Source of the DNA: Bacteroidales bacterium
GTDB taxonomy: Bacteria > Bacteroidota > Bacteroidia > Bacteroidales > Marinilabiliaceae
Assembly (NCBI GenBank): GCA_017417385.1
Contig: JAFPZF010000058.1
Coordinates: 1-64,000 of the forward strand
Length of the DNA: 64,000 nucleotides
Direction: 5' to 3'
Positions 1-64,000 of the stretch are shown here, one piece after another (position 1 is the first letter of the stretch; each line of letters starts with the position of its first letter). The translations under genes and the position numbers were made by a program. Under the pieces are notes generated by a model. That model had not been told where the DNA came from and made no database searches. It saw nothing but the letters and a program-made list of their open reading frames with translations.

Positions 1-60
1 CTCTTCTCTTCCCTTCTCTTCCCTTCTCTCTCCCTCTTCACCCTCATTCTTTTAGCACTT
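1..60. repeat. Polypyrimidine 10-bp tandem repeat, intergenic
   Basis: The window opens with about three 10-bp units of the form TTCTCTTCCC, degenerating into a CT-rich tail. Read on the minus strand it is AAGAGAAGGG, the same type as the 10-bp polypurine array near 48.2 kb on the plus strand. It is cut by the window edge, so its full length is unknown. Confidence 0.7.
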
Positions 61-106
61 GGGGGCTGTCTTTTGTCAGGTGTATGATTGCTCTTGTCTC
101 GCTCAT

Positions 107-139
107 GGTTAGTCTTGGGTTAGACCTGGGTTAGTCTTC
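107..139 (-). repeat. 11-bp-period GACTAACCCAG/GTCTAACCCAA motif, three units
   Basis: On the minus strand this reads GACTAACCCAG, GTCTAACCCAA, GACTAACCA, three units with an exact 11-bp period. The same unit recurs near 26.84, 54.02 and 63.47 kb, always between genes but on the plus strand there. Function unknown. Confidence 0.65.
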
Positions 140-154
140 CCCCTTTCTGGATAC

Positions 155-196
155 AAAAAAATAGAAGGAGACTGCTTCCGACGTCGCAGTCCCCTT
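155..196 (-). terminator. Rho-independent terminator of the first pectate lyase gene
   Basis: On the minus strand AAGGGGACTGC pairs with GCAGTCTCCTT around a 10-nt loop and is followed after three bases by a run of seven T. It lies just downstream of the stop codon at 213. Confidence 0.85.
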
Positions 197-212
197 CCTA
201 CGTCGTTCCTCT

Positions 213-1988
213 CTATTTGTATATTATCTTCCTGCAGATCTTCCGCCCGTCCGTCATCCTGTCTATCCTTATCAACAGTGTCCCTCGCTTTGGACTCATT
301 ACTCTCTGTCCCTGAAGGTTGTAATACTCTGTCGACCTTATCTCGATTCCTATCTTATTCTCCGGTATGGCCGTTTTCCCTTTTACTGACTCCCACTTCG
401 GATAGTAGTCCTCGAACGCCTCGCTCGCCCCCTCGGCTCCCGCCTTCATGACGCCCTCGGCAAGAGAGTTCAGATATACTTCGAGGTTTGTGTACCACCC
501 CTTCTCTGTGTCTATCGTAGTCTTGTCCGCGTCGCTGCTGTCGTTCGGGTCCAGTCCGTTCGCTGTCTCCCACGCATCTTCTATTCCGTCCTGGTCCTTG
601 TCGAAGTCCTCACCCCTCGACGAGACTCCGAATACTATCACGTCGTTCTCTGTATATCCCTCGCAGTCCACGACTTTGTCTATCCTCCCTGCTGTTTTCG
701 AGACGCTTCCCTTGTATGTTGCCGTGCCGTTCGTCGCCTCGTAGGCATATCGGATGTCTACTGTGTCCCTGTATATCGACGCCCCGGCATACTGGAGTAC
801 TTTGTTGAACGCAGCCTCCGCTGTGTGTGTCGTGACGTAGCCCTTCGGCGCCTCGCTCTCGAGCTTTATCGGGACACAGTCCCATCCCTTCGTGTTCTTC
901 TTCCACTCGACGTCTGCATACAGATGTAGCGTGTCGATGCTACAATTCTCCCCGTCTATGGTGTACGTCCCTCCGTCGTATGCTACTGCTTCCCATCCTT
1001 TGTCCTTCCCGTCTATCTTGTTCCCTCTCAGGTAATATCTGCTCGTCATTCCCCATAGTCGCGCATGCCCGCTCGCATTGTCGCTCGTTCCTACTGTCAC
1101 CTGCGTCAACTTGCTTGTCGCCTTCGCCGGACCTGTCTTGTAGTAGTTGTTGACCATGTTGATCTGCCCTCCGCCAGGACCTCCGTAGCACCCGTCGCCG
1201 CAGTTGTAGACGACGCAGTTCCTCATGTCTACGTTCTCCGCCTGTACCTCGTTCTTCCAGTTGTATGTCTTATAGTCTTTGTTGCTCGTATATCCTTTCC
1301 ACTCATACCTCGCCCCGTTGAACCTCGGCGACCTGTTGTTGACGTGGCATATCAGGTTGTGGTGGAACGAGGCCAGCTTGCCACCCCATATTCCTCCATA
1401 TCCGTGCGCTCCCTTGTCGTGTCCCGCGTTATTCAGGCTCTCGCCTATGGTGCACCACTGCATCGTGAAGTTGTTGTTGTCATAGAACGACGCGACCTCG
1501 TCGATGCTCCACGACAGCGAGCAGTGGTCTATGATGATGCCTGTCTTGTTCCTCGTCCATATCGCATCCGCCCCGTCGTTGACGTCCTTCTCTTCGCCTC
1601 TCCTGACGCGTATGAAGCGGATTATTATGTTGTTCCCGTTGGGCTTGACTGTGTAATATCTGAGGGTTATCCCCGGCGCAGGTGCCGTCTGACCTGCTAT
1701 CGTGGTGTTTGCATTGACCGTCAGGTCACTGTTGAGCGGTATCACTCCACCGACGTCGAAGACTATTATCTTCTTACCGCTCTGTCCGAGCGCCCACCGT
1801 AGCGAGCCGGTCCCTTTGTCGTTGAGGTTAGTGACGTGATATACTTTTCCTCCTCGCCCTCCGGTCACGTATCTGCCGTGTCCCTCAGCTCCCGGAAATG
1901 CTGGCGCCGTCTCGTTCCCCTGCCCGTATACGTTTATCCCGAGAACGACGGCTATGGTTAATGCTAATGTTCGTAATGCTATCTGCAT
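213..1988 (-). CDS. Secreted pectate lyase, polysaccharide lyase family 1 type
   Basis: Likely cleaves polygalacturonate by beta-elimination outside the cytoplasm. The 591-residue product begins with a signal peptide (about residues 1-23) and the AFPGAEGxGRxxTGGRGG opening typical of Bacteroidota PL1-type lyases. Beta-helix motifs include DHCSLSWSIDE (154-164) and an HHN...SPRF segment (209-223). A calcium-binding thrombospondin-3-like stretch with DKDQDG lies near 465-490. The C-terminus (from about 555) has YYNLQGQRV followed by a Lys/Arg-rich end, resembling Bacteroidota C-terminal secretion tails. The N-terminal region is paralogous to the gene at 50952-52613. It has its own terminator and a TAnnTTTG promoter element. 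Substrate (pectate or another uronan) is inferred from family only. Confidence 0.88.
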   Translation of the reverse strand: MQIALRTLALTIAVVLGINVYGQGNETAPAFPGAEGHGRYVTGGRGGKVYHVTNLNDKGTGSLRWALGQSGKKIIVFDVGGVIPLNSDLTVNANTTIAGQTAPAPGITLRYYTVKPNGNNIIIRFIRVRRGEEKDVNDGADAIWTRNKTGIIIDHCSLSWSIDEVASFYDNNNFTMQWCTIGESLNNAGHDKGAHGYGGIWGGKLASFHHNLICHVNNRSPRFNGARYEWKGYTSNKDYKTYNWKNEVQAENVDMRNCVVYNCGDGCYGGPGGGQINMVNNYYKTGPAKATSKLTQVTVGTSDNASGHARLWGMTSRYYLRGNKIDGKDKGWEAVAYDGGTYTIDGENCSIDTLHLYADVEWKKNTKGWDCVPIKLESEAPKGYVTTHTAEAAFNKVLQYAGASIYRDTVDIRYAYEATNGTATYKGSVSKTAGRIDKVVDCEGYTENDVIVFGVSSRGEDFDKDQDGIEDAWETANGLDPNDSSDADKTTIDTEKGWYTNLEVYLNSLAEGVMKAGAEGASEAFEDYYPKWESVKGKTAIPENKIGIEIRSTEYYNLQGQRVMSPKRGTLLIRIDRMTDGRKICRKIIYK

Positions 1989-2014
1989 ACTCCTTTTGTT
2001 CTGGTTTCACTATG

Positions 2015-2022
2015 CAAATATA
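2015..2022 (-). promoter_or_regulatory. -7 element of the first pectate lyase gene
   Basis: TATATTTG on the minus strand, about 27 bp before the start codon, matches the Bacteroidota -7 consensus TAnnTTTG. The upstream -33 position falls inside the aquaporin terminator and has no clear TTTG. Confidence 0.5.
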
Positions 2023-2025
2023 TAA

Positions 2026-2064
2026 TAAAAAAATTGGGCAAAGCCTCGTTCGGCTCTGCCCAAT
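2026..2064 (-). terminator. Terminator of the aquaporin gene
   Basis: Minus strand ATTGGGCA pairs with TGCCCAAT, with an inner AGCC/GGCT stem, followed by seven T residues. It separates the aquaporin gene from the downstream pectate lyase gene. Confidence 0.85.
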
Positions 2065-2105
2065 GTCTTTTGGCTGTTTTTTCAGCCCTCTTTGGCTGAA
2101 TATTC

Positions 2106-2813
2106 CTACTTCTTCTTTGGTGAGTATACGTTGTATATTACTCCCGCAAGCGCTGCACCTACCATCGGCGCTACGATGAAGAGCCACAGGTCGCCCCATG
2201 CGTTCCAGCTTCCCGTCGACGAGAACAGGCACTGGCTGATCGACCTCGCCGGGTTCACGCTCGTGTTCGTCAATGGTATGCTGACGAGGTGTATCAGCGT
2301 CAGGCACAGTCCGATTGCTAGTCCCGCAAACTTCCCGTTAGCCCTCTCGTCCGTCGCTCCGAGGATGACGAGCAGGAAGATGAACGTCAGTGTGCACTCT
2401 GTCAAGAACGCCCCGACTGGCCCTACTGCCAAGTAGTCGCTACCCGCTGCAGCCTTGAACGCCTCGCCATACCCGTTCGCAGCAAATACTCCAGGCGTCC
2501 AGCCCGATATCTGACTGCCTATCGCATACAGCAGCACCGCAGCTAGGCATGCTCCGACAATCTGCGCCGCCCAGTATCCGAGCATCTCCTTCAGGCTCAT
2601 CCGCCCGTTAACAAAGACTCCTAGCGACACCGCCGGATTCAGGTGCGCCCCAGATACATGACCTATGGCATACGCCATCGTCACGACTGTCAGGCCAAAC
2701 GCAAGGGCTACTCCAAGAAACCCTACTCCGCCAAACAACGCTGTTCCGCATCCGCCGAACACTAACCAGAATGTGCCGATGAGCTCGGCAATGAGCTTGT
2801 TCTGCATCTTCAT
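2106..2813 (-). CDS. aqpZ: Aquaporin Z-type water channel
   Basis: A 235-residue inner-membrane channel of the MIP family. Six hydrophobic segments are visible, with the two pore NPA boxes at HLNPAVS (N59-A61) and SVNPARS (187-189), the usual spacing for this family. The Arg after the second NPA, part of the selectivity filter, is present. The glycine-rich first helix (LIGTFWLVFGGCG) and the overall length are typical of AqpZ rather than of the longer glycerol facilitators. It has its own terminator and stands alone between two secreted-protein genes. Water is the probable permeant; this is inferred from family membership. Confidence 0.93.
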   Translation of the reverse strand: MKMQNKLIAELIGTFWLVFGGCGTALFGGVGFLGVALAFGLTVVTMAYAIGHVSGAHLNPAVSLGVFVNGRMSLKEMLGYWAAQIVGACLAAVLLYAIGSQISGWTPGVFAANGYGEAFKAAAGSDYLAVGPVGAFLTECTLTFIFLLVILGATDERANGKFAGLAIGLCLTLIHLVSIPLTNTSVNPARSISQCLFSSTGSWNAWGDLWLFIVAPMVGAALAGVIYNVYSPKKK

Positions 2814-2906
2814 ATTATCTCAGTTTAAAGTTAAACTCTTTTGTTTTGTCTGACGTGTGGCTCCCGTTCTCCCCCTGTCGTGTCGCACCTTCTCCCTGAG
2901 CTCCGC

Positions 2907-3767
2907 CTACAGGTTCTTGACGAAGTTGAAGAACTTTTCCTCTGTGTTAAGGTTGTCCTCCCTCGAACATGCTGCTACGACCCTCGTCTTCGCCTTGACG
3001 ACTGGCATCGGCGTCACTATCCCTATGAACCCTTTCTCGGTGTCTATCTTGCTCCCCTTCCACTTCCTCTTGTTATACACGATCGCTCCTCCTATCGGCA
3101 GCGGATTCTTGACGACGTCCGCAGGATGTATGCCCCATACTGCTATCCGCCCGTCCGACAGCTCGATGCTCTGTCCCTTGTGGAAGTTGACTCCCGTCAT
3201 GAACATGACTTTATGTCCATTGACGCACTCGGCCGTTATGTCCGCTACTCGGCTCTTGTTCGATACGGTGACGGTCACCTTGATGTCCACTTTCTTCCCG
3301 CGATACTCGACACCGCGAGCTATCATGTACATCTGCGAATTTCCTTTGATGTCCTTGCTGACTCCGACTTTTCTCCCTTCCGTCGCTACGAGCTTGACCT
3401 CCTTCTCGCCGTCCCAGAGTGAGACACCTCCGAGGCCCGTCGTCTTGCCGACTCTGTACTCGTCACATCCTGCTCCCTCTGCTATCTGGGCCTCCGTCGG
3501 ATACCATCCGTACTCTTTTAGCTCGAGTCCCGGCTTCGCCTTCGAGTACACGTCTATCGCTCCGCTGTTGTTGAAGTACAGCCTTAGCGCCATGTACTTG
3601 TTCTCTATCGCCGGACCATGATGCCCGATGCTCTTGTATATGTCTGCCTCTGTCGTGTCTATCTCCGCCCTCTGGACCTTGTCGCTCTTCATGAACAGGC
3701 TGACATCGGTCTGTGCGTATGTCATGACGGAACTCAGCAGCCCGACTATCGTTATGAGCTTCCTCAT
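2907..3767 (-). CDS. Secreted DUF4861-like protein
   Basis: A 286-residue secreted protein with a clear signal peptide ending near TYAQ (residue 19). The motif HHGPAIENKYMALRLYF (49-65), followed by a GWYPT segment and an all-beta C-terminal half, resembles DUF4861 proteins, which are often found in pectin or rhamnogalacturonan utilisation loci of Bacteroidota. I infer a role in pectin-fragment processing, supported by the pectate lyase 1 kb away, but the aquaporin gene between them weakens the operon argument. It starts 6 bp after folD ends on the same strand, so it may be transcribed with folD. Catalytic residues are not known to me. Family assignment is from motif memory only. Confidence 0.62.
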   Translation of the reverse strand: MRKLITIVGLLSSVMTYAQTDVSLFMKSDKVQRAEIDTTEADIYKSIGHHGPAIENKYMALRLYFNNSGAIDVYSKAKPGLELKEYGWYPTEAQIAEGAGCDEYRVGKTTGLGGVSLWDGEKEVKLVATEGRKVGVSKDIKGNSQMYMIARGVEYRGKKVDIKVTVTVSNKSRVADITAECVNGHKVMFMTGVNFHKGQSIELSDGRIAVWGIHPADVVKNPLPIGGAIVYNKRKWKGSKIDTEKGFIGIVTPMPVVKAKTRVVAACSREDNLNTEEKFFNFVKNL

Positions 3768-3773
3768 TTTTCT

Positions 3774-4649
3774 CTATTTGTATATTGCTTTCTTAGCTGC
3801 GAGCAGCGTGTTCTTCATCAACGAGACTATCGTCATCGGACCGACGCCTCCAGGGACTGGCGTTATGTACGAGCACTTCGGTGACACTGTCTGGAAATCG
3901 ACGTCGCCCTTCAGTCTCCATCCCCTTGCCGCCGTCGGGTCTGTCACTCGCGTCGTCCCGACGTCGATGACGACTGCGCCCTCCTTGACCATGTCCTCTG
4001 TGACGGTCCCAGGCTTGCCTATTGCTGCTACTATGATGTCCGCATTTCTGCAGATCTCCTTCAGGTTGGCTGTCCGACTGTGGCATATCGTGACGGTGCA
4101 GTCTATCCCCTTCTGCGATAGGAGTATCGACATCGGTCGCCCGACTATGTTGCTCCTACCGATGATGACGGCATTCTTCCCCTTCGTCTCGATCTTGTAG
4201 CGAAGCAGCAGATCTACTATGCCCTGCGGCGTTGCCGATATGAACGCAGGCGCTCCTATCGTCATCCTGCCGACATTCTGCGGATGGAAACCGTCGACGT
4301 CCTTCCTCGGGTCTATCGCCTCCGTCACCTTCTCCTCCGAAATGTGCTTCGGCAATGGTAGCTGGACTATGAACCCATCGACGTCTGCGTCTTCGTTGAG
4401 CTTCCTGACTTCGTCGAGTAGCGCCGCCTCTGTTATGTCTTCCTCAAATCGCCTCAGCGTCGACGTGAAGCCGCACTCCTCGCAAGCCTTTATCTTGTTC
4501 GCTACGTAAGTCTCGCTGCCTCCGTCATGCCCGACGAGTATCGCCGCAAGATGCGGACGCTTCTTGCCGGCTGCGACCATCTGCTCGACCTCAGCTGCTA
4601 TCTCGCTGCGAATCTGCTTCGCCGTCTCCTTTCCGTCTATTATCTGCAT
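3774..4649 (-). CDS. folD: Bifunctional methylenetetrahydrofolate dehydrogenase/cyclohydrolase
   Basis: Interconverts 5,10-methylene-, 5,10-methenyl- and 10-formyl-tetrahydrofolate in the cytoplasm, supplying one-carbon units for purines and formyl-Met-tRNA. The 291-residue length is normal. The active-site YxxxK motif is at Y48-K52 (YVANK), the folate-binding [10 protein letters not shown] and [12 protein letters not shown] segments follow, and the NADP-binding [11 protein letters not shown] loop and the terminal [11 protein letters not shown] signature are intact. It lies 36 bp after ffh ends and 6 bp before the DUF4861-like gene, so the three are probably cotranscribed. Confidence 0.97.
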
Positions 4650-4685
4650 CGCTGTTCTTCTATCTGTGTTGTACTCTGTTGTCTT

Positions 4686-6032
4686 CTACATGTGTGGCAT
4701 CTTGCCCTTGAAGTTGCTCATCAGCTTCGCCATGTTGCGTCCTGCTCCCGAGTTCATCCACTTCATCATCTTCCGCGTCTCCTCAAACTGCTTCAATAGC
4801 TTGTTCACCTCCTGGATGGTCGTGCCGCTTCCGTCTGCTATCCTCTTCTTCCTGCTGCCGTTGATGATGCTCGGGTCCTTGCGCTCCGCCGGCGTCATCG
4901 AGCATATTATCGCCTCGATGCCCTTGAAGGCGTTGTCGTCTATGTCGATGTTCTTGATCATCTTCCCGACTCCCGGTATCATCGACGCCAACTCCTTGAT
5001 GTTGCCCATCTTCTTTATCTGACGGATCTGAGATAGGAAGTCGTCAAAGTCGAACTTGTTCGTCGCAATCTTCTTCTGCAACTTCCTGGCCTCCTCCTCG
5101 TCTATCTGCGCCTTCGCCCTCTCGACGAGCGAACGGATATCTCCCATGCCGAGGATTCGGTCTGCCATGCGCGACGGATAGAACGCGTCTATCGCATCCA
5201 TCTTCTCGCCTGTGCCGATGAACTTGATTGGCTTGTCGACAACCTGCCTGATCGATAGCGCCGCACCACCCCTTGTGTCTCCATCGAGCTTCGTCAGGAT
5301 GACTCCGTCAAAGTCTAACCTCGTGTTGAACTCCTTAGCCGTGTTCACTGCGTCCTGTCCTGTCATCGAGTCGACTACGAAGAGGGTCTCTGTCGGCTTA
5401 ACTGCCTTCTTGATGGCCTCTATCTCCTGCATCATCTCCTCGTCGACTGCCAGTCGACCCGCTGTATCTATGATGACGACGTCCTTGCCCTCTGCCTTAG
5501 CTTTGGCTATGCCCTTCAGCGCAAGGTCCACCGGATTGTTGTTGCCCTCCTCTGTGAAGACTGGGACTCCTATCTGCTCTCCGAGTACCTGCAGCTGGTT
5601 GATCGCTGCCGGACGATAGACGTCGCCTGCTACGAGTAGCGGGAACTTGCCCCTCTTGGTCTTGAACAGGTTCGCCAGCTTGCATGCGAACGTGGTCTTT
5701 CCCGAACCCTGCAGTCCGCTCATCAGCACTATCGCAGGCTTCCCATTCAGATTGACATCGACGACATCGCCGCCCATGACCGCTGTCAGCTCCTCATAGA
5801 CGATGCTGACCATCTGCTGCCCTGGCTTGACCGACTTCAGGACGTCCTGACCTAGCGCCTTCTGCTTCACGTTGTCCGTGAACTGCTTCGCTACCTTGTA
5901 GTTTACGTCCGCATCAAGGAGCGCACGACGGATGTCCTTTAGTGTCTCTGCGATGTTGAGCTCCGTTATCGTGCCCTCGCCTTTGAGCATCTTGAACGAC
6001 CGCTCAAGTCTATCTGTTAAGTTTTCAAACAT
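4686..6032 (-). CDS. ffh: Signal recognition particle GTPase Ffh (SRP54)
   Basis: Binds signal sequences emerging from ribosomes together with the 4.5S RNA and hands them to FtsY at the inner membrane. The 448-residue protein has the N-terminal helical bundle, the P-loop GLQGSGKTT (106-114), the DTAGR G3 motif, [10 protein letters not shown] (G4 region) and a C-terminal methionine-rich M domain with the conserved [16 protein letters not shown]-binding stretch. All catalytic motifs are intact. It is expressed between a pseudouridine synthase gene (30 bp upstream) and folD. Confidence 0.98.
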
Positions 6033-6062
6033 TTGTCTTCCTATTCAGTGTGCTGTGATATC

Positions 6063-6731
6063 TTATTTTCCAAATAGCGCCCATACCCTGTCATCCGGCA
6101 GCGGCGCCTCGATTACTATCTGTTCGTGCGATACTGGATGCTCAAACTCGAGCCTCCTGGAGTGTAGGTTGATGCCACCTCCCTCGTTGCTCCGCTTCGC
6201 ACCATACTTGAGGTCTCCCCTGATTGGCATCCCGGCTCGCGCCAGCTGTGCCCTTATCTGATGATGCCTGCCCGTCAGGAGCTCCACCTCCAGACAGTAC
6301 AGTCGCTCGCTAGCTCCTATGGTCTTGTAGCGGAGGACGGCCTCCTTGTAGCCTGTCCTCTGGCTGACCGAGACCTTCGCCCTGTTCTTCTCCTCGTCCT
6401 TGCCGATGTAGTGGTGCAGCTCCGCCTCCATCTCCGCCGGCCTCTCCTGAGTTATCGCCCAGTAATACTTCTTGATCGTCTTGTCTGCGAACATCTTGTT
6501 GAGCCGCGCGAGCGCCTTGCTCGTCCTCGCAAAGAGGACGACTCCGCTCACCGGACGGTCTATTCTATGGACGACGCCGAGGAATACGTCCCCCGGCTTC
6601 CCATACTTCTCCTTGATGTACTGCTTCACCTCGTCTGCAAGCGTCGGATCCCCTGTCTTGTCAGACTGGACTATCTCCCCGACTGCCTTGTTGACTGCGA
6701 TGATATGATTGTCTTCGTAGATTACTTGCAT
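6063..6731 (-). CDS. RluA-family RNA pseudouridine synthase
   Basis: Isomerises specific uridines in rRNA or tRNA. The 222-residue protein contains the family catalytic motif HRIDRPVSG (55-63, Asp58) and the GRHHQIRAQLA motif near the C-terminus. It lacks an S4 RNA-binding domain, which places it with the short RluA/TruC-like members rather than RluD, whose homologue lies at 34881-35969. Which base it modifies cannot be told from sequence. It lies 12 bp after panB and 30 bp before ffh on the same strand. Confidence 0.92.
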   Translation of the reverse strand: MQVIYEDNHIIAVNKAVGEIVQSDKTGDPTLADEVKQYIKEKYGKPGDVFLGVVHRIDRPVSGVVLFARTSKALARLNKMFADKTIKKYYWAITQERPAEMEAELHHYIGKDEEKNRAKVSVSQRTGYKEAVLRYKTIGASERLYCLEVELLTGRHHQIRAQLARAGMPIRGDLKYGAKRSNEGGGINLHSRRLEFEHPVSHEQIVIEAPLPDDRVWALFGK

Positions 6732-6743
6732 GTCTTGTCTTTG

Positions 6744-7556
6744 TTAGTAGCTCTCCTCTGCCGAGGGGAAGCTGCCGTTCTTGACGTCGCTGTCATACCG
6801 CGAGACGGCATCCTTGATTTCGTCGAACAGGTTCAGATACTTCCTGACGAACTTGGGCTTGAACATTGTCGACATCCCGAGCATGTCCTGACCGACGAGT
6901 ACCTGCCCGTCGACGTTTGCTCCTGCTCCTATGCCTATGATAGGCGTCGGGAGTGATCTCGATATCTCCATCGCCAGCGTCGCCGGGACTTTCTCGATTA
7001 CTATCATGGTGCAGCCTACCTCCGAGAGGAGTCTAGCATCTTTCTTCAACTGGTCCGCCTCGGCCTTCTCGCTCGCCCTGAGGCCATAGCCCCCGAACTT
7101 ATGTACGCTCTGCGGCGTCAGCCCGATATGCCCGACGACTGGTATCCCCGCTGTCAGTATCGCCTTGATGTGTGGGATGTATGGCTCGCCTCCCTCTATC
7201 TTGACTGCGTCCGCACCCGAGCCCTTCATCAGCTCGACTGCATTACGTACCGCATCTTCGACACTCGCCTGATATGACCCGAATGGCATGTCGACGACTA
7301 CGAACGCCCGCTTCGTCGCACGCACTACCGCCGCCGCATGATACGTCATCTCTTTTACCGAGATCGGCAGCGTCGTCGACCATCCATCGACTACGTTTGC
7401 CGCCGAGTCACCGACTAGTATCGAGTCAACCCCGGCTGCATCCAGTATTGTCGCCATCGTGTAGTCGTAGGCTGTCAGCATCGATATCTTGACGCCCTCC
7501 GACTTCATCTTCTGCAACGTCTGGACTGTCACTTTCTTTACCACGCCTTCTGTCAT
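6744..7556 (-). CDS. panB: 3-methyl-2-oxobutanoate hydroxymethyltransferase (PanB)
   Basis: First committed step of pantothenate synthesis: transfers a hydroxymethyl group from methylene-tetrahydrofolate to 2-oxoisovalerate. The 270-residue length is typical. Motifs seen: the Mg-binding LVGDSAANVV near residues 47-56, MPFGSY, VKIEGG, GHIGLTPQ and IGIGAGANVDGQVLV. The family usually reads DSLGMV; here it is DSAANV, as in many Bacteroidota. Its folate co-substrate is made by folD a few genes downstream. It lies 25 bp after dapA on the same strand. Confidence 0.96.
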   Translation of the reverse strand: MTEGVVKKVTVQTLQKMKSEGVKISMLTAYDYTMATILDAAGVDSILVGDSAANVVDGWSTTLPISVKEMTYHAAAVVRATKRAFVVVDMPFGSYQASVEDAVRNAVELMKGSGADAVKIEGGEPYIPHIKAILTAGIPVVGHIGLTPQSVHKFGGYGLRASEKAEADQLKKDARLLSEVGCTMIVIEKVPATLAMEISRSLPTPIIGIGAGANVDGQVLVGQDMLGMSTMFKPKFVRKYLNLFDEIKDAVSRYDSDVKNGSFPSAEESY

Positions 7557-7581
7557 CGCAATTCGTGTTTTCGTTGGGTTT

Positions 7582-8472
7582 CTATATTATCGACAGAGAC
7601 TTCAGCTCTGCCAGTAGCTTCTCCTTGTTCTGTGGCTCCATCGGGCACAGCGGCGCACGATAGGTCTCGCTCATCATGCCCATCGCCGAGAGAGCCGCCT
7701 TTACTGGTATCGGGTTGGACTCTATGAAGAGCAGGTCCATCAGCTTGCGATACTTGTAGAAGAGGTTCCTCGCCTCTGCTACTCTCCCGTTGAGCGATGC
7801 GTCCATCAACTGGCTGAACTCCTTCGGTATGACGTTCGCTATGACGGATATGCAGCCGTCGCCCCCGAGAATGTTGCAGAGCATCGATATGTTGTCGTCT
7901 CCACTATAGACCTTGAAACCCTCCGGCCTGTCTGCTATGAGCGCCGCGACGTTCATGACGTTCCCAGACGCCTCCTTGATGCCGATTATGTTCTCGTAGT
8001 CTCGCGCAAGCCTAAGCGCAACCTCTGGCTTTATCGCACTTCCGGTCCTCCCAGGGACGTTGTATAGGATTATTGGTATGTTGACTGCCTTCGCGACGCT
8101 CGAGAAGTGGAGATACATGCCGGCACTCGTCGGCTTGTTATAGTACGGACCTACTGTCAGTACTGCGTCCACACCCGCATTTGCGGCATTGCGAGTGTAT
8201 TTGATGCAGCTCTCCGTTGAGTTTGATCCTGTCCCTGCTATGACGACCATCCTCCCCTTCACGTAGTCTACTGTATGCCTGAACATTTCCGCATCCTCCG
8301 CTTCCGAGAGGGTAGGGGTCTCGGCTGATGTCCCGCAGACGACGATTCCTGCGGTCCCGCCTGTTATGTGATGCTCGAGCAGCCTATCATATTGTTCGTA
8401 ATTGATAGTGCCGTCACTATTGAATGGTGTCACCAATGCGGCGATTGAGCCTCGAAGTGTAAACTGAGCCAT
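7582..8472 (-). CDS. dapA: 4-hydroxy-tetrahydrodipicolinate synthase (DapA)
   Basis: Condenses pyruvate and aspartate semialdehyde, entering the lysine/diaminopimelate pathway. I start it at the Met encoded at 8472 (296 residues) rather than at an upstream in-frame ATG at 8520, because a strong promoter lies between them at 8493-8523 and MAQFTLRGSIAALVTPF matches the family N-terminus. Motifs: GTSAETPTL (family GTTGE region, 48-55), YYNKPT (110-115), catalytic Tyr137 in LYNVPGRTG and Schiff-base Lys166 in GIKEASGN. It heads the run dapA-panB-rluA-like-ffh-folD. Confidence 0.95.
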   Translation of the reverse strand: MAQFTLRGSIAALVTPFNSDGTINYEQYDRLLEHHITGGTAGIVVCGTSAETPTLSEAEDAEMFRHTVDYVKGRMVVIAGTGSNSTESCIKYTRNAANAGVDAVLTVGPYYNKPTSAGMYLHFSSVAKAVNIPIILYNVPGRTGSAIKPEVALRLARDYENIIGIKEASGNVMNVAALIADRPEGFKVYSGDDNISMLCNILGGDGCISVIANVIPKEFSQLMDASLNGRVAEARNLFYKYRKLMDLLFIESNPIPVKAALSAMGMMSETYRAPLCPMEPQNKEKLLAELKSLSII

Positions 8473-8492
8473 ATTACAATCTTTATAATCAG

Positions 8493-8523
8493 CAAAGTTA
8501 TAAAATTCAAATGAAATCACAAA
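8493..8523 (-). promoter_or_regulatory. Promoter of dapA (-33 TTTG, 19 bp, -7 TAACTTTG)
   Basis: On the minus strand TTTG is followed after exactly 19 bp by TAACTTTG, a near-ideal Bacteroidota housekeeping promoter. The predicted transcript starts about 15-20 nt before the ATG at 8472, which fixes the dapA start. Confidence 0.8.
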
Positions 8524-8588
8524 TTTCTTATTGCCTTGCTCTGTGCTCGTCTCCCCACCTTCGCTTCTTTCCCCTATATAAACAGATG

Positions 8589-8614
8589 AAGACTGCCACT
8601 TCCGCAGCAGTCTT
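8589..8614 (-). terminator. Hairpin terminator after the Rnf operon
   Basis: AAGACTGC and GCAGTCTT form a perfect 8-bp stem 33 bp downstream of the rnfA stop. The following T-run is weak, so termination efficiency is uncertain. Confidence 0.6.
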
Positions 8615-8646
8615 CTTCTGTTCTAATATCTATTCTATTCTTCTCG

Positions 8647-9243
8647 CTAGACCATGCCAGAGAACCCGACGAACGCCATCGCCATCAGGCCTGCTGTCAA
8701 GAGCGCGATTGGCGTGCCCTTCATCGCCTCCGGGACGTCCATCAGCTCGAGATGCTCACGCAGCACTGAGAACAATACGAGCGCCAGCGCATAGCCTATC
8801 GCCGTGGCAATGGCATATACGACACCACTCAGCATCGACGGCTCTGCAAGGCCCTGCAGGTTGTAGTCTCCGTTGCCGACTGTGATTGCTACACCGAGGA
8901 TGCAGCAGTTGGTCGTGATCAGCGGCAGGAACACGCCGAGCGCCTGATACAGCGACGGCGACATCTTCTTCAGTATGATCTCTACCATCTGAACCAGCGA
9001 CGCTATGACGAGAATGAACATTATCGTCTGCATGTACCCTATGCCAAAAGCATTGAGGATGTAGTTCTGTATCAGGTAGGTGACGATCGTCGCAAGAGTC
9101 AGGACGAATGTGACTGCAGCTCCCATGCCGAGCGCCGTAGAGACTTTCTTCGAGACTCCAAGGAACGGACAGATGCCAAGGAATTGTGACAACACGACGT
9201 TGTTCACAAAGATGGCTGATATGGCTATAAGTATGTATTCCAT
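8647..9243 (-). CDS. rnfA: Rnf electron transport complex subunit RnfA
   Basis: Integral membrane subunit of the ferredoxin:NAD oxidoreductase that pumps Na+ or H+. The 198-residue protein is almost entirely hydrophobic, with about six transmembrane helices and the characteristic NNVVLSQFLGICPFLGVSKK opening; its conserved Cys (GICPF) is thought to coordinate the intramembrane iron-sulfur centre with RnfE. It is the last gene of the operon, 6 bp after rnfE. RnfA and RnfE are paralogues and share a similar GxCPxLG signature. Confidence 0.96.
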   Translation of the reverse strand: MEYILIAISAIFVNNVVLSQFLGICPFLGVSKKVSTALGMGAAVTFVLTLATIVTYLIQNYILNAFGIGYMQTIMFILVIASLVQMVEIILKKMSPSLYQALGVFLPLITTNCCILGVAITVGNGDYNLQGLAEPSMLSGVVYAIATAIGYALALVLFSVLREHLELMDVPEAMKGTPIALLTAGLMAMAFVGFSGMV

Positions 9244-9249
9244 AGTTCT

Positions 9250-9837
9250 TTATGCTTTCTTGGAAAGTTTGTTGACTATAACTATGAGGTACGCCAGCGC
9301 TATGAACGCTCCCGGCGCAAGCACGAACGCTAGAATGCCATAGTCCTCGCTCCACAGGCTGAATCCGAAGATCTTGCCCGAACCGAGTATCTCGCGCACT
9401 GCTCCGAGCGCCGTCAGCGCAAGCGTGAAGCCGAGGCCTATCCCGATGCCGTCGCAGAACGAGTCACCGACGCTGTTCTTAGCCGCAAACGACTCCGCGC
9501 GTCCGAGCACGATGCAGTTTACGACGATAAGCGGGATGAACAATCCAAGCGACGCATACAGCGCAGGCGCGTATGCCTTCATCAGCATCTCCAGGACGGT
9601 TACGAACGTCGCTATGACTACTATGAACGACGGTATGCGTACCATGTCCGGAATCAGCCGCTTGATGAGTGAGATGACTGTGTTGCTGCACATCAGGACG
9701 ACCATCGTCGCTACTCCCATGCCGAGACCATTGATCGCAGAGGTCGTCGTTCCAAGTGTCGGACACATACCGAGGAGCAGCGCGAACACTGGGTTCTCCT
9801 TGATTATGCCGTTGACTATTATCTGTATCTTATTCAT
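9250..9837 (-). CDS. rnfE: Rnf electron transport complex subunit RnfE
   Basis: Membrane subunit of the Rnf complex, paralogous to RnfA. The 195-residue sequence begins with a helix leading into NPVFALLLGMCPTLGTTTSA, the counterpart of the RnfA cysteine motif, and has about six membrane segments including the IVVNCIVLGRAE stretch. It lies between rnfG (45 bp) and rnfA (6 bp). Together RnfA and RnfE are believed to carry electrons across the membrane during ion pumping. Confidence 0.96.
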   Translation of the reverse strand: MNKIQIIVNGIIKENPVFALLLGMCPTLGTTTSAINGLGMGVATMVVLMCSNTVISLIKRLIPDMVRIPSFIVVIATFVTVLEMLMKAYAPALYASLGLFIPLIVVNCIVLGRAESFAAKNSVGDSFCDGIGIGLGFTLALTALGAVREILGSGKIFGFSLWSEDYGILAFVLAPGAFIALAYLIVIVNKLSKKA

Positions 9838-9882
9838 CTTTTCGTATTCTAAAACTGTCTGTTTGTAATACGGTTCTCAGGT

Positions 9883-10521
9883 CTACTTGCTCTCGCTCTT
9901 AACCGTCGCACCCGTCATGCCGTCCATCTTAGCGGTCTTCTTGCCCTTTGTCTGCATGAAGACGTCATACTCCGCCTTGATGGCCTTCAGGAATGCTCGG
10001 CTCGTGATGGTCGATGCGGTGATGGCGTCAACTTCGCCGTCGTCCTTCCTGACCTTGAACTTAGCGTCGCCCGGGTTCTTCCCGATGATGTCGCCCTTCT
10101 GACCCTTCTGGAACCAGTTGTCGACCTTCGCACCGAGACCCGGTGTCTCCGAGTGCTTCAGTATCTCGTAGCCCTTGATGTTGCCGTCGTTGTCGAAGCC
10201 TACCAGTACTGTCAAGCCTGGCGAGAAGCCTGTGACGGTCGTCTTGATGGCCTTGCCTATCTCGTTGCCATCGGCTACCGCCGTGTAGACTGTGAACTCG
10301 CCATTGTCGGTCGTCACCTTCTCTTCGTTGCTGACGCTGAGCGTGCCGTTGCCGTCCGGTAGCATGACTTTCTTGATGCCGTTCTCGAGTGTCTGCTTCT
10401 CAATCAGAGCTATCGGCTCCTTCGTGAGCTGCTGCATGACGCCGAGCAGTCCCGCAGATATGAGGGCTACTGCCGTCAAGACCAACACCATGTTGGTCAA
10501 TGTGGATTCTAGCTTTTTCAT
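9883..10521 (-). CDS. rnfG: Rnf complex flavoprotein subunit RnfG
   Basis: Periplasm-facing subunit carrying covalent FMN. The 212-residue product (starting MKKLEST, whose ATG overlaps the rnfD stop as ATGA) has one N-terminal membrane anchor (about 10-30) and an FMN-binding domain with the HSETPGLGAK motif. The expected flavinylation site is degenerate, DAITAST (165-171), while a better DxxTGAT match, DGMTGAT (200-206), stands at the extreme C-terminus. An upstream in-frame ATG at 10554 lies inside rnfD and is less likely. Subunit identity is secure; which Thr bears FMN is not. Confidence 0.94.
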   Translation of the reverse strand: MKKLESTLTNMVLVLTAVALISAGLLGVMQQLTKEPIALIEKQTLENGIKKVMLPDGNGTLSVSNEEKVTTDNGEFTVYTAVADGNEIGKAIKTTVTGFSPGLTVLVGFDNDGNIKGYEILKHSETPGLGAKVDNWFQKGQKGDIIGKNPGDAKFKVRKDDGEVDAITASTITSRAFLKAIKAEYDVFMQTKGKKTAKMDGMTGATVKSESK

Positions 10522-11492
10522 TTTACGACCTCCCCAAATCTTTTCGGTTTGCAATATCTGTTAATGACTGGCGTGACAAGGTTCATGAGCAGAATGGCAA
10601 ACGACATGCCTTCCGGATATGCTCCGAAGTTTCTGATGAGAACTGTCAGTATTCCTATGCCACACCCGTAGATGATCATCCCGAGTGGAGTCATCGGCGA
10701 TGTTACGTAGTCCGTAGCCATGAAGATTGCGCCGAGAAGCGCACCACCAGTCAGGATTGTGAACACTGGATCTGCAAAGCGATCTGGGTTCGCCAGGTAG
10801 AATATGCCCTCGAAGAGGAACATCGAACCTATGACTGCTACTGGTATGTGCCACGTGATGACCTTCATGATGAGCATGACGATGAAGCCTGCTATGAGGC
10901 ACAGCGCCATGACCTCTCCAAGTGAGCCGCCACAGAAGCCGAGAAGAAGATCGGACGTTGACGGGAGGTCGATAATCTCACTGACTGACTTGCCGCTCTT
11001 GACGCCTTCCTTGAGGAGTCCCAGTGGAGTCGCACCGGTGTACGCATCGACGACACTTGGCTTTGGCCACGACGTCATCTGTGCCGGAAACGACATCAGG
11101 AGGAACACACGTCCGCCGATTGCCGGGTTCACGATGTTCTGTCCGAGTCCACCGAACGTCAGCTTGCAGACGCCGATTGCGAATAGCGCCCCGAGAACTA
11201 CTATCCATAGCGGCAGGTTGCTTGGCAGGTTGAACGCGAGGATTAGTCCTGTCACGATCGCCGAGCCGTCCGTGATGGTCGGCTGGACCTTCAGGATGAA
11301 CTTCTGTATCAGGTATTCGAAGCCGACGCAGGCTGCTATGGACGTCAGGATGACGACGAGTGCGTCGACACCGAAGAACCACAGCGCTGCGACGAGGGCC
11401 GGGACGAGTGCCAGGCACACCCCGAGCATATTTCGCCTCACACTGTCACCACTATGTACGTGTGGCGACGGAGAAATTGTTAGTTTTTCCAT
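10518..11492 (-). CDS. rnfD: Rnf electron transport complex subunit RnfD
   Basis: Multi-spanning membrane subunit with covalently bound FMN. The 324-residue protein has about ten hydrophobic segments and the flavin attachment motif DAYTGATPLG, where Thr is esterified to FMN by ApbE in studied homologues. No apbE gene is seen in the window. Its stop overlaps the rnfG start by 4 bp, implying translational coupling, and it lies 40 bp after rnfC. Confidence 0.96.
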   Translation of the reverse strand: MEKLTISPSPHVHSGDSVRRNMLGVCLALVPALVAALWFFGVDALVVILTSIAACVGFEYLIQKFILKVQPTITDGSAIVTGLILAFNLPSNLPLWIVVLGALFAIGVCKLTFGGLGQNIVNPAIGGRVFLLMSFPAQMTSWPKPSVVDAYTGATPLGLLKEGVKSGKSVSEIIDLPSTSDLLLGFCGGSLGEVMALCLIAGFIVMLIMKVITWHIPVAVIGSMFLFEGIFYLANPDRFADPVFTILTGGALLGAIFMATDYVTSPMTPLGMIIYGCGIGILTVLIRNFGAYPEGMSFAILLMNLVTPVINRYCKPKRFGEVVK

Positions 11493-11532
11493 TTTATGAC
11501 ATCAATGTTTCTCAATGTATTAAAACCGCTGG

Positions 11533-12930
11533 TTATGCGTTTGCCGTCTCTTTCTTCTCGGCCTCTGCCTTCGCCTTCTCGGCCTCGGCTGCTGCCTTCT
11601 TGGCTGCCGCCTCTGCTCGTAGCTGTGCTCCGACCCTGCCCTTGCCGAGGCGTATGTAGTCGAGCAGCGGACGCGAGCTCGGACACGTGAAGCTGCACGA
11701 ACCGCACTCTATGCAGTCCATGACGTTCTCCGCGCGTAGGTCTTCGAGTCTGTTGAGCATCGACAGCTTCGAGAGCAGGTATGGCTCCAGACCCATAGGG
11801 CAGACGCTTACGCACTTCGCACAACGGATGCAGTTCTGCATCGGCTGCCTCTTGGCGTCCTTCTCGTCCATGACTGTTATTCCGCTCGTTCCCTTGACGA
11901 CTGGCACGTCGGTGTGTACCATCGCACGTCCCATCATTGGACCACCGCCGATGACCTTCGCTGCCGTCTCTGGCAGTCCGCCCGTCGCATCGAGGAGCTC
12001 CTTGACCGGCGTGCCGATTCTGACGAGGAAGTTGGACGGCTCGCGCAGCGGCTTGCCGGTGACGCAGACGATGCGCTCGATGAGCGGCTTGTTCTTCTGC
12101 ACCGCCTCATAGATGGCATAGACTGTGCCGACGTTCTGGACTACTGCACCTACGTCGATAGGCAGCTTGCCGCTCGGCACCTGTCTGCGGATGCACGCGT
12201 CGATGAGCTGCTTCTCGCCGCCCTGCGGATACTTCAGCTTCAACGGGACGACCTCGATGCCCTCAAAGTTCGTCGAGAGTCTCTGGAGGTTCTCTATGGC
12301 GTCCTTCTTGTTGTTCTCAATGCCGATGTATGCCTTGCCGACGCCGAGTGCCTTCATGAGGATCTTGACGCCTATCATGACCTCCTGGCCCTTCTCGAGC
12401 ATCAGTCTGTGGTCGCTCGTCAGGTATGGCTCACACTCTACTCCGTTGATGATGAGCGCCTCGCACTTCTTTCCTGGAGGAACTGACAGCTTGACGTGCG
12501 CAGGGAATGTTGCACCACCCATGCCGACGATGCCCATCTCCTGGACTTTCTTGATGATCTCCGCCGGCTCCAGCGTGATCTCCCTTCTGATGGCTGTCGT
12601 GGTGTCGATGCCCTCTGCCCATTCGTCACCCTGAACTGTTATTATGATGGCTGGCTTGCGATATCCGTTGCCGTCGACGAAGTCCTCGATCTTCTTGACT
12701 GTTCCCGAGACTGGTGAGTGGATGTTCGCTGAGACGAAGCCTGTCGCCTGCGCTATTAGCTGACCGGTCTTGACGACGTCACCGACCTTTACTATCGGTG
12801 TCGCCGGCGCGCCAATATGCTGTGAGACTGGTACTTTGACTTCCTTCGGAATAGGCAACACTTTTATCGAGCTGCCCGCAGAGAGTTTCTCGTCGTGTGG
12901 ATGAATACCCCCTATTCTAAACGTTTTCAT
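11533..12930 (-). CDS. rnfC: Rnf electron transport complex subunit RnfC
   Basis: Peripheral NADH-side subunit. The 465-residue protein has an N-terminal barrel-sandwich domain (PVSQHIGAPATPIVKVGDVV), a flavin/NADH-binding region with GMGGATFPAHVKL and INGVECEPYLTSDH, a SLBB-type segment, and two 4Fe-4S clusters from CIRCAKCVSVCP and CIECGSCSFTCP. The last ~30 residues are an Ala/Glu/Lys-rich tail of the kind seen in many RnfC proteins. It lies 46 bp after rnfB. Confidence 0.97.
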   Translation of the reverse strand: MKTFRIGGIHPHDEKLSAGSSIKVLPIPKEVKVPVSQHIGAPATPIVKVGDVVKTGQLIAQATGFVSANIHSPVSGTVKKIEDFVDGNGYRKPAIIITVQGDEWAEGIDTTTAIRREITLEPAEIIKKVQEMGIVGMGGATFPAHVKLSVPPGKKCEALIINGVECEPYLTSDHRLMLEKGQEVMIGVKILMKALGVGKAYIGIENNKKDAIENLQRLSTNFEGIEVVPLKLKYPQGGEKQLIDACIRRQVPSGKLPIDVGAVVQNVGTVYAIYEAVQKNKPLIERIVCVTGKPLREPSNFLVRIGTPVKELLDATGGLPETAAKVIGGGPMMGRAMVHTDVPVVKGTSGITVMDEKDAKRQPMQNCIRCAKCVSVCPMGLEPYLLSKLSMLNRLEDLRAENVMDCIECGSCSFTCPSSRPLLDYIRLGKGRVGAQLRAEAAAKKAAAEAEKAKAEAEKKETANA

Positions 12931-12976
12931 ATCGTTAGTTTCTTTCCGTTATCTTGACTAATGTTGTGGGGCGTCC

Positions 12977-13936
12977 CTACTCAGCTGCCTTTGTGTCCTG
13001 CGGCTTCGTCGGCTGTGCGTCGGCTGCCGGTGCTGCTGGCTTGTTCTCGAGTGGCGTCTGTCCCGCTGGCGCTGCGTCCGCTGGCTTCTGCTCTGCTGGC
13101 TTCGGCGCTGGGAGCGGCGGGAAGTTGATGGCGTGGATCGCCTTCGTCGGACATGCTGCGACGCACTTCCTACACATCTTGCACTTTGTGTAGTCGATAT
13201 ACGCGACGTTGTTCTCGACGGTTATCGCTCCGAATGGACATTCCTTTGCACACTTGCCACAACCGATGCAGGCACTCTTACAGGCCTTCATCGCGACTGC
13301 TCCCTTGTCCTTGTTGACGCAGGAGACCCAGATGCGCCTGTTCTTTACGCCCTTGTTGCGCAGCTCGATGATGTTTTTCGGACACGCCTTGACGCACGCT
13401 CCGCACGCAACGCACTTCTCGTCGTCGACTTCCGGGAGGCCCGTCTCGGGGTTCATCTTGATTGCATCGAACTTACATGCAGCAACGCAGTCGCCACACC
13501 CGAGGCATCCATACGAGCAGGCTGTCTCGCCCGCAAAATGTGCTGCCGCTATTGCACAGCTCCTCGCACCATCATAGTTGGCGGTCTTCGGCCTCGCTGC
13601 ACAGTTTCCGTTGCAGCGGACGACTGCTACCTTCGGGGCTGCCGCCGTCACCTCCTTGCCGAGGATCGCTGCGACCTTGCTCATGCAGTCTGCACCACCG
13701 ACCGGGCACATCAGCTTCGAGAGGTCCTCTGCCTTGACGAGTGCCTCTGCCATGCCATGGCAACCCGGGAAGCCACAGCCGCCGCAGTTGGCTCCAGGAA
13801 GTACTCCCTCTACCTGACCGATGCGCGGGTCTTCATAGACCTTAAACTTTTGCGACACGAAATACAGGATCAGGGCCGCTATCAGTCCCGTCGCTGCCAG
13901 TGCGCAAACAGTTATCAGAATGAATTGAACGTCCAT
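12977..13936 (-). CDS. rnfB: Rnf complex ferredoxin-binding subunit RnfB
   Basis: Accepts electrons from reduced ferredoxin. The 319-residue protein has an N-terminal membrane helix, a 4Fe-4S domain (CGGCGFPGCHGMAEAL), further CxxCxxC clusters including CGDCVAACKFDA, CVACGACVKACPKN, CIGCGKCAKECPFGA and CKMCRKCVAACPTKA, and a Pro/Ala-rich tail of about 45 residues. The cluster content is typical of the multi-ferredoxin RnfB. It follows the RseC-like gene by 15 bp and precedes rnfC. Confidence 0.97.
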   Translation of the reverse strand: MDVQFILITVCALAATGLIAALILYFVSQKFKVYEDPRIGQVEGVLPGANCGGCGFPGCHGMAEALVKAEDLSKLMCPVGGADCMSKVAAILGKEVTAAAPKVAVVRCNGNCAARPKTANYDGARSCAIAAAHFAGETACSYGCLGCGDCVAACKFDAIKMNPETGLPEVDDEKCVACGACVKACPKNIIELRNKGVKNRRIWVSCVNKDKGAVAMKACKSACIGCGKCAKECPFGAITVENNVAYIDYTKCKMCRKCVAACPTKAIHAINFPPLPAPKPAEQKPADAAPAGQTPLENKPAAPAADAQPTKPQDTKAAE

Positions 13937-13951
13937 CTTGAATTGTTTGAA

Positions 13952-14374
13952 TTATTTTATTTGGTTTTTTATTCTGAACTGAAATGTCTTGTCGAGTCTC
14001 GAACGAAAACTGCGCAGTACCACGAAATAGATGCCGGCGACAACCAGTGCCGCTATGCCTCCGATGAGATCCGACAGGGAGAACGCATGCGAGATAAGGA
14101 GCGTGACGAGCATCAATATGAGAGGGACGACGTAGGCAAGGACCGCTGCCTTTAGCCCCATCGACTCCTCGCCGACGATTGTGACCTCCTCGCCGAGAGC
14201 TACTGTCTGCCCCGGCACGAGGTATGTCTTGACGAGCTTGCGCTTGCTCTCCGCCGCATTGCATAGCTTGGCCGCCTGACAGCTGCCGCACGCCGATGTC
14301 GAGACTATTTCGACCTCTGCACAGTCGCCTTCCTGCGATACGACTCGTCCGTTATGTTCGATATTCTGACTCAT
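13952..14374 (-). CDS. RseC/MucC-family (SoxR-reducing system) membrane protein
   Basis: A 140-residue protein heading the Rnf operon, as in many Bacteroidales. The N-terminal soluble part carries CAEVEIVSTSACGSCQAAKLC, with clustered cysteines characteristic of RseC-family proteins; two transmembrane helices follow (about 75-95 and 100-120). In Enterobacteria RseC works with Rsx/Rnf in reducing SoxR; here no SoxR gene is visible and the role is probably assembly or maturation of the Rnf complex (inference). Confidence 0.85.
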   Translation of the reverse strand: MSQNIEHNGRVVSQEGDCAEVEIVSTSACGSCQAAKLCNAAESKRKLVKTYLVPGQTVALGEEVTIVGEESMGLKAAVLAYVVPLILMLVTLLISHAFSLSDLIGGIAALVVAGIYFVVLRSFRSRLDKTFQFRIKNQIK

Positions 14375-14820
14375 TCCAAACCTTAAAATTACGACACTAA
14401 AATGAAGCTACGTATCTTACCTATTCAATTTATAAAAAATATAAATAGACGATAGTGGTTAAACCGTGTGTAATTATCAGTAGTTCAGTTGATTGTGTTG
14501 GTGTAACAAACGTTTTGCCACTGAAAAATATTATCTACACATTGCAAAGGATGGGGTAAATTGCAAAGCATAGATAGCATTTTTGCCCGTTTTTTGCCAA
14601 ATCCGTCTATCTATTGACACGCTTTTCTACGTTCCTCGACCGATATGGTTTTATGCTCTACAACCTAAATGTGGGCTATTTTAACAATATGTAACGTCCG
14701 GCCTGCTCTGAATGTCTCTCGTTGTCGGTCTTGTAGGTACTAGATGTGTGTGTGACGTAGAAAATGATTACCTTTGAGGTACTAACGGAGCTCGGATCTT
14801 CCGAGTGAAAAGATAGAGAT
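14375..14820. other. Repeat-rich divergent spacer; candidate origin-like region
   Basis: A 446-bp gene-free stretch between the divergent Rnf operon and an rRNA methyltransferase gene. It has an AT-rich tract (14421-14447), one near-consensus DnaA box TTATCTACA (14531-14539), a direct repeat ATTGCAAAG (14541-14549 and 14560-14568), three TTTTGCC copies (14513, 14581, 14592) and an inverted repeat ATAGATAG/CTATCTAT (14570-14577, 14607-14614). Strand composition of flanking DNA changes sign near here. It must also hold the Rnf promoter. An origin role is a hypothesis only: one DnaA-like box is weak support and no dnaA gene is present. Confidence 0.4.
14769..14776 (+). promoter_or_regulatory. 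-7 element TACCTTTG before the rRNA methyltransferase gene
   Basis: TACCTTTG matches TAnnTTTG, with TGTG 19 bp upstream at the -33 position. The leader that follows contains a small dyad TCGGA/TCCGA. It lies 45 bp before the start codon. Confidence 0.55.
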
Positions 14821-16209
14821 ATGACAGAGCACGAGATAGGATTGCCAGACGATTTTGTTACGAGGATAAGGGCCTCTCATCCTGATGCCGACGATTTCCT
14901 GCGGGCGATAGAGAGCCCCGTCAGGACTACTGTCCGACTGAACCCGTTGAAGGCGTCCACGGTTAGACCTGAGTTAGCGTTGAGTGTCAAATGGTGCCCA
15001 GATGGCTATTTCTGCACGGAGCGCCCTAACTTCACTCTGATGCCGACTTTTCATGCCGGCGCGTTCTATGTCCAGGAGGCTTCGAGTATGTTCCTGGACT
15101 ATGCTCTGAATCAGATTAAGCCGGACCTCCCCGACGAACTCATCGTGATTGATATGTGCGCCGCCCCCGGCGGTAAGACGACGCTGCTCCAGTCGTCCCT
15201 GCGTGACAGGAAGGCGACTGTATGGACTAACGAGATTATCAAGTCGCGCGCGACGATACTGAGGGAGAATGTCTCGAAATGGGGAATGGGAAATGCTGTT
15301 GTGACGAGCTGCTCGCCGCAGAAGATGGCGGAGATGGACGTCAAGGGCGACGTGATTTTGGTGGACGCACCCTGTTCTGGCGAGGGTATGTTCCGCAAGG
15401 ACCATTCTGCAAGGTCTGAATGGACAGAATCGGCGGCTAAGATGTGCAGCGTCCGCCAGAAGGAGATTCTGCGAGAGGCCTGGCGTATGCTGAAGGAGGG
15501 CGGATACCTTATATACTCGACTTGTACGTTCAACCCTGACGAGAACGAACTGAACGCTGACTGGATTATCGACGAGCTCGGTGGTGAGAACGTCAAGATT
15601 GACAAGGTGCAGTTTGATGAGATTGTGACTGTCGAGAGCCCGGAATTCAAGGCGGAGGGCTATGCCTTCTATCCTCACCGTGTCGAGTCGGAGGGCTTTT
15701 TCTTGTCTGTCTTCCGTAAGACTGGTGCTTCCGACGAGTCGTCGCGTGCCGGAAAATCGAAAAAGGGCGTTCCAGCACTGCAAACGAACAAGAATCAGGT
15801 CGGGTGGACGAAGGGTCTCGTGGAACTTACTGACGGTGTGTTGGTCTCGGCGATGCCTCAGTGGTGTGTAGATACGGTCCAGAGGATCGCATGTCAGACG
15901 AAGCCTCTCATGAACGGAGTCCCGGTTGCGACGATTGTCAAGGGGAAGGGGCAGACGGTCTTCACGCCTGAGCCTGAACTGGCGTTGGCAATTGCGCTAT
16001 CTGATGGGGCATTCAACAGGCTTGATGTGGATCGAGACAGCGCTCTGTGCTATCTCCATGGCGATACAAATCTCCAGATTGACGGCGTCGAGAACGGATG
16101 GAACATTGTCTGCTACGACGGTCTCGCGTTGGGCTTCGTCAAGTCCGTCGGCAACAGGATGAACAACTACTACCCGAAGCCTTGGCGTATAAGGATGAAC
16201 GTCAATTGA
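14821..16209 (+). CDS. RsmF/NOL1-NOP2-type rRNA cytosine-C5 methyltransferase
   Basis: Methylates a cytosine in rRNA (probably 16S, as RsmF/YebU) using S-adenosylmethionine. The 462-residue protein has the SAM-binding motif DMCAAPGGKT (111-120), the catalytic pair Cys185 in APCSGEGMF and Cys235 in STCTF, and a C-terminal RNA-binding region ending with a YYPKPWRIRM segment like other RsmF proteins. It starts 446 bp from the divergent Rnf operon. Its 3' end overlaps the convergent methyltransferase gene by 8 bp. The target base is inferred from family. Confidence 0.93.
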   Translation: MTEHEIGLPDDFVTRIRASHPDADDFLRAIESPVRTTVRLNPLKASTVRPELALSVKWCPDGYFCTERPNFTLMPTFHAGAFYVQEASSMFLDYALNQIKPDLPDELIVIDMCAAPGGKTTLLQSSLRDRKATVWTNEIIKSRATILRENVSKWGMGNAVVTSCSPQKMAEMDVKGDVILVDAPCSGEGMFRKDHSARSEWTESAAKMCSVRQKEILREAWRMLKEGGYLIYSTCTFNPDENELNADWIIDELGGENVKIDKVQFDEIVTVESPEFKAEGYAFYPHRVESEGFFLSVFRKTGASDESSRAGKSKKGVPALQTNKNQVGWTKGLVELTDGVLVSAMPQWCVDTVQRIACQTKPLMNGVPVATIVKGKGQTVFTPEPELALAIALSDGAFNRLDVDRDSALCYLHGDTNLQIDGVENGWNIVCYDGLALGFVKSVGNRMNNYYPKPWRIRMNVN

Positions 16210-17485
16210 CGCGCCGAGCGAGGAGCATCATCGGCCTCGACTGCGAGTCGGTAAAGATGTAGATGAACGTCTCGTCGCTCTCTTTGATCTTGTATTTCTT
16301 TCTGAATTCGTCGGCGGTGAGGCTGTAGTTTTTGACAACTATTGAAGCCGCCTTGCACGTCTTTGTGATTTCTGCGACTGTCTTCCGACTGAACGGGACG
16401 ACGTCGAGGACCTTCATCATTCTGCCAAAATCTCCCGGGGTGCTGTTCGTCCCTATGGTGATGCGAGATGTAGGTATCTCGCGCTCCGAGTCGAAGAGGA
16501 ACAGGTGTGTCGCTCGACTTACGGGGTGCATGTTTAAGTCTTTGGCAAGTATTGAGAAACAGCCGGCCTTGGTGACTACAGGGTGCGGGTCGAGGAGGTA
16601 TAGGCCCTTCTCAACAGCTGACTTGATGTCGATGTCGAAATTGAAGTTGGCAGGACTCTCGCAAGATGCTTCACGTTCGAGGCTGCGCGAGAAAGTGATG
16701 TCCCGATGATCCGTGTCCGTGACGATAGAGGCGCCGATAACGGTCTCGTCGCCCGTCATGTCTCTGTTGAGGCAGACGAGCAGATCTTTGCATTCCCCGT
16801 CAGTCCCGACGATGTGAACTCTGTCGACCTTCGGTAGGGTCTTGATGACGGCGTCGATGTCGAGCATCGAGGAGAGCTTTATGAACACTCTCTTCGCGAC
16901 GCTGAGCATCTGGGGGGCAAGAATTGTCACGTCCGGACTGCAATCAGATAGTCCATAGACACGCCTCCCCGTGTCGGATCGTCTTGACGGGTCTATGAAT
17001 ATCGTATCAAAGCTATCTGGTTCGCATTGAGCGAGATACTCCTCGGCCGTAGAGCACACTACCTCGATATTGTCCGCCCCGAGTCGCGAGAAGTTCCACG
17101 TCGCCGCCTTGCACAGTTCCTCATTCCTCTCGACATAGACTGTCGGACACTTGTCCTTGCTGCTGATATAGTAGCAGTCGACGCCAAGTCCTCCCGAGAG
17201 GTCGAGATGCCTCCTGCTGTTGACCAGTGACGCTCTCCACCTCGCTATGCTCTCGCTCGAGCACTGTTCGGCGGCGAGTGCGGAGGGGAAGAACACTTCC
17301 TTGTTCTCGACCCACGACGGCAGTTTCTTCTGCAGTCTTTTCCGACAGTCCACCTGGGTTGCGACGATAGCCGGTCGGAGGGTAGGGGAGGACTTGAGAG
17401 CGAGGGCAACTTTCGCAGGCGGCATCGTGGCGCAGTCTGCTGTTGCCTTCAGCTCGTCGGTGGAGAGAGGGCAGGATAAGGTCAT
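16202..17485 (-). CDS. Class I SAM methyltransferase with THUMP-like domain
   Basis: A 427-residue protein common in Bacteroidota, annotated elsewhere as THUMP-like or RsmD-like methyltransferase. The SAM-binding motif is LDLSGGLGVDCYYIS near 140-155, followed by an acidic YVERNEEL loop and FIDPSRRSDTGRRVYGLSDCSPD, the DPxR-type catalytic region. The C-terminal part (about 330-427) is the THUMP-like domain. Its ATG overlaps the preceding gene's stop as ATGA, so it is translationally coupled to the large acyl-CoA dehydratase activase gene. Substrate is unknown, probably RNA. Confidence 0.82.
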   Translation of the reverse strand: MTLSCPLSTDELKATADCATMPPAKVALALKSSPTLRPAIVATQVDCRKRLQKKLPSWVENKEVFFPSALAAEQCSSESIARWRASLVNSRRHLDLSGGLGVDCYYISSKDKCPTVYVERNEELCKAATWNFSRLGADNIEVVCSTAEEYLAQCEPDSFDTIFIDPSRRSDTGRRVYGLSDCSPDVTILAPQMLSVAKRVFIKLSSMLDIDAVIKTLPKVDRVHIVGTDGECKDLLVCLNRDMTGDETVIGASIVTDTDHRDITFSRSLEREASCESPANFNFDIDIKSAVEKGLYLLDPHPVVTKAGCFSILAKDLNMHPVSRATHLFLFDSEREIPTSRITIGTNSTPGDFGRMMKVLDVVPFSRKTVAEITKTCKAASIVVKNYSLTADEFRKKYKIKESDETFIYIFTDSQSRPMMLLARRVN

Positions 17486-20400
17486 TTCTTTTGCATGTTG
17501 GAGAGGAAGAGAAGCAGTCGGTTGGCTATGTTAGCCTCGCTGACGCCGCCGTCGAAGTCGAGGGCAAGCATGTTCAGCTCTGGGTAAGCCTCCTTGAGCT
17601 TCTTCTCTATGCCACGGACGACGATGTGGTTGGCGATGCAACCGAATGGTTGCATGGACACCACGTTCGGGCAGCCTCGCTTGAGGTATGCGATGACCTC
17701 TGCCGGCTGGAGCCAGCCTTCACCATACTGGGCGGAGAGACAGATTATCTCCTCGGCAAACTTGCTCTGCGTCTTGATGTCGATCTCCGGTACGTAGTAC
17801 TTGAACACCTTCGCCTGGTCGTCGAACTTGCGCATTATCTTCATGATGAGCGAGTATGCCATGTCGATGACGAGTCCCGGCACCTTGAACTTCTTGACAA
17901 AGTTCTCCTTGTTGAACTTGTAGTTGACGAAGGCACGGAGGAAGAAGTTGTGGATCGTCGGCGGGATGACCTCTACGCCGTGGTCCATGAGCCAATCTGG
18001 CACGTAGCGGTGCGAGTATGGATTGAATTTCAGGAAGATCTCGCCTGCGATGCCGCACTTCGGGTATTCCTTGTCGTCGACCTCGATGGCGTTGAACTCC
18101 TCGGCAGCCTGACGTGTCAGGTTGAGAAGGCCCTTGAGGTCGTTACGCTCGACGATGGGGTTAGCCCTGCGCAGGAAGTCGTCGCGGAGGGCGCGAGCCT
18201 GTCCCTTCTTGACTTCGCGCACCGCTATGGCATGATAGAATGTCGAGAGCCAGTCGCCGAAGAAGACAGAATGGAGGACTATCGGAGCCGCCTTGAAGAG
18301 GTTCAGCTTGAAGCCCGGCTGGTCTTCCTTGTCAGTTCCCGCAATGCCTATGACAGGTACCTGCTCGAAGCCGGCGTCTACGATAGCCTTGCGGATGAGG
18401 GACGGGTAGTTGGTGGCGCGGCACTGTCCGAGCTGGGTGACGGCGACGGCAGTCTTGTCGAGGTCGTACTTGCCAGACTTGAGAGCCTTGATGAAGTCGC
18501 CGACGATAAGCGTCGCCGGGTAGCAGACTTCGTTGTTGGAATATTTGAGTCCGAGGTCGTTGCTCTCTGCATCGCCCTGAGGAAGCGAGATGACGTTGTA
18601 GCCTTCGGTCTTGAAGGCGGCACCGAGGAGTGGCGATATATACTCCGTGAAGAACGGGGCGAGGATGGTGCGACGTTTCTTGTCCTCGTCGAGGAACTTG
18701 CGAGGGCGTACGAACGGCTTGACGTCCTTGGCGTCGTGAGTGCCGAACTTGAGGCTCTCGATAAGGGAGCGGACGCGGAGCTTCATGGAGCCGACGTTGT
18801 TGATGTCGTCAATCTTGAGGAGGGTGAGGCTCTTGTTGTGCCTGTTCATGATGCTGCGCGCCTCGTCGGTGAAGAATGCGTCTGGACCGCAGCCGAAGGA
18901 AGTCGTCTCGACGAAGTGGACGTTGCTACCCTGACGGGCTGCCCACTGTGCAGAGTTGAGGATACGGTTGACGTAGGTCCACTGCTTGAGGATGAAAGTC
19001 TCCTTCTCCTGGATAGAGGAGCCGCGGACAATCTCCTCGGTGATGACGTCCACGCCCAGCTTGGCGATCATCTCGCTCACCTTGTGCTGGATGAGCGGGT
19101 CGGTGTGGTATGGTCTGCCGGCGAGGAGGATCACCGTGCGCTTGTTCTTGAGAGCGTCTTCGAAGGCCTGGCGGTTGAGGTTGCGCATCGTCTCGCCGAA
19201 AGACCTGTACTCAGCGAGGGCTGCAGCGTGAGCGCGCTTGATAGTCTTCTTGTCTATGCCGAGCGGCTGGAGGTAGGCGAGGAGCTGCTTGAGGAGGAGA
19301 CCGTCGTCCTTGAAGGATATGACAGGGGAGTCGACAATCTTGTTAGTCTTGATGACAGAGGCTACGACCTCCGGGTAGCCGATGATGATCGGGCAGTTGT
19401 AGCTGTTGGTGACAGTCTTGTCCTCGACGACCTCGTAGACGACGCGAGGGAAGAAGATGCGGTCAACGTCGCTGCGCTCGGCGAGCTGATAGATATGGCT
19501 GTGGACCAGCTTGGCCGGGAAGCAGATGTTGTCGCTCATGACAGAGTGGACACTCTTCTCGTACTTGACGTAGGTCGAAGGCTCGGAGAGGACGACGCGG
19601 ATGCCGCATGTCGTGAACAGCTTGTGCCAGAAGGGGAACTCCTCGTACATGCCGAGGGCGCGCGGGATGCCGATCGTGAAGCGTGGGTTGGGAACCTGAG
19701 CCTCGGGATTGGCAGCGCGGTCGAAGAGCTCGTGATACTTGCGGTTGCTCATGTCGACGCCGGCATGCTCGGCAGCGGAGCCGTTGGTGAATATCTTCTC
19801 GCACTTGTTGCCCGAGTAGTAGGTGCCGCCGTTCTGGAACTTGTATTGAGTGATCTGGCACTGGTTCTCGCAGCCCTTGCAGACTAGAGACTTCTGGTCG
19901 AAGCCGGCAGACTGGAGGAAGCTCTCGATGCTGCGAGAGGTGACCTCGGCCGTAGAGTTCTCGAGCATACGCTTGGCAGTCAGTGCGCAGCCGTAGGCAC
20001 CCATGAGTTCCGGGACGTTGTTGCAGTAGACGCGCTTGCCGGTGAGGTTCTCGAAGGCCTTGACGATAGAGTCGTTGCGCATCGTGCCACCCTGGAGGAC
20101 GATGTTCTTGCCCAGCTCTTCGTAGTTCTTGATCTTGAGGACCTTGAAGAGGCAGTTCTTGACGACAGAGTAGGCGAGTCCGGCAGCGATGTCGGCGACG
20201 GAAGCGCCTTCGCGGAGGACCTGCTTAACCTTGGAGTTCATGAAGACCGTGCATCGAGTGCCGAGGTCGGAAGGGTGTTCGCTCTTGCAGGCCTTGAGGA
20301 CGAAGTCCGTGATGTCGCAGCCGAGCGTCTGTGCGAAAGTCTCGATGAAGGAGCCGCAGCCGCTGGAGCAAGCCTCGTTGAGCTCCATACGAGTCAGAGT

Positions 20401-21741
20401 GCCATGGTCGACGTAGGTAGCTTTCATGTCCTGACCGCCTATGTCGAGGATGAAGCTGACGTCTGGGCACATCTCGTGAGCGGCGACATAGTGAGCCATA
20501 GTCTCGACGATGCCATAGTCGAGGGAGAATGCGGCCTTGATAAGATCCTCGCCGTAGCCCGTCGAGCAGCCGGCGCAGATGTTGACAGACACCTTTTCCT
20601 CGGCGGCTCTCTCGACCAGTTTGCTAAGGCCGTGGCGGACGGCGTCGATAGGGTTGCCGCCGTTGTGTGCGTAGTATTTGAAGACAATCTCGCCGTTGTC
20701 GTTCATGACGACAATCTTCGTTGTCGTCGAGCCGCTGTCGATGCCGAGGTAGTTGTGCTCTGTCGCACGGCTGACGTCGACGACAGGGACGTAGTCCTGA
20801 GCCTTGTCGGCCTTCCAAGCCATATATTCCTCCTCGCCCTTGAAGATAGGAGGCAGTTCGATAGTCGTGCTATTGTGGAAGGCGGCGTTGTGAGTTGTAG
20901 GTTTTTCGGCGCCAGGGGTGTTGAGGAGGGTGATAAGTTCGGGGATCGTGAAAGGCTTGTGGTCGTTAGGAGCGATAGCCGTACCCCAGGCTGGGATGAC
21001 GTTGGCGCGCTCCTCGATGACGAAGTCCTTTTCGAGGGAGTAGCCGAAGTAGTCGGCGACAGCCTTGCGGAGGGAGGAGATGAAAGTCAGCGGACCGCCG
21101 CAGAGGAGGATTTTCGGCTTTATCTCGCAGCCGTGGCTGAGTGTGCTGGCAGTCTGAACGGCGACGGCGCGGAATATCGATGCCGCGATGTCGGTCTTAG
21201 GGACGTTGCGAGCGATAAGGTTCTGGATGTCAGTCTTGGAGAAGACGCCGCAACGGCTGGCGATAGCGTAGGTCGTCGTACTACGGCTGGCGAGCCCGTC
21301 GAGGTCTTGCACTTCGACGCCGAGGCAGAGAGCCATCTGGTCGATGAAGGCGCCCGTTCCGCCGGCGCAGTTGCCGTTCATGCGGAGGTCGGTGACACGA
21401 CCGTCGCTAAGGTAGACGATCTTGGCGTCCACGCCGCCGATGTCGATAAAAGTGGAGACTTCCGGGTGGAGGGTACGGGTGAACTCGGTTGCAGCGACTA
21501 CCTCCTGGACGAAGGAGAGTCCGTATCTCTCAGCGATGCCGAGGCCGACGGAGCCGGTGACGGCGAGGGTGAACTGGTCGTCGTTGGAAAGAGTCCCGCT
21601 AATCTCGGTCAGGAACGCCTCGATGGCAGCCGGCACGTTAGCCTGATGTCGGCGGTAGGAGGAGTAGATGACATTACCCTTGTCGTCGATGACGACTATC
21701 TTAGCGGTTGTGGAACCAACGTCGAGACCTATCTTGTACAT
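17482..21741 (-). CDS. Acyl-CoA dehydratase activase-related multidomain protein
   Basis: A 1419-residue cytoplasmic protein with two tandem BcrAD/BadFG-type ASKHA ATPase domains (N-terminus MYKIGLDVGSTTAKIV; second domain beginning LGIDSGSTTTKIV near residue 330), each with cluster-ligand cysteines (GNCAGGTG; EACSSGCGSF). A CKGCENQCQI motif near 650 and a C-terminal DUF2229/HgdB-like half follow. Related proteins activate 2-hydroxyacyl-CoA dehydratases by ATP-driven electron injection, but fused forms like this are widespread in anaerobes with no known substrate. The start at 21741 follows a perfect promoter (21771-21802); an earlier in-frame ATG at 21801 lies within that promoter. No dehydratase subunit genes are adjacent. 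Confidence 0.85.
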   Translation of the reverse strand: MYKIGLDVGSTTAKIVVIDDKGNVIYSSYRRHQANVPAAIEAFLTEISGTLSNDDQFTLAVTGSVGLGIAERYGLSFVQEVVAATEFTRTLHPEVSTFIDIGGVDAKIVYLSDGRVTDLRMNGNCAGGTGAFIDQMALCLGVEVQDLDGLASRSTTTYAIASRCGVFSKTDIQNLIARNVPKTDIAASIFRAVAVQTASTLSHGCEIKPKILLCGGPLTFISSLRKAVADYFGYSLEKDFVIEERANVIPAWGTAIAPNDHKPFTIPELITLLNTPGAEKPTTHNAAFHNSTTIELPPIFKGEEEYMAWKADKAQDYVPVVDVSRATEHNYLGIDSGSTTTKIVVMNDNGEIVFKYYAHNGGNPIDAVRHGLSKLVERAAEEKVSVNICAGCSTGYGEDLIKAAFSLDYGIVETMAHYVAAHEMCPDVSFILDIGGQDMKATYVDHGTLTRMELNEACSSGCGSFIETFAQTLGCDITDFVLKACKSEHPSDLGTRCTVFMNSKVKQVLREGASVADIAAGLAYSVVKNCLFKVLKIKNYEELGKNIVLQGGTMRNDSIVKAFENLTGKRVYCNNVPELMGAYGCALTAKRMLENSTAEVTSRSIESFLQSAGFDQKSLVCKGCENQCQITQYKFQNGGTYYSGNKCEKIFTNGSAAEHAGVDMSNRKYHELFDRAANPEAQVPNPRFTIGIPRALGMYEEFPFWHKLFTTCGIRVVLSEPSTYVKYEKSVHSVMSDNICFPAKLVHSHIYQLAERSDVDRIFFPRVVYEVVEDKTVTNSYNCPIIIGYPEVVASVIKTNKIVDSPVISFKDDGLLLKQLLAYLQPLGIDKKTIKRAHAAALAEYRSFGETMRNLNRQAFEDALKNKRTVILLAGRPYHTDPLIQHKVSEMIAKLGVDVITEEIVRGSSIQEKETFILKQWTYVNRILNSAQWAARQGSNVHFVETTSFGCGPDAFFTDEARSIMNRHNKSLTLLKIDDINNVGSMKLRVRSLIESLKFGTHDAKDVKPFVRPRKFLDEDKKRRTILAPFFTEYISPLLGAAFKTEGYNVISLPQGDAESNDLGLKYSNNEVCYPATLIVGDFIKALKSGKYDLDKTAVAVTQLGQCRATNYPSLIRKAIVDAGFEQVPVIGIAGTDKEDQPGFKLNLFKAAPIVLHSVFFGDWLSTFYHAIAVREVKKGQARALRDDFLRRANPIVERNDLKGLLNLTRQAAEEFNAIEVDDKEYPKCGIAGEIFLKFNPYSHRYVPDWLMDHGVEVIPPTIHNFFLRAFVNYKFNKENFVKKFKVPGLVIDMAYSLIMKIMRKFDDQAKVFKYYVPEIDIKTQSKFAEEIICLSAQYGEGWLQPAEVIAYLKRGCPNVVSMQPFGCIANHIVVRGIEKKLKEAYPELNMLALDFDGGVSEANIANRLLLFLSNMQKK

Positions 21742-21770
21742 ACTTAGTATTCGAATGATGCTATTTGGTG

Positions 21771-21802
21771 CAAAGTTACCTAAAAAAAGGAAGTCGCCCA
21801 AA
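21771..21802 (-). promoter_or_regulatory. Promoter of the dehydratase activase gene
   Basis: Minus-strand TTTG, 20 bp, TAACTTTG. This is a full Bacteroidota promoter placed about 30 bp before the ATG at 21741. Confidence 0.8.
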
Positions 21803-21807
21803 AAAGA

Positions 21808-22068
21808 GTGTCGAAAAGGGGAAGAAAGATAAGTGCCATATACTACTCACAAATCGTGAACGGAGTAAGGCAGCTGTCTGACCCAATAATAAATGGGCTA
21901 AGGAGTCTTGCTCCCGACCTCAACATTGACTGGTTGCGCACTGGCGAGGGAGAGATGTTAATCGGAGCGGCGGAGGGAAGCACGCCGAAAGTCCCGGTGG
22001 TGCAGGTTGCCGAGCATATCAAAGGGAAGGTGGAACAGAGAGCGAACTTAGGGAGGAGGGGGAGGTAG
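21808..22068 (+). pseudogene. Remnant of a small helix-turn-helix regulator
   Basis: An 86-residue frame starting only with GTG. Its core, YYSQIVNGVRQLSDPIIN followed by DLNIDWLRTGEGEML, matches the second half of Bacteroidota XRE-type DNA-binding proteins (recognition helix onward, with the typical WLxTGEGEML end). The first two helices are missing; upstream the frame is closed at 21781 and overlaps the divergent promoter. It is therefore either a truncated remnant or, less likely, a very small regulator. No clear ribosome-binding site is seen. Confidence 0.45.
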
Positions 22069-22143
22069 GTTGGGAATGAAACCAACGGGGGGACATTGAC
22101 GTATCAGAGGGGAGGATAACAAGTTAAACTTAACAGAAAGAAG

Positions 22144-23004
22144 ATGAAGAGAAGATTACTAAGCAAGTCAGTGCTACTGACAGCAGCGTTTGCGTTGGCG
22201 ACGGCGGGAACATTCGCGCAGAGCGAGGTAGAGCCGTACATGCAGGTTGAGGAGATGCCGAACCTCATCAAGTGTCTGCCAGCGCCGCCATCGTTTGACA
22301 GTCCGGAGTTTGCGAACGACATGATGCGATACGCGTGGGGGAAGCAGCAGAGGCAGGACCCGAAGAGGGCTGCGATGGCAATCTCGGATGCCGTATGGAG
22401 CTATGACGCTCTGTTTGAAGCGTTTGAGGTGCCGTTTGGACTGAAGGTGTCGGAGACGGAGACCCCGGAGGTGTACAAGTTGCTCGTGACGGCGTTGACG
22501 ACGACAGATGCGATGAGAGTTGCGCCGAAGGCTTACTATCTGCGTCAGCGTCCGTTCGAGAGGTTCAACGACAAGATGTTGACCGACGAGGAGGACGAGC
22601 TGCGCGGCGAGGGGTCTTATCCGTCGGGACACACCATGAGAGGATGGACATGTGCGTTGCTGATGGCGGAGATCAATCCGGAAGCTGCTGACACGATCTT
22701 TGCGAGAGGGTGGCTGTATTGCGAGAATCGAGTAATCGTCGGTGCACACTGGCAGAGCGACATCGACGCGAGCAAGGTCGGTGCGAGCATAGCATACGGA
22801 GCACTTCACAAGAGCGAGGCGTTCAGGGAGCAGATGCTGAAGGCACAGGCAGAGTTTGCAGAGAAGACGACCAAGAAGCCAGAGGTCCCGAAGGGCGTTG
22901 CAGACAGGCAGAACACCCAGGTCTATTATCTCAATGGCACTCCGGCGGGAGATGATGCTAGGGGACTGTTGATTAAGGATGGGAAGAAGGTCCTGAACAA
23001 GTAA
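22144..23004 (+). CDS. Secreted class A acid phosphatase (PAP2 superfamily)
   Basis: Hydrolyses phosphomonoesters outside the cytoplasm. The 286-residue protein has a signal peptide ending near TFAQ (residue 26) and all three signature motifs of class A non-specific acid phosphatases: KxxxxxxRP (K129-P137), PSGHT (160-164) and RxxxxxHxxxD (R196, H202, D206). A C-terminal extension ends in YYLNGTPAG...GLLIKDGKKV, resembling the tails of the pectate lyases in this window and possibly an outer-membrane secretion or sorting signal. It stands alone, bounded by a strong bidirectional terminator. Confidence 0.93.
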   Translation: MKRRLLSKSVLLTAAFALATAGTFAQSEVEPYMQVEEMPNLIKCLPAPPSFDSPEFANDMMRYAWGKQQRQDPKRAAMAISDAVWSYDALFEAFEVPFGLKVSETETPEVYKLLVTALTTTDAMRVAPKAYYLRQRPFERFNDKMLTDEEDELRGEGSYPSGHTMRGWTCALLMAEINPEAADTIFARGWLYCENRVIVGAHWQSDIDASKVGASIAYGALHKSEAFREQMLKAQAEFAEKTTKKPEVPKGVADRQNTQVYYLNGTPAGDDARGLLIKDGKKVLNK

Positions 23005-23021
23005 ACCTACAGATAAAAAGG

Positions 23022-23062
23022 AAACGAGGGAGGCAGTCTTAGCGGGCTGCCTCCCTCGTTTT
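23022..23062. terminator. Bidirectional terminator between phosphatase and GH51 genes
   Basis: AACGAGGGAGGCAG pairs perfectly with CTGCCTCCCTCGTT over a 10-nt loop. TTTT follows on the plus strand; on the minus strand the hairpin is followed by TCCTTTTT. It serves both convergent genes. Confidence 0.9.
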
Positions 23063-23094
23063 GATTAAGAGTGTGTGTGTTGATGAAATGCCGA

Positions 23095-25092
23095 CTACTG
23101 GACCTTGAAGCGGAAGACGTAGAATGTCTTAGCGTCGAGGGAGACTTTAGCCGTCTTGTCGCCCACAGCAGGCATAGACTTAGTCTGAGGAACGACGACA
23201 GACTTGTTGTCGAGACTGTTCTCGGCATCTGGGTTGTCGGCGTGGAGAGAGGTGACAGTGTAGGTGCCGATAGCAGACTTCTTCTTCAGGCCGTTGAAGT
23301 TGAGGCTGACAGACTGCGTCTTGTCGGAGACGTTGGCAATCTTGACGACGTAGGTGTTGTCGGCAGCGTCGTAGACTGCGCTAGCGAAGAGACCATCCTG
23401 GTCGTCGTTGCCTGCGACAGCCTTGCCGTTCATCGTCAGCTTGATGGCGTTGGTGCCCTTGTTGAGCGAGAAGAGCTGCTGAACGTAGTAGCTAGCCGTC
23501 TTGAACGAGTTCGTGTTGTCGTACCAGATCATGTCTGGGCGCCACTGCCAGCCCTCGACGTGAGCGAAGAGCGGTGCGTAGGTTGCCATGTGGACCACGT
23601 CAGCATTGCGCTCGATGCCCGTCATGAAGGCAGCCTCGAGGAGAGATGCGTTGAAGTGATTCCACTTCTTACCCTTGCCGTGGCAGGCGTACTCACCGGC
23701 GAACACCTTTGGACCCTTACGGTCGTACTTGTCGTAGCGGTTGCCCTGAGCGAGGAACCAAGACTCTGGGCGGTAGAAGTGCTCGTCGACGAGGTCAGCG
23801 CCGAGCTTCTTCATCTCAGGCCAGAGGAAGTCGAACTGCTTACCTTCGGAGTCTGGGCCGGATGAGCCGACGATCTTAATCTCCGGGTGAGCCTTGCGGA
23901 CGACGTCAACGAAGAATTTCAGCCTATCAGGGTAGAGCTGATCCCACTGCTCGTTGCCGATGCCGACAAACTTGAGGTTGAAAGGAGCCGGGTGGCCCAT
24001 GTCGGCACGGAGCTTACCCCACTTAGTCGACGTAGCGCCATTGGCGAACTCGATCAAGTCGAGGACATCCTGGATATAAGGGTCGAGAGCCTCGCGAGTA
24101 GCGTCGACGTGAGCGCCCTTAGGATTGTTGCGGTTCTGGAACTGGCAGGAGAGGCCGACGCTTACGATAGGGAGAGGCTCGGCGCCGATGTCCTCACTGA
24201 GGAGGAAGAACTCGTAGAAACCGAGACCGTAGGACTGATAGTAGTCAGGGAAGTAGCGGTGCTCGAAAGTATAGTGCCAGCGGTTCTCGTTGAGCGGACG
24301 GTTCTCTACCGTGCCGACGCTATTCTTCCACTGGTAGCGAGTAGCGAGATCCGTGCCCTCGACGATACAGCCGCCAGGGAAGCGGAGGACGCCCGGGTGG
24401 AGGTCGGCGAGAGCCTGAGCGAGGTCGGTCCTAAGACCATTCTCGCGGCCCTTCCACGTCTCGGACGGGAAGAGAGAGACATGCTCGAGGTCGACAGCAT
24501 CACCCTTGAGGAAGATGCGGAGGACGCCCTTCTTGACACCCTTGTCCGCCTTGATAGTTGCCGTGTACTTCTTCCAGTCCTTGCCGTCGATGTCCAGCGA
24601 GACGCTGCCGACAGCCTGGTTCTCGCCCATGCTTGCGAGGTCGGCCAGTTCGACGCGGAGCTTAGACTTGCCGCTGTCGAAGGCGCGGGCGTAGATGCTG
24701 AAGCGGTAGGACTTGCCAGCCTCGACAGTGACGCCGAAGAAGCCTTCGTTCTGGAGACCCGTCCTCTTGTCGTTGTGAGAGGCAGGGCGCAGACGTACGT
24801 AGTGCGGGTTGCGCTCGAAGGGGGCGCCTTCGGTACGCACCTCGATATTGCCGAAAGACTGCCAGCCGAGGAGCGCCTGAGGGAACTCGAAGGAGCGGTT
24901 CTTGACCATCTCGGCGTAGAGACCGCCGTCGGCGGCGTAGTTGATATCCTCGAAGAAGATACCGTACATAGTAGACTGAATAGGTGCGCCCTTGGCAGGC
25001 TTAGACACGTCGACAGTCATCACCTTGTCCTGTGCTCCGGCATTGCCAGCGAGGAGCATAGAGAGCAGGGTGACAGGGATAATCTTATTCAT
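23095..25092 (-). CDS. GH51-type alpha-L-arabinofuranosidase, long form
   Basis: Releases arabinofuranose from arabinan or arabinoxylan. The 665-residue protein has a signal peptide (to about residue 21), an N-terminal carbohydrate-binding-like insert (about 140-215), and a TIM-barrel with the acid/base Glu in GIGNEQW (near 381) and nucleophile Glu in FAGEYACHG (near 467), followed by the C-terminal beta-domain. This is the long Bacteroidota GH51 architecture. It begins 9 bp after the other GH51 gene, so both come from the promoter at 26693-26724. Exact linkage specificity is not readable. Confidence 0.92.
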   Translation of the reverse strand: MNKIIPVTLLSMLLAGNAGAQDKVMTVDVSKPAKGAPIQSTMYGIFFEDINYAADGGLYAEMVKNRSFEFPQALLGWQSFGNIEVRTEGAPFERNPHYVRLRPASHNDKRTGLQNEGFFGVTVEAGKSYRFSIYARAFDSGKSKLRVELADLASMGENQAVGSVSLDIDGKDWKKYTATIKADKGVKKGVLRIFLKGDAVDLEHVSLFPSETWKGRENGLRTDLAQALADLHPGVLRFPGGCIVEGTDLATRYQWKNSVGTVENRPLNENRWHYTFEHRYFPDYYQSYGLGFYEFFLLSEDIGAEPLPIVSVGLSCQFQNRNNPKGAHVDATREALDPYIQDVLDLIEFANGATSTKWGKLRADMGHPAPFNLKFVGIGNEQWDQLYPDRLKFFVDVVRKAHPEIKIVGSSGPDSEGKQFDFLWPEMKKLGADLVDEHFYRPESWFLAQGNRYDKYDRKGPKVFAGEYACHGKGKKWNHFNASLLEAAFMTGIERNADVVHMATYAPLFAHVEGWQWRPDMIWYDNTNSFKTASYYVQQLFSLNKGTNAIKLTMNGKAVAGNDDQDGLFASAVYDAADNTYVVKIANVSDKTQSVSLNFNGLKKKSAIGTYTVTSLHADNPDAENSLDNKSVVVPQTKSMPAVGDKTAKVSLDAKTFYVFRFKVQ

Positions 25093-25101
25093 AACTTGAA
25101 T

Positions 25102-26661
25102 TTATTTTACAGCGATAGTTACGACAGACTTAGCAGGCATCTTGATAGTCACGACGCCGTCCTTGAGCTTGAAGTCCTTGAACTGAGCGAGCTCAATCTT
25201 GTCTGGGTTGTCGAAAGAGTTGAAGTCTGCGATATTAGCAGAGGTCAGCACCTGAGCGTCGGCGACAGAAGACGTCTTCTGACCGCGGATGTCGATAGCG
25301 ACAGTCTGTGCCTTGTCGAGGTCGAGGTTAGCGACAGAGACGTGGATGACACCGTTAGCGTCCTTGGAAGCCGAGGCGCTGATGCGGTCGGCCTTGAAGC
25401 GGCCGTTGACAATCTGGCTCGTCTTAGTAGAGCTCGGGAGGAGAGTAGCGTCCTGGTGGACCTTGTACATATTGAAGATATGGTAAGTAGGGGTCAGGAG
25501 CATCTTGTCGCCATCCGTGAAGATGACAGCCTGGAGGACGTTGACAATCTGCGCGAGGTTCGCCATGCGGACGCGGTCGGCGTGCTTGTGGAAGATGTTG
25601 AGCGTCACGGCAGCGATGAGGGCGTCTCTCATAGTGTTCTGCTGGAAGAGGAAGCCCGGGTTGGTGCCCGGCTCGACATCGTACCAGGAGCCCCATTCGT
25701 CGACGACGAGGGCGACCTTCTTGCGCGGGTCGTACTTCGTCATGATAGCGTCGTGGCGAGTTATGAGCTCGTCCATGTAGTAAGCCTTCTCCATAGTCTG
25801 GACATACTGCTCGTCGCTGAACTTAGTAGCAGAGCCCTTGTGTTCCCAGCCGCCCGGGTGGACATAGTAGTGGAGCGAGAGGCCCCACATCATATTCGTC
25901 GGGACGCCCTGCATAACCTTTTCCGTCCAGTTGTAGTCGGCTACGTTGGCGCCGCCGGCGACCTTGAGGAGAGGAGCCTTGGCGTTGTAGTTGCGGGCGA
26001 AGGTCTGATAGCGTCGATAGAGGTCGGCGTAGTATTCAGGTCTCATATTACCTCCGCAGCCCCAGCTCTCGTTGCCGACAGCGAGGAACTGCACTTTCCA
26101 AGGCTTCTCGCGGCCATTCTGCTTACGGAGGTTAGACATAGGGCTTTCGCCGTCGAAAGTCATATACTCGACCCACTGGCTGAGTTCCTCGACGCTACCG
26201 CTGCCGACATTGCCGCAGACGTAAGGCTCGGTGCCCAGTTCCTCGCACATATTGAGGAACTCGTTAGTACCGAAGGAGTTGTCTTCGACGACACCGCCCC
26301 AGTGAGTATTGATCATCTTAGCGCGTCCTTCCTGCGGACCGATACCGTCCTTCCAGTGGTATTCGTCGGCGAAGCAGCCGCCTGGCCAGCGGAGGTTAGG
26401 GATTTTAATCTCCTTGAGGGCGTCGAGGACGTCTTTGCGGACGCCGTTGACGTTAGGGATCTTAGAGTCCTTGCCGACCCAGAGACCGCCGTAGATACAG
26501 TGGCCGAGGTGCTCGGAGAAGTGACCGTAGATATGTCGGCTAATCTTCGTATTGCCTCTATCGGCGTCGACGATAACAGTCGCGTCTTGTGCTGATACCC
26601 CCATTGGAGCGCACGCAGCGAGGAGTAGGAATGACAGCAAATGTGTCTTTTTGATAATCAT
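25102..26661 (-). CDS. GH51 alpha-N-arabinofuranosidase, short form
   Basis: A 519-residue exo-acting arabinofuranosidase. The N-terminus is a signal peptide with [10 protein letters not shown], which could be a lipobox, or alternatively is cleaved after SAQ. The barrel carries [19 protein letters not shown], the [14 protein letters not shown] motif, the acid/base Glu in [11 protein letters not shown] (near 197) and nucleophile in [10 protein letters not shown] (near 321). The C-terminal beta-sandwich is complete. It is first in a two-gene operon with the long GH51 and is divergent from the SusC/SusD genes, suggesting a shared arabinose-polymer locus. Confidence 0.94.
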
Positions 26662-26692
26662 TGTGGTGTTGCTAAATAATTGTTTACAAGTG

Positions 26693-26724
26693 CAAATATG
26701 GAAGTTTTTCTTTAATCTATCAAA
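26693..26724 (-). promoter_or_regulatory. Promoter of the GH51 operon
   Basis: Minus-strand TTTG, 20 bp, CATATTTG. The -7 has one mismatch to TAnnTTTG. It lies 31 bp before the first GH51 start codon. Confidence 0.7.
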
Positions 26725-26835
26725 TAGTAGGGCGAATTTTAACGAAGAATAGGCAGTGGGCTGAGGGCGGAAACGGCGGCTAGACTAGGCTGAGGGCGAG
26801 GAAATACGTCATATATAAGAGGTCAGAGTAGTCAG

Positions 26836-26865
26836 GTCTAACCCAAGTCTAATACAGGTCTAAGC
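26836..26865 (+). repeat. 11-bp-period GTCTAAYMCAR motif, three units
   Basis: Units GTCTAACCCAA, GTCTAATACAG and GTCTAAGC follow one another at exactly 11 bp. It is the same motif as at 107-139 (minus strand there), 54015-54036 and 63468-63490. Confidence 0.65.
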
Positions 26866-27180
26866 ATCGGAAGAGGAGACGCCGGAGAACGAGGATGGCC
26901 CGACAAGGCAGTCGAGATGGCAAAAGGGAGCCGAGGGCAGGGGGAGAGAGCGGAGTAGAGGGGGCAGGAGGCTGGCAGTGAGGGAAAGAATTTACAGAGA
27001 TTAAGAAATTACATTTTAAAAAGAGGAGGGGGCGAAAGGGAGAAAATTTAAAAATTTAACGGGTGGTAAGTTTCAGACTGAAATTGAATGATAGGTGAAA
27101 CGCGGGAGACGTTAAGTAATCATTATTTAAATTGAAGAAAAAATTATGCAATGGCGGTTACAATCTGTTGAGAAAGTATA

Positions 27181-27188
27181 TATCTTTG
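27181..27188 (+). promoter_or_regulatory. -7 element TATCTTTG of the susC/susD operon
   Basis: TATCTTTG is a full match to TAnnTTTG, giving a leader of about 55-60 nt. No TTTG is seen at -33, which could mean an activator is needed. Confidence 0.6.
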
Positions 27189-27252
27189 TTAAAACGAATA
27201 AGGGCGTAACAACCTGGAAATTCAATCAAACAACACATAATAAAACTACACA

Positions 27253-30200
27253 ATGGGCATGAGAATAGTACGAAAGTCCGTATTGGGGTTGGCGTTAGCA
27301 GGGGCGTTTGGCTCGTCGGCTACGCTGGCTTTCGGTCAGGACGGCAAGGTGACTATCACTGGAACGGTGCTCGACAACGTAGGCACGCCGGTCGTAGGAG
27401 CGGCGGTAGTCGAGCAGGGTACGACGAACGGAACAGTGACGGACGTAGACGGCCGTTACTCGGTCACGGTGTCGCAGGGCGCGACGTTGACGGTATCATT
27501 CTTAGGGTATGAGACCGTGAGCCAGGCGTTGAACGGGACGGACAAGCTGGACTTCACGATTTTCGAGGAGAGCAGTGAGCTGGACGAGTTGATAGTCGTC
27601 GGATACGGAATGCAGAAGAAGAGCGACGTGACGGGCTCAGTGACGTCGATCAGCAAGGACAGGCTGGAGAACTTGCCGGTTACGAACGTGCTGCAGGCGG
27701 TACAGGGAGCAGCAGCGGGTGTCACGATCACGCAGGGGTCGTCAATACCAGGTGATGCGCCGACGGCACTCGTCCGTGGTAGGAACTCAATCAATGCGTC
27801 GACGGGTCCATACGTAGTCGTCGATGGAGTGCCAATCAACAATGCAGACGGGTCGTTGAACGACATCAACCCGAACGATATAGAGAGTGTCGAGATCTTG
27901 AAGGATGCATCAGCGACCGCTATTTATGGTACGAACGGTGCGAACGGTGTCATCCTCGTGACGACGAAGCATGGCAAGAGCGGCAAGGCTCAGGTACGAT
28001 ATGCAGGCTATGCCGGTGTCGAGGGCTTTGCGAAGAAGCTCGAGTTCTGTGATGGTGCACAGATCACGCAGAGGTATAAGGACTACGTAGCTCAGAACAA
28101 GGGCGAGACGATGTACAACGAATACGTCAAGAACATCTATGAGGCAGACAACCAGAAGGCTGGCAAGGAGATAGACTGGGTCTATGACGAGGTGTCTAGG
28201 ACGGGTGTCATCCAGAGCCACAACATCTCCATCAGCGGAGGTACGGAGGACGTCAACTACTACATATCTGGAGACTTCTTTGCAAACAGGGGTGTCTTGA
28301 AGGGGTATGACTACAAGCGTTACTCGTTGAGAACCAACATCGATGCAGACGTCACGAAGTGGTTGACAATCGGTACGAACACATACATCGTCAGCCACAA
28401 CAGAGATGGCGGCAGGGTCAGCCTCGTCATGGCTGAGGCGATGAGTCCATACGGCAGGATGTATGAGGAGGACGGCAGCCTCTGCCAGTACCCGATGTAT
28501 TCAGAGTCTCTTTTCTACAACCCGTTGCGATATGCGGGCGAGGATCATGAGAGGCGTCAGTGGAACGTCCACTTGAACGGCTACGGCAGGTTGAAGTTCG
28601 GCGGTTTCACGCAGGCGCTCGAGGGACTCGAGTACAAGTACAACTTTGGCTACGCGTACGTCCCGAGGAGGGAGGCATACTATGACGGAGCGGAGCAGAA
28701 CAACCTGAATGGTTACGCATGGTCGAGGAATGCAGAGACTCAGAGCTACACATCGGAGAACATCCTCTCGTACAACAAGGTGATTGCGGACATCCACTCA
28801 ATCGGATTGACAGGACTGTATGCAGCATCGAGGAAGAAGTACAACGAGTTCACGAACAGCTCGAGCAAGTTCATCAATGACGAGCTAAGCTGGCACAAGA
28901 TGAGCGGTGGCGAGACTCAGACATCGGACACGTACACCGACCTTCACACGACGACGTCAATAATGGGTCGTCTGAATTACAGCTTTGACAGCAGGTATTT
29001 GTTGACAGTATCAGTAAGACGAGATGGTTCGTCAGTATTCGGAGCGAACAACAAGTATGGAACATTCCCGTCGTTGGCACTCGGATGGAACATCTACAAT
29101 GAGAGTTTCATGGAGAGCATGAGCGATGCGATCAGCAACATGAAGTTGCGTTTGAGCTTTGGTAAGGCAGGAAATGAGGCTATCAGCGTCTACGAGACGA
29201 TCAGCAAGATGAGCCAGGGGACACTGGCGATGGACGGACAGTCGAGGACGGCGTTGTGGCCGAACAGCAGGATGGGAAACAACGACTTGAGCTGGGAGAC
29301 GACGAAGACGTTCAACATCGGTCTTGACTTCGGGTTCCTGAATCAGAGGTTCAATGGAACGATTGACTTCTACAAGAGCAAGACGACAGACTTGTTGCTG
29401 CAGCGCAACTTGCCGAAGCTCTCAGGCTACAACAACGTGTATGCAAACATGGGTGAGACGGCGAACACAGGTCTTGAGTTCACGATCAACTCGAAGAATC
29501 TCCAGATAGACGACTTCTCTTGGACGACGAACCTCGTATTCTCATGGAACAAGAACGAGATCAAGGAACTCTATGGTGACGGCAAGGATGACAGGGGTAA
29601 CAGGTGGTTCATAGGTGAGCCGATCTCAGTCATCTTCGACTACACGAAGGTAGGCATCTGGCAGGAGGACGAGATAGCAGCTGGTCTGCATAAGAACTGG
29701 GATCCGGAGGCAGAGGCAGGCGACGTGAAGCTTGCAGACCTGAACAAGGACGGCAAGATTGACGATGACGACAGGAGCATACTTGGTCAGACGACGCCGA
29801 AATGGACAGGCGGTATGACGAACACGTTTGCATACAAGGGCTTGTCGTTGAGCATCTTCTTCCAGACGGCACAGGGCCACAAGAGGAACAACTCATTGCT
29901 AGCGATGGCGAGTGACGAGATGGGTCGAAGGAATTCGACGACCGAGGTAGGCTACTGGACGCCGGAGAACAAGAGCAACGAGTATCGTTCGCTGAGCAAG
30001 ACGTCTAACAGGCATGGATATGGATATCCGTGTGATGCTGGCTACACACGACTGAAGGACATCACGCTCAACTACGTACTGCCGAACTCGATAACCGAGA
30101 AGATGGGCGTAGCAGCGATGAACGTATATGCGAGCGGCAGGAACCTGGCGACCTTCACAGACTGGAAGGGATGGGATCCAGAGGCTGACATAGCACAGCG

Positions 30201-30276
30201 CGGTCACAGTGGTGACGGAAACAACTACCCGATGACACGTTCGTTTGTCATAGGATTGAACATCACGTTTAAGTAA
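27253..30276 (+). CDS. SusC/RagA-family TonB-dependent outer-membrane transporter
   Basis: Outer-membrane barrel that imports oligosaccharides with energy from TonB. The 1007-residue protein has a signal peptide (to about residue 29), a carboxypeptidase-like regulatory domain (GKVTITGTVLDNVGTPVVGA onward), a TonB-box-like EELIVVGYGMQKKSDVTGS-type segment near 113-133, the plug (VVVDGVPIN, SATAIYGTNGANGVILVTTK) and a long barrel ending in NITFK. The terminal Phe-x-aromatic pattern is typical of barrels. It is followed 14 bp later by its SusD partner. Substrate is probably an arabinose-containing glycan, judging by the divergent GH51 operon. Confidence 0.95.
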   Translation: MGMRIVRKSVLGLALAGAFGSSATLAFGQDGKVTITGTVLDNVGTPVVGAAVVEQGTTNGTVTDVDGRYSVTVSQGATLTVSFLGYETVSQALNGTDKLDFTIFEESSELDELIVVGYGMQKKSDVTGSVTSISKDRLENLPVTNVLQAVQGAAAGVTITQGSSIPGDAPTALVRGRNSINASTGPYVVVDGVPINNADGSLNDINPNDIESVEILKDASATAIYGTNGANGVILVTTKHGKSGKAQVRYAGYAGVEGFAKKLEFCDGAQITQRYKDYVAQNKGETMYNEYVKNIYEADNQKAGKEIDWVYDEVSRTGVIQSHNISISGGTEDVNYYISGDFFANRGVLKGYDYKRYSLRTNIDADVTKWLTIGTNTYIVSHNRDGGRVSLVMAEAMSPYGRMYEEDGSLCQYPMYSESLFYNPLRYAGEDHERRQWNVHLNGYGRLKFGGFTQALEGLEYKYNFGYAYVPRREAYYDGAEQNNLNGYAWSRNAETQSYTSENILSYNKVIADIHSIGLTGLYAASRKKYNEFTNSSSKFINDELSWHKMSGGETQTSDTYTDLHTTTSIMGRLNYSFDSRYLLTVSVRRDGSSVFGANNKYGTFPSLALGWNIYNESFMESMSDAISNMKLRLSFGKAGNEAISVYETISKMSQGTLAMDGQSRTALWPNSRMGNNDLSWETTKTFNIGLDFGFLNQRFNGTIDFYKSKTTDLLLQRNLPKLSGYNNVYANMGETANTGLEFTINSKNLQIDDFSWTTNLVFSWNKNEIKELYGDGKDDRGNRWFIGEPISVIFDYTKVGIWQEDEIAAGLHKNWDPEAEAGDVKLADLNKDGKIDDDDRSILGQTTPKWTGGMTNTFAYKGLSLSIFFQTAQGHKRNNSLLAMASDEMGRRNSTTEVGYWTPENKSNEYRSLSKTSNRHGYGYPCDAGYTRLKDITLNYVLPNSITEKMGVAAMNVYASGRNLATFTDWKGWDPEADIAQRGHSGDGNNYPMTRSFVIGLNITFK

Positions 30277-30290
30277 GAGAGAGAAAGAAG

Positions 30291-31964
30291 ATGAAAAGAA
30301 TCTCAATATGCAAGGCGGCAGTTGCCGTCATGGCTGCGGCGGCGTTTACAAGCTGCGGGGACAGCTTTCTTGACGAGGAGTTGTACTCGTCGTATGGGGC
30401 GGGCGTCAAGGACATCAATGCAAAGATCGTCGGACTACACAGGCAGTTTGCGGCGATAGGAGGCTGGAGTGACCGTCAGGGCTTTGTCGGTTGCTGGCAG
30501 GATGGAACAGACGTTGGCGCACCGGGTTCCACGGAGGGAGTCGAGGTCCCGTTCTACCAGTATGCAGACCTGAACTCAGAGAACAGGGGAGTGTCGTACT
30601 ACTGGGAGGCGCTCTATGACATAATAGGTAGTGCGAACATCGTGATCAACGATGCCAATGTGGATGCGGCGAGCAAGGCAGAGGCGGAGTTCTTCAGGGC
30701 ATACGCATACAATCAGCTGGTCACGTTGTGGGGTCCGGTGCCTCTATTGACAGAGAATCAGGCGAGTCCGCGAACAAACTACACGCGTAATCCGGTGGCG
30801 GAGGTAGATGCCGTCATCAAGGCAGACCTACAGGATGCAATTGCCAACCTGCCGGAGGTAGATAAGACCGTCACTGAGAGCAGGATCAACAAGGACTGTG
30901 CTCGAATGCTGGCAGCGGACGCATACCTCAGGATGGGGTTGCCTGCAGAGGCAGAGGCCGTCATCACACCGACCATCGAGGGCGGGAACTACAAGCTCAT
31001 CGAGAAGAGGTATGGCAAGTTCACGAGTGAGGCAGGCGACTACTACTCAGACATGTTCAGGTGGGGCAATGAGAGGCGTTCTCAGGGCAACACAGAGGGA
31101 ATCTGGATTTTCCAGATGGAATATGAGCGCGATGTAGTCGGAGGAACGATAGGAGCGCCACAGCAGAGGCGTAACTGGGTAGCGGCGTTCCACAAGATCA
31201 ACGGAATGCAGAATGCCGACTCACTTGGTGGACGTGGTAACGGTCGATTGAGGCTGAGCAACTACGTCAAGTACTACGTCTTTGGCAAGGGCGACATCAG
31301 GAACTCGAACCACAACATCAGGAGGCAGCTCTGGTATAACAAGCCGGGCTTCTCGGCAACGCTGAATGTCGATGCAGAGGGCTTCGTAGTTGACGCAGGC
31401 ACACCGGGCTCGACAGAGATCACCGTCAAGACGGGCGATCTGGCACACTGGAGGAGGTCTGACACGCTTGAGGTCATGTATCCTCACACGACGAAGTGGG
31501 GTGGTTATGACACGACGGACGACTTCGGCTGGGCCCTTATCAAGGACTGGCCAGTGATGAGGCTTGCGGAGGCATATCTGTTCAGGGCAGAGGCACGCAT
31601 CAAGCAGGGCAAGACCTCGGAGGCAGCAGCGGACATCAACGTATTGCGTGACAGGGCCTTCAAGGAGTACAGGGAGAAGACCGGCAATGCAGATGCGGGC
31701 AAGGTCACAGCAGCAGACATGACGATCGACTTCCTCCTCGACGAGCGAATCAGGGAGATGGTAGGCGAGGAGAACAGGCGTTACACGCTCGTACGTACTG
31801 GCAAGCTGGCTGAGAGGGTCAAGTACATGCAGCAGATCGAGACGGCTCCAGCCAACAAGATCATCACAGGATTTGACGAGAAGAAGCACGTCTTGCTGCC
31901 AATCCCGTTGAGCGAGATCCAGCTCAACAAGGATGCTAACCTGGAGCAGAATCCGGGCTACTAA
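30291..31964 (+). CDS. SusD/RagB-family surface glycan-binding lipoprotein
   Basis: Lid protein of the SusCD importer, anchored to the cell surface. The 557-residue sequence starts with a lipoprotein signal (AAAAFTSCGDSFLDEE, lipid Cys at residue 22) and has the RagB/SusD core: tetratricopeptide-like helices such as AEAEFFRAYAYNQLVTLWGPVPLL and the C-terminal MRLAEAYLFRAEARIKQGK with a final LDERIREMVGEENR region and LEQNPGY end. It lies 14 bp after susC and ends at a strong terminator. No surface glycan-binding protein or enzyme gene follows it, so the operon is only two genes long. Confidence 0.95.
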   Translation: MKRISICKAAVAVMAAAAFTSCGDSFLDEELYSSYGAGVKDINAKIVGLHRQFAAIGGWSDRQGFVGCWQDGTDVGAPGSTEGVEVPFYQYADLNSENRGVSYYWEALYDIIGSANIVINDANVDAASKAEAEFFRAYAYNQLVTLWGPVPLLTENQASPRTNYTRNPVAEVDAVIKADLQDAIANLPEVDKTVTESRINKDCARMLAADAYLRMGLPAEAEAVITPTIEGGNYKLIEKRYGKFTSEAGDYYSDMFRWGNERRSQGNTEGIWIFQMEYERDVVGGTIGAPQQRRNWVAAFHKINGMQNADSLGGRGNGRLRLSNYVKYYVFGKGDIRNSNHNIRRQLWYNKPGFSATLNVDAEGFVVDAGTPGSTEITVKTGDLAHWRRSDTLEVMYPHTTKWGGYDTTDDFGWALIKDWPVMRLAEAYLFRAEARIKQGKTSEAAADINVLRDRAFKEYREKTGNADAGKVTAADMTIDFLLDERIREMVGEENRRYTLVRTGKLAERVKYMQQIETAPANKIITGFDEKKHVLLPIPLSEIQLNKDANLEQNPGY

Positions 31965-31987
31965 TCGAATTTAGTTTCTGTTGTTTT

Positions 31988-32021
31988 AAGGGAGCTTTCC
32001 GGGAGGGAGGCTCCCTTTTTT
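31988..32021 (+). terminator. Terminator of the susC/susD operon
   Basis: AAGGGAGC (31988-31995) pairs with GCTCCCTT (32010-32017), followed by further T residues. Confidence 0.85.
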
Positions 32022-32041
32022 AGGGGTGATAGAGAGAATAT

Positions 32042-32173
32042 GAGGTAGGTTGGAGGTAGGTTGGAGGTAGGTTGGAGGTAGGTTGGAGGTAGGTTGGAGG
32101 TAGGTTTGAGGTAGGTTTGAGATAGGTTCAAGGTAGGTTGGAGGTAGGTTCAAGGTAGCATCGAGGTAGGGGG
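32042..32173 (+). repeat. Tandem array of twelve 11-bp units, GAGGTAGGTTG
   Basis: Five identical units GAGGTAGGTTG are followed by seven degenerating ones (ending TTT, TTT, TTC, TTG, TTC, ATC, GGG). The array is strictly periodic at 11 bp for 132 bp and starts about 20 bp after the susD terminator. The period is not a multiple of three and no gene spans it. It is purine/T-only apart from a few C, and G-rich on the plus strand. Confidence 0.9.
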
Positions 32174-32267
32174 GATGAAGGTGTCGAGGAGCGGACGCAA
32201 TAAGCGTTTTGAAAGGGAGCAAGAAGAAGAAATATCGGTAGGAGCATGCAGTATGCTGAGTATTGTG

Positions 32268-32275
32268 TATATTTG
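32268..32275 (+). promoter_or_regulatory. -7 element TATATTTG before orphan gene
   Basis: TATATTTG matches TAnnTTTG, 65 bp before the start at 32340. A small palindrome GCATGCAGTATGC lies upstream at 32244-32256. Confidence 0.55.
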
Positions 32276-32339
32276 TATAACAAACAGAGAAACGGCTAAA
32301 AGGTCGAAATAGAAGAACAGCGAAAGAGCACATTAAACA

Positions 32340-32981
32340 ATGGGAGCAGGAAAGTATATAATAGCTATCATCGTCTTGTTCATAAAAATAGGAGTACTGA
32401 ATGCACAAGTCAGTGACTATTATACAGACAGTGTTGCATACGATTTGCTCAACAAGTGCATCAAAAAGCGCAGAGTCTACCCAAAATACAAGTATAAGAA
32501 AGACTATTTCAAAGACGTAAAACTGCACACAATACCGCTTTGCACCATAGTCAATGATAGTCTGCAAGTACTGCATGGAGTGACACCGTATTTAATAGTG
32601 ATTTCAAAAGACGATAAGTATGTAGGAGTCATAGATACGGACGACAAAGGCAATAGCTATATTGACGTCGATTTTAGATTTAAGTATATCTTAAAGATGT
32701 GGCCCATTTGGCGACTGATAGAATCTGGGGAGATATGGATATGCAATGTAGCAGGGATTAACGAGACTATAGTATTTACATATCATGACAACAAAATAAA
32801 GCGTCTGAATGTAGAAAAAATACCCGTAAATGACAGAGGAAGCGTCTCGATAGACTCATTTATCGAATATATCGAGGAGTATCAGTATCCGGAGCCGCTC
32901 TTATACAAGAAAGACGCGGACCAAAACAGTTGGTGGAAACTGCGAGAATACCTTAGGGAGCGGTCAATAGCATACGATTAG
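32340..32981 (+). CDS. Secreted hypothetical protein, AT-rich
   Basis: A 213-residue protein I do not recognise. It has a signal peptide (residues 1 to about 23, ending LNAQ), then a Lys/Tyr-rich region (YPKYKYKKDYFKD) and a beta-rich middle with a DDKYVGVIDTDDKGNSYIDVDF repeat-like stretch, and a Trp/Tyr-rich end. Codon use is clearly more A/T-rich than in the flanking susD and PASTA-protein genes, suggesting later acquisition. It has its own promoter element. Periplasmic or surface location is inferred from the signal peptide; function is unknown. Confidence 0.7.
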   Translation: MGAGKYIIAIIVLFIKIGVLNAQVSDYYTDSVAYDLLNKCIKKRRVYPKYKYKKDYFKDVKLHTIPLCTIVNDSLQVLHGVTPYLIVISKDDKYVGVIDTDDKGNSYIDVDFRFKYILKMWPIWRLIESGEIWICNVAGINETIVFTYHDNKIKRLNVEKIPVNDRGSVSIDSFIEYIEEYQYPEPLLYKKDADQNSWWKLREYLRERSIAYD

Positions 32982-33059
32982 GAGACAGTCGAAACGGCGT
33001 TGGTTGATGAGGAGACATACGTTGAATAGCAAGAATAAGCAGAATAGAAGATAGAGGAA

Positions 33060-33704
33060 ATGACAAAAGAGCAGATAGTCTTGGAGAGTGACGGGACGTC
33101 AGGAATGCCAAAGTTTTCGCTTGCGTATGGTGAGGGCTTGCACGTTTTTGCAAGTCGTCGTGAAGGCGATGGAGTGCAGTTCGTTGCAAATAATCGAGAA
33201 GAACTGCATTGTAGGAAAGAGCCAGTATGGGTGGAATGTGTCAGGAGGTACACGAGTGATGATATTTCGCTAATAAACAACAACATAGACGAGTTTAGGA
33301 GATATGGGTTGCTTACGTACATTAAAGGGAAAGTAAGGAAGGAAGATATGTATTGTCTGGAGTCTGGCGAGGTAAGGCTTTTGAACACGATCATGAGTAG
33401 ATTGAGGGGCGTTGATTTTATAGAGATAAACACAGCAGGTCTATGTCATGATAGCATAAGAAAGCTGTTGGATTACGTTTTGAGAGACATAAATCACAAT
33501 AAAGTTGCATACATCATTGTGACATACAGAGATGACATGGCGGGGGCTTGTGCCCCGATACAAATTTGCGAGAAAAGCATTCCTAAAGTGATAGACCTAA
33601 TCGAGAGAGTTCCGCAGAGCAATAGACAAGACGCAAAGGTAAGAAAACAGAGCAATACGATATTACATACATTCAGGAAACTGTTTTGGCGGGGAGGAAA
33701 ATAG
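33060..33704 (+). CDS. Hypothetical protein, no recognised domain
   Basis: A 214-residue, probably cytoplasmic protein with no signal peptide. The middle has a stretch FIEINTAGLCHDSIRKLL followed by a hydrophobic strand KVAYIIVTYRDD, and the C-terminus is basic (RKQSNTILHTFRKLFWRGGK). I cannot assign a family. It follows the secreted orphan gene by 78 bp in the same orientation and shares its AT-richer composition, so the two may form a small acquired unit. It ends just before a gene-poor stretch with degraded frames. Confidence 0.65.
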   Translation: MTKEQIVLESDGTSGMPKFSLAYGEGLHVFASRREGDGVQFVANNREELHCRKEPVWVECVRRYTSDDISLINNNIDEFRRYGLLTYIKGKVRKEDMYCLESGEVRLLNTIMSRLRGVDFIEINTAGLCHDSIRKLLDYVLRDINHNKVAYIIVTYRDDMAGACAPIQICEKSIPKVIDLIERVPQSNRQDAKVRKQSNTILHTFRKLFWRGGK

Positions 33705-34020
33705 AACGAAACGCGAATAGAGTTGCACAGGAGGGTGAGGAAGCGGAGAGGAATAGGAGGCGACTGGTTGACATAAGAGAGGGCGTGGGTAATACAAGAG
33801 TGACTGATGAAGTGCGGGCAGAAGGGACTTACAATGCAGGGATTCTTCAAGGAAGGGTTGATAGCCATAAGTCGCAAGTCATACGCAGGAACAGCCTTCC
33901 ACGCTCGTGGGGTCTACAACCGCGACATCAGCACGTTCGCGGAGGAGCAGAGTTTAGATTATAGTCTTTGCTTAATTTGCGGAAAATGTATAATTTCGCT
34001 TTGAGAAGAGTAATACGGAT
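33705..34020 (+). other. Gene-poor stretch with degraded coding sequence
   Basis: 316 bp without a convincing gene. Two overlapping plus-strand frames exist (33686-33964 and 33807-34004). The second reads MQGFFKEGLIAISRKSYAGT and has protein-like composition up to its stop at 34004, but no family is recognised and it is very short. It may be a remnant of a longer gene. Just before the next gene, TATAATTTCG with TTTG upstream could be its promoter. Confidence 0.35.
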
Positions 34021-34827
34021 ATGAATTTTCTAAGATTTCTGATATCTAAGACGTTCTGGATACAGGTGGCGATAGCGGTGGCGGCGATTGTCGGGTTGCT
34101 ATCAGCGACGACGTTGATACTGTCGGCATATACGAACAAGGGCAGGACGATAATCGTCCCGAGCATAATAGGGAGGACGCAGGCTGAGGTAGCCAAGGAG
34201 CTGAAGAACAGTGATTTGGATCTCGTCCTTGTGGATTCCGTCTATAATCTCGAGGCACGTCCCGGGGCGATAGTAGATCAGGAGCCGGCGGCAGGGAAGA
34301 AGGTGAAGAAGGGGAGGACTCTGTACGTCACGATCAATGCCTTCGGACGTGAGATGACGACTATGCCGGACGTAGTGAGCAACTCGTCGGACAGAGAGGC
34401 GATGGCGATACTGGCGACGGCGGGACTGAAAGTCGGGAAGCTCGAGCACAGGCCGCATCCGCATAATGGGCTCGTACTGGAGGCCAAGGTCAATGGCGAA
34501 GAGGTCAAGCCCGGGGAGAGAATCCCGAAGGGAACAGTCGTGGACCTCGTAGTAGGCGAGGGCAACGGGAATGTGGAGGCGCTAGTCGGAGACTACAAGG
34601 GGCTGACGCTTGACGATGCCGGGACGAGCATCAGGAACTGCAAGTTGAACGTCGGGCGAGTCATATATGACGAGACAGTCGTCACAGCTGGCGACACGTT
34701 GGCGTCGGTCGTATATAAGCAGTCGCCAAAGGCGTCTGACAAGGTCGGTGTGCAGGTCGGCATGGAAGTGGACCTCTGGATGACGATGGACATGACGAAA
34801 GTCTATCCGGCGGGAGAAGAGGAGTAG
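34021..34827 (+). CDS. Membrane-anchored PASTA-domain protein
   Basis: A 268-residue protein with one N-terminal transmembrane helix (about 11-37) and three extracytoplasmic PASTA repeats (approximately 42-110, 111-184, 185-262), each beginning with a pattern such as VPSIIGRTQAEVAKELK or MPDVVSNSSDREAMAILA. PASTA domains bind peptidoglycan fragments in kinases and penicillin-binding proteins, but here no catalytic domain is attached. Bacteroidota commonly have this stand-alone form upstream of an rluD-like gene and ddl, hinting at a cell-wall role. Followed by rluD-like 53 bp later. Confidence 0.88.
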   Translation: MNFLRFLISKTFWIQVAIAVAAIVGLLSATTLILSAYTNKGRTIIVPSIIGRTQAEVAKELKNSDLDLVLVDSVYNLEARPGAIVDQEPAAGKKVKKGRTLYVTINAFGREMTTMPDVVSNSSDREAMAILATAGLKVGKLEHRPHPHNGLVLEAKVNGEEVKPGERIPKGTVVDLVVGEGNGNVEALVGDYKGLTLDDAGTSIRNCKLNVGRVIYDETVVTAGDTLASVVYKQSPKASDKVGVQVGMEVDLWMTMDMTKVYPAGEEE

Positions 34828-34831
34828 GAAC

Positions 34832-34881
34832 AAGGGGAGAAGAATAGAAGAATAGAAGGAACGAAGGGGAGAAGAATAGAA
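34832..34881 (+). repeat. 18-bp direct repeat carrying the ribosome-binding region
   Basis: AAGGGGAGAAGAATAGAA occurs at 34832-34849 and again at 34864-34881, 32 bp apart. The second copy ends at the A of the start codon of the pseudouridine synthase gene, so its AGGGGAG/GAAGAA purines form the ribosome-binding region. Confidence 0.6.
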
Positions 34882-35969
34882 TGGAGGACGGAGGACGTCA
34901 GATAGATGAGGAGATAGACCTCGAGGAAGGCCTTGAAGATGAGGGTTTTGACTATGAGGGCGGTGGAGGCTCGCAGTATGAGCATTACCGTTTTGTGGCC
35001 GATCCCAATCAGGGGCTGATGCGAGTAGATAGGTTCGTCGTCGAGCACGTCGCACACACGTCGCGGACGAAGGTGCAGGAGGCGGCGGACGCTGGGAACA
35101 TACTGATAAACGGAGTGGCGGTCAAGTCGTCGACGAAGGTGAAGCCTGGGGACGTCATAACCGTCATGATGAGTTATCCTCGTCGGGAGGAGGAGATAAT
35201 CCCGGAGGACATACCGATAGACATAGTCTATGAGGACGACGACGTCCTCGTCGTCAACAAGGCGGCTGGGATGTGCGTACATCCAGGCTTTGGGAATATG
35301 ACGGGCACACTAGTCAATGCCCTCGCGTATCACCTCAGGGGGCTGCCGATGTTTGCGGATAAGGCCGACATGCGTCCTGGACTCGTCCACAGGATAGACA
35401 AGGACACGAGCGGACTACTCGTCGTCGCGAAGACAGAGTCGGCGAAGATGGACTTGGCGGCACAGTTCTTCAAGAAGACCACAGAGCGGACATACGTCGC
35501 GCTAGTCTGGGGGACGCCTGACCCGAAGAACGGGACCATAGTCGGGAACATCGGTCGGAGCGTCAGGGACAGGAAAGTCATGGACGTGTATCCCGAGGAC
35601 AGCGGAATCGGCAAGCATGCCGTCACGCACTACGAGACCATAGAGCCAATCAGCTATGTCTCTCTCGTCAGATGTCGGCTAGAGACAGGGAGGACGCACC
35701 AGATCAGGGCACACATGAGGCACATCGGGCATCCGCTGTTTGCCGACGCGCATTATGGCGGTGACGTCGTGCTCAGGGGGCAGAACAACGGGCAGTATCG
35801 ACAGTTCGTCGGGAACTTGCTGAGGGACTTCCATCGACAGGCGCTGCATGCGCAGACGCTAGGCTTCAGGCATCCGAGGACAGGCGAGATGATGAGGTTC
35901 GGGTCCGAGATAGCGAGCGACATGACCGAGTGCATAGAGCGGTGGCGGAAGTATGCGATGAGCATATAG
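34881..35969 (+). CDS. rluD: RluD-family 23S rRNA pseudouridine synthase
   Basis: Makes pseudouridines in 23S rRNA (RluD-type). The 362-residue protein has an acidic N-terminal extension of about 45 residues (rich in Asp/Glu), an S4 RNA-binding domain (MRVDRFVVEHVAHTSRTKVQ onward) and the catalytic motif HRIDKDTSGLLVV near residues 170-182, followed by GRTHQIRAHMRHIGHPLFAD. The S4 domain and length separate it from the short RluA-type gene at 6063-6731. The acidic N-terminal tail is typical of Bacteroidota RluD homologues. It sits between the PASTA protein gene and ddl. Confidence 0.92.
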   Translation: MEDGGRQIDEEIDLEEGLEDEGFDYEGGGGSQYEHYRFVADPNQGLMRVDRFVVEHVAHTSRTKVQEAADAGNILINGVAVKSSTKVKPGDVITVMMSYPRREEEIIPEDIPIDIVYEDDDVLVVNKAAGMCVHPGFGNMTGTLVNALAYHLRGLPMFADKADMRPGLVHRIDKDTSGLLVVAKTESAKMDLAAQFFKKTTERTYVALVWGTPDPKNGTIVGNIGRSVRDRKVMDVYPEDSGIGKHAVTHYETIEPISYVSLVRCRLETGRTHQIRAHMRHIGHPLFADAHYGGDVVLRGQNNGQYRQFVGNLLRDFHRQALHAQTLGFRHPRTGEMMRFGSEIASDMTECIERWRKYAMSI

Positions 35970-36007
35970 AAGAATAAACAAAGGAAAAGATATATCACAC
36001 AGAATAT

Positions 36008-36997
36008 ATGAGCAAGAAGCGAGTGGCGATAGTCTATGGCGGCTATCAGTCGGAGGCGGAAGTCAGTGCGAGGAGCAAGGACGGGCTACTAAATATGATA
36101 GACGGCGAGGTGTATGACCTGACGCCGGTCGAGATAACGAGAGAGTCGTGGACAGTGCATGCACAGGACGGCGACTTCCCGATAAGCAGGGAGGACTTCT
36201 CGTATACAAACAGCAAGGGCGAGAAAGTCACGTTTGACATGGCATATATCACGATACACGGCATACCAGGGGAGAACGGGCTGCTGACGGCGTATTTCGA
36301 GATGATAGGTCAGAAGCACTCGACGTGTCCGTCGCTTACGGGAGCCATGACGTTTGACAAGTTCGTCTGCAACAGCTACTTGCGAGCCTTCGGAGTCAAC
36401 GTAGCCGACTCGATAAGAGTAAGGGGGAGCGAGAGTGTCGATCCCGTGAAGATAGCAGAGAGGATAGGCCTCCCGATGTTCATCAAGCCGTCGGCGGCAG
36501 GGTCGAGTTTCGGAGTCAGCAAAGTAAAAGTCGTCGACGAGATATTGCCGGCGATAGAGAAGGCCAAGAAGGAGAGCGAGGACGTCCTGATCGAGGAGTA
36601 CATGGAGGGGACCGAGCTGACGTGCGGTCTATACAAGACCGGCAAGCGGACAGTAGTCTTCCCGTTGACCGAGGTCGTCACGAAGAGAGAGTTCTTCGAC
36701 ACCGAGGCCAAGTACACACCAGGGATGACAGAGGAGATCACGCCAGCGAGGGTGAGTGACGAAGTAGCGAAGGCAGTCATGAAGATAGCTCAGGAGGTGT
36801 ATGACCTGCTGAACATGAGGGGCATCGTCAGGATAGACTTCATCGTCAGGAAGAACGGGGCGCCGTACGTACTGGAGATAAACACCACTCCGGGTCAGAC
36901 CGTCACGAGCTTCATACCGCAGCAGATAAGGGCAGCGGGGATGAAGGAGTCGGAAGTATTTGGAGAAGTCATAGACGACCTGATAGAGAAGCAATGA
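36008..36997 (+). CDS. ddl: D-alanine--D-alanine ligase
   Basis: Forms the D-Ala-D-Ala dipeptide for peptidoglycan. The 329-residue ATP-grasp protein has VAIVYGGYQSEAEVSARS at the start, HGIPGENG (family HGxxGEDG), the ATP-binding FIKPSAAGSSFGVSK, EEYMEGTELTCGLY, and the Mg/D-Ala loop RIDFIVRKNGAPYVLEINTTPGQT. Length and motifs are normal. Its stop overlaps the pth start as ATGA, so the two are translationally coupled. The neighbouring PASTA protein supports a cell-wall cluster. Confidence 0.96.
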   Translation: MSKKRVAIVYGGYQSEAEVSARSKDGLLNMIDGEVYDLTPVEITRESWTVHAQDGDFPISREDFSYTNSKGEKVTFDMAYITIHGIPGENGLLTAYFEMIGQKHSTCPSLTGAMTFDKFVCNSYLRAFGVNVADSIRVRGSESVDPVKIAERIGLPMFIKPSAAGSSFGVSKVKVVDEILPAIEKAKKESEDVLIEEYMEGTELTCGLYKTGKRTVVFPLTEVVTKREFFDTEAKYTPGMTEEITPARVSDEVAKAVMKIAQEVYDLLNMRGIVRIDFIVRKNGAPYVLEINTTPGQTVTSFIPQQIRAAGMKESEVFGEVIDDLIEKQ

Positions 36998-37557
36998 AGT
37001 ATCTGATAGTAGGGCTCGGCAACATAGGCGCGGAGTATGCTCACACTCGGCACAACACCGGTTTTGACATAGTAGAGAAGCTGGCCAAGGATGGAGGGGT
37101 AGATTTCACGAGCGAGCGATACGGCGAGGTTGCCGAGATGCGGTTGAGAGGCCATCAGTTGACCTTGCTACGACCTAACACCTATATGAACCTCAGCGGC
37201 AAGGCCGTCAGATATTGGGCGGACGCCATCAAGGTCGAGCCGTCGAACATACTCGTCGTCGTCGATGACCTGGCGCTGAACGTCGGGACCATAAGACTGA
37301 AGGGCAAGGGGAGCCCCGGAGGCCATAACGGGCTGAAGAACATCAGCGAGCTGCTGGGGACAGATGCTTGGCCGAGACTACGGTTTGGCATAGGCAGCGA
37401 CTATGGAAGAGGGCATCAGGTCGATTTCGTGCTCGGAGGATGGTCGGACGAGGAGAGGCCACTTGTCGAGGAGCGAATGGGCGTAGCCGTCGAGTGCATA
37501 AAGAGCTTCGTCAGCATAGGTCTCGAGCGGACCATGACACAGTATAACAACAAGTAA
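36994..37557 (+). CDS. pth: Peptidyl-tRNA hydrolase
   Basis: Frees tRNA from peptidyl-tRNAs released by stalled ribosomes. The 187-residue protein has LIVGLGNIGAEYAHTRHNTGF with the catalytic His in RHNTGF, RPNTYMNLSGKAV, VVVDDLAL and GSPGGHNGLKNI, all standard. It overlaps ddl by 4 bp and is followed 18 bp later by the Hsp15-like gene. Confidence 0.97.
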   Translation: MKYLIVGLGNIGAEYAHTRHNTGFDIVEKLAKDGGVDFTSERYGEVAEMRLRGHQLTLLRPNTYMNLSGKAVRYWADAIKVEPSNILVVVDDLALNVGTIRLKGKGSPGGHNGLKNISELLGTDAWPRLRFGIGSDYGRGHQVDFVLGGWSDEERPLVEERMGVAVECIKSFVSIGLERTMTQYNNK

Positions 37558-37575
37558 TCACGGGAAGACGGGAAG

Positions 37576-38028
37576 ATGGCAGAGGGAGTAAGGATAGACA
37601 AGTTCCTATGGGCAGTCAGGCTGTACAAGACGCGGACCATAGCAGCGGAGGCCGTGAAGCGCGGGAAAGTCAGCATAGGCGGTTCGCAGGTCAAGAGTTC
37701 GAGAGTCGTCAAGGTCGGCGACGTCATCTCGCTGAAGGTGCCGGCAGCTACGCGGTCGTTTGAGATAATCAAGACGGCGCAGAGCAGGATGGGTGCGAAG
37801 CTCGTCGCGGACCACATCAGGGAGGTCACGCCGCAGGGTGAGCTTGACAAGATCGACATCTACAGGATGCAGATGCAGAACCAGAGGCGCAAGGGACTCG
37901 GTAGGCCGACAAAGAAGGAGCGCAGGGACATCGACGAATACGTAGGAGAAGTTGGCGACGAGTGGGACATAGATTTCGGGGACTGGGATGACGACATGGA
38001 CGACATCGACATAGAGGACGAGGAATAG
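37576..38028 (+). CDS. S4-domain RNA-binding protein, Hsp15 (HslR) type
   Basis: A 150-residue RNA-binding protein with an N-terminal S4 domain (RIDKFLWAVRLYKTRTIAAEAVKRGKV...) as in Hsp15, which rescues 50S subunits carrying nascent chains. After a basic middle part (RRKGLGRPTKKERRDIDEY) it ends in a very acidic tail with repeated Asp (DWDDDMDDIDIEDEE). The acidic tail is typical of Bacteroidota members. Its position next to pth fits a shared role in ribosome rescue (inference). Confidence 0.9.
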   Translation: MAEGVRIDKFLWAVRLYKTRTIAAEAVKRGKVSIGGSQVKSSRVVKVGDVISLKVPAATRSFEIIKTAQSRMGAKLVADHIREVTPQGELDKIDIYRMQMQNQRRKGLGRPTKKERRDIDEYVGEVGDEWDIDFGDWDDDMDDIDIEDEE

Positions 38029-38043
38029 GAGAGGAGGCGAGCA

Positions 38044-38592
38044 ATGAAGATAGCGCAGAAGAAGAGGCAGGAGAGCATAGTCGAGTACCTCCTGTACATG
38101 TGGAGCGTCGAAGACCTGATCAGGGCCAACGACCTCGACATAGAGAAGATAAAGAAGAACGTCATCTCGCAGTATGGCATAGCCGACGAGGTGGAGAAAC
38201 AGGAGGTCGTCGAATGGTGGGACAACCTCGTCGAGATGATGAAGAGGGAGAAGAAGGAGAAGGGCGGACACGTCAGGGTCGTCCAGGGGCTATCTAACGA
38301 CATGTATAATTTCCACCTGTACCTCTTGACACAGACGAGTGAGGCGGCGTATCAGAATGCCTTTCAGGCGGCGTGGCCGGACCTGAATGCGCTGATGCAG
38401 AAGATGCCGAACAAGGGCGAGGGGGTGCATCACGTCGATGTCGCCATGACGGCAGTCTATGACTACTACCTGCTGAAGATGAAGGGGCAGACCATCTTGG
38501 CGGACACGAAGAACGCGTTGCTAAGGATAAGCCACTTCCTGGCATTGCTGAGTCAGAAGTATCTGCAGGCGGAGAAGGACTTGGAGAAATAA
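38044..38592 (+). CDS. DUF4924 family protein
   Basis: A 182-residue, helix-rich, probably cytoplasmic protein. The opening MKIAQKKRQESIVEYLLYMW followed by a helical EDLIRAND segment matches DUF4924, a family confined to Bacteroidota and without known function. No signal peptide or catalytic motif is visible. It follows the Hsp15-like gene by 15 bp, and pth-hslR-DUF4924 is a recurrent gene order as far as I recall, which suggests a link to translation but does not prove it. Confidence 0.8.
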   Translation: MKIAQKKRQESIVEYLLYMWSVEDLIRANDLDIEKIKKNVISQYGIADEVEKQEVVEWWDNLVEMMKREKKEKGGHVRVVQGLSNDMYNFHLYLLTQTSEAAYQNAFQAAWPDLNALMQKMPNKGEGVHHVDVAMTAVYDYYLLKMKGQTILADTKNALLRISHFLALLSQKYLQAEKDLEK

Positions 38593-38599
38593 CAATTGC

Positions 38600-38607
38600 T
38601 ATATTTG
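38600..38607 (+). promoter_or_regulatory. -7 element TATATTTG before the DUF4268 gene
   Basis: TATATTTG, immediately after the DUF4924 stop and 26 bp before the next ATG, matches TAnnTTTG. It is likely an internal promoter for the DUF4268-ktrB-ktrA run. Confidence 0.55.
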
Positions 38608-38633
38608 CAATAACAAAATAGAGGACAACAGAG

Positions 38634-39089
38634 ATGTATACAAAAGAGGAGGCACAGGAGATACGGCATGCATTCTGGCACAAGTTGGAGAGCAAGTCAC
38701 GTCGGCTGCCTGGACAGAACGGTAAGCCAGTAGTCTGGATCGGGTCGAAGACAGGCGTGAAGGGTCTTGACTTGCGGTTTGACGTCTCTGGGGGCAAGGT
38801 GATAGTCGGGATAGAGATCAACACCCATAGCGAGGAGAAGGACGAGGAGCTGTGGGCGAAGATGGAGAACTGCCGGAAGCTGATAGAGAGACATTTCGAG
38901 GCCGAAGTAAAGTGGGAGAGGGAGTACGTGCGCGAGGCTGGGAACAAAGTCGCTCGGATATACGTCGAGACGACAGGGGACATATATCAGAAGGAGCAGT
39001 GGCCGGACATGATATACTTCATGCTAGACAACATGCTCCGGCTGGAGGCTGCGTATAGAGAGATAAGAGATTACGTAGTACATTTTTAA
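38634..39089 (+). CDS. DUF4268 domain protein
   Basis: A 151-residue protein of the DUF4268 type: after EEAQEIRHAFWHKLE it has a beta-rich region (KGLDLRFDVSGGKVIVGIEI) and a C-terminal EREYVREAGNKVARIYVE segment. DUF4268 is often found as a C-terminal domain of nuclease-like or restriction-associated proteins, and stand-alone forms are common in Bacteroidota. Function unknown. Length is normal for the stand-alone form. Six bp separate it from the potassium transporter gene, indicating cotranscription. Confidence 0.8.
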   Translation: MYTKEEAQEIRHAFWHKLESKSRRLPGQNGKPVVWIGSKTGVKGLDLRFDVSGGKVIVGIEINTHSEEKDEELWAKMENCRKLIERHFEAEVKWEREYVREAGNKVARIYVETTGDIYQKEQWPDMIYFMLDNMLRLEAAYREIRDYVVHF

Positions 39090-39095
39090 GACAGG

Positions 39096-40916
39096 ATGGA
39101 GGAGCTACTGAATACGTTACGGGCGTGGCAGTACAAGATACTGGTCTTTGCGCAGCATTTTGGCAAGCGCACGGACAACGCTATCAACACGTTGACAGTG
39201 TTAGTCTCCGTATTGGGCCTCCTTGATGTCGTCTGGCAGATAGGTTTTGACGCAGAGCCGGAGGTCTTGGACTGGATCATAAGGATCAACGGGTGGTTCA
39301 TCGTCGTGATAGGGCTGGCGCAGGTGTACAGAGTGATATGGTCGGCGGTCGTCAATCATAAGTTCTCGCTGTGGTCGCTTGTCTATATGCTGACAGTCTG
39401 GTGTTTCATCATATTGCGGGGAAAGGAGGGAATCTGGCAGCCGTGGATCAATCATCCGTACATAGTCGATGGCGTCTTTGTCGTCGTCGCCGTATATGAG
39501 ATATCGAGCCTATCAATCTCATTCTTAGCGCGAAAGTCGTCGCCTACGATGCTCTTTGCAGGCAGTTTTCTCGTGTTCATAGCCGTCGGCACGGGGTTGC
39601 TATTGATGCCGAACTGTCACAAGTATGACATGACATTTCTTGATGCGCTGTTCACGTCGACGTCTTGCGTGTGCGTGACGGGGATGTCAGTCTTCGACCT
39701 GCCGTTGCCGGAGGTGTTCAACCATGAGGGGATGATAGTCATCCTCGTCCTGATACAGGTAGGCGGGTTGGGCGTCATGACGTTCACGTGCTTCTTTGCG
39801 TTGTCGCTGGGCAGTGGGTCGTCGTTGCAGAACAGGATGGTCATCAAGGACCTGATAAGTGCGGACAACATGCTCGACATCTTCGAGACGTTGAAGCACA
39901 TCATGTACGTGACATTCATAATAGAGGGCTTTGCGGCGTGGATCTTGTTTCTACACATACGGGACAAGATGCCCGATGAGCCGTTCAACAGCGTCTTGTT
40001 TCACGCAGTCTTCCATGCCGTCTCGGGCTTCTGCAATGCCGGGATATCCAGTTATCCACATGGACTAGAGGACCCGATACTTGACAACAGCCACAGAATA
40101 CGATTGACGATGGCGTTGACCATCATCTTTGGAGGAATGGGATTCCCGTTGCAGTCGGCAGTCATCAACTGGTTCAAGACGAGGGTACACTGGCTGACAC
40201 AGAGGATCATAGGGCGGGGCAAGCCGAAAGAGTGGCTGCGGTTGAGGCAGATCAGTGCGGCGAACAGGATGATATTCTATTCCAACGTCATATTGCTGAC
40301 GTTCGGGACAGTGTTCTTCTTCATATCCGAGTATAACGTCACGCAGGCTGGGGACACATTCCTGGACCGGTTCACAGAGTCGTTCTTCCTATCGGCGACG
40401 TCGAGGACAGCGGGATTCCTGTATCATGGAGTTGCCGACTACTCAGCGCCGACCTTGATGGTCCTCTCCATATTGATGTGGATAGGGTGTGCGCCGTTGT
40501 CGACGGGAGGAGGGATCAAGGTGACGACATTCTCCGTCGGGGTGCTGAACCTATACAACACGCTTAGGGGTAAAGACTACATAGAGATCTTCGGCAGGCG
40601 AGTCTCCGGGTATTCAGTGAGGAGGGCTTTTGCCGTCATGATGGTGTCGGTAATAGCGATATTCGTGAGCACCATAGCGCTGAAGGTGGCGATGCCGGCG
40701 ATAGACACGACGAGCCTGCTATTCGAGTCGTGTGCGGCGTTGTCGACGGCTGGGATGTCGATGGACCTGACACCGCAGCTAAGTACCGTCGGGCGGATAA
40801 TCATCATGGTGGACATGTTCATAGGACGAATAGGCGTCATGGCGTTCCTCCTCATCTTCATAACCCCAGGGGCGTCACAGCGGTACAAGTATCCATCAGA
40901 AAACATTATGACATAA
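39096..40916 (+). CDS. TrkH/KtrB-type potassium uptake channel subunit
   Basis: Membrane subunit of a Trk/Ktr K+ uptake system. The 606-residue protein has about ten to twelve membrane segments; an extra N-terminal pair of helices (about 60-130) precedes the four selectivity-filter loops recognisable as STSCVCVTGMSV, HAVSGFCNAGISSY, SATSRTAGF and AALSTAGMS. The filter glycines are present in all four. Its partner gene, the cytoplasmic RCK-domain regulator, follows 22 bp downstream. Na+ dependence or exact type (TrkH or KtrB) is not determined by sequence inspection alone. Confidence 0.94.
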   Translation: MEELLNTLRAWQYKILVFAQHFGKRTDNAINTLTVLVSVLGLLDVVWQIGFDAEPEVLDWIIRINGWFIVVIGLAQVYRVIWSAVVNHKFSLWSLVYMLTVWCFIILRGKEGIWQPWINHPYIVDGVFVVVAVYEISSLSISFLARKSSPTMLFAGSFLVFIAVGTGLLLMPNCHKYDMTFLDALFTSTSCVCVTGMSVFDLPLPEVFNHEGMIVILVLIQVGGLGVMTFTCFFALSLGSGSSLQNRMVIKDLISADNMLDIFETLKHIMYVTFIIEGFAAWILFLHIRDKMPDEPFNSVLFHAVFHAVSGFCNAGISSYPHGLEDPILDNSHRIRLTMALTIIFGGMGFPLQSAVINWFKTRVHWLTQRIIGRGKPKEWLRLRQISAANRMIFYSNVILLTFGTVFFFISEYNVTQAGDTFLDRFTESFFLSATSRTAGFLYHGVADYSAPTLMVLSILMWIGCAPLSTGGGIKVTTFSVGVLNLYNTLRGKDYIEIFGRRVSGYSVRRAFAVMMVSVIAIFVSTIALKVAMPAIDTTSLLFESCAALSTAGMSMDLTPQLSTVGRIIIMVDMFIGRIGVMAFLLIFITPGASQRYKYPSENIMT

Positions 40917-40938
40917 CATATACAAAGGAGGGAGCGGC

Positions 40939-41628
40939 ATGAAGTACATCATAATAGGACTAGGGAATTTTGGCACGAGCCTTGGGCTTAGGCTGAGGGA
41001 TCTCGACCATGAGGTCATAGGAATAGACACGAGGGAGCAGATCGTCGAGGAGTATAAGGACAAGTTGACGGGCACGGTGTGCATGAACTCCGTCGATGAG
41101 GCGTCGCTCAGGGCGCAGTCAGTGCTGGAGGTCGATGCCGTGATAGTCGCGATAGGCGAGGACTGGGCGGCGTCGATACAGACTACGGCGCTGTTGAAGA
41201 CCATGGGAGTGAAGAGAATCATAGGCAGGTCGCTTTCGAAGCTGCACGAGACAGTGCTGAGGGGGCTAGGCATAGACGAGATCATCAATCCGGAGAACAC
41301 CGCTGCGCTGGAAATAGCGAACACAATCGTATCCAAAAACGTCGTTCATACGTATAACATAACGACGACGATATCGATCAATGAGGTGACGGTGCCGCCA
41401 TACTTTGAGAATCAGACAGTTGCGGACATCGACTTGGCGAAGAACTTCGGGTTGACGCTGGTAGCGATCAAGTATCAGACTTCGGCTGGGAAGATGTTTG
41501 GAGGGAACAAGGGGACGTGGCAGGTGACGCGGTTCTTTGACGATTTCAGGTTCAGCAAGGGAGATCGCATCATAGTATATGGAGACAATACCCAGATGCG
41601 TCGTCTGCTCGATCTATTTAAAAAGTAG
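40939..41628 (+). CDS. TrkA/KtrA-type RCK regulatory subunit
   Basis: Cytoplasmic nucleotide-binding ring protein that gates the K+ channel encoded just upstream. The 229-residue protein has an N-terminal Rossmann RCK domain (IIIGLGNFGTSLGLRLRDLD, with the acidic GIDT at the end of the second strand) and a C-terminal RCK-C domain (about 140-229). One RCK-N/RCK-C set and this length match KtrA rather than the double-length TrkA. It ends 12 bp before the Sua5-type gene. Confidence 0.94.
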   Translation: MKYIIIGLGNFGTSLGLRLRDLDHEVIGIDTREQIVEEYKDKLTGTVCMNSVDEASLRAQSVLEVDAVIVAIGEDWAASIQTTALLKTMGVKRIIGRSLSKLHETVLRGLGIDEIINPENTAALEIANTIVSKNVVHTYNITTTISINEVTVPPYFENQTVADIDLAKNFGLTLVAIKYQTSAGKMFGGNKGTWQVTRFFDDFRFSKGDRIIVYGDNTQMRRLLDLFKK

Positions 41629-41640
41629 TTATACACAGAA

Positions 41641-42267
41641 ATGCTAATAACCATACATCCAGATTCGCCGGAGCCGCGGAAGATGGAGCAGGTCGTAGCC
41701 TGCCTCGAGAAGGGTGGCATCGTCGTGTATCCGACCGACACTCTATATGGCATCGGTTGTGACATCACGAATGCGGCTGCGGTGCAGAAGATATTGAAGT
41801 TCAAGGACGTCAACCTCAGGAAGACGAACTTGACGTTTATATGCCATGACCTCAGTCATGCGGCGCAGTATGTCCGTCCGATATCGAGCAGGACGTTCAG
41901 GCTCATGAAGAAGAACACGCCTGGGCCGTTCACCTTCATAGTCGAGGCGAGCAGCAGCGTCCCGAAGATATTCAAGAGCGGGAAGAAGACCGTCGGTGTC
42001 CGCATACCGGACAGCAACATAATACTGGAGCTCGTTCAGAGACTCGGGCGGCCGATACTCTCGACTTCGGTGAAGGTAGCAGGCGAGGAGACAGAGGACG
42101 AGTACCTGACAGACCCGTCGCTAATACAGGAGCGGCTCGGACACATAGCTGACATCGTCATAGATGGGGGCATCGGGAGCCTTGACATGTCGACAGTCGT
42201 CGATTGCACGACGGATGACTGGGAGATAATACGTCAGGGGAAAGCTGAGCTCGACGATGCAATCTGA
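41641..42267 (+). CDS. Sua5/YciO/YrdC-family protein
   Basis: A 208-residue YrdC-fold protein. Motifs: VVYPTDTLYGIGCD near 29-42, the KxR/LRKTNLTFICHDLS segment, and PGPFTFIV with TVGVRIPDSN. Members either make threonylcarbamoyl-AMP for tRNA t6A (TsaC/Sua5) or belong to the uncharacterised YciO group; NLRKTNLTFIC with the following LSHAAQYV is closer to YciO, so the t6A role is uncertain. It lacks the Sua5 C-terminal domain. It lies 12 bp after the K+ channel regulator and 55 bp before rpe. Confidence 0.88.
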   Translation: MLITIHPDSPEPRKMEQVVACLEKGGIVVYPTDTLYGIGCDITNAAAVQKILKFKDVNLRKTNLTFICHDLSHAAQYVRPISSRTFRLMKKNTPGPFTFIVEASSSVPKIFKSGKKTVGVRIPDSNIILELVQRLGRPILSTSVKVAGEETEDEYLTDPSLIQERLGHIADIVIDGGIGSLDMSTVVDCTTDDWEIIRQGKAELDDAI

Positions 42268-42322
42268 GGGGGAATTTCTATAAATAATAGGAAAGAAAAA
42301 GCTCCAAAAAGCAAAGAAGAAA

Positions 42323-42967
42323 ATGATAGTCTCACCATCAGTACTTTCGGCAGACTTCGGAAATCTACAGAGAGATTGTGAAATGCTCGGTCGGAGCAAG
42401 GCCGACTGGGTACATGTCGATGTCATGGACGGAGTGTTCGTCCCGAACATATCGTTTGGGATGCCTGTCATCAAGGCGTTGAAGAAGTACAGCACGAAGC
42501 CGCTGGACGTGCATCTCATGATAGTCGATCCGGACAGGTATGTCGATACGTTTGCCAGCCTCGGAGCGAGCATCATCAACGTCCATTATGAGGCGGCGAC
42601 GCATCTTGACAGGGTCATCAGCCATATACACGGCCACAACATCAAGGCTGCGGTGACGTTGAACCCGTCGACACCGGTCGAGTTGCTGGAGGACGTCTTG
42701 GCGGAGGTGGACATGGTCCTGCTGATGTCCGTCAATCCGGGCTTCGGGGGACAGAAGTTCATAGGGAACACGCTGAGAAAGATAGAGCGACTCGTCAAGA
42801 TGAGGGAACGGCTAGGCAGTAGTGCGTTGATAGAGATAGACGGCGGAATCAATGCCGAGACGGCACGTCAGTGTGCGTCGGCAGGGGCAGACGTCCTTGT
42901 AGCGGGCAGCTATGTCTTTGGGGCGGAGGACCCGATAGCAGTTATAGAGAGCCTGTCGAAGCTGTAG
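42323..42967 (+). CDS. rpe: Ribulose-phosphate 3-epimerase
   Basis: Interconverts ribulose 5-phosphate and xylulose 5-phosphate, linking XylB's product to the pentose phosphate pathway. The 214-residue TIM barrel has SPSVLSADFGNL, HVDVMDGVFVPNISFG (metal-binding Asp), DVHLMI, VNPGFGGQKFI and the phosphate-binding EIDGGI and GSYVFGAED segments. It ends in a terminator facing the convergent addA-like gene. Confidence 0.97.
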   Translation: MIVSPSVLSADFGNLQRDCEMLGRSKADWVHVDVMDGVFVPNISFGMPVIKALKKYSTKPLDVHLMIVDPDRYVDTFASLGASIINVHYEAATHLDRVISHIHGHNIKAAVTLNPSTPVELLEDVLAEVDMVLLMSVNPGFGGQKFIGNTLRKIERLVKMRERLGSSALIEIDGGINAETARQCASAGADVLVAGSYVFGAEDPIAVIESLSKL

Positions 42968-42986
42968 GCGACGAACGAAGAAATAA

Positions 42987-43027
42987 GAAGAAGAGAGAGG
43001 GAGAATGTAAGTTCCCCCTCTTTCTTT
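42987..43027. terminator. Terminator between rpe and the addA-like gene
   Basis: A purine-rich arm AAGAGAGAGGGAGAA pairs imperfectly with TTCCCCCTCTTTCTT, followed by T residues on the plus strand. The end touches the stop codon of the convergent gene. Confidence 0.6.
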
Positions 43028-46000
43028 TTATACATCTACGATGGTGTCGTCGAGGACGTACCAGAGGAAGCCGTGGACGTCGTCGAAGAGGCCGGAGTCT
43101 CTCAGAGTGTCCATATAGAGCGACACCTGTTTCTTGTGCTTAGACATTTGACCTCGACTACCGAACTTGTAGTCGAGCACGACGGCGGAACGGTTGGCGT
43201 AGTCTGCCATGAAGCGGTCGATACGCATATTGCCATTTTCCGAGATGACAGGCATCTCGCATAAGACCTTGAAGGTGCCGTCGAACCAGTGAGCAGTCAG
43301 AGGTTTGTTCATACCGATAGCGAGGTGAGCGGCGAGATTCTTAGCCTCGGCGTCGTCGATCTCCCCTCTTCTGACAGCGAGGGAGATAGCCTTGTCGATA
43401 TCGTCGCGGGTCAGAATATACTGCATGATGTTGTGGAGGGCGGTGCCCTTGTCGGCAATCTCGTCCAGTACGATTCTTGACCTATTTACGTTAGGCGTCT
43501 TGAGGGAGCGGCAGCCAGAGTCTCTCAGTCGGAGGGGGAGCTGATTGTTGGCCGGAGAGGAGGCAGAGGCCTTGTGCTGAGTCTTATTGCCGACAGTGAC
43601 TTCAGTCCAGTCGGAGGTCAGGTCGGAGGAGGGGTCTTTGACAGACGAAGAGACGGGGACAATCTTAGCTTCGTCGGCATTGGCTGGCTCCTCGTCGGAG
43701 AGAGCGTTGAGAGAGTCCTTGAAGACGCCAGCTATGAAAGATTGATTCTTGTTGGCGTTGTTGACCCAGACGTAGAGTTCGAACTTAGGGCGAGTCAGTG
43801 CGACGTAGATAGTGTTCAGTTCGTCGACGATAGACATCTTGTTCTCCTCCTCGGCGGCTTGGGCGAAGTCGGTACACTCGATGAGGTTGTCCTTCTTCTG
43901 AGAGATCAGCCACTGGCCGTTATCCGAGTTGGAGGGGAGGCTGCTCAGCTCCTTTTGGATGCTATCTGGGAGGGTGACCCATTTCTCGGAGCTCTTGTTG
44001 CCTTTGGAGGCGAGGGCAGGTATGATGACGACAGGGAATTCGAGACCTTTAGACTTGTGGATAGTCATGATGCGGACGACGTTTTGACTTTCGGGGAGTT
44101 CGATGCACCATTCAGACTCCTTTTCAGCGAGGAGTTCGAGGAACTTCACGACGTCTGAGCCTTCGGACTTGACAAATTCCCTAATATGCTCGGAGAGGGC
44201 GTCGATGTAGACATTGTCTCTGGCGACCCTGTCACGTCCGACCTTCTCGATAAGGAAGTCGATGATATGCTCGTTGAGGTCGATGAGGGAGAGGCCGCAC
44301 CACTTCATGATAGCGTCGTGCGTCTCGTTGATTTTGTCGTCCCAGTCGTTGACGAGGCTTGCGAGACCGTTGTCGTCAGTCGAGGCGTCGCTCTGGTAGA
44401 GGTAGCTGACGATAGCCGGGAGGGCGGAGGTGCGCGGCTCGACCATGTACTTGAGGATGTCCGTGATACATTGCGTCGTAGCTGAGCTGAGCACCTTGAG
44501 GGACTCTTCGCTAATAGAGTTGATGCCGACGGAGGCGAGGGTTGTCACGATGTCCTCGGCCTCAGCATTTCTCTTGATGAGGAAGCAGATGTCTCGCGGC
44601 TGGTAGCCTCTACTGCAGACGTCGAGGACAGTCTGAGCGTAGTCTTGAGCGATGATGTCGTTGCAGAGTTTACTGTCGTTGGTAGCGATGTCGTTGCCGC
44701 CGGAGTCCTTGATAGAGTTCAGAATCTTGACAGAGACATAGCCGAGGGGGTCGGACTTAGAAATCTTCTGGGCACAGTTGTCGTAGATAGTCTTCACCTC
44801 CTGTTGGTCGGCAGCAGAGAGGTTCTCTGATATCTTAGTCGGGAGGAGCCTGAAAAGAGCATTGTTGAAGCTGACGACTGCTCGGCAGCTACGGTAGTTA
44901 GTGTCGAGGGCGATCTTGTTGAACTGTTGGCCGAAGTCGTTAGCGACAATCTTGTGGAGGAGCGTCCAGTCGCCGCCACGGAAGCGATAGATAGACTGTT
45001 TGACGTCTCCGACGATGAAGCAGTCGTTGTTGTTGGCGATGCTGTTGCGGAGGAGTGGCAGGAAGTTGTGGTATTGTTCGGAGTTAGTATCCTGGAACTC
45101 GTCGATCATAATCGTCTTGTAGCGGGAGCCTATTTTCTCGTAGATGAAGGGTGCGTCGTCGTCTCCGATAAGTTTATTGAGCAGTTCGCCGGTCGTGCTG
45201 ATAGCCATGACGTTGGAATTGCTTTGAGCACGCATCATACACTTCTGCATAACGGCGAGGATGCCGATCTCGTAGACCATCTGGCGTAGCACCTTGACCG
45301 TATAGAGTCGGGAGAGGATGGGCTTGATAGAGTCGGTGAGGACGGTGTTGACAAGGTCCTTAGTCTCTTGCGGGCAGCTTTTAGTAAAGATATTGACGCC
45401 AGTATGGAAGGCGTAGTCGGTCAGTTTGGCGAGCCAATCTTTGTAGTCGACAGAGTTGTTTTTGAGGACTTTACCGAGAGTCGAGTTGCCGCTAAAGCAT
45501 TTAGGGTCAACATTTTGAGAGATGCCGGAAAGAGCATTGACGATCTTGTTTTCAGTATCAGATATTTCCTTGTCCCATTTGTCTTTGATAGATCTGATAT
45601 CTCGAGTCTCAGTCAGTTTTATAGAGACTTCGCCCAGAATTTTGACAGCCTGGTCGATAATACTTTTTTTAACCTGCCTATACTTACCATTATCGACAGC
45701 GGAGTCGACGTAGTCGAGCATCCAGGCTCTCAGCTGGTCGTCCTTTTTAATATCCTCCATGAGGAGGTCGTAGCCGTCCTTAGCGATTTGCTTTTTCTCA
45801 ATTTCGATACGATAGTCAGCATTGAGACCGTGCTCGTAGGCGAAGGCGCGGATGACACGTTGTTCGAAGCTGTCGATAGTGCTGACCGACAAGTTGTCGA
45901 AGTCGAGCAGGATATTCCAGAGGGCGTTTTGGCATTGCTTGATAATCTGCTCCTTAGACAGGGAGACGCCGCCATTTTTCTTTCTCAGACTGATTTGCTT

Positions 46001-46246
46001 GTCGATAATATCATTTCTTTCCTTGTCCTTTTTAGGGTCGGTATCGTAGGCGACGAGAGCGAGGTCCTTGACGATACGCTCCTTCACTTCGGCGGTAGCC
46101 TTGTTAGTAAACGTGACGGCGAGGATCTTCGAGTAGTCGTCTGGTGCGGCGATGAGCACGTCCATGACGTGGCGCGTAATCTGGTAAGTCTTGCCGGAGC
46201 CGGCGGAGGCCGTGTAGGCGAAAAGTTTAGCGTCTCTAGAGTTCAT
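43028..46246 (-). CDS. AddA-like UvrD-type helicase/exonuclease
   Basis: ATP-dependent DNA helicase-nuclease of the double-strand-break repair (AddAB/RecBCD) class. The 1072-residue protein has Walker A YTASAGSGKT at the N-terminus, motif II IDEFQDTNSEQYH, VGDVKQSIYRFRGGD, TIHKSKGLEFPVVI and VALTRPKFELYVW. The C-terminal PD-(D/E)XK nuclease core is seen as DRFMADYANRSAVVLDYKFG. The family partner AddB is not adjacent. It is transcribed towards rpe with a terminator for the phosphomutase gene just upstream, so it needs its own promoter in an 89-bp gap. Confidence 0.9.
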   Translation of the reverse strand: MNSRDAKLFAYTASAGSGKTYQITRHVMDVLIAAPDDYSKILAVTFTNKATAEVKERIVKDLALVAYDTDPKKDKERNDIIDKQISLRKKNGGVSLSKEQIIKQCQNALWNILLDFDNLSVSTIDSFEQRVIRAFAYEHGLNADYRIEIEKKQIAKDGYDLLMEDIKKDDQLRAWMLDYVDSAVDNGKYRQVKKSIIDQAVKILGEVSIKLTETRDIRSIKDKWDKEISDTENKIVNALSGISQNVDPKCFSGNSTLGKVLKNNSVDYKDWLAKLTDYAFHTGVNIFTKSCPQETKDLVNTVLTDSIKPILSRLYTVKVLRQMVYEIGILAVMQKCMMRAQSNSNVMAISTTGELLNKLIGDDDAPFIYEKIGSRYKTIMIDEFQDTNSEQYHNFLPLLRNSIANNNDCFIVGDVKQSIYRFRGGDWTLLHKIVANDFGQQFNKIALDTNYRSCRAVVSFNNALFRLLPTKISENLSAADQQEVKTIYDNCAQKISKSDPLGYVSVKILNSIKDSGGNDIATNDSKLCNDIIAQDYAQTVLDVCSRGYQPRDICFLIKRNAEAEDIVTTLASVGINSISEESLKVLSSATTQCITDILKYMVEPRTSALPAIVSYLYQSDASTDDNGLASLVNDWDDKINETHDAIMKWCGLSLIDLNEHIIDFLIEKVGRDRVARDNVYIDALSEHIREFVKSEGSDVVKFLELLAEKESEWCIELPESQNVVRIMTIHKSKGLEFPVVIIPALASKGNKSSEKWVTLPDSIQKELSSLPSNSDNGQWLISQKKDNLIECTDFAQAAEEENKMSIVDELNTIYVALTRPKFELYVWVNNANKNQSFIAGVFKDSLNALSDEEPANADEAKIVPVSSSVKDPSSDLTSDWTEVTVGNKTQHKASASSPANNQLPLRLRDSGCRSLKTPNVNRSRIVLDEIADKGTALHNIMQYILTRDDIDKAISLAVRRGEIDDAEAKNLAAHLAIGMNKPLTAHWFDGTFKVLCEMPVISENGNMRIDRFMADYANRSAVVLDYKFGSRGQMSKHKKQVSLYMDTLRDSGLFDDVHGFLWYVLDDTIVDV

Positions 46247-46256
46247 GAGAGGACAG

Positions 46257-46304
46257 AAAAAAACTTCTCACGCTACTCGGCCAAGAAGGCGAGAGCGTGA
46301 GAAG
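46257..46304 (-). terminator. Terminator of the phosphohexomutase gene
   Basis: CTTCTCACGCT and AGCGTGAGAAG form a perfect 11-bp stem, followed on the minus strand by seven T residues. It separates the mutase gene from the downstream addA-like gene. Confidence 0.88.
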
Positions 46305-46335
46305 CTGAATGATTAACCAAAAACAACCATCAAAA

Positions 46336-48087
46336 TTAGACAGCCTTCATATCCTTGGCAGCCTGATCGATCTTCTTGTCAGCCTCGGCGTTAGCCTTGT
46401 TCCAGTCGGCGGTAGAGGCCATTGGGACCTTAACCTCGAAGTAGAACTTAATCTTAGGCTCGGTGCCAGAAGGGCGGACAGAGACCTTGGAGCCGTCCTC
46501 GGTGAAGTACTGGAGGACGTTGGAAGGCTCGGGCATGTCGATCTTAGTGATCTTGCCGGTGCGGAGGTCCTTAGCTTCGAGGGACTTGTAGTCCTTGACG
46601 ATGACGACCTTGGAGCCGCCCATGGTAGCTGGTGGGTTCTCGCGGTAGGACTTCATGAGTGCGAGGATCTCGTCCTGACCCTGTTTGCCTTCGCGGACGA
46701 TGTAGATCATCTTCTCCTTGGAGAAGCCGTACTCCTTGTAGATCTCCTTGAGGAGGTCGTAGAGCTTGATCTTGTTGTCCTTAGCCCAGGCAGCGATCTC
46801 TGCCATGAGGGCGATAGAAGCAGGAGCGTCCTTATCTCGGACAGCGTCGTAGGGGAGGTAGCCGAAGGACTCCTCGCCGCCGCCGATATACTTCGTCTTA
46901 CCCTCCTCGTCGCGGATCTTGGCAGCGATCCACTTGAAGCCCGTGTAGACGTCGTAGAAGCCTACGCCGTTGCGCTCAGCCATCTCGCGGATGACCTCGG
47001 TGGTGACGATAGTCTTGATGATGAACTGCTTGCCGTTGACCTTGCCGTTCTCCTTCCACTTCTTGAGGAGGTACCAAGTCAGGAAGAGGGCCGTCTGGTT
47101 GCCATTGAGGATGATGTACTTACCCTCGTCGTTCTGGCAGACGACGCCGATACGGTCAGCGTCTGGGTCGGAAGCCATGACGATGTCTGCGCCGACCTCC
47201 TCGCCCTTCTTGATAGCGAGCTGCATAGCTGCAGGCTCCTCGGGGTTAGGAGACGATACCGTCGGGAAGTTGCCCGTCACGACGTCCTGAGCGGCGACGT
47301 GGAAGACATTCTTGAAGCCGATAGCGTCGAGGGTGCGCGGGATCATGTGGCGACCCGTGCCGTGGATAGGCGTGTAGACAATCTTGAGGTCCTTCTGACG
47401 CTGGATGAGAGCCGGGTCGAGGACATTCTCCTTGATGCGCTCGATGTACTTAGCGTCGATCTCCTCGCCGATGTACTCGATAAGATCCGGGTTGCCCTGG
47501 AACTTAATCTGGTCGACGCTCGTGATCTTGCCGACCTCGGCGATGATGTTCTTGTCGTGCGGTGCGATGATCTGAGCGCCGTCGCTCCAGTAGGCCTTGT
47601 AGCCGTTGTAGATCTTCGGGTTGTGGGAAGCCGTCACGTTGACGCCGCTCTGGCAGCCGAGCTCGCGGATAGCGAAAGACATCTCAGGTGTCGGGCGGAG
47701 GTCGTCGAAGAGGTAGACCTTGATGCCGTTGGCAGAGAAGATGTTAGCTACAGTCTCGGCGAAGAGGCGGCTATTGTTGCGGCAGTCGTGGCCGATGACG
47801 ACCTTGATCTGCTTGAGGGTCGGGAAGGCCTGCTTGAGGTAGTTGGCGAGGCCCTGCGTAGCGCTACCGACCGTGTAGATGTTCATACGGTTGCTGCCGG
47901 CGCCCATCTTGCCACGGAGGCCTCCCGTACCGAACTCGAGGTCCTTGTAGAATGCGTCGATGAGCTGAGATTTATCGGGGTTGGCGAGCATCTGTCGAAT
48001 CTCGTTCTTAGTATCCTCGTCGTATTTCCCGTCGAGCCAAGCCTGAGCTTTCTTCTCGACTTCCTTAATGAGGTTTTCTTTTTCCAT
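46336..48087 (-). CDS. Phosphoglucomutase/phosphomannomutase family protein
   Basis: Interconverts hexose 1- and 6-phosphates. The 583-residue alpha-D-phosphohexomutase has the phosphoserine loop GVNVTASHNPKIYNGYKAYW (near 150-170), the metal-binding ASDPDADRIGVV, the sugar-binding GGGEESFGYLP and the phosphate-binding RPSGTEPKIKFYFE motif. Length fits the PgcA/PGM2-like subgroup common in Bacteroidota. It has a single-gene terminator. Relative specificity for glucose, mannose or pentose phosphates is not evident. Confidence 0.94.
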   Translation of the reverse strand: MEKENLIKEVEKKAQAWLDGKYDEDTKNEIRQMLANPDKSQLIDAFYKDLEFGTGGLRGKMGAGSNRMNIYTVGSATQGLANYLKQAFPTLKQIKVVIGHDCRNNSRLFAETVANIFSANGIKVYLFDDLRPTPEMSFAIRELGCQSGVNVTASHNPKIYNGYKAYWSDGAQIIAPHDKNIIAEVGKITSVDQIKFQGNPDLIEYIGEEIDAKYIERIKENVLDPALIQRQKDLKIVYTPIHGTGRHMIPRTLDAIGFKNVFHVAAQDVVTGNFPTVSSPNPEEPAAMQLAIKKGEEVGADIVMASDPDADRIGVVCQNDEGKYIILNGNQTALFLTWYLLKKWKENGKVNGKQFIIKTIVTTEVIREMAERNGVGFYDVYTGFKWIAAKIRDEEGKTKYIGGGEESFGYLPYDAVRDKDAPASIALMAEIAAWAKDNKIKLYDLLKEIYKEYGFSKEKMIYIVREGKQGQDEILALMKSYRENPPATMGGSKVVIVKDYKSLEAKDLRTGKITKIDMPEPSNVLQYFTEDGSKVSVRPSGTEPKIKFYFEVKVPMASTADWNKANAEADKKIDQAAKDMKAV

Positions 48088-48210
48088 TTCAGTAAACGTC
48101 GTTTATACAGAATTACGTAACAAAGAAAGAGAATTTTTTTGAGACGACAAAATGTAGGGGATTTTCTAAGGGTGTTTGAATGACGTTTGAACACCATTTG
48201 AACGCCTCAT

Positions 48211-48280
48211 TAGGGTAGGGAAGGGTAGGGAAGGGTAGAGAAGGGGAGAGAAGGAGAGGGAAGGGGAGAGAAGGAGAGGG
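48211..48280 (+). repeat. Tandem array of seven 10-bp polypurine units
   Basis: Seven consecutive 10-bp units of TAGGGTAGGG/AAGGGTAGGG/AAGGGTAGAG/AAGGGGAGAG/AAGGAGAGGG type. It is strictly periodic at 10 bp, nearly pure purine on the plus strand, and of the same composition as the minus strand of the window start. Confidence 0.85.
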
Positions 48281-48292
48281 AAGAAGCAAAGT

Positions 48293-48324
48293 GAAGCCGG
48301 CCTGCGGAGTTGCAGGTCGGCTTC
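48293..48324 (-). terminator. Hairpin terminator after the GH3 gene
   Basis: GAAGCCGGCCTGC pairs with GCAGGTCGGCTTC (one G-U) around a 6-nt loop, 23 bp after the GH3 stop. There is no long T-run, so it may end transcription weakly or stabilise the 3' end. Confidence 0.65.
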
Positions 48325-48347
48325 GGGAAAGAGAAAATTGTATCTAT

Positions 48348-50939
48348 TTACTGAATGTCGGCGGAGAGCTTCGTCGTGTTGTCCGAGCTGTTGCCGACGA
48401 AGAGCTCGTAGGTGCCCGGGACGACCTGCATGCAGCCCTTAGAGCTGTCGAAGAGGGCGAAGCGGCTGCGAGGCATCGGGATGAAGACATCCTTCTCTTC
48501 GCCGGCCTTGAGGTCGACGCGGGCGAAGCCACGGAGAGTCTTGACAGGGCCTTCGGAGTCGCGCGGGTCGCGGACATATACCTGAACTATTTCAACGCCG
48601 TCATGGCTACCCGTGTTCTTGACCTTCAGAGAGACGCCGCCACGGGCAGCATCCCAGGTCTGGGCAGACATCTCGAAGGACGTATAGCTGAGACCGAAGC
48701 CGAAGGGGAAGAGCGGCTTGCCAGTGAAGTAGCGGTAGGTGCGGCCCTTGCCAGCCTTCATGTTGTAGTCGTCGAAAGACGGGAGGTCGTTGTCGCTCTC
48801 GTAGAAAGTGACAGGGAGCTTGCCGGAGGGGTTGTAGTCTCCGAAGATGACATCGGCGAGAGCTGCGCCGCCCTGCTCGCCGGCGTACCATGCTTGAATG
48901 ATAGCGTCGCAGGACTCCGTCTCGTCCTTGAGAGCGACGGCGCTGCCGCTGCAGTTGACGAGGACAATCTTCTTGCCGGCCTTCTTGAGAGCCTTGAGGA
49001 TGTCACGCTGGACCTGAGGCAGCTCGATGCTCGTACGGTCTCCGTTGTCGAAGCCCGGGGCAGTGACCTTGACCTCCTCGCGCTCGAGGTCTGGGGATAT
49101 GCCGCCGACGAAGATGACGACCTCAGCGTCCTTAGCCTTCTTGACGATGTCGGCCGTCGTCACGTTGACAGTGCGGGCAACGTCGAAGGAGAGGTGTGCG
49201 ACGCTGCTACGCTGGAAGAAGTCGAACTGGACGTCGTAGGACTTGCCGGCCTCGACGGAGAAGTCCTTGGACCAAGAGCTGAGGAAGTCTGTACGCCAGC
49301 GGTTCTGGAGTGTATCTCCGTCGATGATAAGGCGGAAGCCGTCGTCGACAGCATAGTTGAAGGTGAGCGTCTCGGACTTTTCGGCAGTGAACTTACCCTT
49401 GAGGCGGAGAGAGAAGTTCTCGAGGTTGACGCCCGGGGCGAAGACAGTGTTGCCGCCGTTGTCGAGCGAGATCGGTGCCTCGTAGCGAACAGTCGTGACA
49501 GGCTCGCCCTCCATCTTCTCGTTGTTCCAGTAGGTAGCAGTCATACCCTTCTGGCCGTCCTCAGTCGTAAAGTTGCCGAACTGGCTGTCGGAACGAGTGA
49601 GTGCTGTTATCTCGCAGGCCTTGTCGTATGGGAGGGTAGCCGGGGCGACCTTAGCCTGAAGACCTTCGAGCATCGTCACAGTATGCTTAGGGATGCCGAA
49701 GTAGATGCCCCAGAGCATGAGAGAGTCGGCGGCGTTAGGGCCCATGACCATAATCTTCTTGCCCGACTTAGGGAGAGGGAGCAGATTGCCCTTATTCTGA
49801 AGGAGCACCATCTGTTCGCGAGCCATCTGAAGAGCGAGGACGCGGTGGGCGTCGGAGGCGATAACCTCAGGGCCAATCTTAGTCCACTCGACCATCTCAT
49901 CCGGGTCGAAGTCACCCAGCTCAAAGCGAGCCTGGAGGAGGCGACGGAGGCTGACGTCCATCTGTTCCTCCTTGATGTCGCCACGCTTGACAGCCTCCGG
50001 GAGGTGCCTATAGTCGCCGCCGCACTCGACGTCGGTGCCGGCGATAACAGCATCAGCACTAGCGGCAGCGGCGTCGGCGCTCGTCTCGTGGCGGCCCTTG
50101 CGCCAGAAGTCGGAGATAGCGCCGCAGTCGCTCACGACGAGGCCAGTGAAGCCCCAGTCGTTGCGGAGAATCTGGTTGAGGAGGCGAGAGCTGCCGCAGC
50201 AGGGCTTACCCTCGAAGCGCTGGTAGGCACACATGACCTCGCGGACGCCAGCCTGACGGACGAGAGTCTCGAAGGCCGGGAGATAAGTCTCGTAGAGGTC
50301 GCGGGTCGAGAGATCCGTGATGTCGAAGTGGTGGCGCGTCTTCTCCGGACCGCTATGGACAGCGAAGTGCTTGGCGCAGGCGAGGAGCTTACGATACTTG
50401 TGACCCTCGGGACCCTGGAGACCACGGACGACCGCACTGCCCAAAGTAGCGTTCATGAACGGGTCTTCGCCGTAGGTCTCCTGACCACGACCCCAGCGAG
50501 GGTCGCGGAAGATGTTGATATTCGGAGTCCAGAAGGAGAGACCCTGATAGCGTTCCACCTTGCCCGTCTTGTGCTGCGCAGTGTACTTAGCGCGGGCCTC
50601 GTCGGAGACAGCAGTGTAGATGTCGTAGATAAGGGTCGAGTCGAAGGAGGCAGCCATGCCGATACACTGCGGGAACATAGTAGCCGTCCCGTTGCGTCCG
50701 ATGCCATGGAGAGCCTCGCTCCACCATACGAAGGCAGGTACGCCGAGACGTTCGACAGGGCGAGACATGTCCATCATGATGCTAGCCTTCTCGTCGAGCG
50801 TCAGACGGCTGCAGAGGTCGGCAGCGCGTTCGGCGGCTGGGAGGTCCGGGTTCTTGTAGGGCGGGACGCTGGAGGAACAGCTAGTCAGCGCCAGAGCTGC
50901 CACGGCTGGGAGAGCCAGGAGATATTGTTTCTTGTTCAT
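48348..50939 (-). CDS. Glycoside hydrolase family 3 beta-xylosidase/glucosidase lipoprotein
   Basis: Exo-acting beta-glycosidase, probably xylan 1,4-beta-xylosidase. The 863-residue protein has a lipoprotein signal (ALALTSCSSS, lipid Cys near residue 21), the GH3 N-terminal barrel with FVWWSEALHGIGRNG, the KHFAVHSGPE substrate-binding segment and nucleophile Asp near 270 in VVSDCGAISDFW, the C-terminal sandwich with the WYAGEQGGAALADVIFGDYNPSGKLP-type region, a PA14-like insert (about 460-600) and a fibronectin-III-like end. SDC replaces the more usual SDW, as in xylosidase-type members. It follows the pectate lyase gene by 12 bp, so the two are cotranscribed. Confidence 0.93.
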   Translation of the reverse strand: MNKKQYLLALPAVAALALTSCSSSVPPYKNPDLPAAERAADLCSRLTLDEKASIMMDMSRPVERLGVPAFVWWSEALHGIGRNGTATMFPQCIGMAASFDSTLIYDIYTAVSDEARAKYTAQHKTGKVERYQGLSFWTPNINIFRDPRWGRGQETYGEDPFMNATLGSAVVRGLQGPEGHKYRKLLACAKHFAVHSGPEKTRHHFDITDLSTRDLYETYLPAFETLVRQAGVREVMCAYQRFEGKPCCGSSRLLNQILRNDWGFTGLVVSDCGAISDFWRKGRHETSADAAAASADAVIAGTDVECGGDYRHLPEAVKRGDIKEEQMDVSLRRLLQARFELGDFDPDEMVEWTKIGPEVIASDAHRVLALQMAREQMVLLQNKGNLLPLPKSGKKIMVMGPNAADSLMLWGIYFGIPKHTVTMLEGLQAKVAPATLPYDKACEITALTRSDSQFGNFTTEDGQKGMTATYWNNEKMEGEPVTTVRYEAPISLDNGGNTVFAPGVNLENFSLRLKGKFTAEKSETLTFNYAVDDGFRLIIDGDTLQNRWRTDFLSSWSKDFSVEAGKSYDVQFDFFQRSSVAHLSFDVARTVNVTTADIVKKAKDAEVVIFVGGISPDLEREEVKVTAPGFDNGDRTSIELPQVQRDILKALKKAGKKIVLVNCSGSAVALKDETESCDAIIQAWYAGEQGGAALADVIFGDYNPSGKLPVTFYESDNDLPSFDDYNMKAGKGRTYRYFTGKPLFPFGFGLSYTSFEMSAQTWDAARGGVSLKVKNTGSHDGVEIVQVYVRDPRDSEGPVKTLRGFARVDLKAGEEKDVFIPMPRSRFALFDSSKGCMQVVPGTYELFVGNSSDNTTKLSADIQ

Positions 50940-50951
50940 ATAATAACGTTA

Positions 50952-52613
50952 TTACTTTCTCATTTTCAGTCTGCCGCCGACGATGTAGAGACCGCGGTAG
51001 CTATTGATGTCACGGACGGGGCGGCCAGTAAGGTCGATAGGGGTCGAGGAGGCTTTGTCTGAGCGAACAGGACGAACAGCGTTGGACTTCTCGGATGCCG
51101 TGAAGTGTTCGAGAGAGCCGCCCTTGTTCTGAGCCGTCGTGATATGCTCGACGAGGCCGTTGAGGTAGTGCTCGAGGTAGGTGAAGCCGTCGTCGGCTAC
51201 AGACTTGCCGTCGCTAGCGTCCGAAGGGTTGAGGCCGTTAGCGATCTCCCAGTCGTCTGGGATGCCGTCGCCGTCAGAGTCAGCGGGAGCGGGGAGCGAC
51301 TTGAGCGTCGGCCAGGCTGACCAGTCGGCAGGTGCGTCAGCCGGCTTGAGGTCGTCTTGCGAGTTGATAAAGCCCTTAGAGAGCCCCTTGCCCGTACGCG
51401 AGGCGATGCCGAGGCGGGAGTCGGAGACCACGAGTGAGTCCACAGCGTCGCGGAAGAGGGAGGCGCCGGCATAGGAGAGGACCTGTTCGAAGGCGAGGGG
51501 GGCAGTGTGAGTTGTCGTGTTAGGAAAGTCGATAGGGTCTGGGCGGTGGATGTGCGTCGCGATACTATCATTAAAATAGTTGTCGCACTTAGACTTGTTG
51601 ATCTGGTTGAGGACGCCGTCCTTCCATTCGTCCATAGAGGGGAATGAGCTGTTGTAGTTACCCTTGACGTAGAAAGTGCCCCATTTGTGCCACATGACGT
51701 CCCAGTCGTTGGCGGAGGAGGTGCCGTGCTTAGTATATTCCGTCGTACGGATGCCGATGCCGGCGATACGTTTCTGAATGTTAGCATTACGCTCGAAAGT
51801 AGCAGGTCCGGGCTCGTAATAGTTGTTGACGATATTGACATTCATACCCTCGCCGCCGTAGCAGCCTTCGCCAGCCCAGTTGTAGAACACGTTGTTGCGG
51901 AGGTCCATACGTTCGTCAGTCTGAGTGCCTGGGCGTGGACCGAGGCGGGGCATACGGCTCGTATGGTGAGCCAAGAGGTTGTGGTGGTATGAGGCGCCGC
52001 TGCCGCCCCAGTTGCCTCCGTAGCCGTGAGCCCCCTTAGAGTGTCCGGCGTTGACGAGACTCTGAGCGGCTATGCACCATTGAATAGTGATGTTCTTGGA
52101 GCCGTAGACCGAGAGACACTCGTCGATGCTCCAGCTGACCGAACAGTGGTCGACGATAACGTTTTCGGTGTCCATGCCGCCGAGGCCGTCGCCCTCGTGA
52201 GCGTTAGAGTTCTTTTTGAGAGCCTCGTTGCCGAGGCGGAAGCGGACGTAGCGTATGATCACATTCTTAGCGGCGATGACGAAAGGGTAGTCGGCGATGC
52301 AGATACCCTCGCCAGGGGCGGTCTGACCTGCGATAGTCACGTTAGCCTTACGGAGCTTCAGTTCGCTCTTGAGGTGGATAGTGCCGCTGACGTCGAAGAC
52401 AATTGTTCGCTTGCCTGACTTCTCGCAGGCCTCGCGGAAGGAGCCGGCGCCCTTGTCGTTGAGGTTGGTGACGTGGTAGACAGTGCCTCCACGTCCGCCG
52501 GTCGTGAATCTGCCGAAGCCTTCGGCGCCTGGGAAGGCCAGTTGTTCCTCCGCTCTGGAGTTGAGGCAGAGCGTCAGGAGGGCGCATAGAATAGAGTAGT
52601 AAAATAATTTCAT
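50952..52613 (-). CDS. Secreted pectate lyase, PL1 type (second copy)
   Basis: Paralogue of the first gene in the window. The 553-residue protein has a signal peptide (to about residue 21), AFPGAEGFGRFTTGGRGG, the DHCSVSWSIDE motif (155-165), a GYGGNWGGSGASYHHN segment and a thrombospondin-3-like calcium stretch DSDGDGIPDDWEIANGL. Its C-terminal end (IDLTGRPVRDINSYRGLYIVGG) resembles the tails of the first lyase and the phosphatase. It is first of a two-gene operon with the GH3 gene and divergent from gntR. The combination suggests degradation of pectin and associated xylan or xylogalacturonan. Confidence 0.9.
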   Translation of the reverse strand: MKLFYYSILCALLTLCLNSRAEEQLAFPGAEGFGRFTTGGRGGTVYHVTNLNDKGAGSFREACEKSGKRTIVFDVSGTIHLKSELKLRKANVTIAGQTAPGEGICIADYPFVIAAKNVIIRYVRFRLGNEALKKNSNAHEGDGLGGMDTENVIVDHCSVSWSIDECLSVYGSKNITIQWCIAAQSLVNAGHSKGAHGYGGNWGGSGASYHHNLLAHHTSRMPRLGPRPGTQTDERMDLRNNVFYNWAGEGCYGGEGMNVNIVNNYYEPGPATFERNANIQKRIAGIGIRTTEYTKHGTSSANDWDVMWHKWGTFYVKGNYNSSFPSMDEWKDGVLNQINKSKCDNYFNDSIATHIHRPDPIDFPNTTTHTAPLAFEQVLSYAGASLFRDAVDSLVVSDSRLGIASRTGKGLSKGFINSQDDLKPADAPADWSAWPTLKSLPAPADSDGDGIPDDWEIANGLNPSDASDGKSVADDGFTYLEHYLNGLVEHITTAQNKGGSLEHFTASEKSNAVRPVRSDKASSTPIDLTGRPVRDINSYRGLYIVGGRLKMRK

Positions 52614-52837
52614 AAAGACACAATGTCATAAATTCGATGCTAAGTTATAAAAAACTGTTATACGAACGAGTGATTGTATATGACGAACAGTAAAATTATC
52701 TATTCGCAGACTAAATATCGAATTTTCAGTAGATTTGCATCAGATTTTCTGAGCGAACAGTATTGTGAAGAGGAAAAACAGATTATATTTGTAATCCGAA
52801 TGGAGTAACATAGTTCGACAGAAAAAGAGAAAAGAAA
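52614..52837. promoter_or_regulatory. Divergent control region of pectate lyase and gntR
   Basis: AT-rich 224-bp region. It contains ACGAACAGTA (52683-52692), GCGAACAGTA (52753-52762) and a related ACGAACGAG (52662-52670), with AACTGTTATACG nearby in inverse sense. These could be GntR operators; this is inference from repetition and position only. Confidence 0.45.
52763..52791 (+). promoter_or_regulatory. Promoter of the gntR-type gene
   Basis: TATATTTG at 52784-52791 matches TAnnTTTG, with TTG 18 bp upstream. One GCGAACAGTA repeat directly abuts the -33 region, so a bound regulator would block it. Confidence 0.65.
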
Positions 52838-53833
52838 ATGAGTGTACCATTTACGATAGAGGAGAAAGGGAAAGGCGAGCCGCGTTTCAAGCTATTGGCG
52901 GATGCGGTAGAAGCGGCCGTGGCAGACGGGCGATTGCGGAAGGGGCATTCGTTGCCGTCGGTGACGGAGGTGTGCATGCAGCTCGAGGTATCTCGGGACA
53001 CAGTTTTCAAGGCGTATAGCGTACTGAGGGACAAGGGTTTGGTAGTCAGTGAGCGCGGGAAGGGGTATTATGTTGCTGATCATTCTGTGAGGGTGTTCAT
53101 ATTTCTCGACACGTTCAAGGCGTATAAAGAAGTATTGTATGGGAGTCTGTTTAGGACGATGCCGAGCAATGTCATAGCGGACGTGAACTTCCATCATTAC
53201 AATCCGGGGCTATTCAGGAAGCTGATAGACGAGGCGGCAGGGCGGTACAGCAAATATATCGTGATGCCGTTCGAGCATGAGACAGTGAGGAAGGCGTTGC
53301 GTTCGCTACCGCCGAGCAAGCTCCTGACCATAGACTGGAACCTATATACCGACGAGTCGTCGAACGCAGTGTATCAGGATTTCGGGATGAGCCTGGAGCG
53401 TGGGCTCGAGCAGGTGAGGGATCGGATAGTGCGGTATAAAGAGTTTCACATGCTGTATCCGACGTTCACGTATCATCCGCACGAGTCCGTCGAGTACTTC
53501 GAGAAGTTCTGCAGGGAGCGGGGAATCGTGCATAGAGTCGAGACCGACCCCGAGGAGCTTGACGTCAGGGCGGGCGTCGCATATCTGTCAGTCTCGGACA
53601 GGATGATGGCGAAAGTCCTGACGCAGGCGAAGGACAGGGGGTTGGCGCTCGGGAAGGATGTCGGCCTGATATCGTATAACGAGACGCCATTTAAGCAGTT
53701 CATAGACAAGGGGATAACAGTCTTCTCGACGAACTTTGAGCAGATGGGGCGGATGGCGGCGCAGTTTGTCGAGCAGGATGCGCCGTTGAGGTTGTGCGTG
53801 CCGAGTAATATAATAGTGAGGAAATCTTTGTGA
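52838..53833 (+). CDS. GntR-family regulator with sugar-binding domain (XylR-like)
   Basis: A 331-residue repressor-type protein. An N-terminal winged helix (about 1-75; SLPSVTEVCMQLEVSRDTVF, ending RGKGYYV) is fused to a periplasmic-binding-protein-like sensor (about 80-331) ending in DVGLISYNETPFKQFIDKGIT and a typical LacI/GntR effector region. This fusion belongs to the GntR group with LacI-like sensors. Adjacent xylB and xylA make xylose the probable effector. Its stop is directly joined to a 124-bp hairpin repeat. Operator sequences may be the CGAACAGTA repeats upstream (autoregulation). Confidence 0.88.
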   Translation: MSVPFTIEEKGKGEPRFKLLADAVEAAVADGRLRKGHSLPSVTEVCMQLEVSRDTVFKAYSVLRDKGLVVSERGKGYYVADHSVRVFIFLDTFKAYKEVLYGSLFRTMPSNVIADVNFHHYNPGLFRKLIDEAAGRYSKYIVMPFEHETVRKALRSLPPSKLLTIDWNLYTDESSNAVYQDFGMSLERGLEQVRDRIVRYKEFHMLYPTFTYHPHESVEYFEKFCRERGIVHRVETDPEELDVRAGVAYLSVSDRMMAKVLTQAKDRGLALGKDVGLISYNETPFKQFIDKGITVFSTNFEQMGRMAAQFVEQDAPLRLCVPSNIIVRKSL

Positions 53834-53957
53834 GGAAAGTCCTATAAAGTGTTTTTTCTTCGTTGCACTTCGGTCGTTGAAATCCTCATGTACTTATTGT
53901 ACACTCCGGTATTCAACGCCTCGTGCGCCTGGAAAAACCTACTTTCTAGAACTTTCC
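53834..53957 (+). repeat. 124-bp imperfect hairpin repeat element, copy 1
   Basis: Starts at the base after the gntR stop codon. Outer arms GGAAAGTCCTATAAAGT and ACTTTCTAGAACTTTCC pair at 15 of 17 positions; inside are CGTTGAA/TTCAACG and TGTAC-ttatt-GTACA. It shares its core (AAATCCTCATGTAC...GTACACTCCGGTATTCAA) with copy 2 after xylB, where stem positions differ by compensatory changes. Probably transcribed as a structured 3' untranslated or intercistronic RNA. Confidence 0.8.
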
Positions 53958-54014
53958 ACCATGAAAAATAGGAATCCCCACGAGAAGCGTCTAACAGAGT
54001 AAAAGAAGTGACAG

Positions 54015-54036
54015 GTCTAATACAAGTCTAATCTTG
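54015..54036 (+). repeat. 11-bp-period GTCTAATACAA motif, two units
   Basis: GTCTAATACAA and GTCTAATCTTG at exactly 11 bp. A separate GTCTAACAGAG lies 26 bp upstream at 53989. Same motif family as at 0.1, 26.8 and 63.5 kb. Confidence 0.6.
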
Positions 54037-54078
54037 AGACCGGGTTGCATATAAGGATATAAAGAGAAAGAGGAGGAT

Positions 54079-55563
54079 ATGATACTATTAGGAGTAGATG
54101 TCGGCAGTTCGTCGGTCAAGGCGAGTGTCGTCGAAGCGGAGAGCGGGAAGTGCCTAGGCACGTCGTTTTATCCGAAGAGCGAGGCGCCGATAATGGCGAA
54201 GAAGCCGGGATGGGCGGAGCAGGACCCCGAGATGTGGTGGGAGAACCTGCGGCTGGCTGTCGGCGAGGCTCTCGCTGCGGCAGAAGGTGTCAGTGGCGAG
54301 GACGTCAAGGCGATAGGCATCTCGTATCAGATGCATGGACTCGTCTGTGTCGACAGGGAGCAGAGGGTGCTCAGGCCGTCGATAATATGGTGCGACTCGA
54401 GGGCTGTCGGGATAGGTGCGGAGGCGTTTGAGGCGATAGGGGCGGAGTACTGCCTCGGGCATTACCTCAACAGTCCCGGGAACTTCACGGCGAGCAAGCT
54501 CAAGTGGGTCAAGGACAACGAGCCGGAGACATTTCGGAAGATAGACAAGATCATGCTCCCGGGCGACTACATAGCGATGAAGATGACCGGTGAGGCACGG
54601 ACGACAGTCTCGGGACTGTCTGAGGGAGTACTCTGGGACTTCGAGGCGAACAGCGTCGCGAGCAAGCTACTCGAGCATTATGGAATCTCCGCTGATGTCT
54701 TGCCGGAGATAGTTGACACGTTCGGCGAACAGGGGTTGCTAGGCGAGAAGGCGGCGAAGGAGCTGGGGCTGAAGGCGGGGACGCCAGTCACGTACAGGGC
54801 GGGCGACCAGCCGAACAATGCGTTGTCTCTGGGAGTCGTCAATCCTGGGGAGATAGCATCGACGGCTGGGACGAGTGGAGTCGTGTATGGAGTCAGCGGA
54901 AGGGTCGACTATGATCCGCAGTCGAGGGTGAACAGCTTTGCGCACGTCAACCACAGAGCAGGAGCGCCGAGGATAGGGATACTGCTGTGCGTCAACGGCA
55001 CTGGCATCTTGAACTCGTGGGTCAAGCGGAACGTCATGCCGAGCGACATGACGTATGCGGCTATGAACGAGCTGGCGGCAGAGGCGCCGATAGGTGCTGA
55101 GGGGCTGACGATACATCCGTTCGGCAATGGAGCGGAGAGGATGCTCGGCAACAGGGAGACCGGGTGCAGCATCACGGGACTAAACTTCAACACCCACGGC
55201 AGGGCACACCTTGCGAGGGCGGCGCAGGAGGGCATCGTCTTCTCGTTCAGGTATGGCATAGAGATCATGGAGAAGATGGGGATGAAGGCGAGCACCATCA
55301 GGGCTGGAAAGGCCAACATGTTCCTTAGTCCGATCTTCAGGCAGACCCTGGCGAGCGTGACGGGAGCGCAGATAGAGCTGATAGACACAGACGGATCGGT
55401 AGGAGCGGCGAGGGGTGCCGGGATAGGAGCCGGGATATACAAGAGCATGAAGGAGGCGTTCAGCACGCTGAAGAGAGTCGGGATTGTCACGCCGGACGAG
55501 CAGCACAGGAGCGAGTATGAGACCGCTTATTTGTTGTGGGCAGAGAGGCTTGGGCGACTATAA
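54079..55563 (+). CDS. xylB: Xylulokinase
   Basis: Phosphorylates D-xylulose to xylulose 5-phosphate with ATP. The 494-residue FGGY-family kinase has LLGVDVGSSSVKASVV at the start, SYQMHGLVCVD, IIWCDSRA, the MLPGDYIAMKMTG segment and the second-domain GTSGVVYG and GGSGAR-like AGKANMFLSP region. The catalytic Asp is expected in the GDQPNNALSLG segment (FGGY base). It lies between gntR and xylA, with hairpin repeats on both sides. The family also includes other pentulose kinases, but adjacent xylA makes xylulose the likely substrate. Confidence 0.94.
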   Translation: MILLGVDVGSSSVKASVVEAESGKCLGTSFYPKSEAPIMAKKPGWAEQDPEMWWENLRLAVGEALAAAEGVSGEDVKAIGISYQMHGLVCVDREQRVLRPSIIWCDSRAVGIGAEAFEAIGAEYCLGHYLNSPGNFTASKLKWVKDNEPETFRKIDKIMLPGDYIAMKMTGEARTTVSGLSEGVLWDFEANSVASKLLEHYGISADVLPEIVDTFGEQGLLGEKAAKELGLKAGTPVTYRAGDQPNNALSLGVVNPGEIASTAGTSGVVYGVSGRVDYDPQSRVNSFAHVNHRAGAPRIGILLCVNGTGILNSWVKRNVMPSDMTYAAMNELAAEAPIGAEGLTIHPFGNGAERMLGNRETGCSITGLNFNTHGRAHLARAAQEGIVFSFRYGIEIMEKMGMKASTIRAGKANMFLSPIFRQTLASVTGAQIELIDTDGSVGAARGAGIGAGIYKSMKEAFSTLKRVGIVTPDEQHRSEYETAYLLWAERLGRL

Positions 55564-55683
55564 GAAAGCTCTATAAATTGTTTTTGCTTCGTTACGCTCA
55601 CTTTTGAAATCCTCATGTACTCCAGTACACTCCGGTATTCAAAAGCTCGCAAGCCTTGCAAAACCTAATTTCTAGAACTTTCT
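55562..55683 (+). repeat. 122-bp imperfect hairpin repeat element, copy 2
   Basis: Begins within the xylB stop codon. Outer arms AGAAAGCTCTATAAATT and AATTTCTAGAACTTTCT pair at 15 of 17 positions, and the inner stems are CTTTTGAA/TTCAAAAG and TGTACT-cc-AGTACA. Relative to copy 1 the stem bases differ on both sides together (CGTTGAA/TTCAACG becomes TTTTGAA/TTCAAAA). Confidence 0.8.
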
Positions 55684-55745
55684 TGGGTTTGGCGTCATAA
55701 AAGTATTAGGAAAGAGAAACAACAAAAGAAACAAACATAGAAAAG

Positions 55746-57059
55746 ATGGCAAAAGAGTATTTCGCCAACATTGGCAAGATCAAGTATGAGGGTAAGGACA
55801 GCAAGAACCCTCTGGCATTCAGGTACTATGACGCGGAGAAGGTCGTCATGGGCAAGAAGATGAAGGACTGGCTGAAGTTCGCTATGGCATGGTGGCACAC
55901 ACTATGTGCGGAGGGTGCGGACCAGTTCGGCGGCGGGACCAAGACATTCCCGTGGAATGCGGCGAGCGACCCTATCCAGGCGGCGAAGGACAAGGTCGAT
56001 GCGGGATTTGAGATCATGCAGAAGCTCGGCATCGAGTATTACTGTTTTCATGACGTAGACCTCGTCTCGGAGGGGAGCAGTGTCGAGGAGTATGAGAAGA
56101 ACCTCAAGGAGGTCGTCGCTTACCTGAAGAAGAAGCAGTCGGAGACGGGCATCAAGCTGCTCTGGGGCACGGCGAACGTCTTCGGGAACAAGAGGTATAT
56201 GAACGGAGCGTCGACGAATCCCGACTTTGACGTTGTCGCGAGGGCGATAGTCCAGATCAAGAATGCCATAGACGCGACGATCGAGCTTGGGGGCACGAAC
56301 TACGTGTTCTGGGGTGGAAGGGAAGGCTACATGTCTCTCCTGAACACCGACATGAAGAGAGAGAAGAGCCACATGGCGACGATGCTGCGCATGGCGAGGG
56401 ACTATGCGAGGGCGAAGGGCTTCAAGGGCACATTCCTGATAGAGCCGAAGCCTATGGAGCCGAGCAAGCATCAGTATGACGTCGACACGGAGACCGTCAT
56501 CGGGTTCCTCAAGCAGAACGGGCTGGATAAGGACTTCAAGGTGAACATCGAGGTGAACCATGCGACACTTGCGGGTCATACGTTTGAGCATGAGCTGGCA
56601 GCGGCTGTCGATGCGGGGATGCTCGGGTCGATAGATGCGAACAGGGGCGACTATCAGAACGGGTGGGACACCGACCAGTTCCCGATAGACAACTTCGAGT
56701 TGACGCAGGCGTGGATGCAGATCATCAGGGGCGGCGGCTTCAAGGATGGCGGCACGAACTTCGATGCGAAGACGAGGAGGAACTCGACAGACCTGGAGGA
56801 CATCATCATAGCACACGTCAGTGGCATGGATGCTATGGCGAGGGCGCTCTTGAGTGCAGCGGAGCTGATAGAGAAGTCGCCATACTGCCAGATGGTGAAG
56901 GAGCGCTATGCGTCGTTTGACAGTGGAAAGGGCAAGGAGTTTGAGGACGGCAAGTTGACATTCGAGGAAGTCTATGAGTATGGCAAGAAGGTCGGCGAGC
57001 CGAAGCAGACGAGTGGTAAGCAGGAGCTATATGAGCAGATAGTCAGCATGTACTGCTAA
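55746..57059 (+). CDS. xylA: Xylose isomerase
   Basis: Converts D-xylose to D-xylulose. The 437-residue protein is the class II (long) type. Motifs: KFAMAWWHTLCAEGADQFG, the catalytic His region YYCFHDVDL, VFWGGREGY, EPKPMEPSKHQYD, NIEVNHATLAGHTFEHEL and the metal-binding DANRGDYQNGWDTDQFP. All catalytic and metal residues expected are present. The gene ends with a strong hairpin terminator. Bacteroidota xylose isomerases of this class are well known. Positioned as the last of gntR-xylB-xylA. Confidence 0.97.
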   Translation: MAKEYFANIGKIKYEGKDSKNPLAFRYYDAEKVVMGKKMKDWLKFAMAWWHTLCAEGADQFGGGTKTFPWNAASDPIQAAKDKVDAGFEIMQKLGIEYYCFHDVDLVSEGSSVEEYEKNLKEVVAYLKKKQSETGIKLLWGTANVFGNKRYMNGASTNPDFDVVARAIVQIKNAIDATIELGGTNYVFWGGREGYMSLLNTDMKREKSHMATMLRMARDYARAKGFKGTFLIEPKPMEPSKHQYDVDTETVIGFLKQNGLDKDFKVNIEVNHATLAGHTFEHELAAAVDAGMLGSIDANRGDYQNGWDTDQFPIDNFELTQAWMQIIRGGGFKDGGTNFDAKTRRNSTDLEDIIIAHVSGMDAMARALLSAAELIEKSPYCQMVKERYASFDSGKGKEFEDGKLTFEEVYEYGKKVGEPKQTSGKQELYEQIVSMYC

Positions 57060-57097
57060 GAGGTCCTTTAATTAAGTGGTTTTAAGGGAGAACGAAG

Positions 57098-57135
57098 TTC
57101 CGCCCGTCGTGTAGAGAGTAGCACGGCGGGCGGAA
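57098..57135. terminator. Terminator of the xylose genes
   Basis: TTCCGCCCGTCGTG pairs with CACGGCGGGCGGAA (G-U allowed) around a 10-nt loop, followed by TGATTTTAT. It may also serve the convergent TonB-receptor operon, though no clear T-run is seen on the minus strand. Confidence 0.8.
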
Positions 57136-57192
57136 TGATTTTATATTGAGAGAGATGGGGGAGGGAGAAGGGAAAGAAGGAACACTATAAGG

Positions 57193-59520
57193 TTAGAAAT
57201 TGAACGTATAAGTCAGAGTTGGCACGACTCGGTAGACGTAAATCATCTTGTATTTCTCGCTATAGATGCCACTTAGCGGGTCGGTGTACACGGAGATAGG
57301 ATTCTTCTTGTTGTAGACATTGTAGACCGTGAGATCCAAGAAATGGTTGAATCTGCCATGGCTACGGAGGTCGAAGCGCGCTGAGAAGTCGAGTCGGTGG
57401 AAAGTTGGCAGCTTGAAGCCGTTGCGTTCAGAGTAGACAGGGACGACGATGCCGTAGACCTCATAGCGTCCGATAGGGAGCGTACGTCTTCCGCCAGAAT
57501 GGCAGCCGAACGTTGTGGAGAGCGACAGCCAGCGCCAAGGTTTGACCATAGCGGCGACGCTGAGGTTGTGTCTCTGGTCGTACATGTCGTAGTACCAACG
57601 TCCTTTGTTGATACCGTCGACTTGACGTTTTGCTTCGGAGAGAGTGTAGGAGGTCGTTATCGAATAATTCTTAGCATCCTTTCGGATCATCAGTTCGATA
57701 CCCTTAGCCTTACCCTTTCCGGATAGCAGTTCCTGCTCGTAGTGTTCGTTCATTCTTAGGATGGCGCCGTCCTTGAAGTCGACGAGATCCTTAGTTTTCC
57801 TGAAGTAAGCCTCCATGCTGAGTTCGAGTTCGAGGGAAGGGATGAAGGAGTGGACACCGACGGCGAAGGAGTTGGCAGACTGCGGCTTAGCGTACTTGTC
57901 TGCGGGGATCCAGATGTCGGTTGGCATAGACAGTGCGGAGTTGGTCAGCAGGTGCTGACTTTGTGCAGTTCGGGAGTAGCTAGCCTTGAGGGACAGGTTC
58001 TCGCTGAGCGTGAGAGAGGCGGCGAGGCGAGGCTCAGCCAAGAAATAGCTTTTGACGGGTCTCAGTTTCTTATAGAGAACAGTGTCGAGAGGCGTCTCAC
58101 GCATCTTGTCGGCATAATTTATGCTTTCTACGGGACCCAGCTCCGTCGTCAGCGACATTCTCAGTCCGCCGCTGAAGTTGAGTAGACCGCCAAAGTTCTT
58201 CTCGACGCCGAAATAGAGAGCCTGGTTCGTCATATTCTTGCTGCCGAGGTCACGCGACTCTCCCGAGGAGACCTTGTCGAGAGGTTTCATCTTGCCGGGC
58301 CTATAGTGGTGGAACTCCGTGGAGAAGCCGTAGGTCAGTTCAGCCAGTTCCGTCGATTGCTGAAAATCGATCTTGGCATCGACCTCGCCCATTCTCGCGC
58401 GCCAGTCGTACATAAGTCCACCGGAGGAGTAGTTGTGCTTGTAGCCGTACTGACTTGCGGTAATCGTCGTATTAGCGAATATAGTCGGAGAAAAGACGTG
58501 ATTCCAGCGTCCGGTCAGCGTCCTGTTGCTCCACTTGATGTCGGCAGCGGCGTCGACAACGTCGTAGCGGAAGGCATCCTGGGACATATAAGCAGACAGG
58601 AAGACCCTGTCTCTATCGCCGACACGCTTGTTGATCTTCATAGCAATGTCGTCGAACAGAAGTTTGTTGTCGTGGTTGTACAGTTTGTCAGCAATGTCTA
58701 TGCACTTGTTGAAGAGCCAGCCGTAGCCAAAGCGTCCGCTGAGCATGAATGAAGATTTGTCGGTAGACAGAGGACCCTCGACCATAATACGGGAGGTGAG
58801 AATTCCCAAGGAGCCGCAGACCCTTTTTTCGGACATGTTGCCCTCCTTCATTCTTACGTCCATGACGGAAGTCAGTCTGCCACCATAGCGAACGGGCAGA
58901 GCGCCCTTGTAGAGGTCGACAGACGAGATGGCGTCTGCGCTGAAGGCAGATATAAAGCCCATGGCGTGCGTCGGGTTGTAGACGGGCGCCTCGTCGAGGA
59001 TGACGAGATTCTGGTCGTGCGAGCCGCCTCTCACCGAGAGGTTAGCGGAGCCGTCGGCGACATTGTTGACGCCGGGCATCAGTTGAAGACTCTTCAGTGC
59101 ATCAGGTTCGCCCATTATAGTCGCAATGCTTTTGATGTCGGCTTGAGAGACCTTATGGTGGCTCATCTGAGGGCGCTCTATTTCAGACCGGTACAGGCTC
59201 TTAGCCATAGCCGTCACCTCGCCAATAGTCTGAGTTGCAGGTTCGAGGGGCACCTTAAGAGCAGTTTTTTGAGAGGTGTCGATATGCAGGACTGCAGTCT
59301 TATATCCCAAAAAGCTGACGCGCAAGGTGTCGGCTCCGGTTGCACTCGCGATCGAGAAATAGCCGTAGGCGTTGGTCACTGTTGCGCGACGGCCAAATTG
59401 AGCCACAGCACCCATCAGGCTCTCTCCAGTCGCCCCGTCGACAACAGTTCCTGAGAGTTGAGAGAAAGCCCGAGTGGCGGACAATAAAGCTATAACTATT
59501 ACAAAGAATACCTTTTTCAT
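57193..59520 (-). CDS. TonB-dependent receptor, DUF4249-associated type
   Basis: Outer-membrane importer of 775 residues. It has a signal peptide (to about 20), a carboxypeptidase-like regulatory domain (LSGTVVDGATGESLMGAVAQ, 23-100), the plug (LMPGVNNVADGSANLSVRGG, then ILDEAPVYNPTHAMGFIS and VDLYKGALPVRYGG) and a 22-strand-type barrel ending in a Tyr/Phe-rich strand (LTYTFNF). This DEAPVYNP plug type is shorter than SusC and is commonly linked to DUF4249 proteins, as here. Its ATG overlaps the previous gene's stop as ATGA. Substrate is unknown. Confidence 0.9.
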   Translation of the reverse strand: MKKVFFVIVIALLSATRAFSQLSGTVVDGATGESLMGAVAQFGRRATVTNAYGYFSIASATGADTLRVSFLGYKTAVLHIDTSQKTALKVPLEPATQTIGEVTAMAKSLYRSEIERPQMSHHKVSQADIKSIATIMGEPDALKSLQLMPGVNNVADGSANLSVRGGSHDQNLVILDEAPVYNPTHAMGFISAFSADAISSVDLYKGALPVRYGGRLTSVMDVRMKEGNMSEKRVCGSLGILTSRIMVEGPLSTDKSSFMLSGRFGYGWLFNKCIDIADKLYNHDNKLLFDDIAMKINKRVGDRDRVFLSAYMSQDAFRYDVVDAAADIKWSNRTLTGRWNHVFSPTIFANTTITASQYGYKHNYSSGGLMYDWRARMGEVDAKIDFQQSTELAELTYGFSTEFHHYRPGKMKPLDKVSSGESRDLGSKNMTNQALYFGVEKNFGGLLNFSGGLRMSLTTELGPVESINYADKMRETPLDTVLYKKLRPVKSYFLAEPRLAASLTLSENLSLKASYSRTAQSQHLLTNSALSMPTDIWIPADKYAKPQSANSFAVGVHSFIPSLELELSMEAYFRKTKDLVDFKDGAILRMNEHYEQELLSGKGKAKGIELMIRKDAKNYSITTSYTLSEAKRQVDGINKGRWYYDMYDQRHNLSVAAMVKPWRWLSLSTTFGCHSGGRRTLPIGRYEVYGIVVPVYSERNGFKLPTFHRLDFSARFDLRSHGRFNHFLDLTVYNVYNKKNPISVYTDPLSGIYSEKYKMIYVYRVVPTLTYTFNF

Positions 59521-60548
59521 CTTCTCGTTGTTGTCATATTGTCTAAGTGCGAAATAATCACATTTTTCTCGTGACCTCTATAGACTTGACATCCGTTGAG
59601 CAGCACGACAGGAGTTTCCACGAAGCCAGCCTCCTTGGCCTTCAGATAGTATTTGTCAATCTCGTCGGCAATCACCTCGTTGTCAATCTCGTCGGCAAAC
59701 AGAGCCGAGTCGAGGCCGACAGCATCGACAAACACGCTCGTCATAGAGCTGTCAATTAAGACTGGGGCTCTCATTACCTCGTCAAGAGCCTCGCGAGCCA
59801 AGCCCTGTCTGCGAGCTGCCTCGACAGCCCGCACCGTGTAGTCAACAGAAGGAGCCAAGAGGAATACCCGACATTTTATCTGCGCATCATGAGAGCCGAC
59901 AATGTCTGCCAACATTCTGTACGCCTTGCGGCATACCTTGCATGTCGGGTCTGCCACGAGCAACAGTTCATCTGCTTCGGGATTGTATCTTTCCTCGTCG
60001 TTAATCAGCACACTTCGTTTTTCAATCCAGCCTGTCTCCACCTTCTTCTTGACAGGTGATAGTAACGCAGAACTAACCTTGTGTACCTTTCTTAGGGAGT
60101 CGATATAAGACCTATACAGAGATAGAGCAGTAAGACGTTTTAGCTCAGTAAAACCCTCACGGCTTCCTGTCCGGAGCATCTGTGACGGATTATCGCTACT
60201 TTGCAGCCAGTCGCCCACCATTTCCTCCTCTATATAGTTCGCAACATCCCTTTCCGTCAGTCGTTCGCGTAAGTATCTTGCCTTGAGAGTGTCAACCGTT
60301 ATGTGTCTTTTTTCAGCCTCAAGAGCAAGCACGTAACCTTCGGTAAAGTCGTCCAAGGCGTCTCGCCTGATGTCGTAGATCCTGCATAGGTGCTCGTAAA
60401 CCTCATCCACCTGTTCGTTGTTCAACACGAGGCTACTTGGAAACTGTTTTCCGTCAACCTCTAAGAAGCCGGTTTTATGCTCTATTTCATTACGGCAAGA
60501 CGCAGTTATTGCAATTACAATAGCTACAATAAGTAATTTGTGGCTCAT
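59517..60548 (-). CDS. Thioredoxin-fold (DsbA-like) lipoprotein
   Basis: A 343-residue protein with a lipoprotein signal (AIVIAITASCRNEI, lipid Cys near 18), an N-terminal helical region (about 40-180, Arg/Glu-rich, vaguely like SurA/parvulin-type N-domains) and a C-terminal Thioredoxin_4-like fold. The latter has the redox motif CKVC within LLLVADPTCKVCRKAY, and the cis-Pro loop ETPVVLLNGC. It would act on the outside of the inner membrane or at the outer membrane, oxidising or isomerising disulfides in neighbouring cysteine-rich proteins (inference). Its ATG overlaps the stop of the DUF4249-like frame upstream, and its stop overlaps the TonB receptor start. Confidence 0.75.
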   Translation of the reverse strand: MSHKLLIVAIVIAITASCRNEIEHKTGFLEVDGKQFPSSLVLNNEQVDEVYEHLCRIYDIRRDALDDFTEGYVLALEAEKRHITVDTLKARYLRERLTERDVANYIEEEMVGDWLQSSDNPSQMLRTGSREGFTELKRLTALSLYRSYIDSLRKVHKVSSALLSPVKKKVETGWIEKRSVLINDEERYNPEADELLLVADPTCKVCRKAYRMLADIVGSHDAQIKCRVFLLAPSVDYTVRAVEAARRQGLAREALDEVMRAPVLIDSSMTSVFVDAVGLDSALFADEIDNEVIADEIDKYYLKAKEAGFVETPVVLLNGCQVYRGHEKNVIISHLDNMTTTRR

Positions 60549-61397
60549 TCTTCTTCTATTATACCCCTCAATATTACAGCATCGGTTGCGAAGAACTGTC
60601 CGTATACAGACCTTTCGCTAGAGAAGTTAGTCGGGACCTCCTTGCTAAGACCGGCGAACACACCTCCGTCAGAGGCACACAACTTGTCCAGGGCAGAATA
60701 GAACTCATAGTTACTTTTCGACATTGAAGCAACAAGTATATCATAATAATGTTACCGTCACGTACAAATACTCCACCATTATCTGCTTGTCCGTGATGAC
60801 TCCAAACCCGTCTGATTTCACAACTGTATTTTCACCTTGACGAAACCCTTTTGTCGAGAAGTAAGTTGTTGACCAAGCAGTATGGAAATAGCAAAATGAC
60901 TCCTCGTCTGACTTATCATGAATAAAATGAATAGCTATCTTCGTCACTTCATTTCCTTCTTTGGATATGGTCGGGACTTCAGTTACTCTTGAAATCTTAG
61001 GGCAAGGGAGGACAGTCTCAGTCGCATAGTAGTGGCAACCCTCTATACATACGTCAAGAGTGTAAGTGCGTCCGACCACTGGCCAGCCTTTGCTCTTTAC
61101 CCATAGGGAATAGTGGTCCTCCCAGCCATTATTTGGCTTTTCGTATTTCCATCGACCACCTATATTGTCTGTGATAACAATACTGTCAACAGGTATTTCC
61201 CACATTTGAGGACCTCTGGTTTCATCTCCGATACCATTGAATATTTTGATTTTTTGCATTGTATCGCACGTAGACACAGTTGCCTCTATGACGTAAGCGT
61301 CGACAACGTCGCATGTCATATCGTCAAGAACGGAAATACAAGAAACACATATAAACAATAGTGGTAATAAGAGAGTCTTCCAGAGTCTTGTTACCAT
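60545..61397 (-). pseudogene. Frameshifted DUF4249-like lipoprotein gene
   Basis: The intact N-terminal frame (61397 down to 60741; 218 residues) starts MVTRLWKTLLLPLLFICVSC and follows the neighbouring DUF4249-like protein closely up to VVKSDGFGV, then ends early. The expected C-terminal half (MSKSNYEFYSALDKLC through AVILRGIIEEE) is present in another frame, with its stop overlapping the next start as ATGA. Comparison with the paralogue at 61412-62251 shows a 1-bp deletion just after GFGV and a 2-bp insertion about 70 bp later (net +1). It may be a pseudogene, phase-variable or a sequencing error. Confidence 0.8.
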
Positions 61398-61411
61398 ACT
61401 TAGATAAGTGT

Positions 61412-62251
61412 TTATTCTTCTATTTTACCAATCAGTATTACAGCATCAGTTGCGAAGAACTGTCCGTATACAGGTTTTTCGCTATAGAAGTTAGTCGGGA
61501 CCTCCTCGCTAAGACCGGCGAACACACCTCCGTCTGAGGCGCACAGTTTATCCAGGGCGGAATAGAACTCATAGTTACGTTTCGACATGGAAGCAACGCG
61601 TATGCGATAATAATATCCATCATCATAACGAATCTCATGCGTTCCTCCCTGTCCAGCTGGTTGTCCATGATGAACACCGAAACCATCTGATTTGACAACT
61701 ATGTTCTCACCTTGATTGAACCCTTTAGTCGAAAAGTAAGTTACTCTGCCAGCACTTGTGAAATAGCAAAACGATTCCTCATCAGAGTCATCATGAATAA
61801 AATGGACTGCTACTTTAGAGTCTTCAAACCCTTCTTTTGCCATTGTCGTAACTTCCGAAACTCTCGACACTTCAGGACATGGGTGAATAGTCTCGGTCGC
61901 ATAGTAGTGGCAGCCATCTATACATACGTCGAGAGTGTATGTGCGTCCAACGACTGGCCAGCCTATACTTTTGACCCATGCTGTATAGTGTTTTGACCAA
62001 AAGGGGCCTGGATTATTATATTTCCATCGCCCCCCTATGTCGTCTGTGATAACTACGCTGTCAACTAGCAATGCTCCTCGGTAACCATCAGCATCATAAA
62101 CATTGATTGTTTGTATGGTATCACATGTGGAAATGGTTGCCTCTATGACATAAGCGTCTACAGCATCGCACGTTTCGTCAAGTTCACCAATACAAGAAAC
62201 AAACAAAAACACAACAGGAAACAAAAGAGTCTTCCAGAGTCTTGTTACCAT
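61412..62251 (-). CDS. DUF4249-like surface lipoprotein, cysteine-rich
   Basis: A 279-residue lipoprotein (lipid Cys in FLFVSCIGEL, near 20). After TCDAVDAYVIEATISTCDT come beta strands typical of DUF4249 (VDSVVITDDIGG, YTLDVCIDGCHYYATETIHPCPEV), and the C-terminus reads SALDKLCASDGGVFAG with YGQFFATDAVILIG. Seven Cys besides the lipid one is unusual for Bacteroidota surface lipoproteins. DUF4249 proteins usually accompany TonB-dependent receptors of the type at 57193, suggesting a SusD-like lid or substrate-capture role (inference). It shares a 7-bp overlap with the preceding gene. The upstream paralogue to the left is frameshifted. Confidence 0.82.
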   Translation of the reverse strand: MVTRLWKTLLFPVVFLFVSCIGELDETCDAVDAYVIEATISTCDTIQTINVYDADGYRGALLVDSVVITDDIGGRWKYNNPGPFWSKHYTAWVKSIGWPVVGRTYTLDVCIDGCHYYATETIHPCPEVSRVSEVTTMAKEGFEDSKVAVHFIHDDSDEESFCYFTSAGRVTYFSTKGFNQGENIVVKSDGFGVHHGQPAGQGGTHEIRYDDGYYYRIRVASMSKRNYEFYSALDKLCASDGGVFAGLSEEVPTNFYSEKPVYGQFFATDAVILIGKIEE

Positions 62252-63282
62252 CTTTTGATTATAGAGAAGTGGAACAATGTGTTTTTATCCTGCTCAACCA
62301 TAGTCTTATAGTCTTCAATGTATTTGAAGTCGACAGATTGATTTTTCGTAATCAACACTTTAGGTGTACGGTCCAATAGTTTAGGGTTGTAGATATGCTG
62401 ATTGTTTGCGTTATTACGGTCCTCGTCATCTACGACTATGCCTTCGTACTGCATATCACGCAGTTTTCCAAACACAGCATATTCAAATCCAAGATCTGGC
62501 ATAGGACGTGCGTACTTTCCAGACTCAGCCATGAACACTAAGAAAGACAATCTCAAATTGCCTTTGTTGTTAATAACAATGTTAAAAGGAATTTTGCGTT
62601 TGTCATACCCTACAACCGATGTACATGGATTTTTATCCTCCGCATCCATTTCTATGTCCATGAACTTCAATTGGTGAAGCAACATATACTCTTCGATTTT
62701 CTCTGGGGTATTGTAATCTAATTGAATGTTCTCGTCCATAGCCAATACTGCATAATCATCATAGTAACGATGGAACAGAACCGAAGGAACTTCACAAAAA
62801 CGCATTGTCACATTATTGGATGACTCAGCCTTCCAATATATTTGGTCACCTTCAATGTGCTTTGAGCAATTATTATTATCCTCCGTGTCGTAAATTACCT
62901 CCACCAGAGTGTATCCTCCGCAGATTCGACCATCAGCGCTCCCAGGACTGTTTACTGGCACGACACCGACAGACGTGAATGTTCCTTCGTGTATCGAACG
63001 AAGCGCTGCCTTGTTGCCACCTTCCTTAAACTGCCAATAGTTCTTGGCGTATTCAATGTAGGCATCGGAAGCTATCGTCTCGGTCTTCGCCGTATCGTCG
63101 AGAGCGACACAATAAGTATCGTCATGCAGATACTTGTCAATCTCTTCGCCCTCCAATGTCGAGGCGAAATCTTCTGAGAGCTCCGCTATCTGTGTGTCCA
63201 TTGCGTCGTAGCAACTCTCTTCTTCTGCTGAGCAACCGCAAATAATGGTTGCTGCAAGAATAACAACTTTAACAGTCTTCAT
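62245..63282 (-). CDS. Cysteine-rich hypothetical lipoprotein, first gene of TonB operon
   Basis: A 345-residue lipoprotein of unknown family. The signal ends at ATIICGCSAEEESC, with the lipid Cys at 15 or 17. About six further cysteines are spread along the chain (ESCYDA, TYCVAL, GRICGG, NNNCSK, MRFCEV, NPCTS). The middle reads as a beta-rich, Asp/Asn-rich domain. It heads the operon behind a TAnnTTTG promoter and a dyad leader. It does not resemble DUF4249 or SusD closely. A role as an accessory surface-binding protein for the TonB receptor is inferred from the operon only. Confidence 0.72.
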   Translation of the reverse strand: MKTVKVVILAATIICGCSAEEESCYDAMDTQIAELSEDFASTLEGEEIDKYLHDDTYCVALDDTAKTETIASDAYIEYAKNYWQFKEGGNKAALRSIHEGTFTSVGVVPVNSPGSADGRICGGYTLVEVIYDTEDNNNCSKHIEGDQIYWKAESSNNVTMRFCEVPSVLFHRYYDDYAVLAMDENIQLDYNTPEKIEEYMLLHQLKFMDIEMDAEDKNPCTSVVGYDKRKIPFNIVINNKGNLRLSFLVFMAESGKYARPMPDLGFEYAVFGKLRDMQYEGIVVDDEDRNNANNQHIYNPKLLDRTPKVLITKNQSVDFKYIEDYKTMVEQDKNTLFHFSIIKRW

Positions 63283-63315
63283 AAGTGTTATTAAATTGAT
63301 TTATAAATGATTCGT

Positions 63316-63349
63316 GACAAATGAGCGACATTGATTGTCGACATTTGTC
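63316..63349 (-). promoter_or_regulatory. Dyad hairpin in the leader of the TonB/DUF4249 operon
   Basis: GACAAATG and CATTTGTC are perfectly complementary, with a second stem CGAC/GTCG inside and a 7-nt loop. It starts about ten bases after the predicted transcription start. It could be an operator or a 5' RNA structure. Confidence 0.6.
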
Positions 63350-63362
63350 CGATTTCGGGGTG

Positions 63363-63370
63363 CAAAGTTA
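63363..63370 (-). promoter_or_regulatory. -7 element TAACTTTG of the TonB/DUF4249 operon
   Basis: Minus-strand TAACTTTG matches TAnnTTTG exactly, 81 bp before the first start codon. No TTTG is evident at -33. Confidence 0.6.
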
Positions 63371-63467
63371 TGCTTTTTCGCTTTTGATTATACTGCTATG
63401 TTAATATTTTTTTGATAGAGAAATGAGGCGAGAGAAGATGAGGGAGATAGACATGAGAGGGGGCAGG

Positions 63468-63490
63468 GCTAATACAAGTCTAACCTTGGG
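63468..63490 (+). repeat. 11-bp-period GTCTAA motif, one full and one partial unit
   Basis: GGCTAATACAA followed after 11 bp by GTCTAACCTTG. Same orientation as at 26.8 and 54.0 kb. Confidence 0.5.
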
Positions 63491-63716
63491 AGAGAGGTAA
63501 GGTAGAGGTGTAGTTGGATTGGGCAATGAACGTGAAGGGTGCGAGAGAGTTGTTTTGTTTTCGGATAAAAGTAGTTGTTGGAGTAAAAAAGAATGCTGGT
63601 AACTTGGTGTAAAAATAAAATGATGTAATTTTGCATTGTTGATAAACAAGCCACAATGGATGTTTTAGTGGATGGTGTTTGTCTGGCGGATAAGAGTATA
63701 AAGAAGTATAAACGAT

Positions 63717-64000
63717 ATGGAAGTACAGTATTTCAGTCATGACTATAATGCGAGGCGGGACCGGAAGATGGTTCGTCTTCGACTACAGATGGGTTATGAA
63801 GGAGTCGGGATATTCTGGTCGATAGTAGAGTATCTGTATGAGAACGGTAACGAGTGTCGGCGGGAGGACGTTGACATCATGGCGGACGACCTACGAGTCG
63901 AGGAGGGGACTCTCAGGAGAGTCCTTGAGGAGTTTGGTCTCTTCGAGAGCGACGGGGAGCGGTATTGGTCGGAGAGTATAGCTCGGAGGCTTGAGGAGCG
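63717..64000 (+). CDS. DUF4373 (Lin1244/Lin1753-like) N-terminal domain protein, partial
   Basis: Open from ATG at 63717 to the window end (94 codons, incomplete). MEVQYFSHDYNARRDRKMVR with the following LRLQMGYEGVGIFWSIVEYLYENG closely matches the DUF4373 N-terminal domain of phage replisome-organiser-type proteins. Such genes occur in Bacteroidota prophages and mobile elements but also singly in chromosomes, so whether an element starts here cannot be judged. No integrase or attachment site is seen to its left. Confidence 0.8.
   Translation, partial: MEVQYFSHDYNARRDRKMVRLRLQMGYEGVGIFWSIVEYLYENGNECRREDVDIMADDLRVEEGTLRRVLEEFGLFESDGERYWSESIARRLEE

Follow-up and report, generated by a model that had tools for sequence, protein, structure and literature searches.

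A DUF4249/TonB receptor cluster in Bacteroidales encodes a DsbA-like lipoprotein alongside an exported cysteine protein, its possible client

Organization of the locus

The window analysed here (the whole stretch of 64,000 nucleotides) belongs to contig C12 in the assembly of a gut Bacteroidales bacterium, 3.6 Mb in size and 98.6% complete. Public genomes from the same genus or near it are metagenome assemblies, including some from sheep rumen and horse faeces. Between positions 57193 and 63282, the minus strand carries CYSLP, DUF4249a, DUF4249b, TRX and TBDT, in that order (Table 1). Since the flanking genes are convergent on one side (xylose-isomerase-like, 55746-57059) and divergent on the other (a Lin1244_N-domain gene starting at 63717), the cluster looks like a self-contained transcription unit. 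CYSLP and DUF4249a overlap by 7 bp, 14 bp separate DUF4249a from DUF4249b, and TRX and TBDT overlap by 4 bp. A promoter-motif match (TAACTTTG) precedes CYSLP; no TTG was found at -33 upstream of it, which makes this a weak promoter call. GC content is ~0.43 across 60-64 kb, the 5' part of the operon, compared to ~0.55 in most of the window. A separate stretch at 32001-34000, with a SusC/SusD-like pair on one side and housekeeping genes on the other, has a GC content of 0.43, strong GC skew and ORFs of unknown function.

Table 1. Features of the cluster and their coordinates in the window
Feature	Position	Strand	Description
CYSLP	62245..63282	-	exported lipoprotein, family without Pfam match
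DUF4249 copy a (DUF4249a)	61412..62251	-	PF14054, E=1.4e-10; putative lid of TonB receptor
DUF4249 copy b (DUF4249b)	60741..61397	-	tandem duplicate, frameshift-truncated
TRX	59517..60548	-	lipoprotein, putative SurA_N-like N-terminal domain and DsbA/ScsC-like domain
TBDT	57193..59520	-	CarbopepD_reg_2, plug and receptor barrel; DUF4249-partnered type
Promoter-motif match	63363..63370	-	Bacteroidetes TAnnTTTG, 80 bp upstream of CYSLP

An earlier note on this DNA had described five tightly packed genes. Four of them are intact and lie on the minus strand where they had been placed, but DUF4249b is broken. Its ORF encodes a product of 218 aa and stops at 60741, so that the actual gap before TRX is 192 bp; what remains of the DUF4249-like domain (...ASMSKSNYEFYSALDKLCASDGGVFAG...) is in a different frame and reaches the TRX start. 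The 4-bp overlap claimed for this junction therefore exists in the ancestral frame only, whereas the other three junctions are as described. Relative to DUF4249a (76% DNA identity), DUF4249b carries a 1-nt and a 10-nt deletion, and the frameshift may be an assembly error. A programmed frameshift was set aside because there are two separate indels. Within 60546-61397, the last ~160 nt of DUF4249b are 90% identical to DUF4249a, compared to 76% overall, which may reflect gene conversion.

Against the Pfam DUF4249 family, DUF4249a scored 41.7 bits (cut-off 28.5), while DUF4249b fell under the cut-off (2.2e-5). No Pfam family was found for CYSLP when the window protein and its relatives were scanned, and none of the cluster's five proteins matched a SusD family that would indicate a SusD/RagB-like partner. 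NCBIfam gave no useful match for the cluster proteins, and phmmer searches of the PDB gave marginal matches only. Beyond the lipobox, CYSLP has six and DUF4249a seven cysteines, as had been counted before. That DUF4249 adjoins such receptors had been taken as known. This agrees with the published account, in which this receptor subfamily almost always adjoins DUF4249 and BT2172 and BT2173 are proposed to work jointly (PMC11003636, citing Price et al. 2023); the pair in the cluster looks like an ordinary lid and transporter of the Bacteroidales. Likewise, the closest receptors in other genera nearly all adjoin DUF4249. The receptor family is present in 162 of 198 genomes of the order.

TRX is a DsbA-like lipoprotein with a long N-terminal extension

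The Pfam match of the window's TRX is weak on its own, and the SurA_N families do not match it. Among 17 TRX relatives, Thioredoxin_4 was matched in all, DSBA in 14, SurA_N_3 in nine and SurA_N_2 in seven; no TRX member scanned matched a parvulin PPIase/rotamase family. A structure model of TRX (pLDDT 88) gave 73 PDB matches at E<=0.001 and has a DsbA/ScsC fold (E 2e-6, Z ~15.8 to ScsC). The active-site features are CKVC (C203/C206) and Thr312-cisPro313. Together with the lipobox cysteine, C203, C206, T312 and P313 are invariant across 11 sequences of the genus; in a wider set P313 is conserved in at least 90%, one row having EEP. The earlier description of a thioredoxin-fold lipoprotein with CKVC and a cis-Pro loop is thus borne out. 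TRX also has an N-terminal extension of ~150 residues. Among DsbA-like proteins, a long N-terminal extension and a Thr before the cis-Pro mark isomerases, and isomerases of the DsbC type are kept reduced by DsbD (PMC6450060).

Searches of the window's own genome detected one DsbD_TM protein and no DsbB, VKOR or DSBA, while the same searches were positive in control genomes. Apart from the window's TRX, the only Thioredoxin_4 protein is a paralogue encoded in a second operon (L019), TlpA-type thioredoxin-fold proteins not being counted. With DsbD present and DsbB, VKOR or another DsbA-like protein undetected, TRX is more likely an isomerase or reductase than a primary oxidase.

Acidic residues following the lipid-bearing cysteine mark surface lipoproteins in Bacteroidetes (PMC5080379), and CYSLP has such an acidic stretch after its lipobox (CSAEEE). 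DUF4249 and CYSLP have an average charge of -1.5 after the lipobox and TRX one of +0.8 (P=3e-5), a contrast that is weakened, not created, by a wrong automatic choice of lipobox in a few rows; the value for the window's TRX is -1. As TRX relatives mostly lack the acidic export signal, TRX was modelled as periplasmic and, judging from sequence, it probably faces the periplasm. By analogy with established families, DUF4249 and CYSLP would be at the surface and TRX in the periplasm.

TRX recurs with the receptor and DUF4249, and most strictly with CYSLP

When 100 relatives were searched for TRX and the DNA around each match was read, matches were confined to the window's genus, where TRX lies beside TBDT and DUF4249 in 11 of 11 operons, the window's included. 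The window's own genome has a paralogous four-gene operon (L019), and one operon of the genus (L022) consists of TRX, DUF4249 and TBDT without an adjacent cysteine lipoprotein. A profile search detected TRX, full-length, split or contig-cut, in 12 of 393 genomes of the order. Clusters of TRX, TBDT and DUF4249 occur in other families at L070, L071, L073, L074, L077 and L081, and at L076, which is contig-cut. Gene order is shuffled between the TRX clusters of the Bacteroidales families, which argues for functional linkage. In support of the dedicated enzyme that the earlier note had supposed, the oxidoreductase is no chance neighbour of the receptor and DUF4249: it is kept beside them throughout the genus and recurs with them elsewhere. 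A contig scan returned four close relatives and one Chloroflexota locus. For that locus (L038, JAKOSR010000090.1, on a contig labelled as a Chloroflexota MAG), a weak TRX relative is reported. In a phylum-wide sample, TRX searches yielded mostly stand-alone DsbA domains, the matches listed from other genomes than the window's included no full-length TRX, and CYSLP was confined to the genome of the window.

Of 39 closest receptor loci, a few of them cut by contig ends, 38 are without TRX and the remaining one retains a fragment of it; DUF4249/TonB pairs free of TRX are therefore the rule. On the receptor tree, TRX linkage requires 4 changes, compared to 15.1 in shuffles, so linkage follows particular receptor lineages. 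At L127 (G147:C33), a TRX remnant of 93 aa has a receptor/DUF4249 pair on either side, the two pairs belonging to different clades, which suggests cluster decay.

CYSLP was detected in 7 of 393 genomes of the order, always clustered with a full-length or contig-cut TRX (hypergeometric P ~3e-12, a value that ignores phylogeny among genomes that are not fully independent). The CYSLP profile was built from TRX-linked copies, so that it could overlook members that are very distant and free of TRX. At L069 and L072, and at the contig-cut L079 and L080, CYSLP and TRX occur with no TBDT in view, and CYSLP is without a lipobox where checked. Type-9-secreted PKD proteins accompany them at L069, L072 and L080, and small outer-membrane-barrel-like proteins at L069 and L072. 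Clusters without CYSLP usually have another exported cysteine protein in its place, such as LP330, in which three C-terminal cysteine columns are conserved in five of five sequences. This cysteine-rich lipoprotein is encoded at L074 (5375-6834), L075, L076 and L081, three scanned members having no Pfam match; at L075, it is the only one of these partners found with TRX. A LytTR-type regulator adjoins LP330 at L074, L075 and L076 (Pfam-confirmed at L074). Sequence distances of TRX correlate with those of TBDT (r=0.85) and of CYSLP (r=0.82), and shared ancestry alone could produce both values. Overall, TRX's tightest partner is CYSLP, not DUF4249.

These distributions bear on two other readings of TRX. 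It could be a general envelope oxidoreductase of the cell, carried along with mere neighbours, as the two operon copies encode the only Thioredoxin_4/DsbA-type proteins detected in the genome and the low GC of the operon's 5' part (0.43 vs ~0.55) resembles acquired DNA. We consider this improbable, given that TRX is absent from most Bacteroidales, that it keeps the same company across families despite changes in gene order, and that CYSLP was never found without it. Alternatively, TRX might act on the imported substrate, a peptide or some other redox-active ligand, by reducing one of its disulfides after the receptor has delivered it to the periplasm. Its place next to TBDT in all operons of the genus, its periplasm-facing signal and the presence of DsbD without DsbB or VKOR would suit such a reductase. 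Secreted proteases, M12B-like (L070:5746-7125) and trypsin-like (L071:1155-2651), are encoded at the edges of the two TRX/CYSLP/TBDT/DUF4249 clusters of one genome, and these would fit peptide uptake. However, TRX and CYSLP occur without TBDT at L069, L072, L079 and L080, and the linkage of TRX to CYSLP is stricter than that to the receptor family. Reduction of the substrate thus seems unlikely, if not implausible.

Cysteine conservation points to CYSLP as the likely client

The earlier note had proposed that a private oxidoreductase forms or isomerises disulfides in the cluster's lipoproteins. This is not supported for DUF4249. Outside the lipobox, no cysteine column is common to more than 4 of the 19 TRX-linked DUF4249 proteins, so the cysteines are not conserved in the linked subgroup, and DUF4249 cysteines were ruled out as conserved targets. 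TRX-linked proteins have more cysteines than unlinked ones (DUF4249, P=2.5e-4; TBDT, P=1e-5), a difference confounded by lineage because unlinked pairs in the same genome, DUF4249 proteins among them, also carry cysteines.

Most receptors of the genus have a cysteine pair in adjacent barrel strands (YD.CAK...F.C), present in 9 of 11 (the TBDT of L020-L028, for example L026:8409-10649) and in 0 of 42 unlinked receptors. TRX could therefore serve mainly to fold the receptor, with this pair as its target. This also has little probability in our view, since the window's TBDT and its L019 paralogue keep TRX but lack the pair, and TRX is found in other genomes without any receptor.

In contrast to DUF4249, CYSLP retains two cysteines outside the lipobox, C121 and C163, in 14 of 14 aligned relatives, and it tracks TRX. 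The outcome that the earlier note had named as refuting its proposal thus applies to DUF4249 and not to CYSLP. A C121-C163 disulfide is a speculative assignment. The CYSLP structure model is poor (pLDDT 67), and a VIA structure search with it gave no match above Z 3.4. The best Foldseek hit, the APC-beta domain of T. gondii PLP1 (E=3e-3, prob 0.18, TM 0.13), was not used as an identification. CYSLP shows internal similarity that is strong between segments 1 and 2 (prob 90%, score 35 versus a shuffled maximum of 12) and weak between segments 1 and 3 (prob 12%, score 20 versus 13); a three-fold repeat was rejected, the score of segments 2 and 3 being an artefact of overlapping segments. A role of CYSLP in ligand binding is likewise speculative.

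CYSLP also carries repeated D-x-E-D motifs. Such acidic motifs, and the presence of ScsC among the folds closest to TRX, would fit a metal-import or -tolerance cassette in which TRX is a ScsC-like binder of copper or another metal; the ScsC of Caulobacter binds Cu(I) tightly (PMC8900818). Against this, reading the clusters revealed no metal P-type ATPase, no efflux gene and nothing recognisable as ScsA/B/D-like, and the TRX and CYSLP alignments show no conserved His-rich or Met-rich motif. We regard metal handling as very doubtful. With the DUF4249 columns unconserved, CYSLP tracking TRX and the window's TBDT lacking the cysteine pair, the likely client is CYSLP.

DISCUSSION

We propose, with about even confidence, that the cluster is an import cassette in which TRX, the co-encoded DsbA-like lipoprotein, folds the exported cysteine protein CYSLP. 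By analogy with established families, TBDT and DUF4249 would form the usual pore-and-lid pair. CYSLP would be a lipoprotein of the cell surface that probably assists by binding ligand and that needs the C121-C163 disulfide to fold. The SurA_N-like domain of TRX may hold the unfolded client while the DsbA/ScsC-like domain acts on its disulfide prior to export, either by forming it or, with greater likelihood, by isomerising it, with DsbD keeping TRX reduced. Once folded in the periplasm, the client would reach the surface by export and cooperate there with the receptor and the lid. We infer that CYSLP is the client, that TRX works in the isomerase direction and that CYSLP takes part in uptake. 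That TRX travels with CYSLP in distant relatives suggests that it is probably CYSLP's private folding helper; elsewhere, the clients of TRX are likely the substitute cysteine lipoproteins. A broader and more tentative hypothesis, to which we give less than even weight, is that CYSLP represents a novel family of binding proteins that are exported in receptor-based as well as type-9-secretion-associated settings. As a general DsbA/DsbB pathway would be missing from its hosts, the family would in every case come with a SurA_N-DsbA isomerase of its own.

Little of disulfide formation in the envelope of Bacteroidota has been charted so far. Where searches of a genome detect no DsbA/DsbB/VKOR pathway, as here, a cassette with its own DsbA-like foldase offers a defined enzyme-client pair to test. 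It also hints at the folding of surface lipoproteins before export in gut bacteria, and it extends the repertoire of TonB uptake systems by one new component.

A parallel for a folding factor of this kind may lie in Salmonella BcfH, which is encoded in a fimbrial operon. The TRX model matches BcfH (7jve) at Z 13.5, and in both cases a thioredoxin-fold folding factor is encoded with a surface structure that it possibly serves. They differ in that structure, fimbriae versus a TonB uptake cassette, and there is no sign of a recent common origin. Like ScsC and Wolbachia alpha-DsbA2 (PMC5524982, PMC6450060), TRX combines a DsbA-like domain, CxxC, Thr-cisPro and a long N-terminal extension. Unlike these proteins, it probably has, judging from the Pfam matches of its relatives, a SurA_N-like N-terminus and not a short trimer stalk, it is lipid-anchored, and it is encoded with an uptake system.

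The cluster shares with DUF4249/TonB pairs of the BT2172-BT2173 type (PMC11003636) the lid Pfam family, a receptor of CarbopepD_reg_2, plug and barrel, and the adjacency of their genes. In contrast to the cluster studied here, the pairs known so far come with neither a DsbA-like lipoprotein nor CYSLP encoded beside them. In Bacteroides, the BtuB-BtuG system and the TBDT/lipoprotein systems of iron piracy similarly combine a receptor with dedicated surface lipoproteins, but none of those described in the abstracts of these papers includes a co-encoded disulfide enzyme (PMC10404256, PMC13142918). Altogether, the cluster is real and conserved, and it is richer than an ordinary DUF4249/TonB pair while being built from parts of known kinds; its unusual part is the thioredoxin-fold lipoprotein TRX, and CYSLP is previously undescribed.
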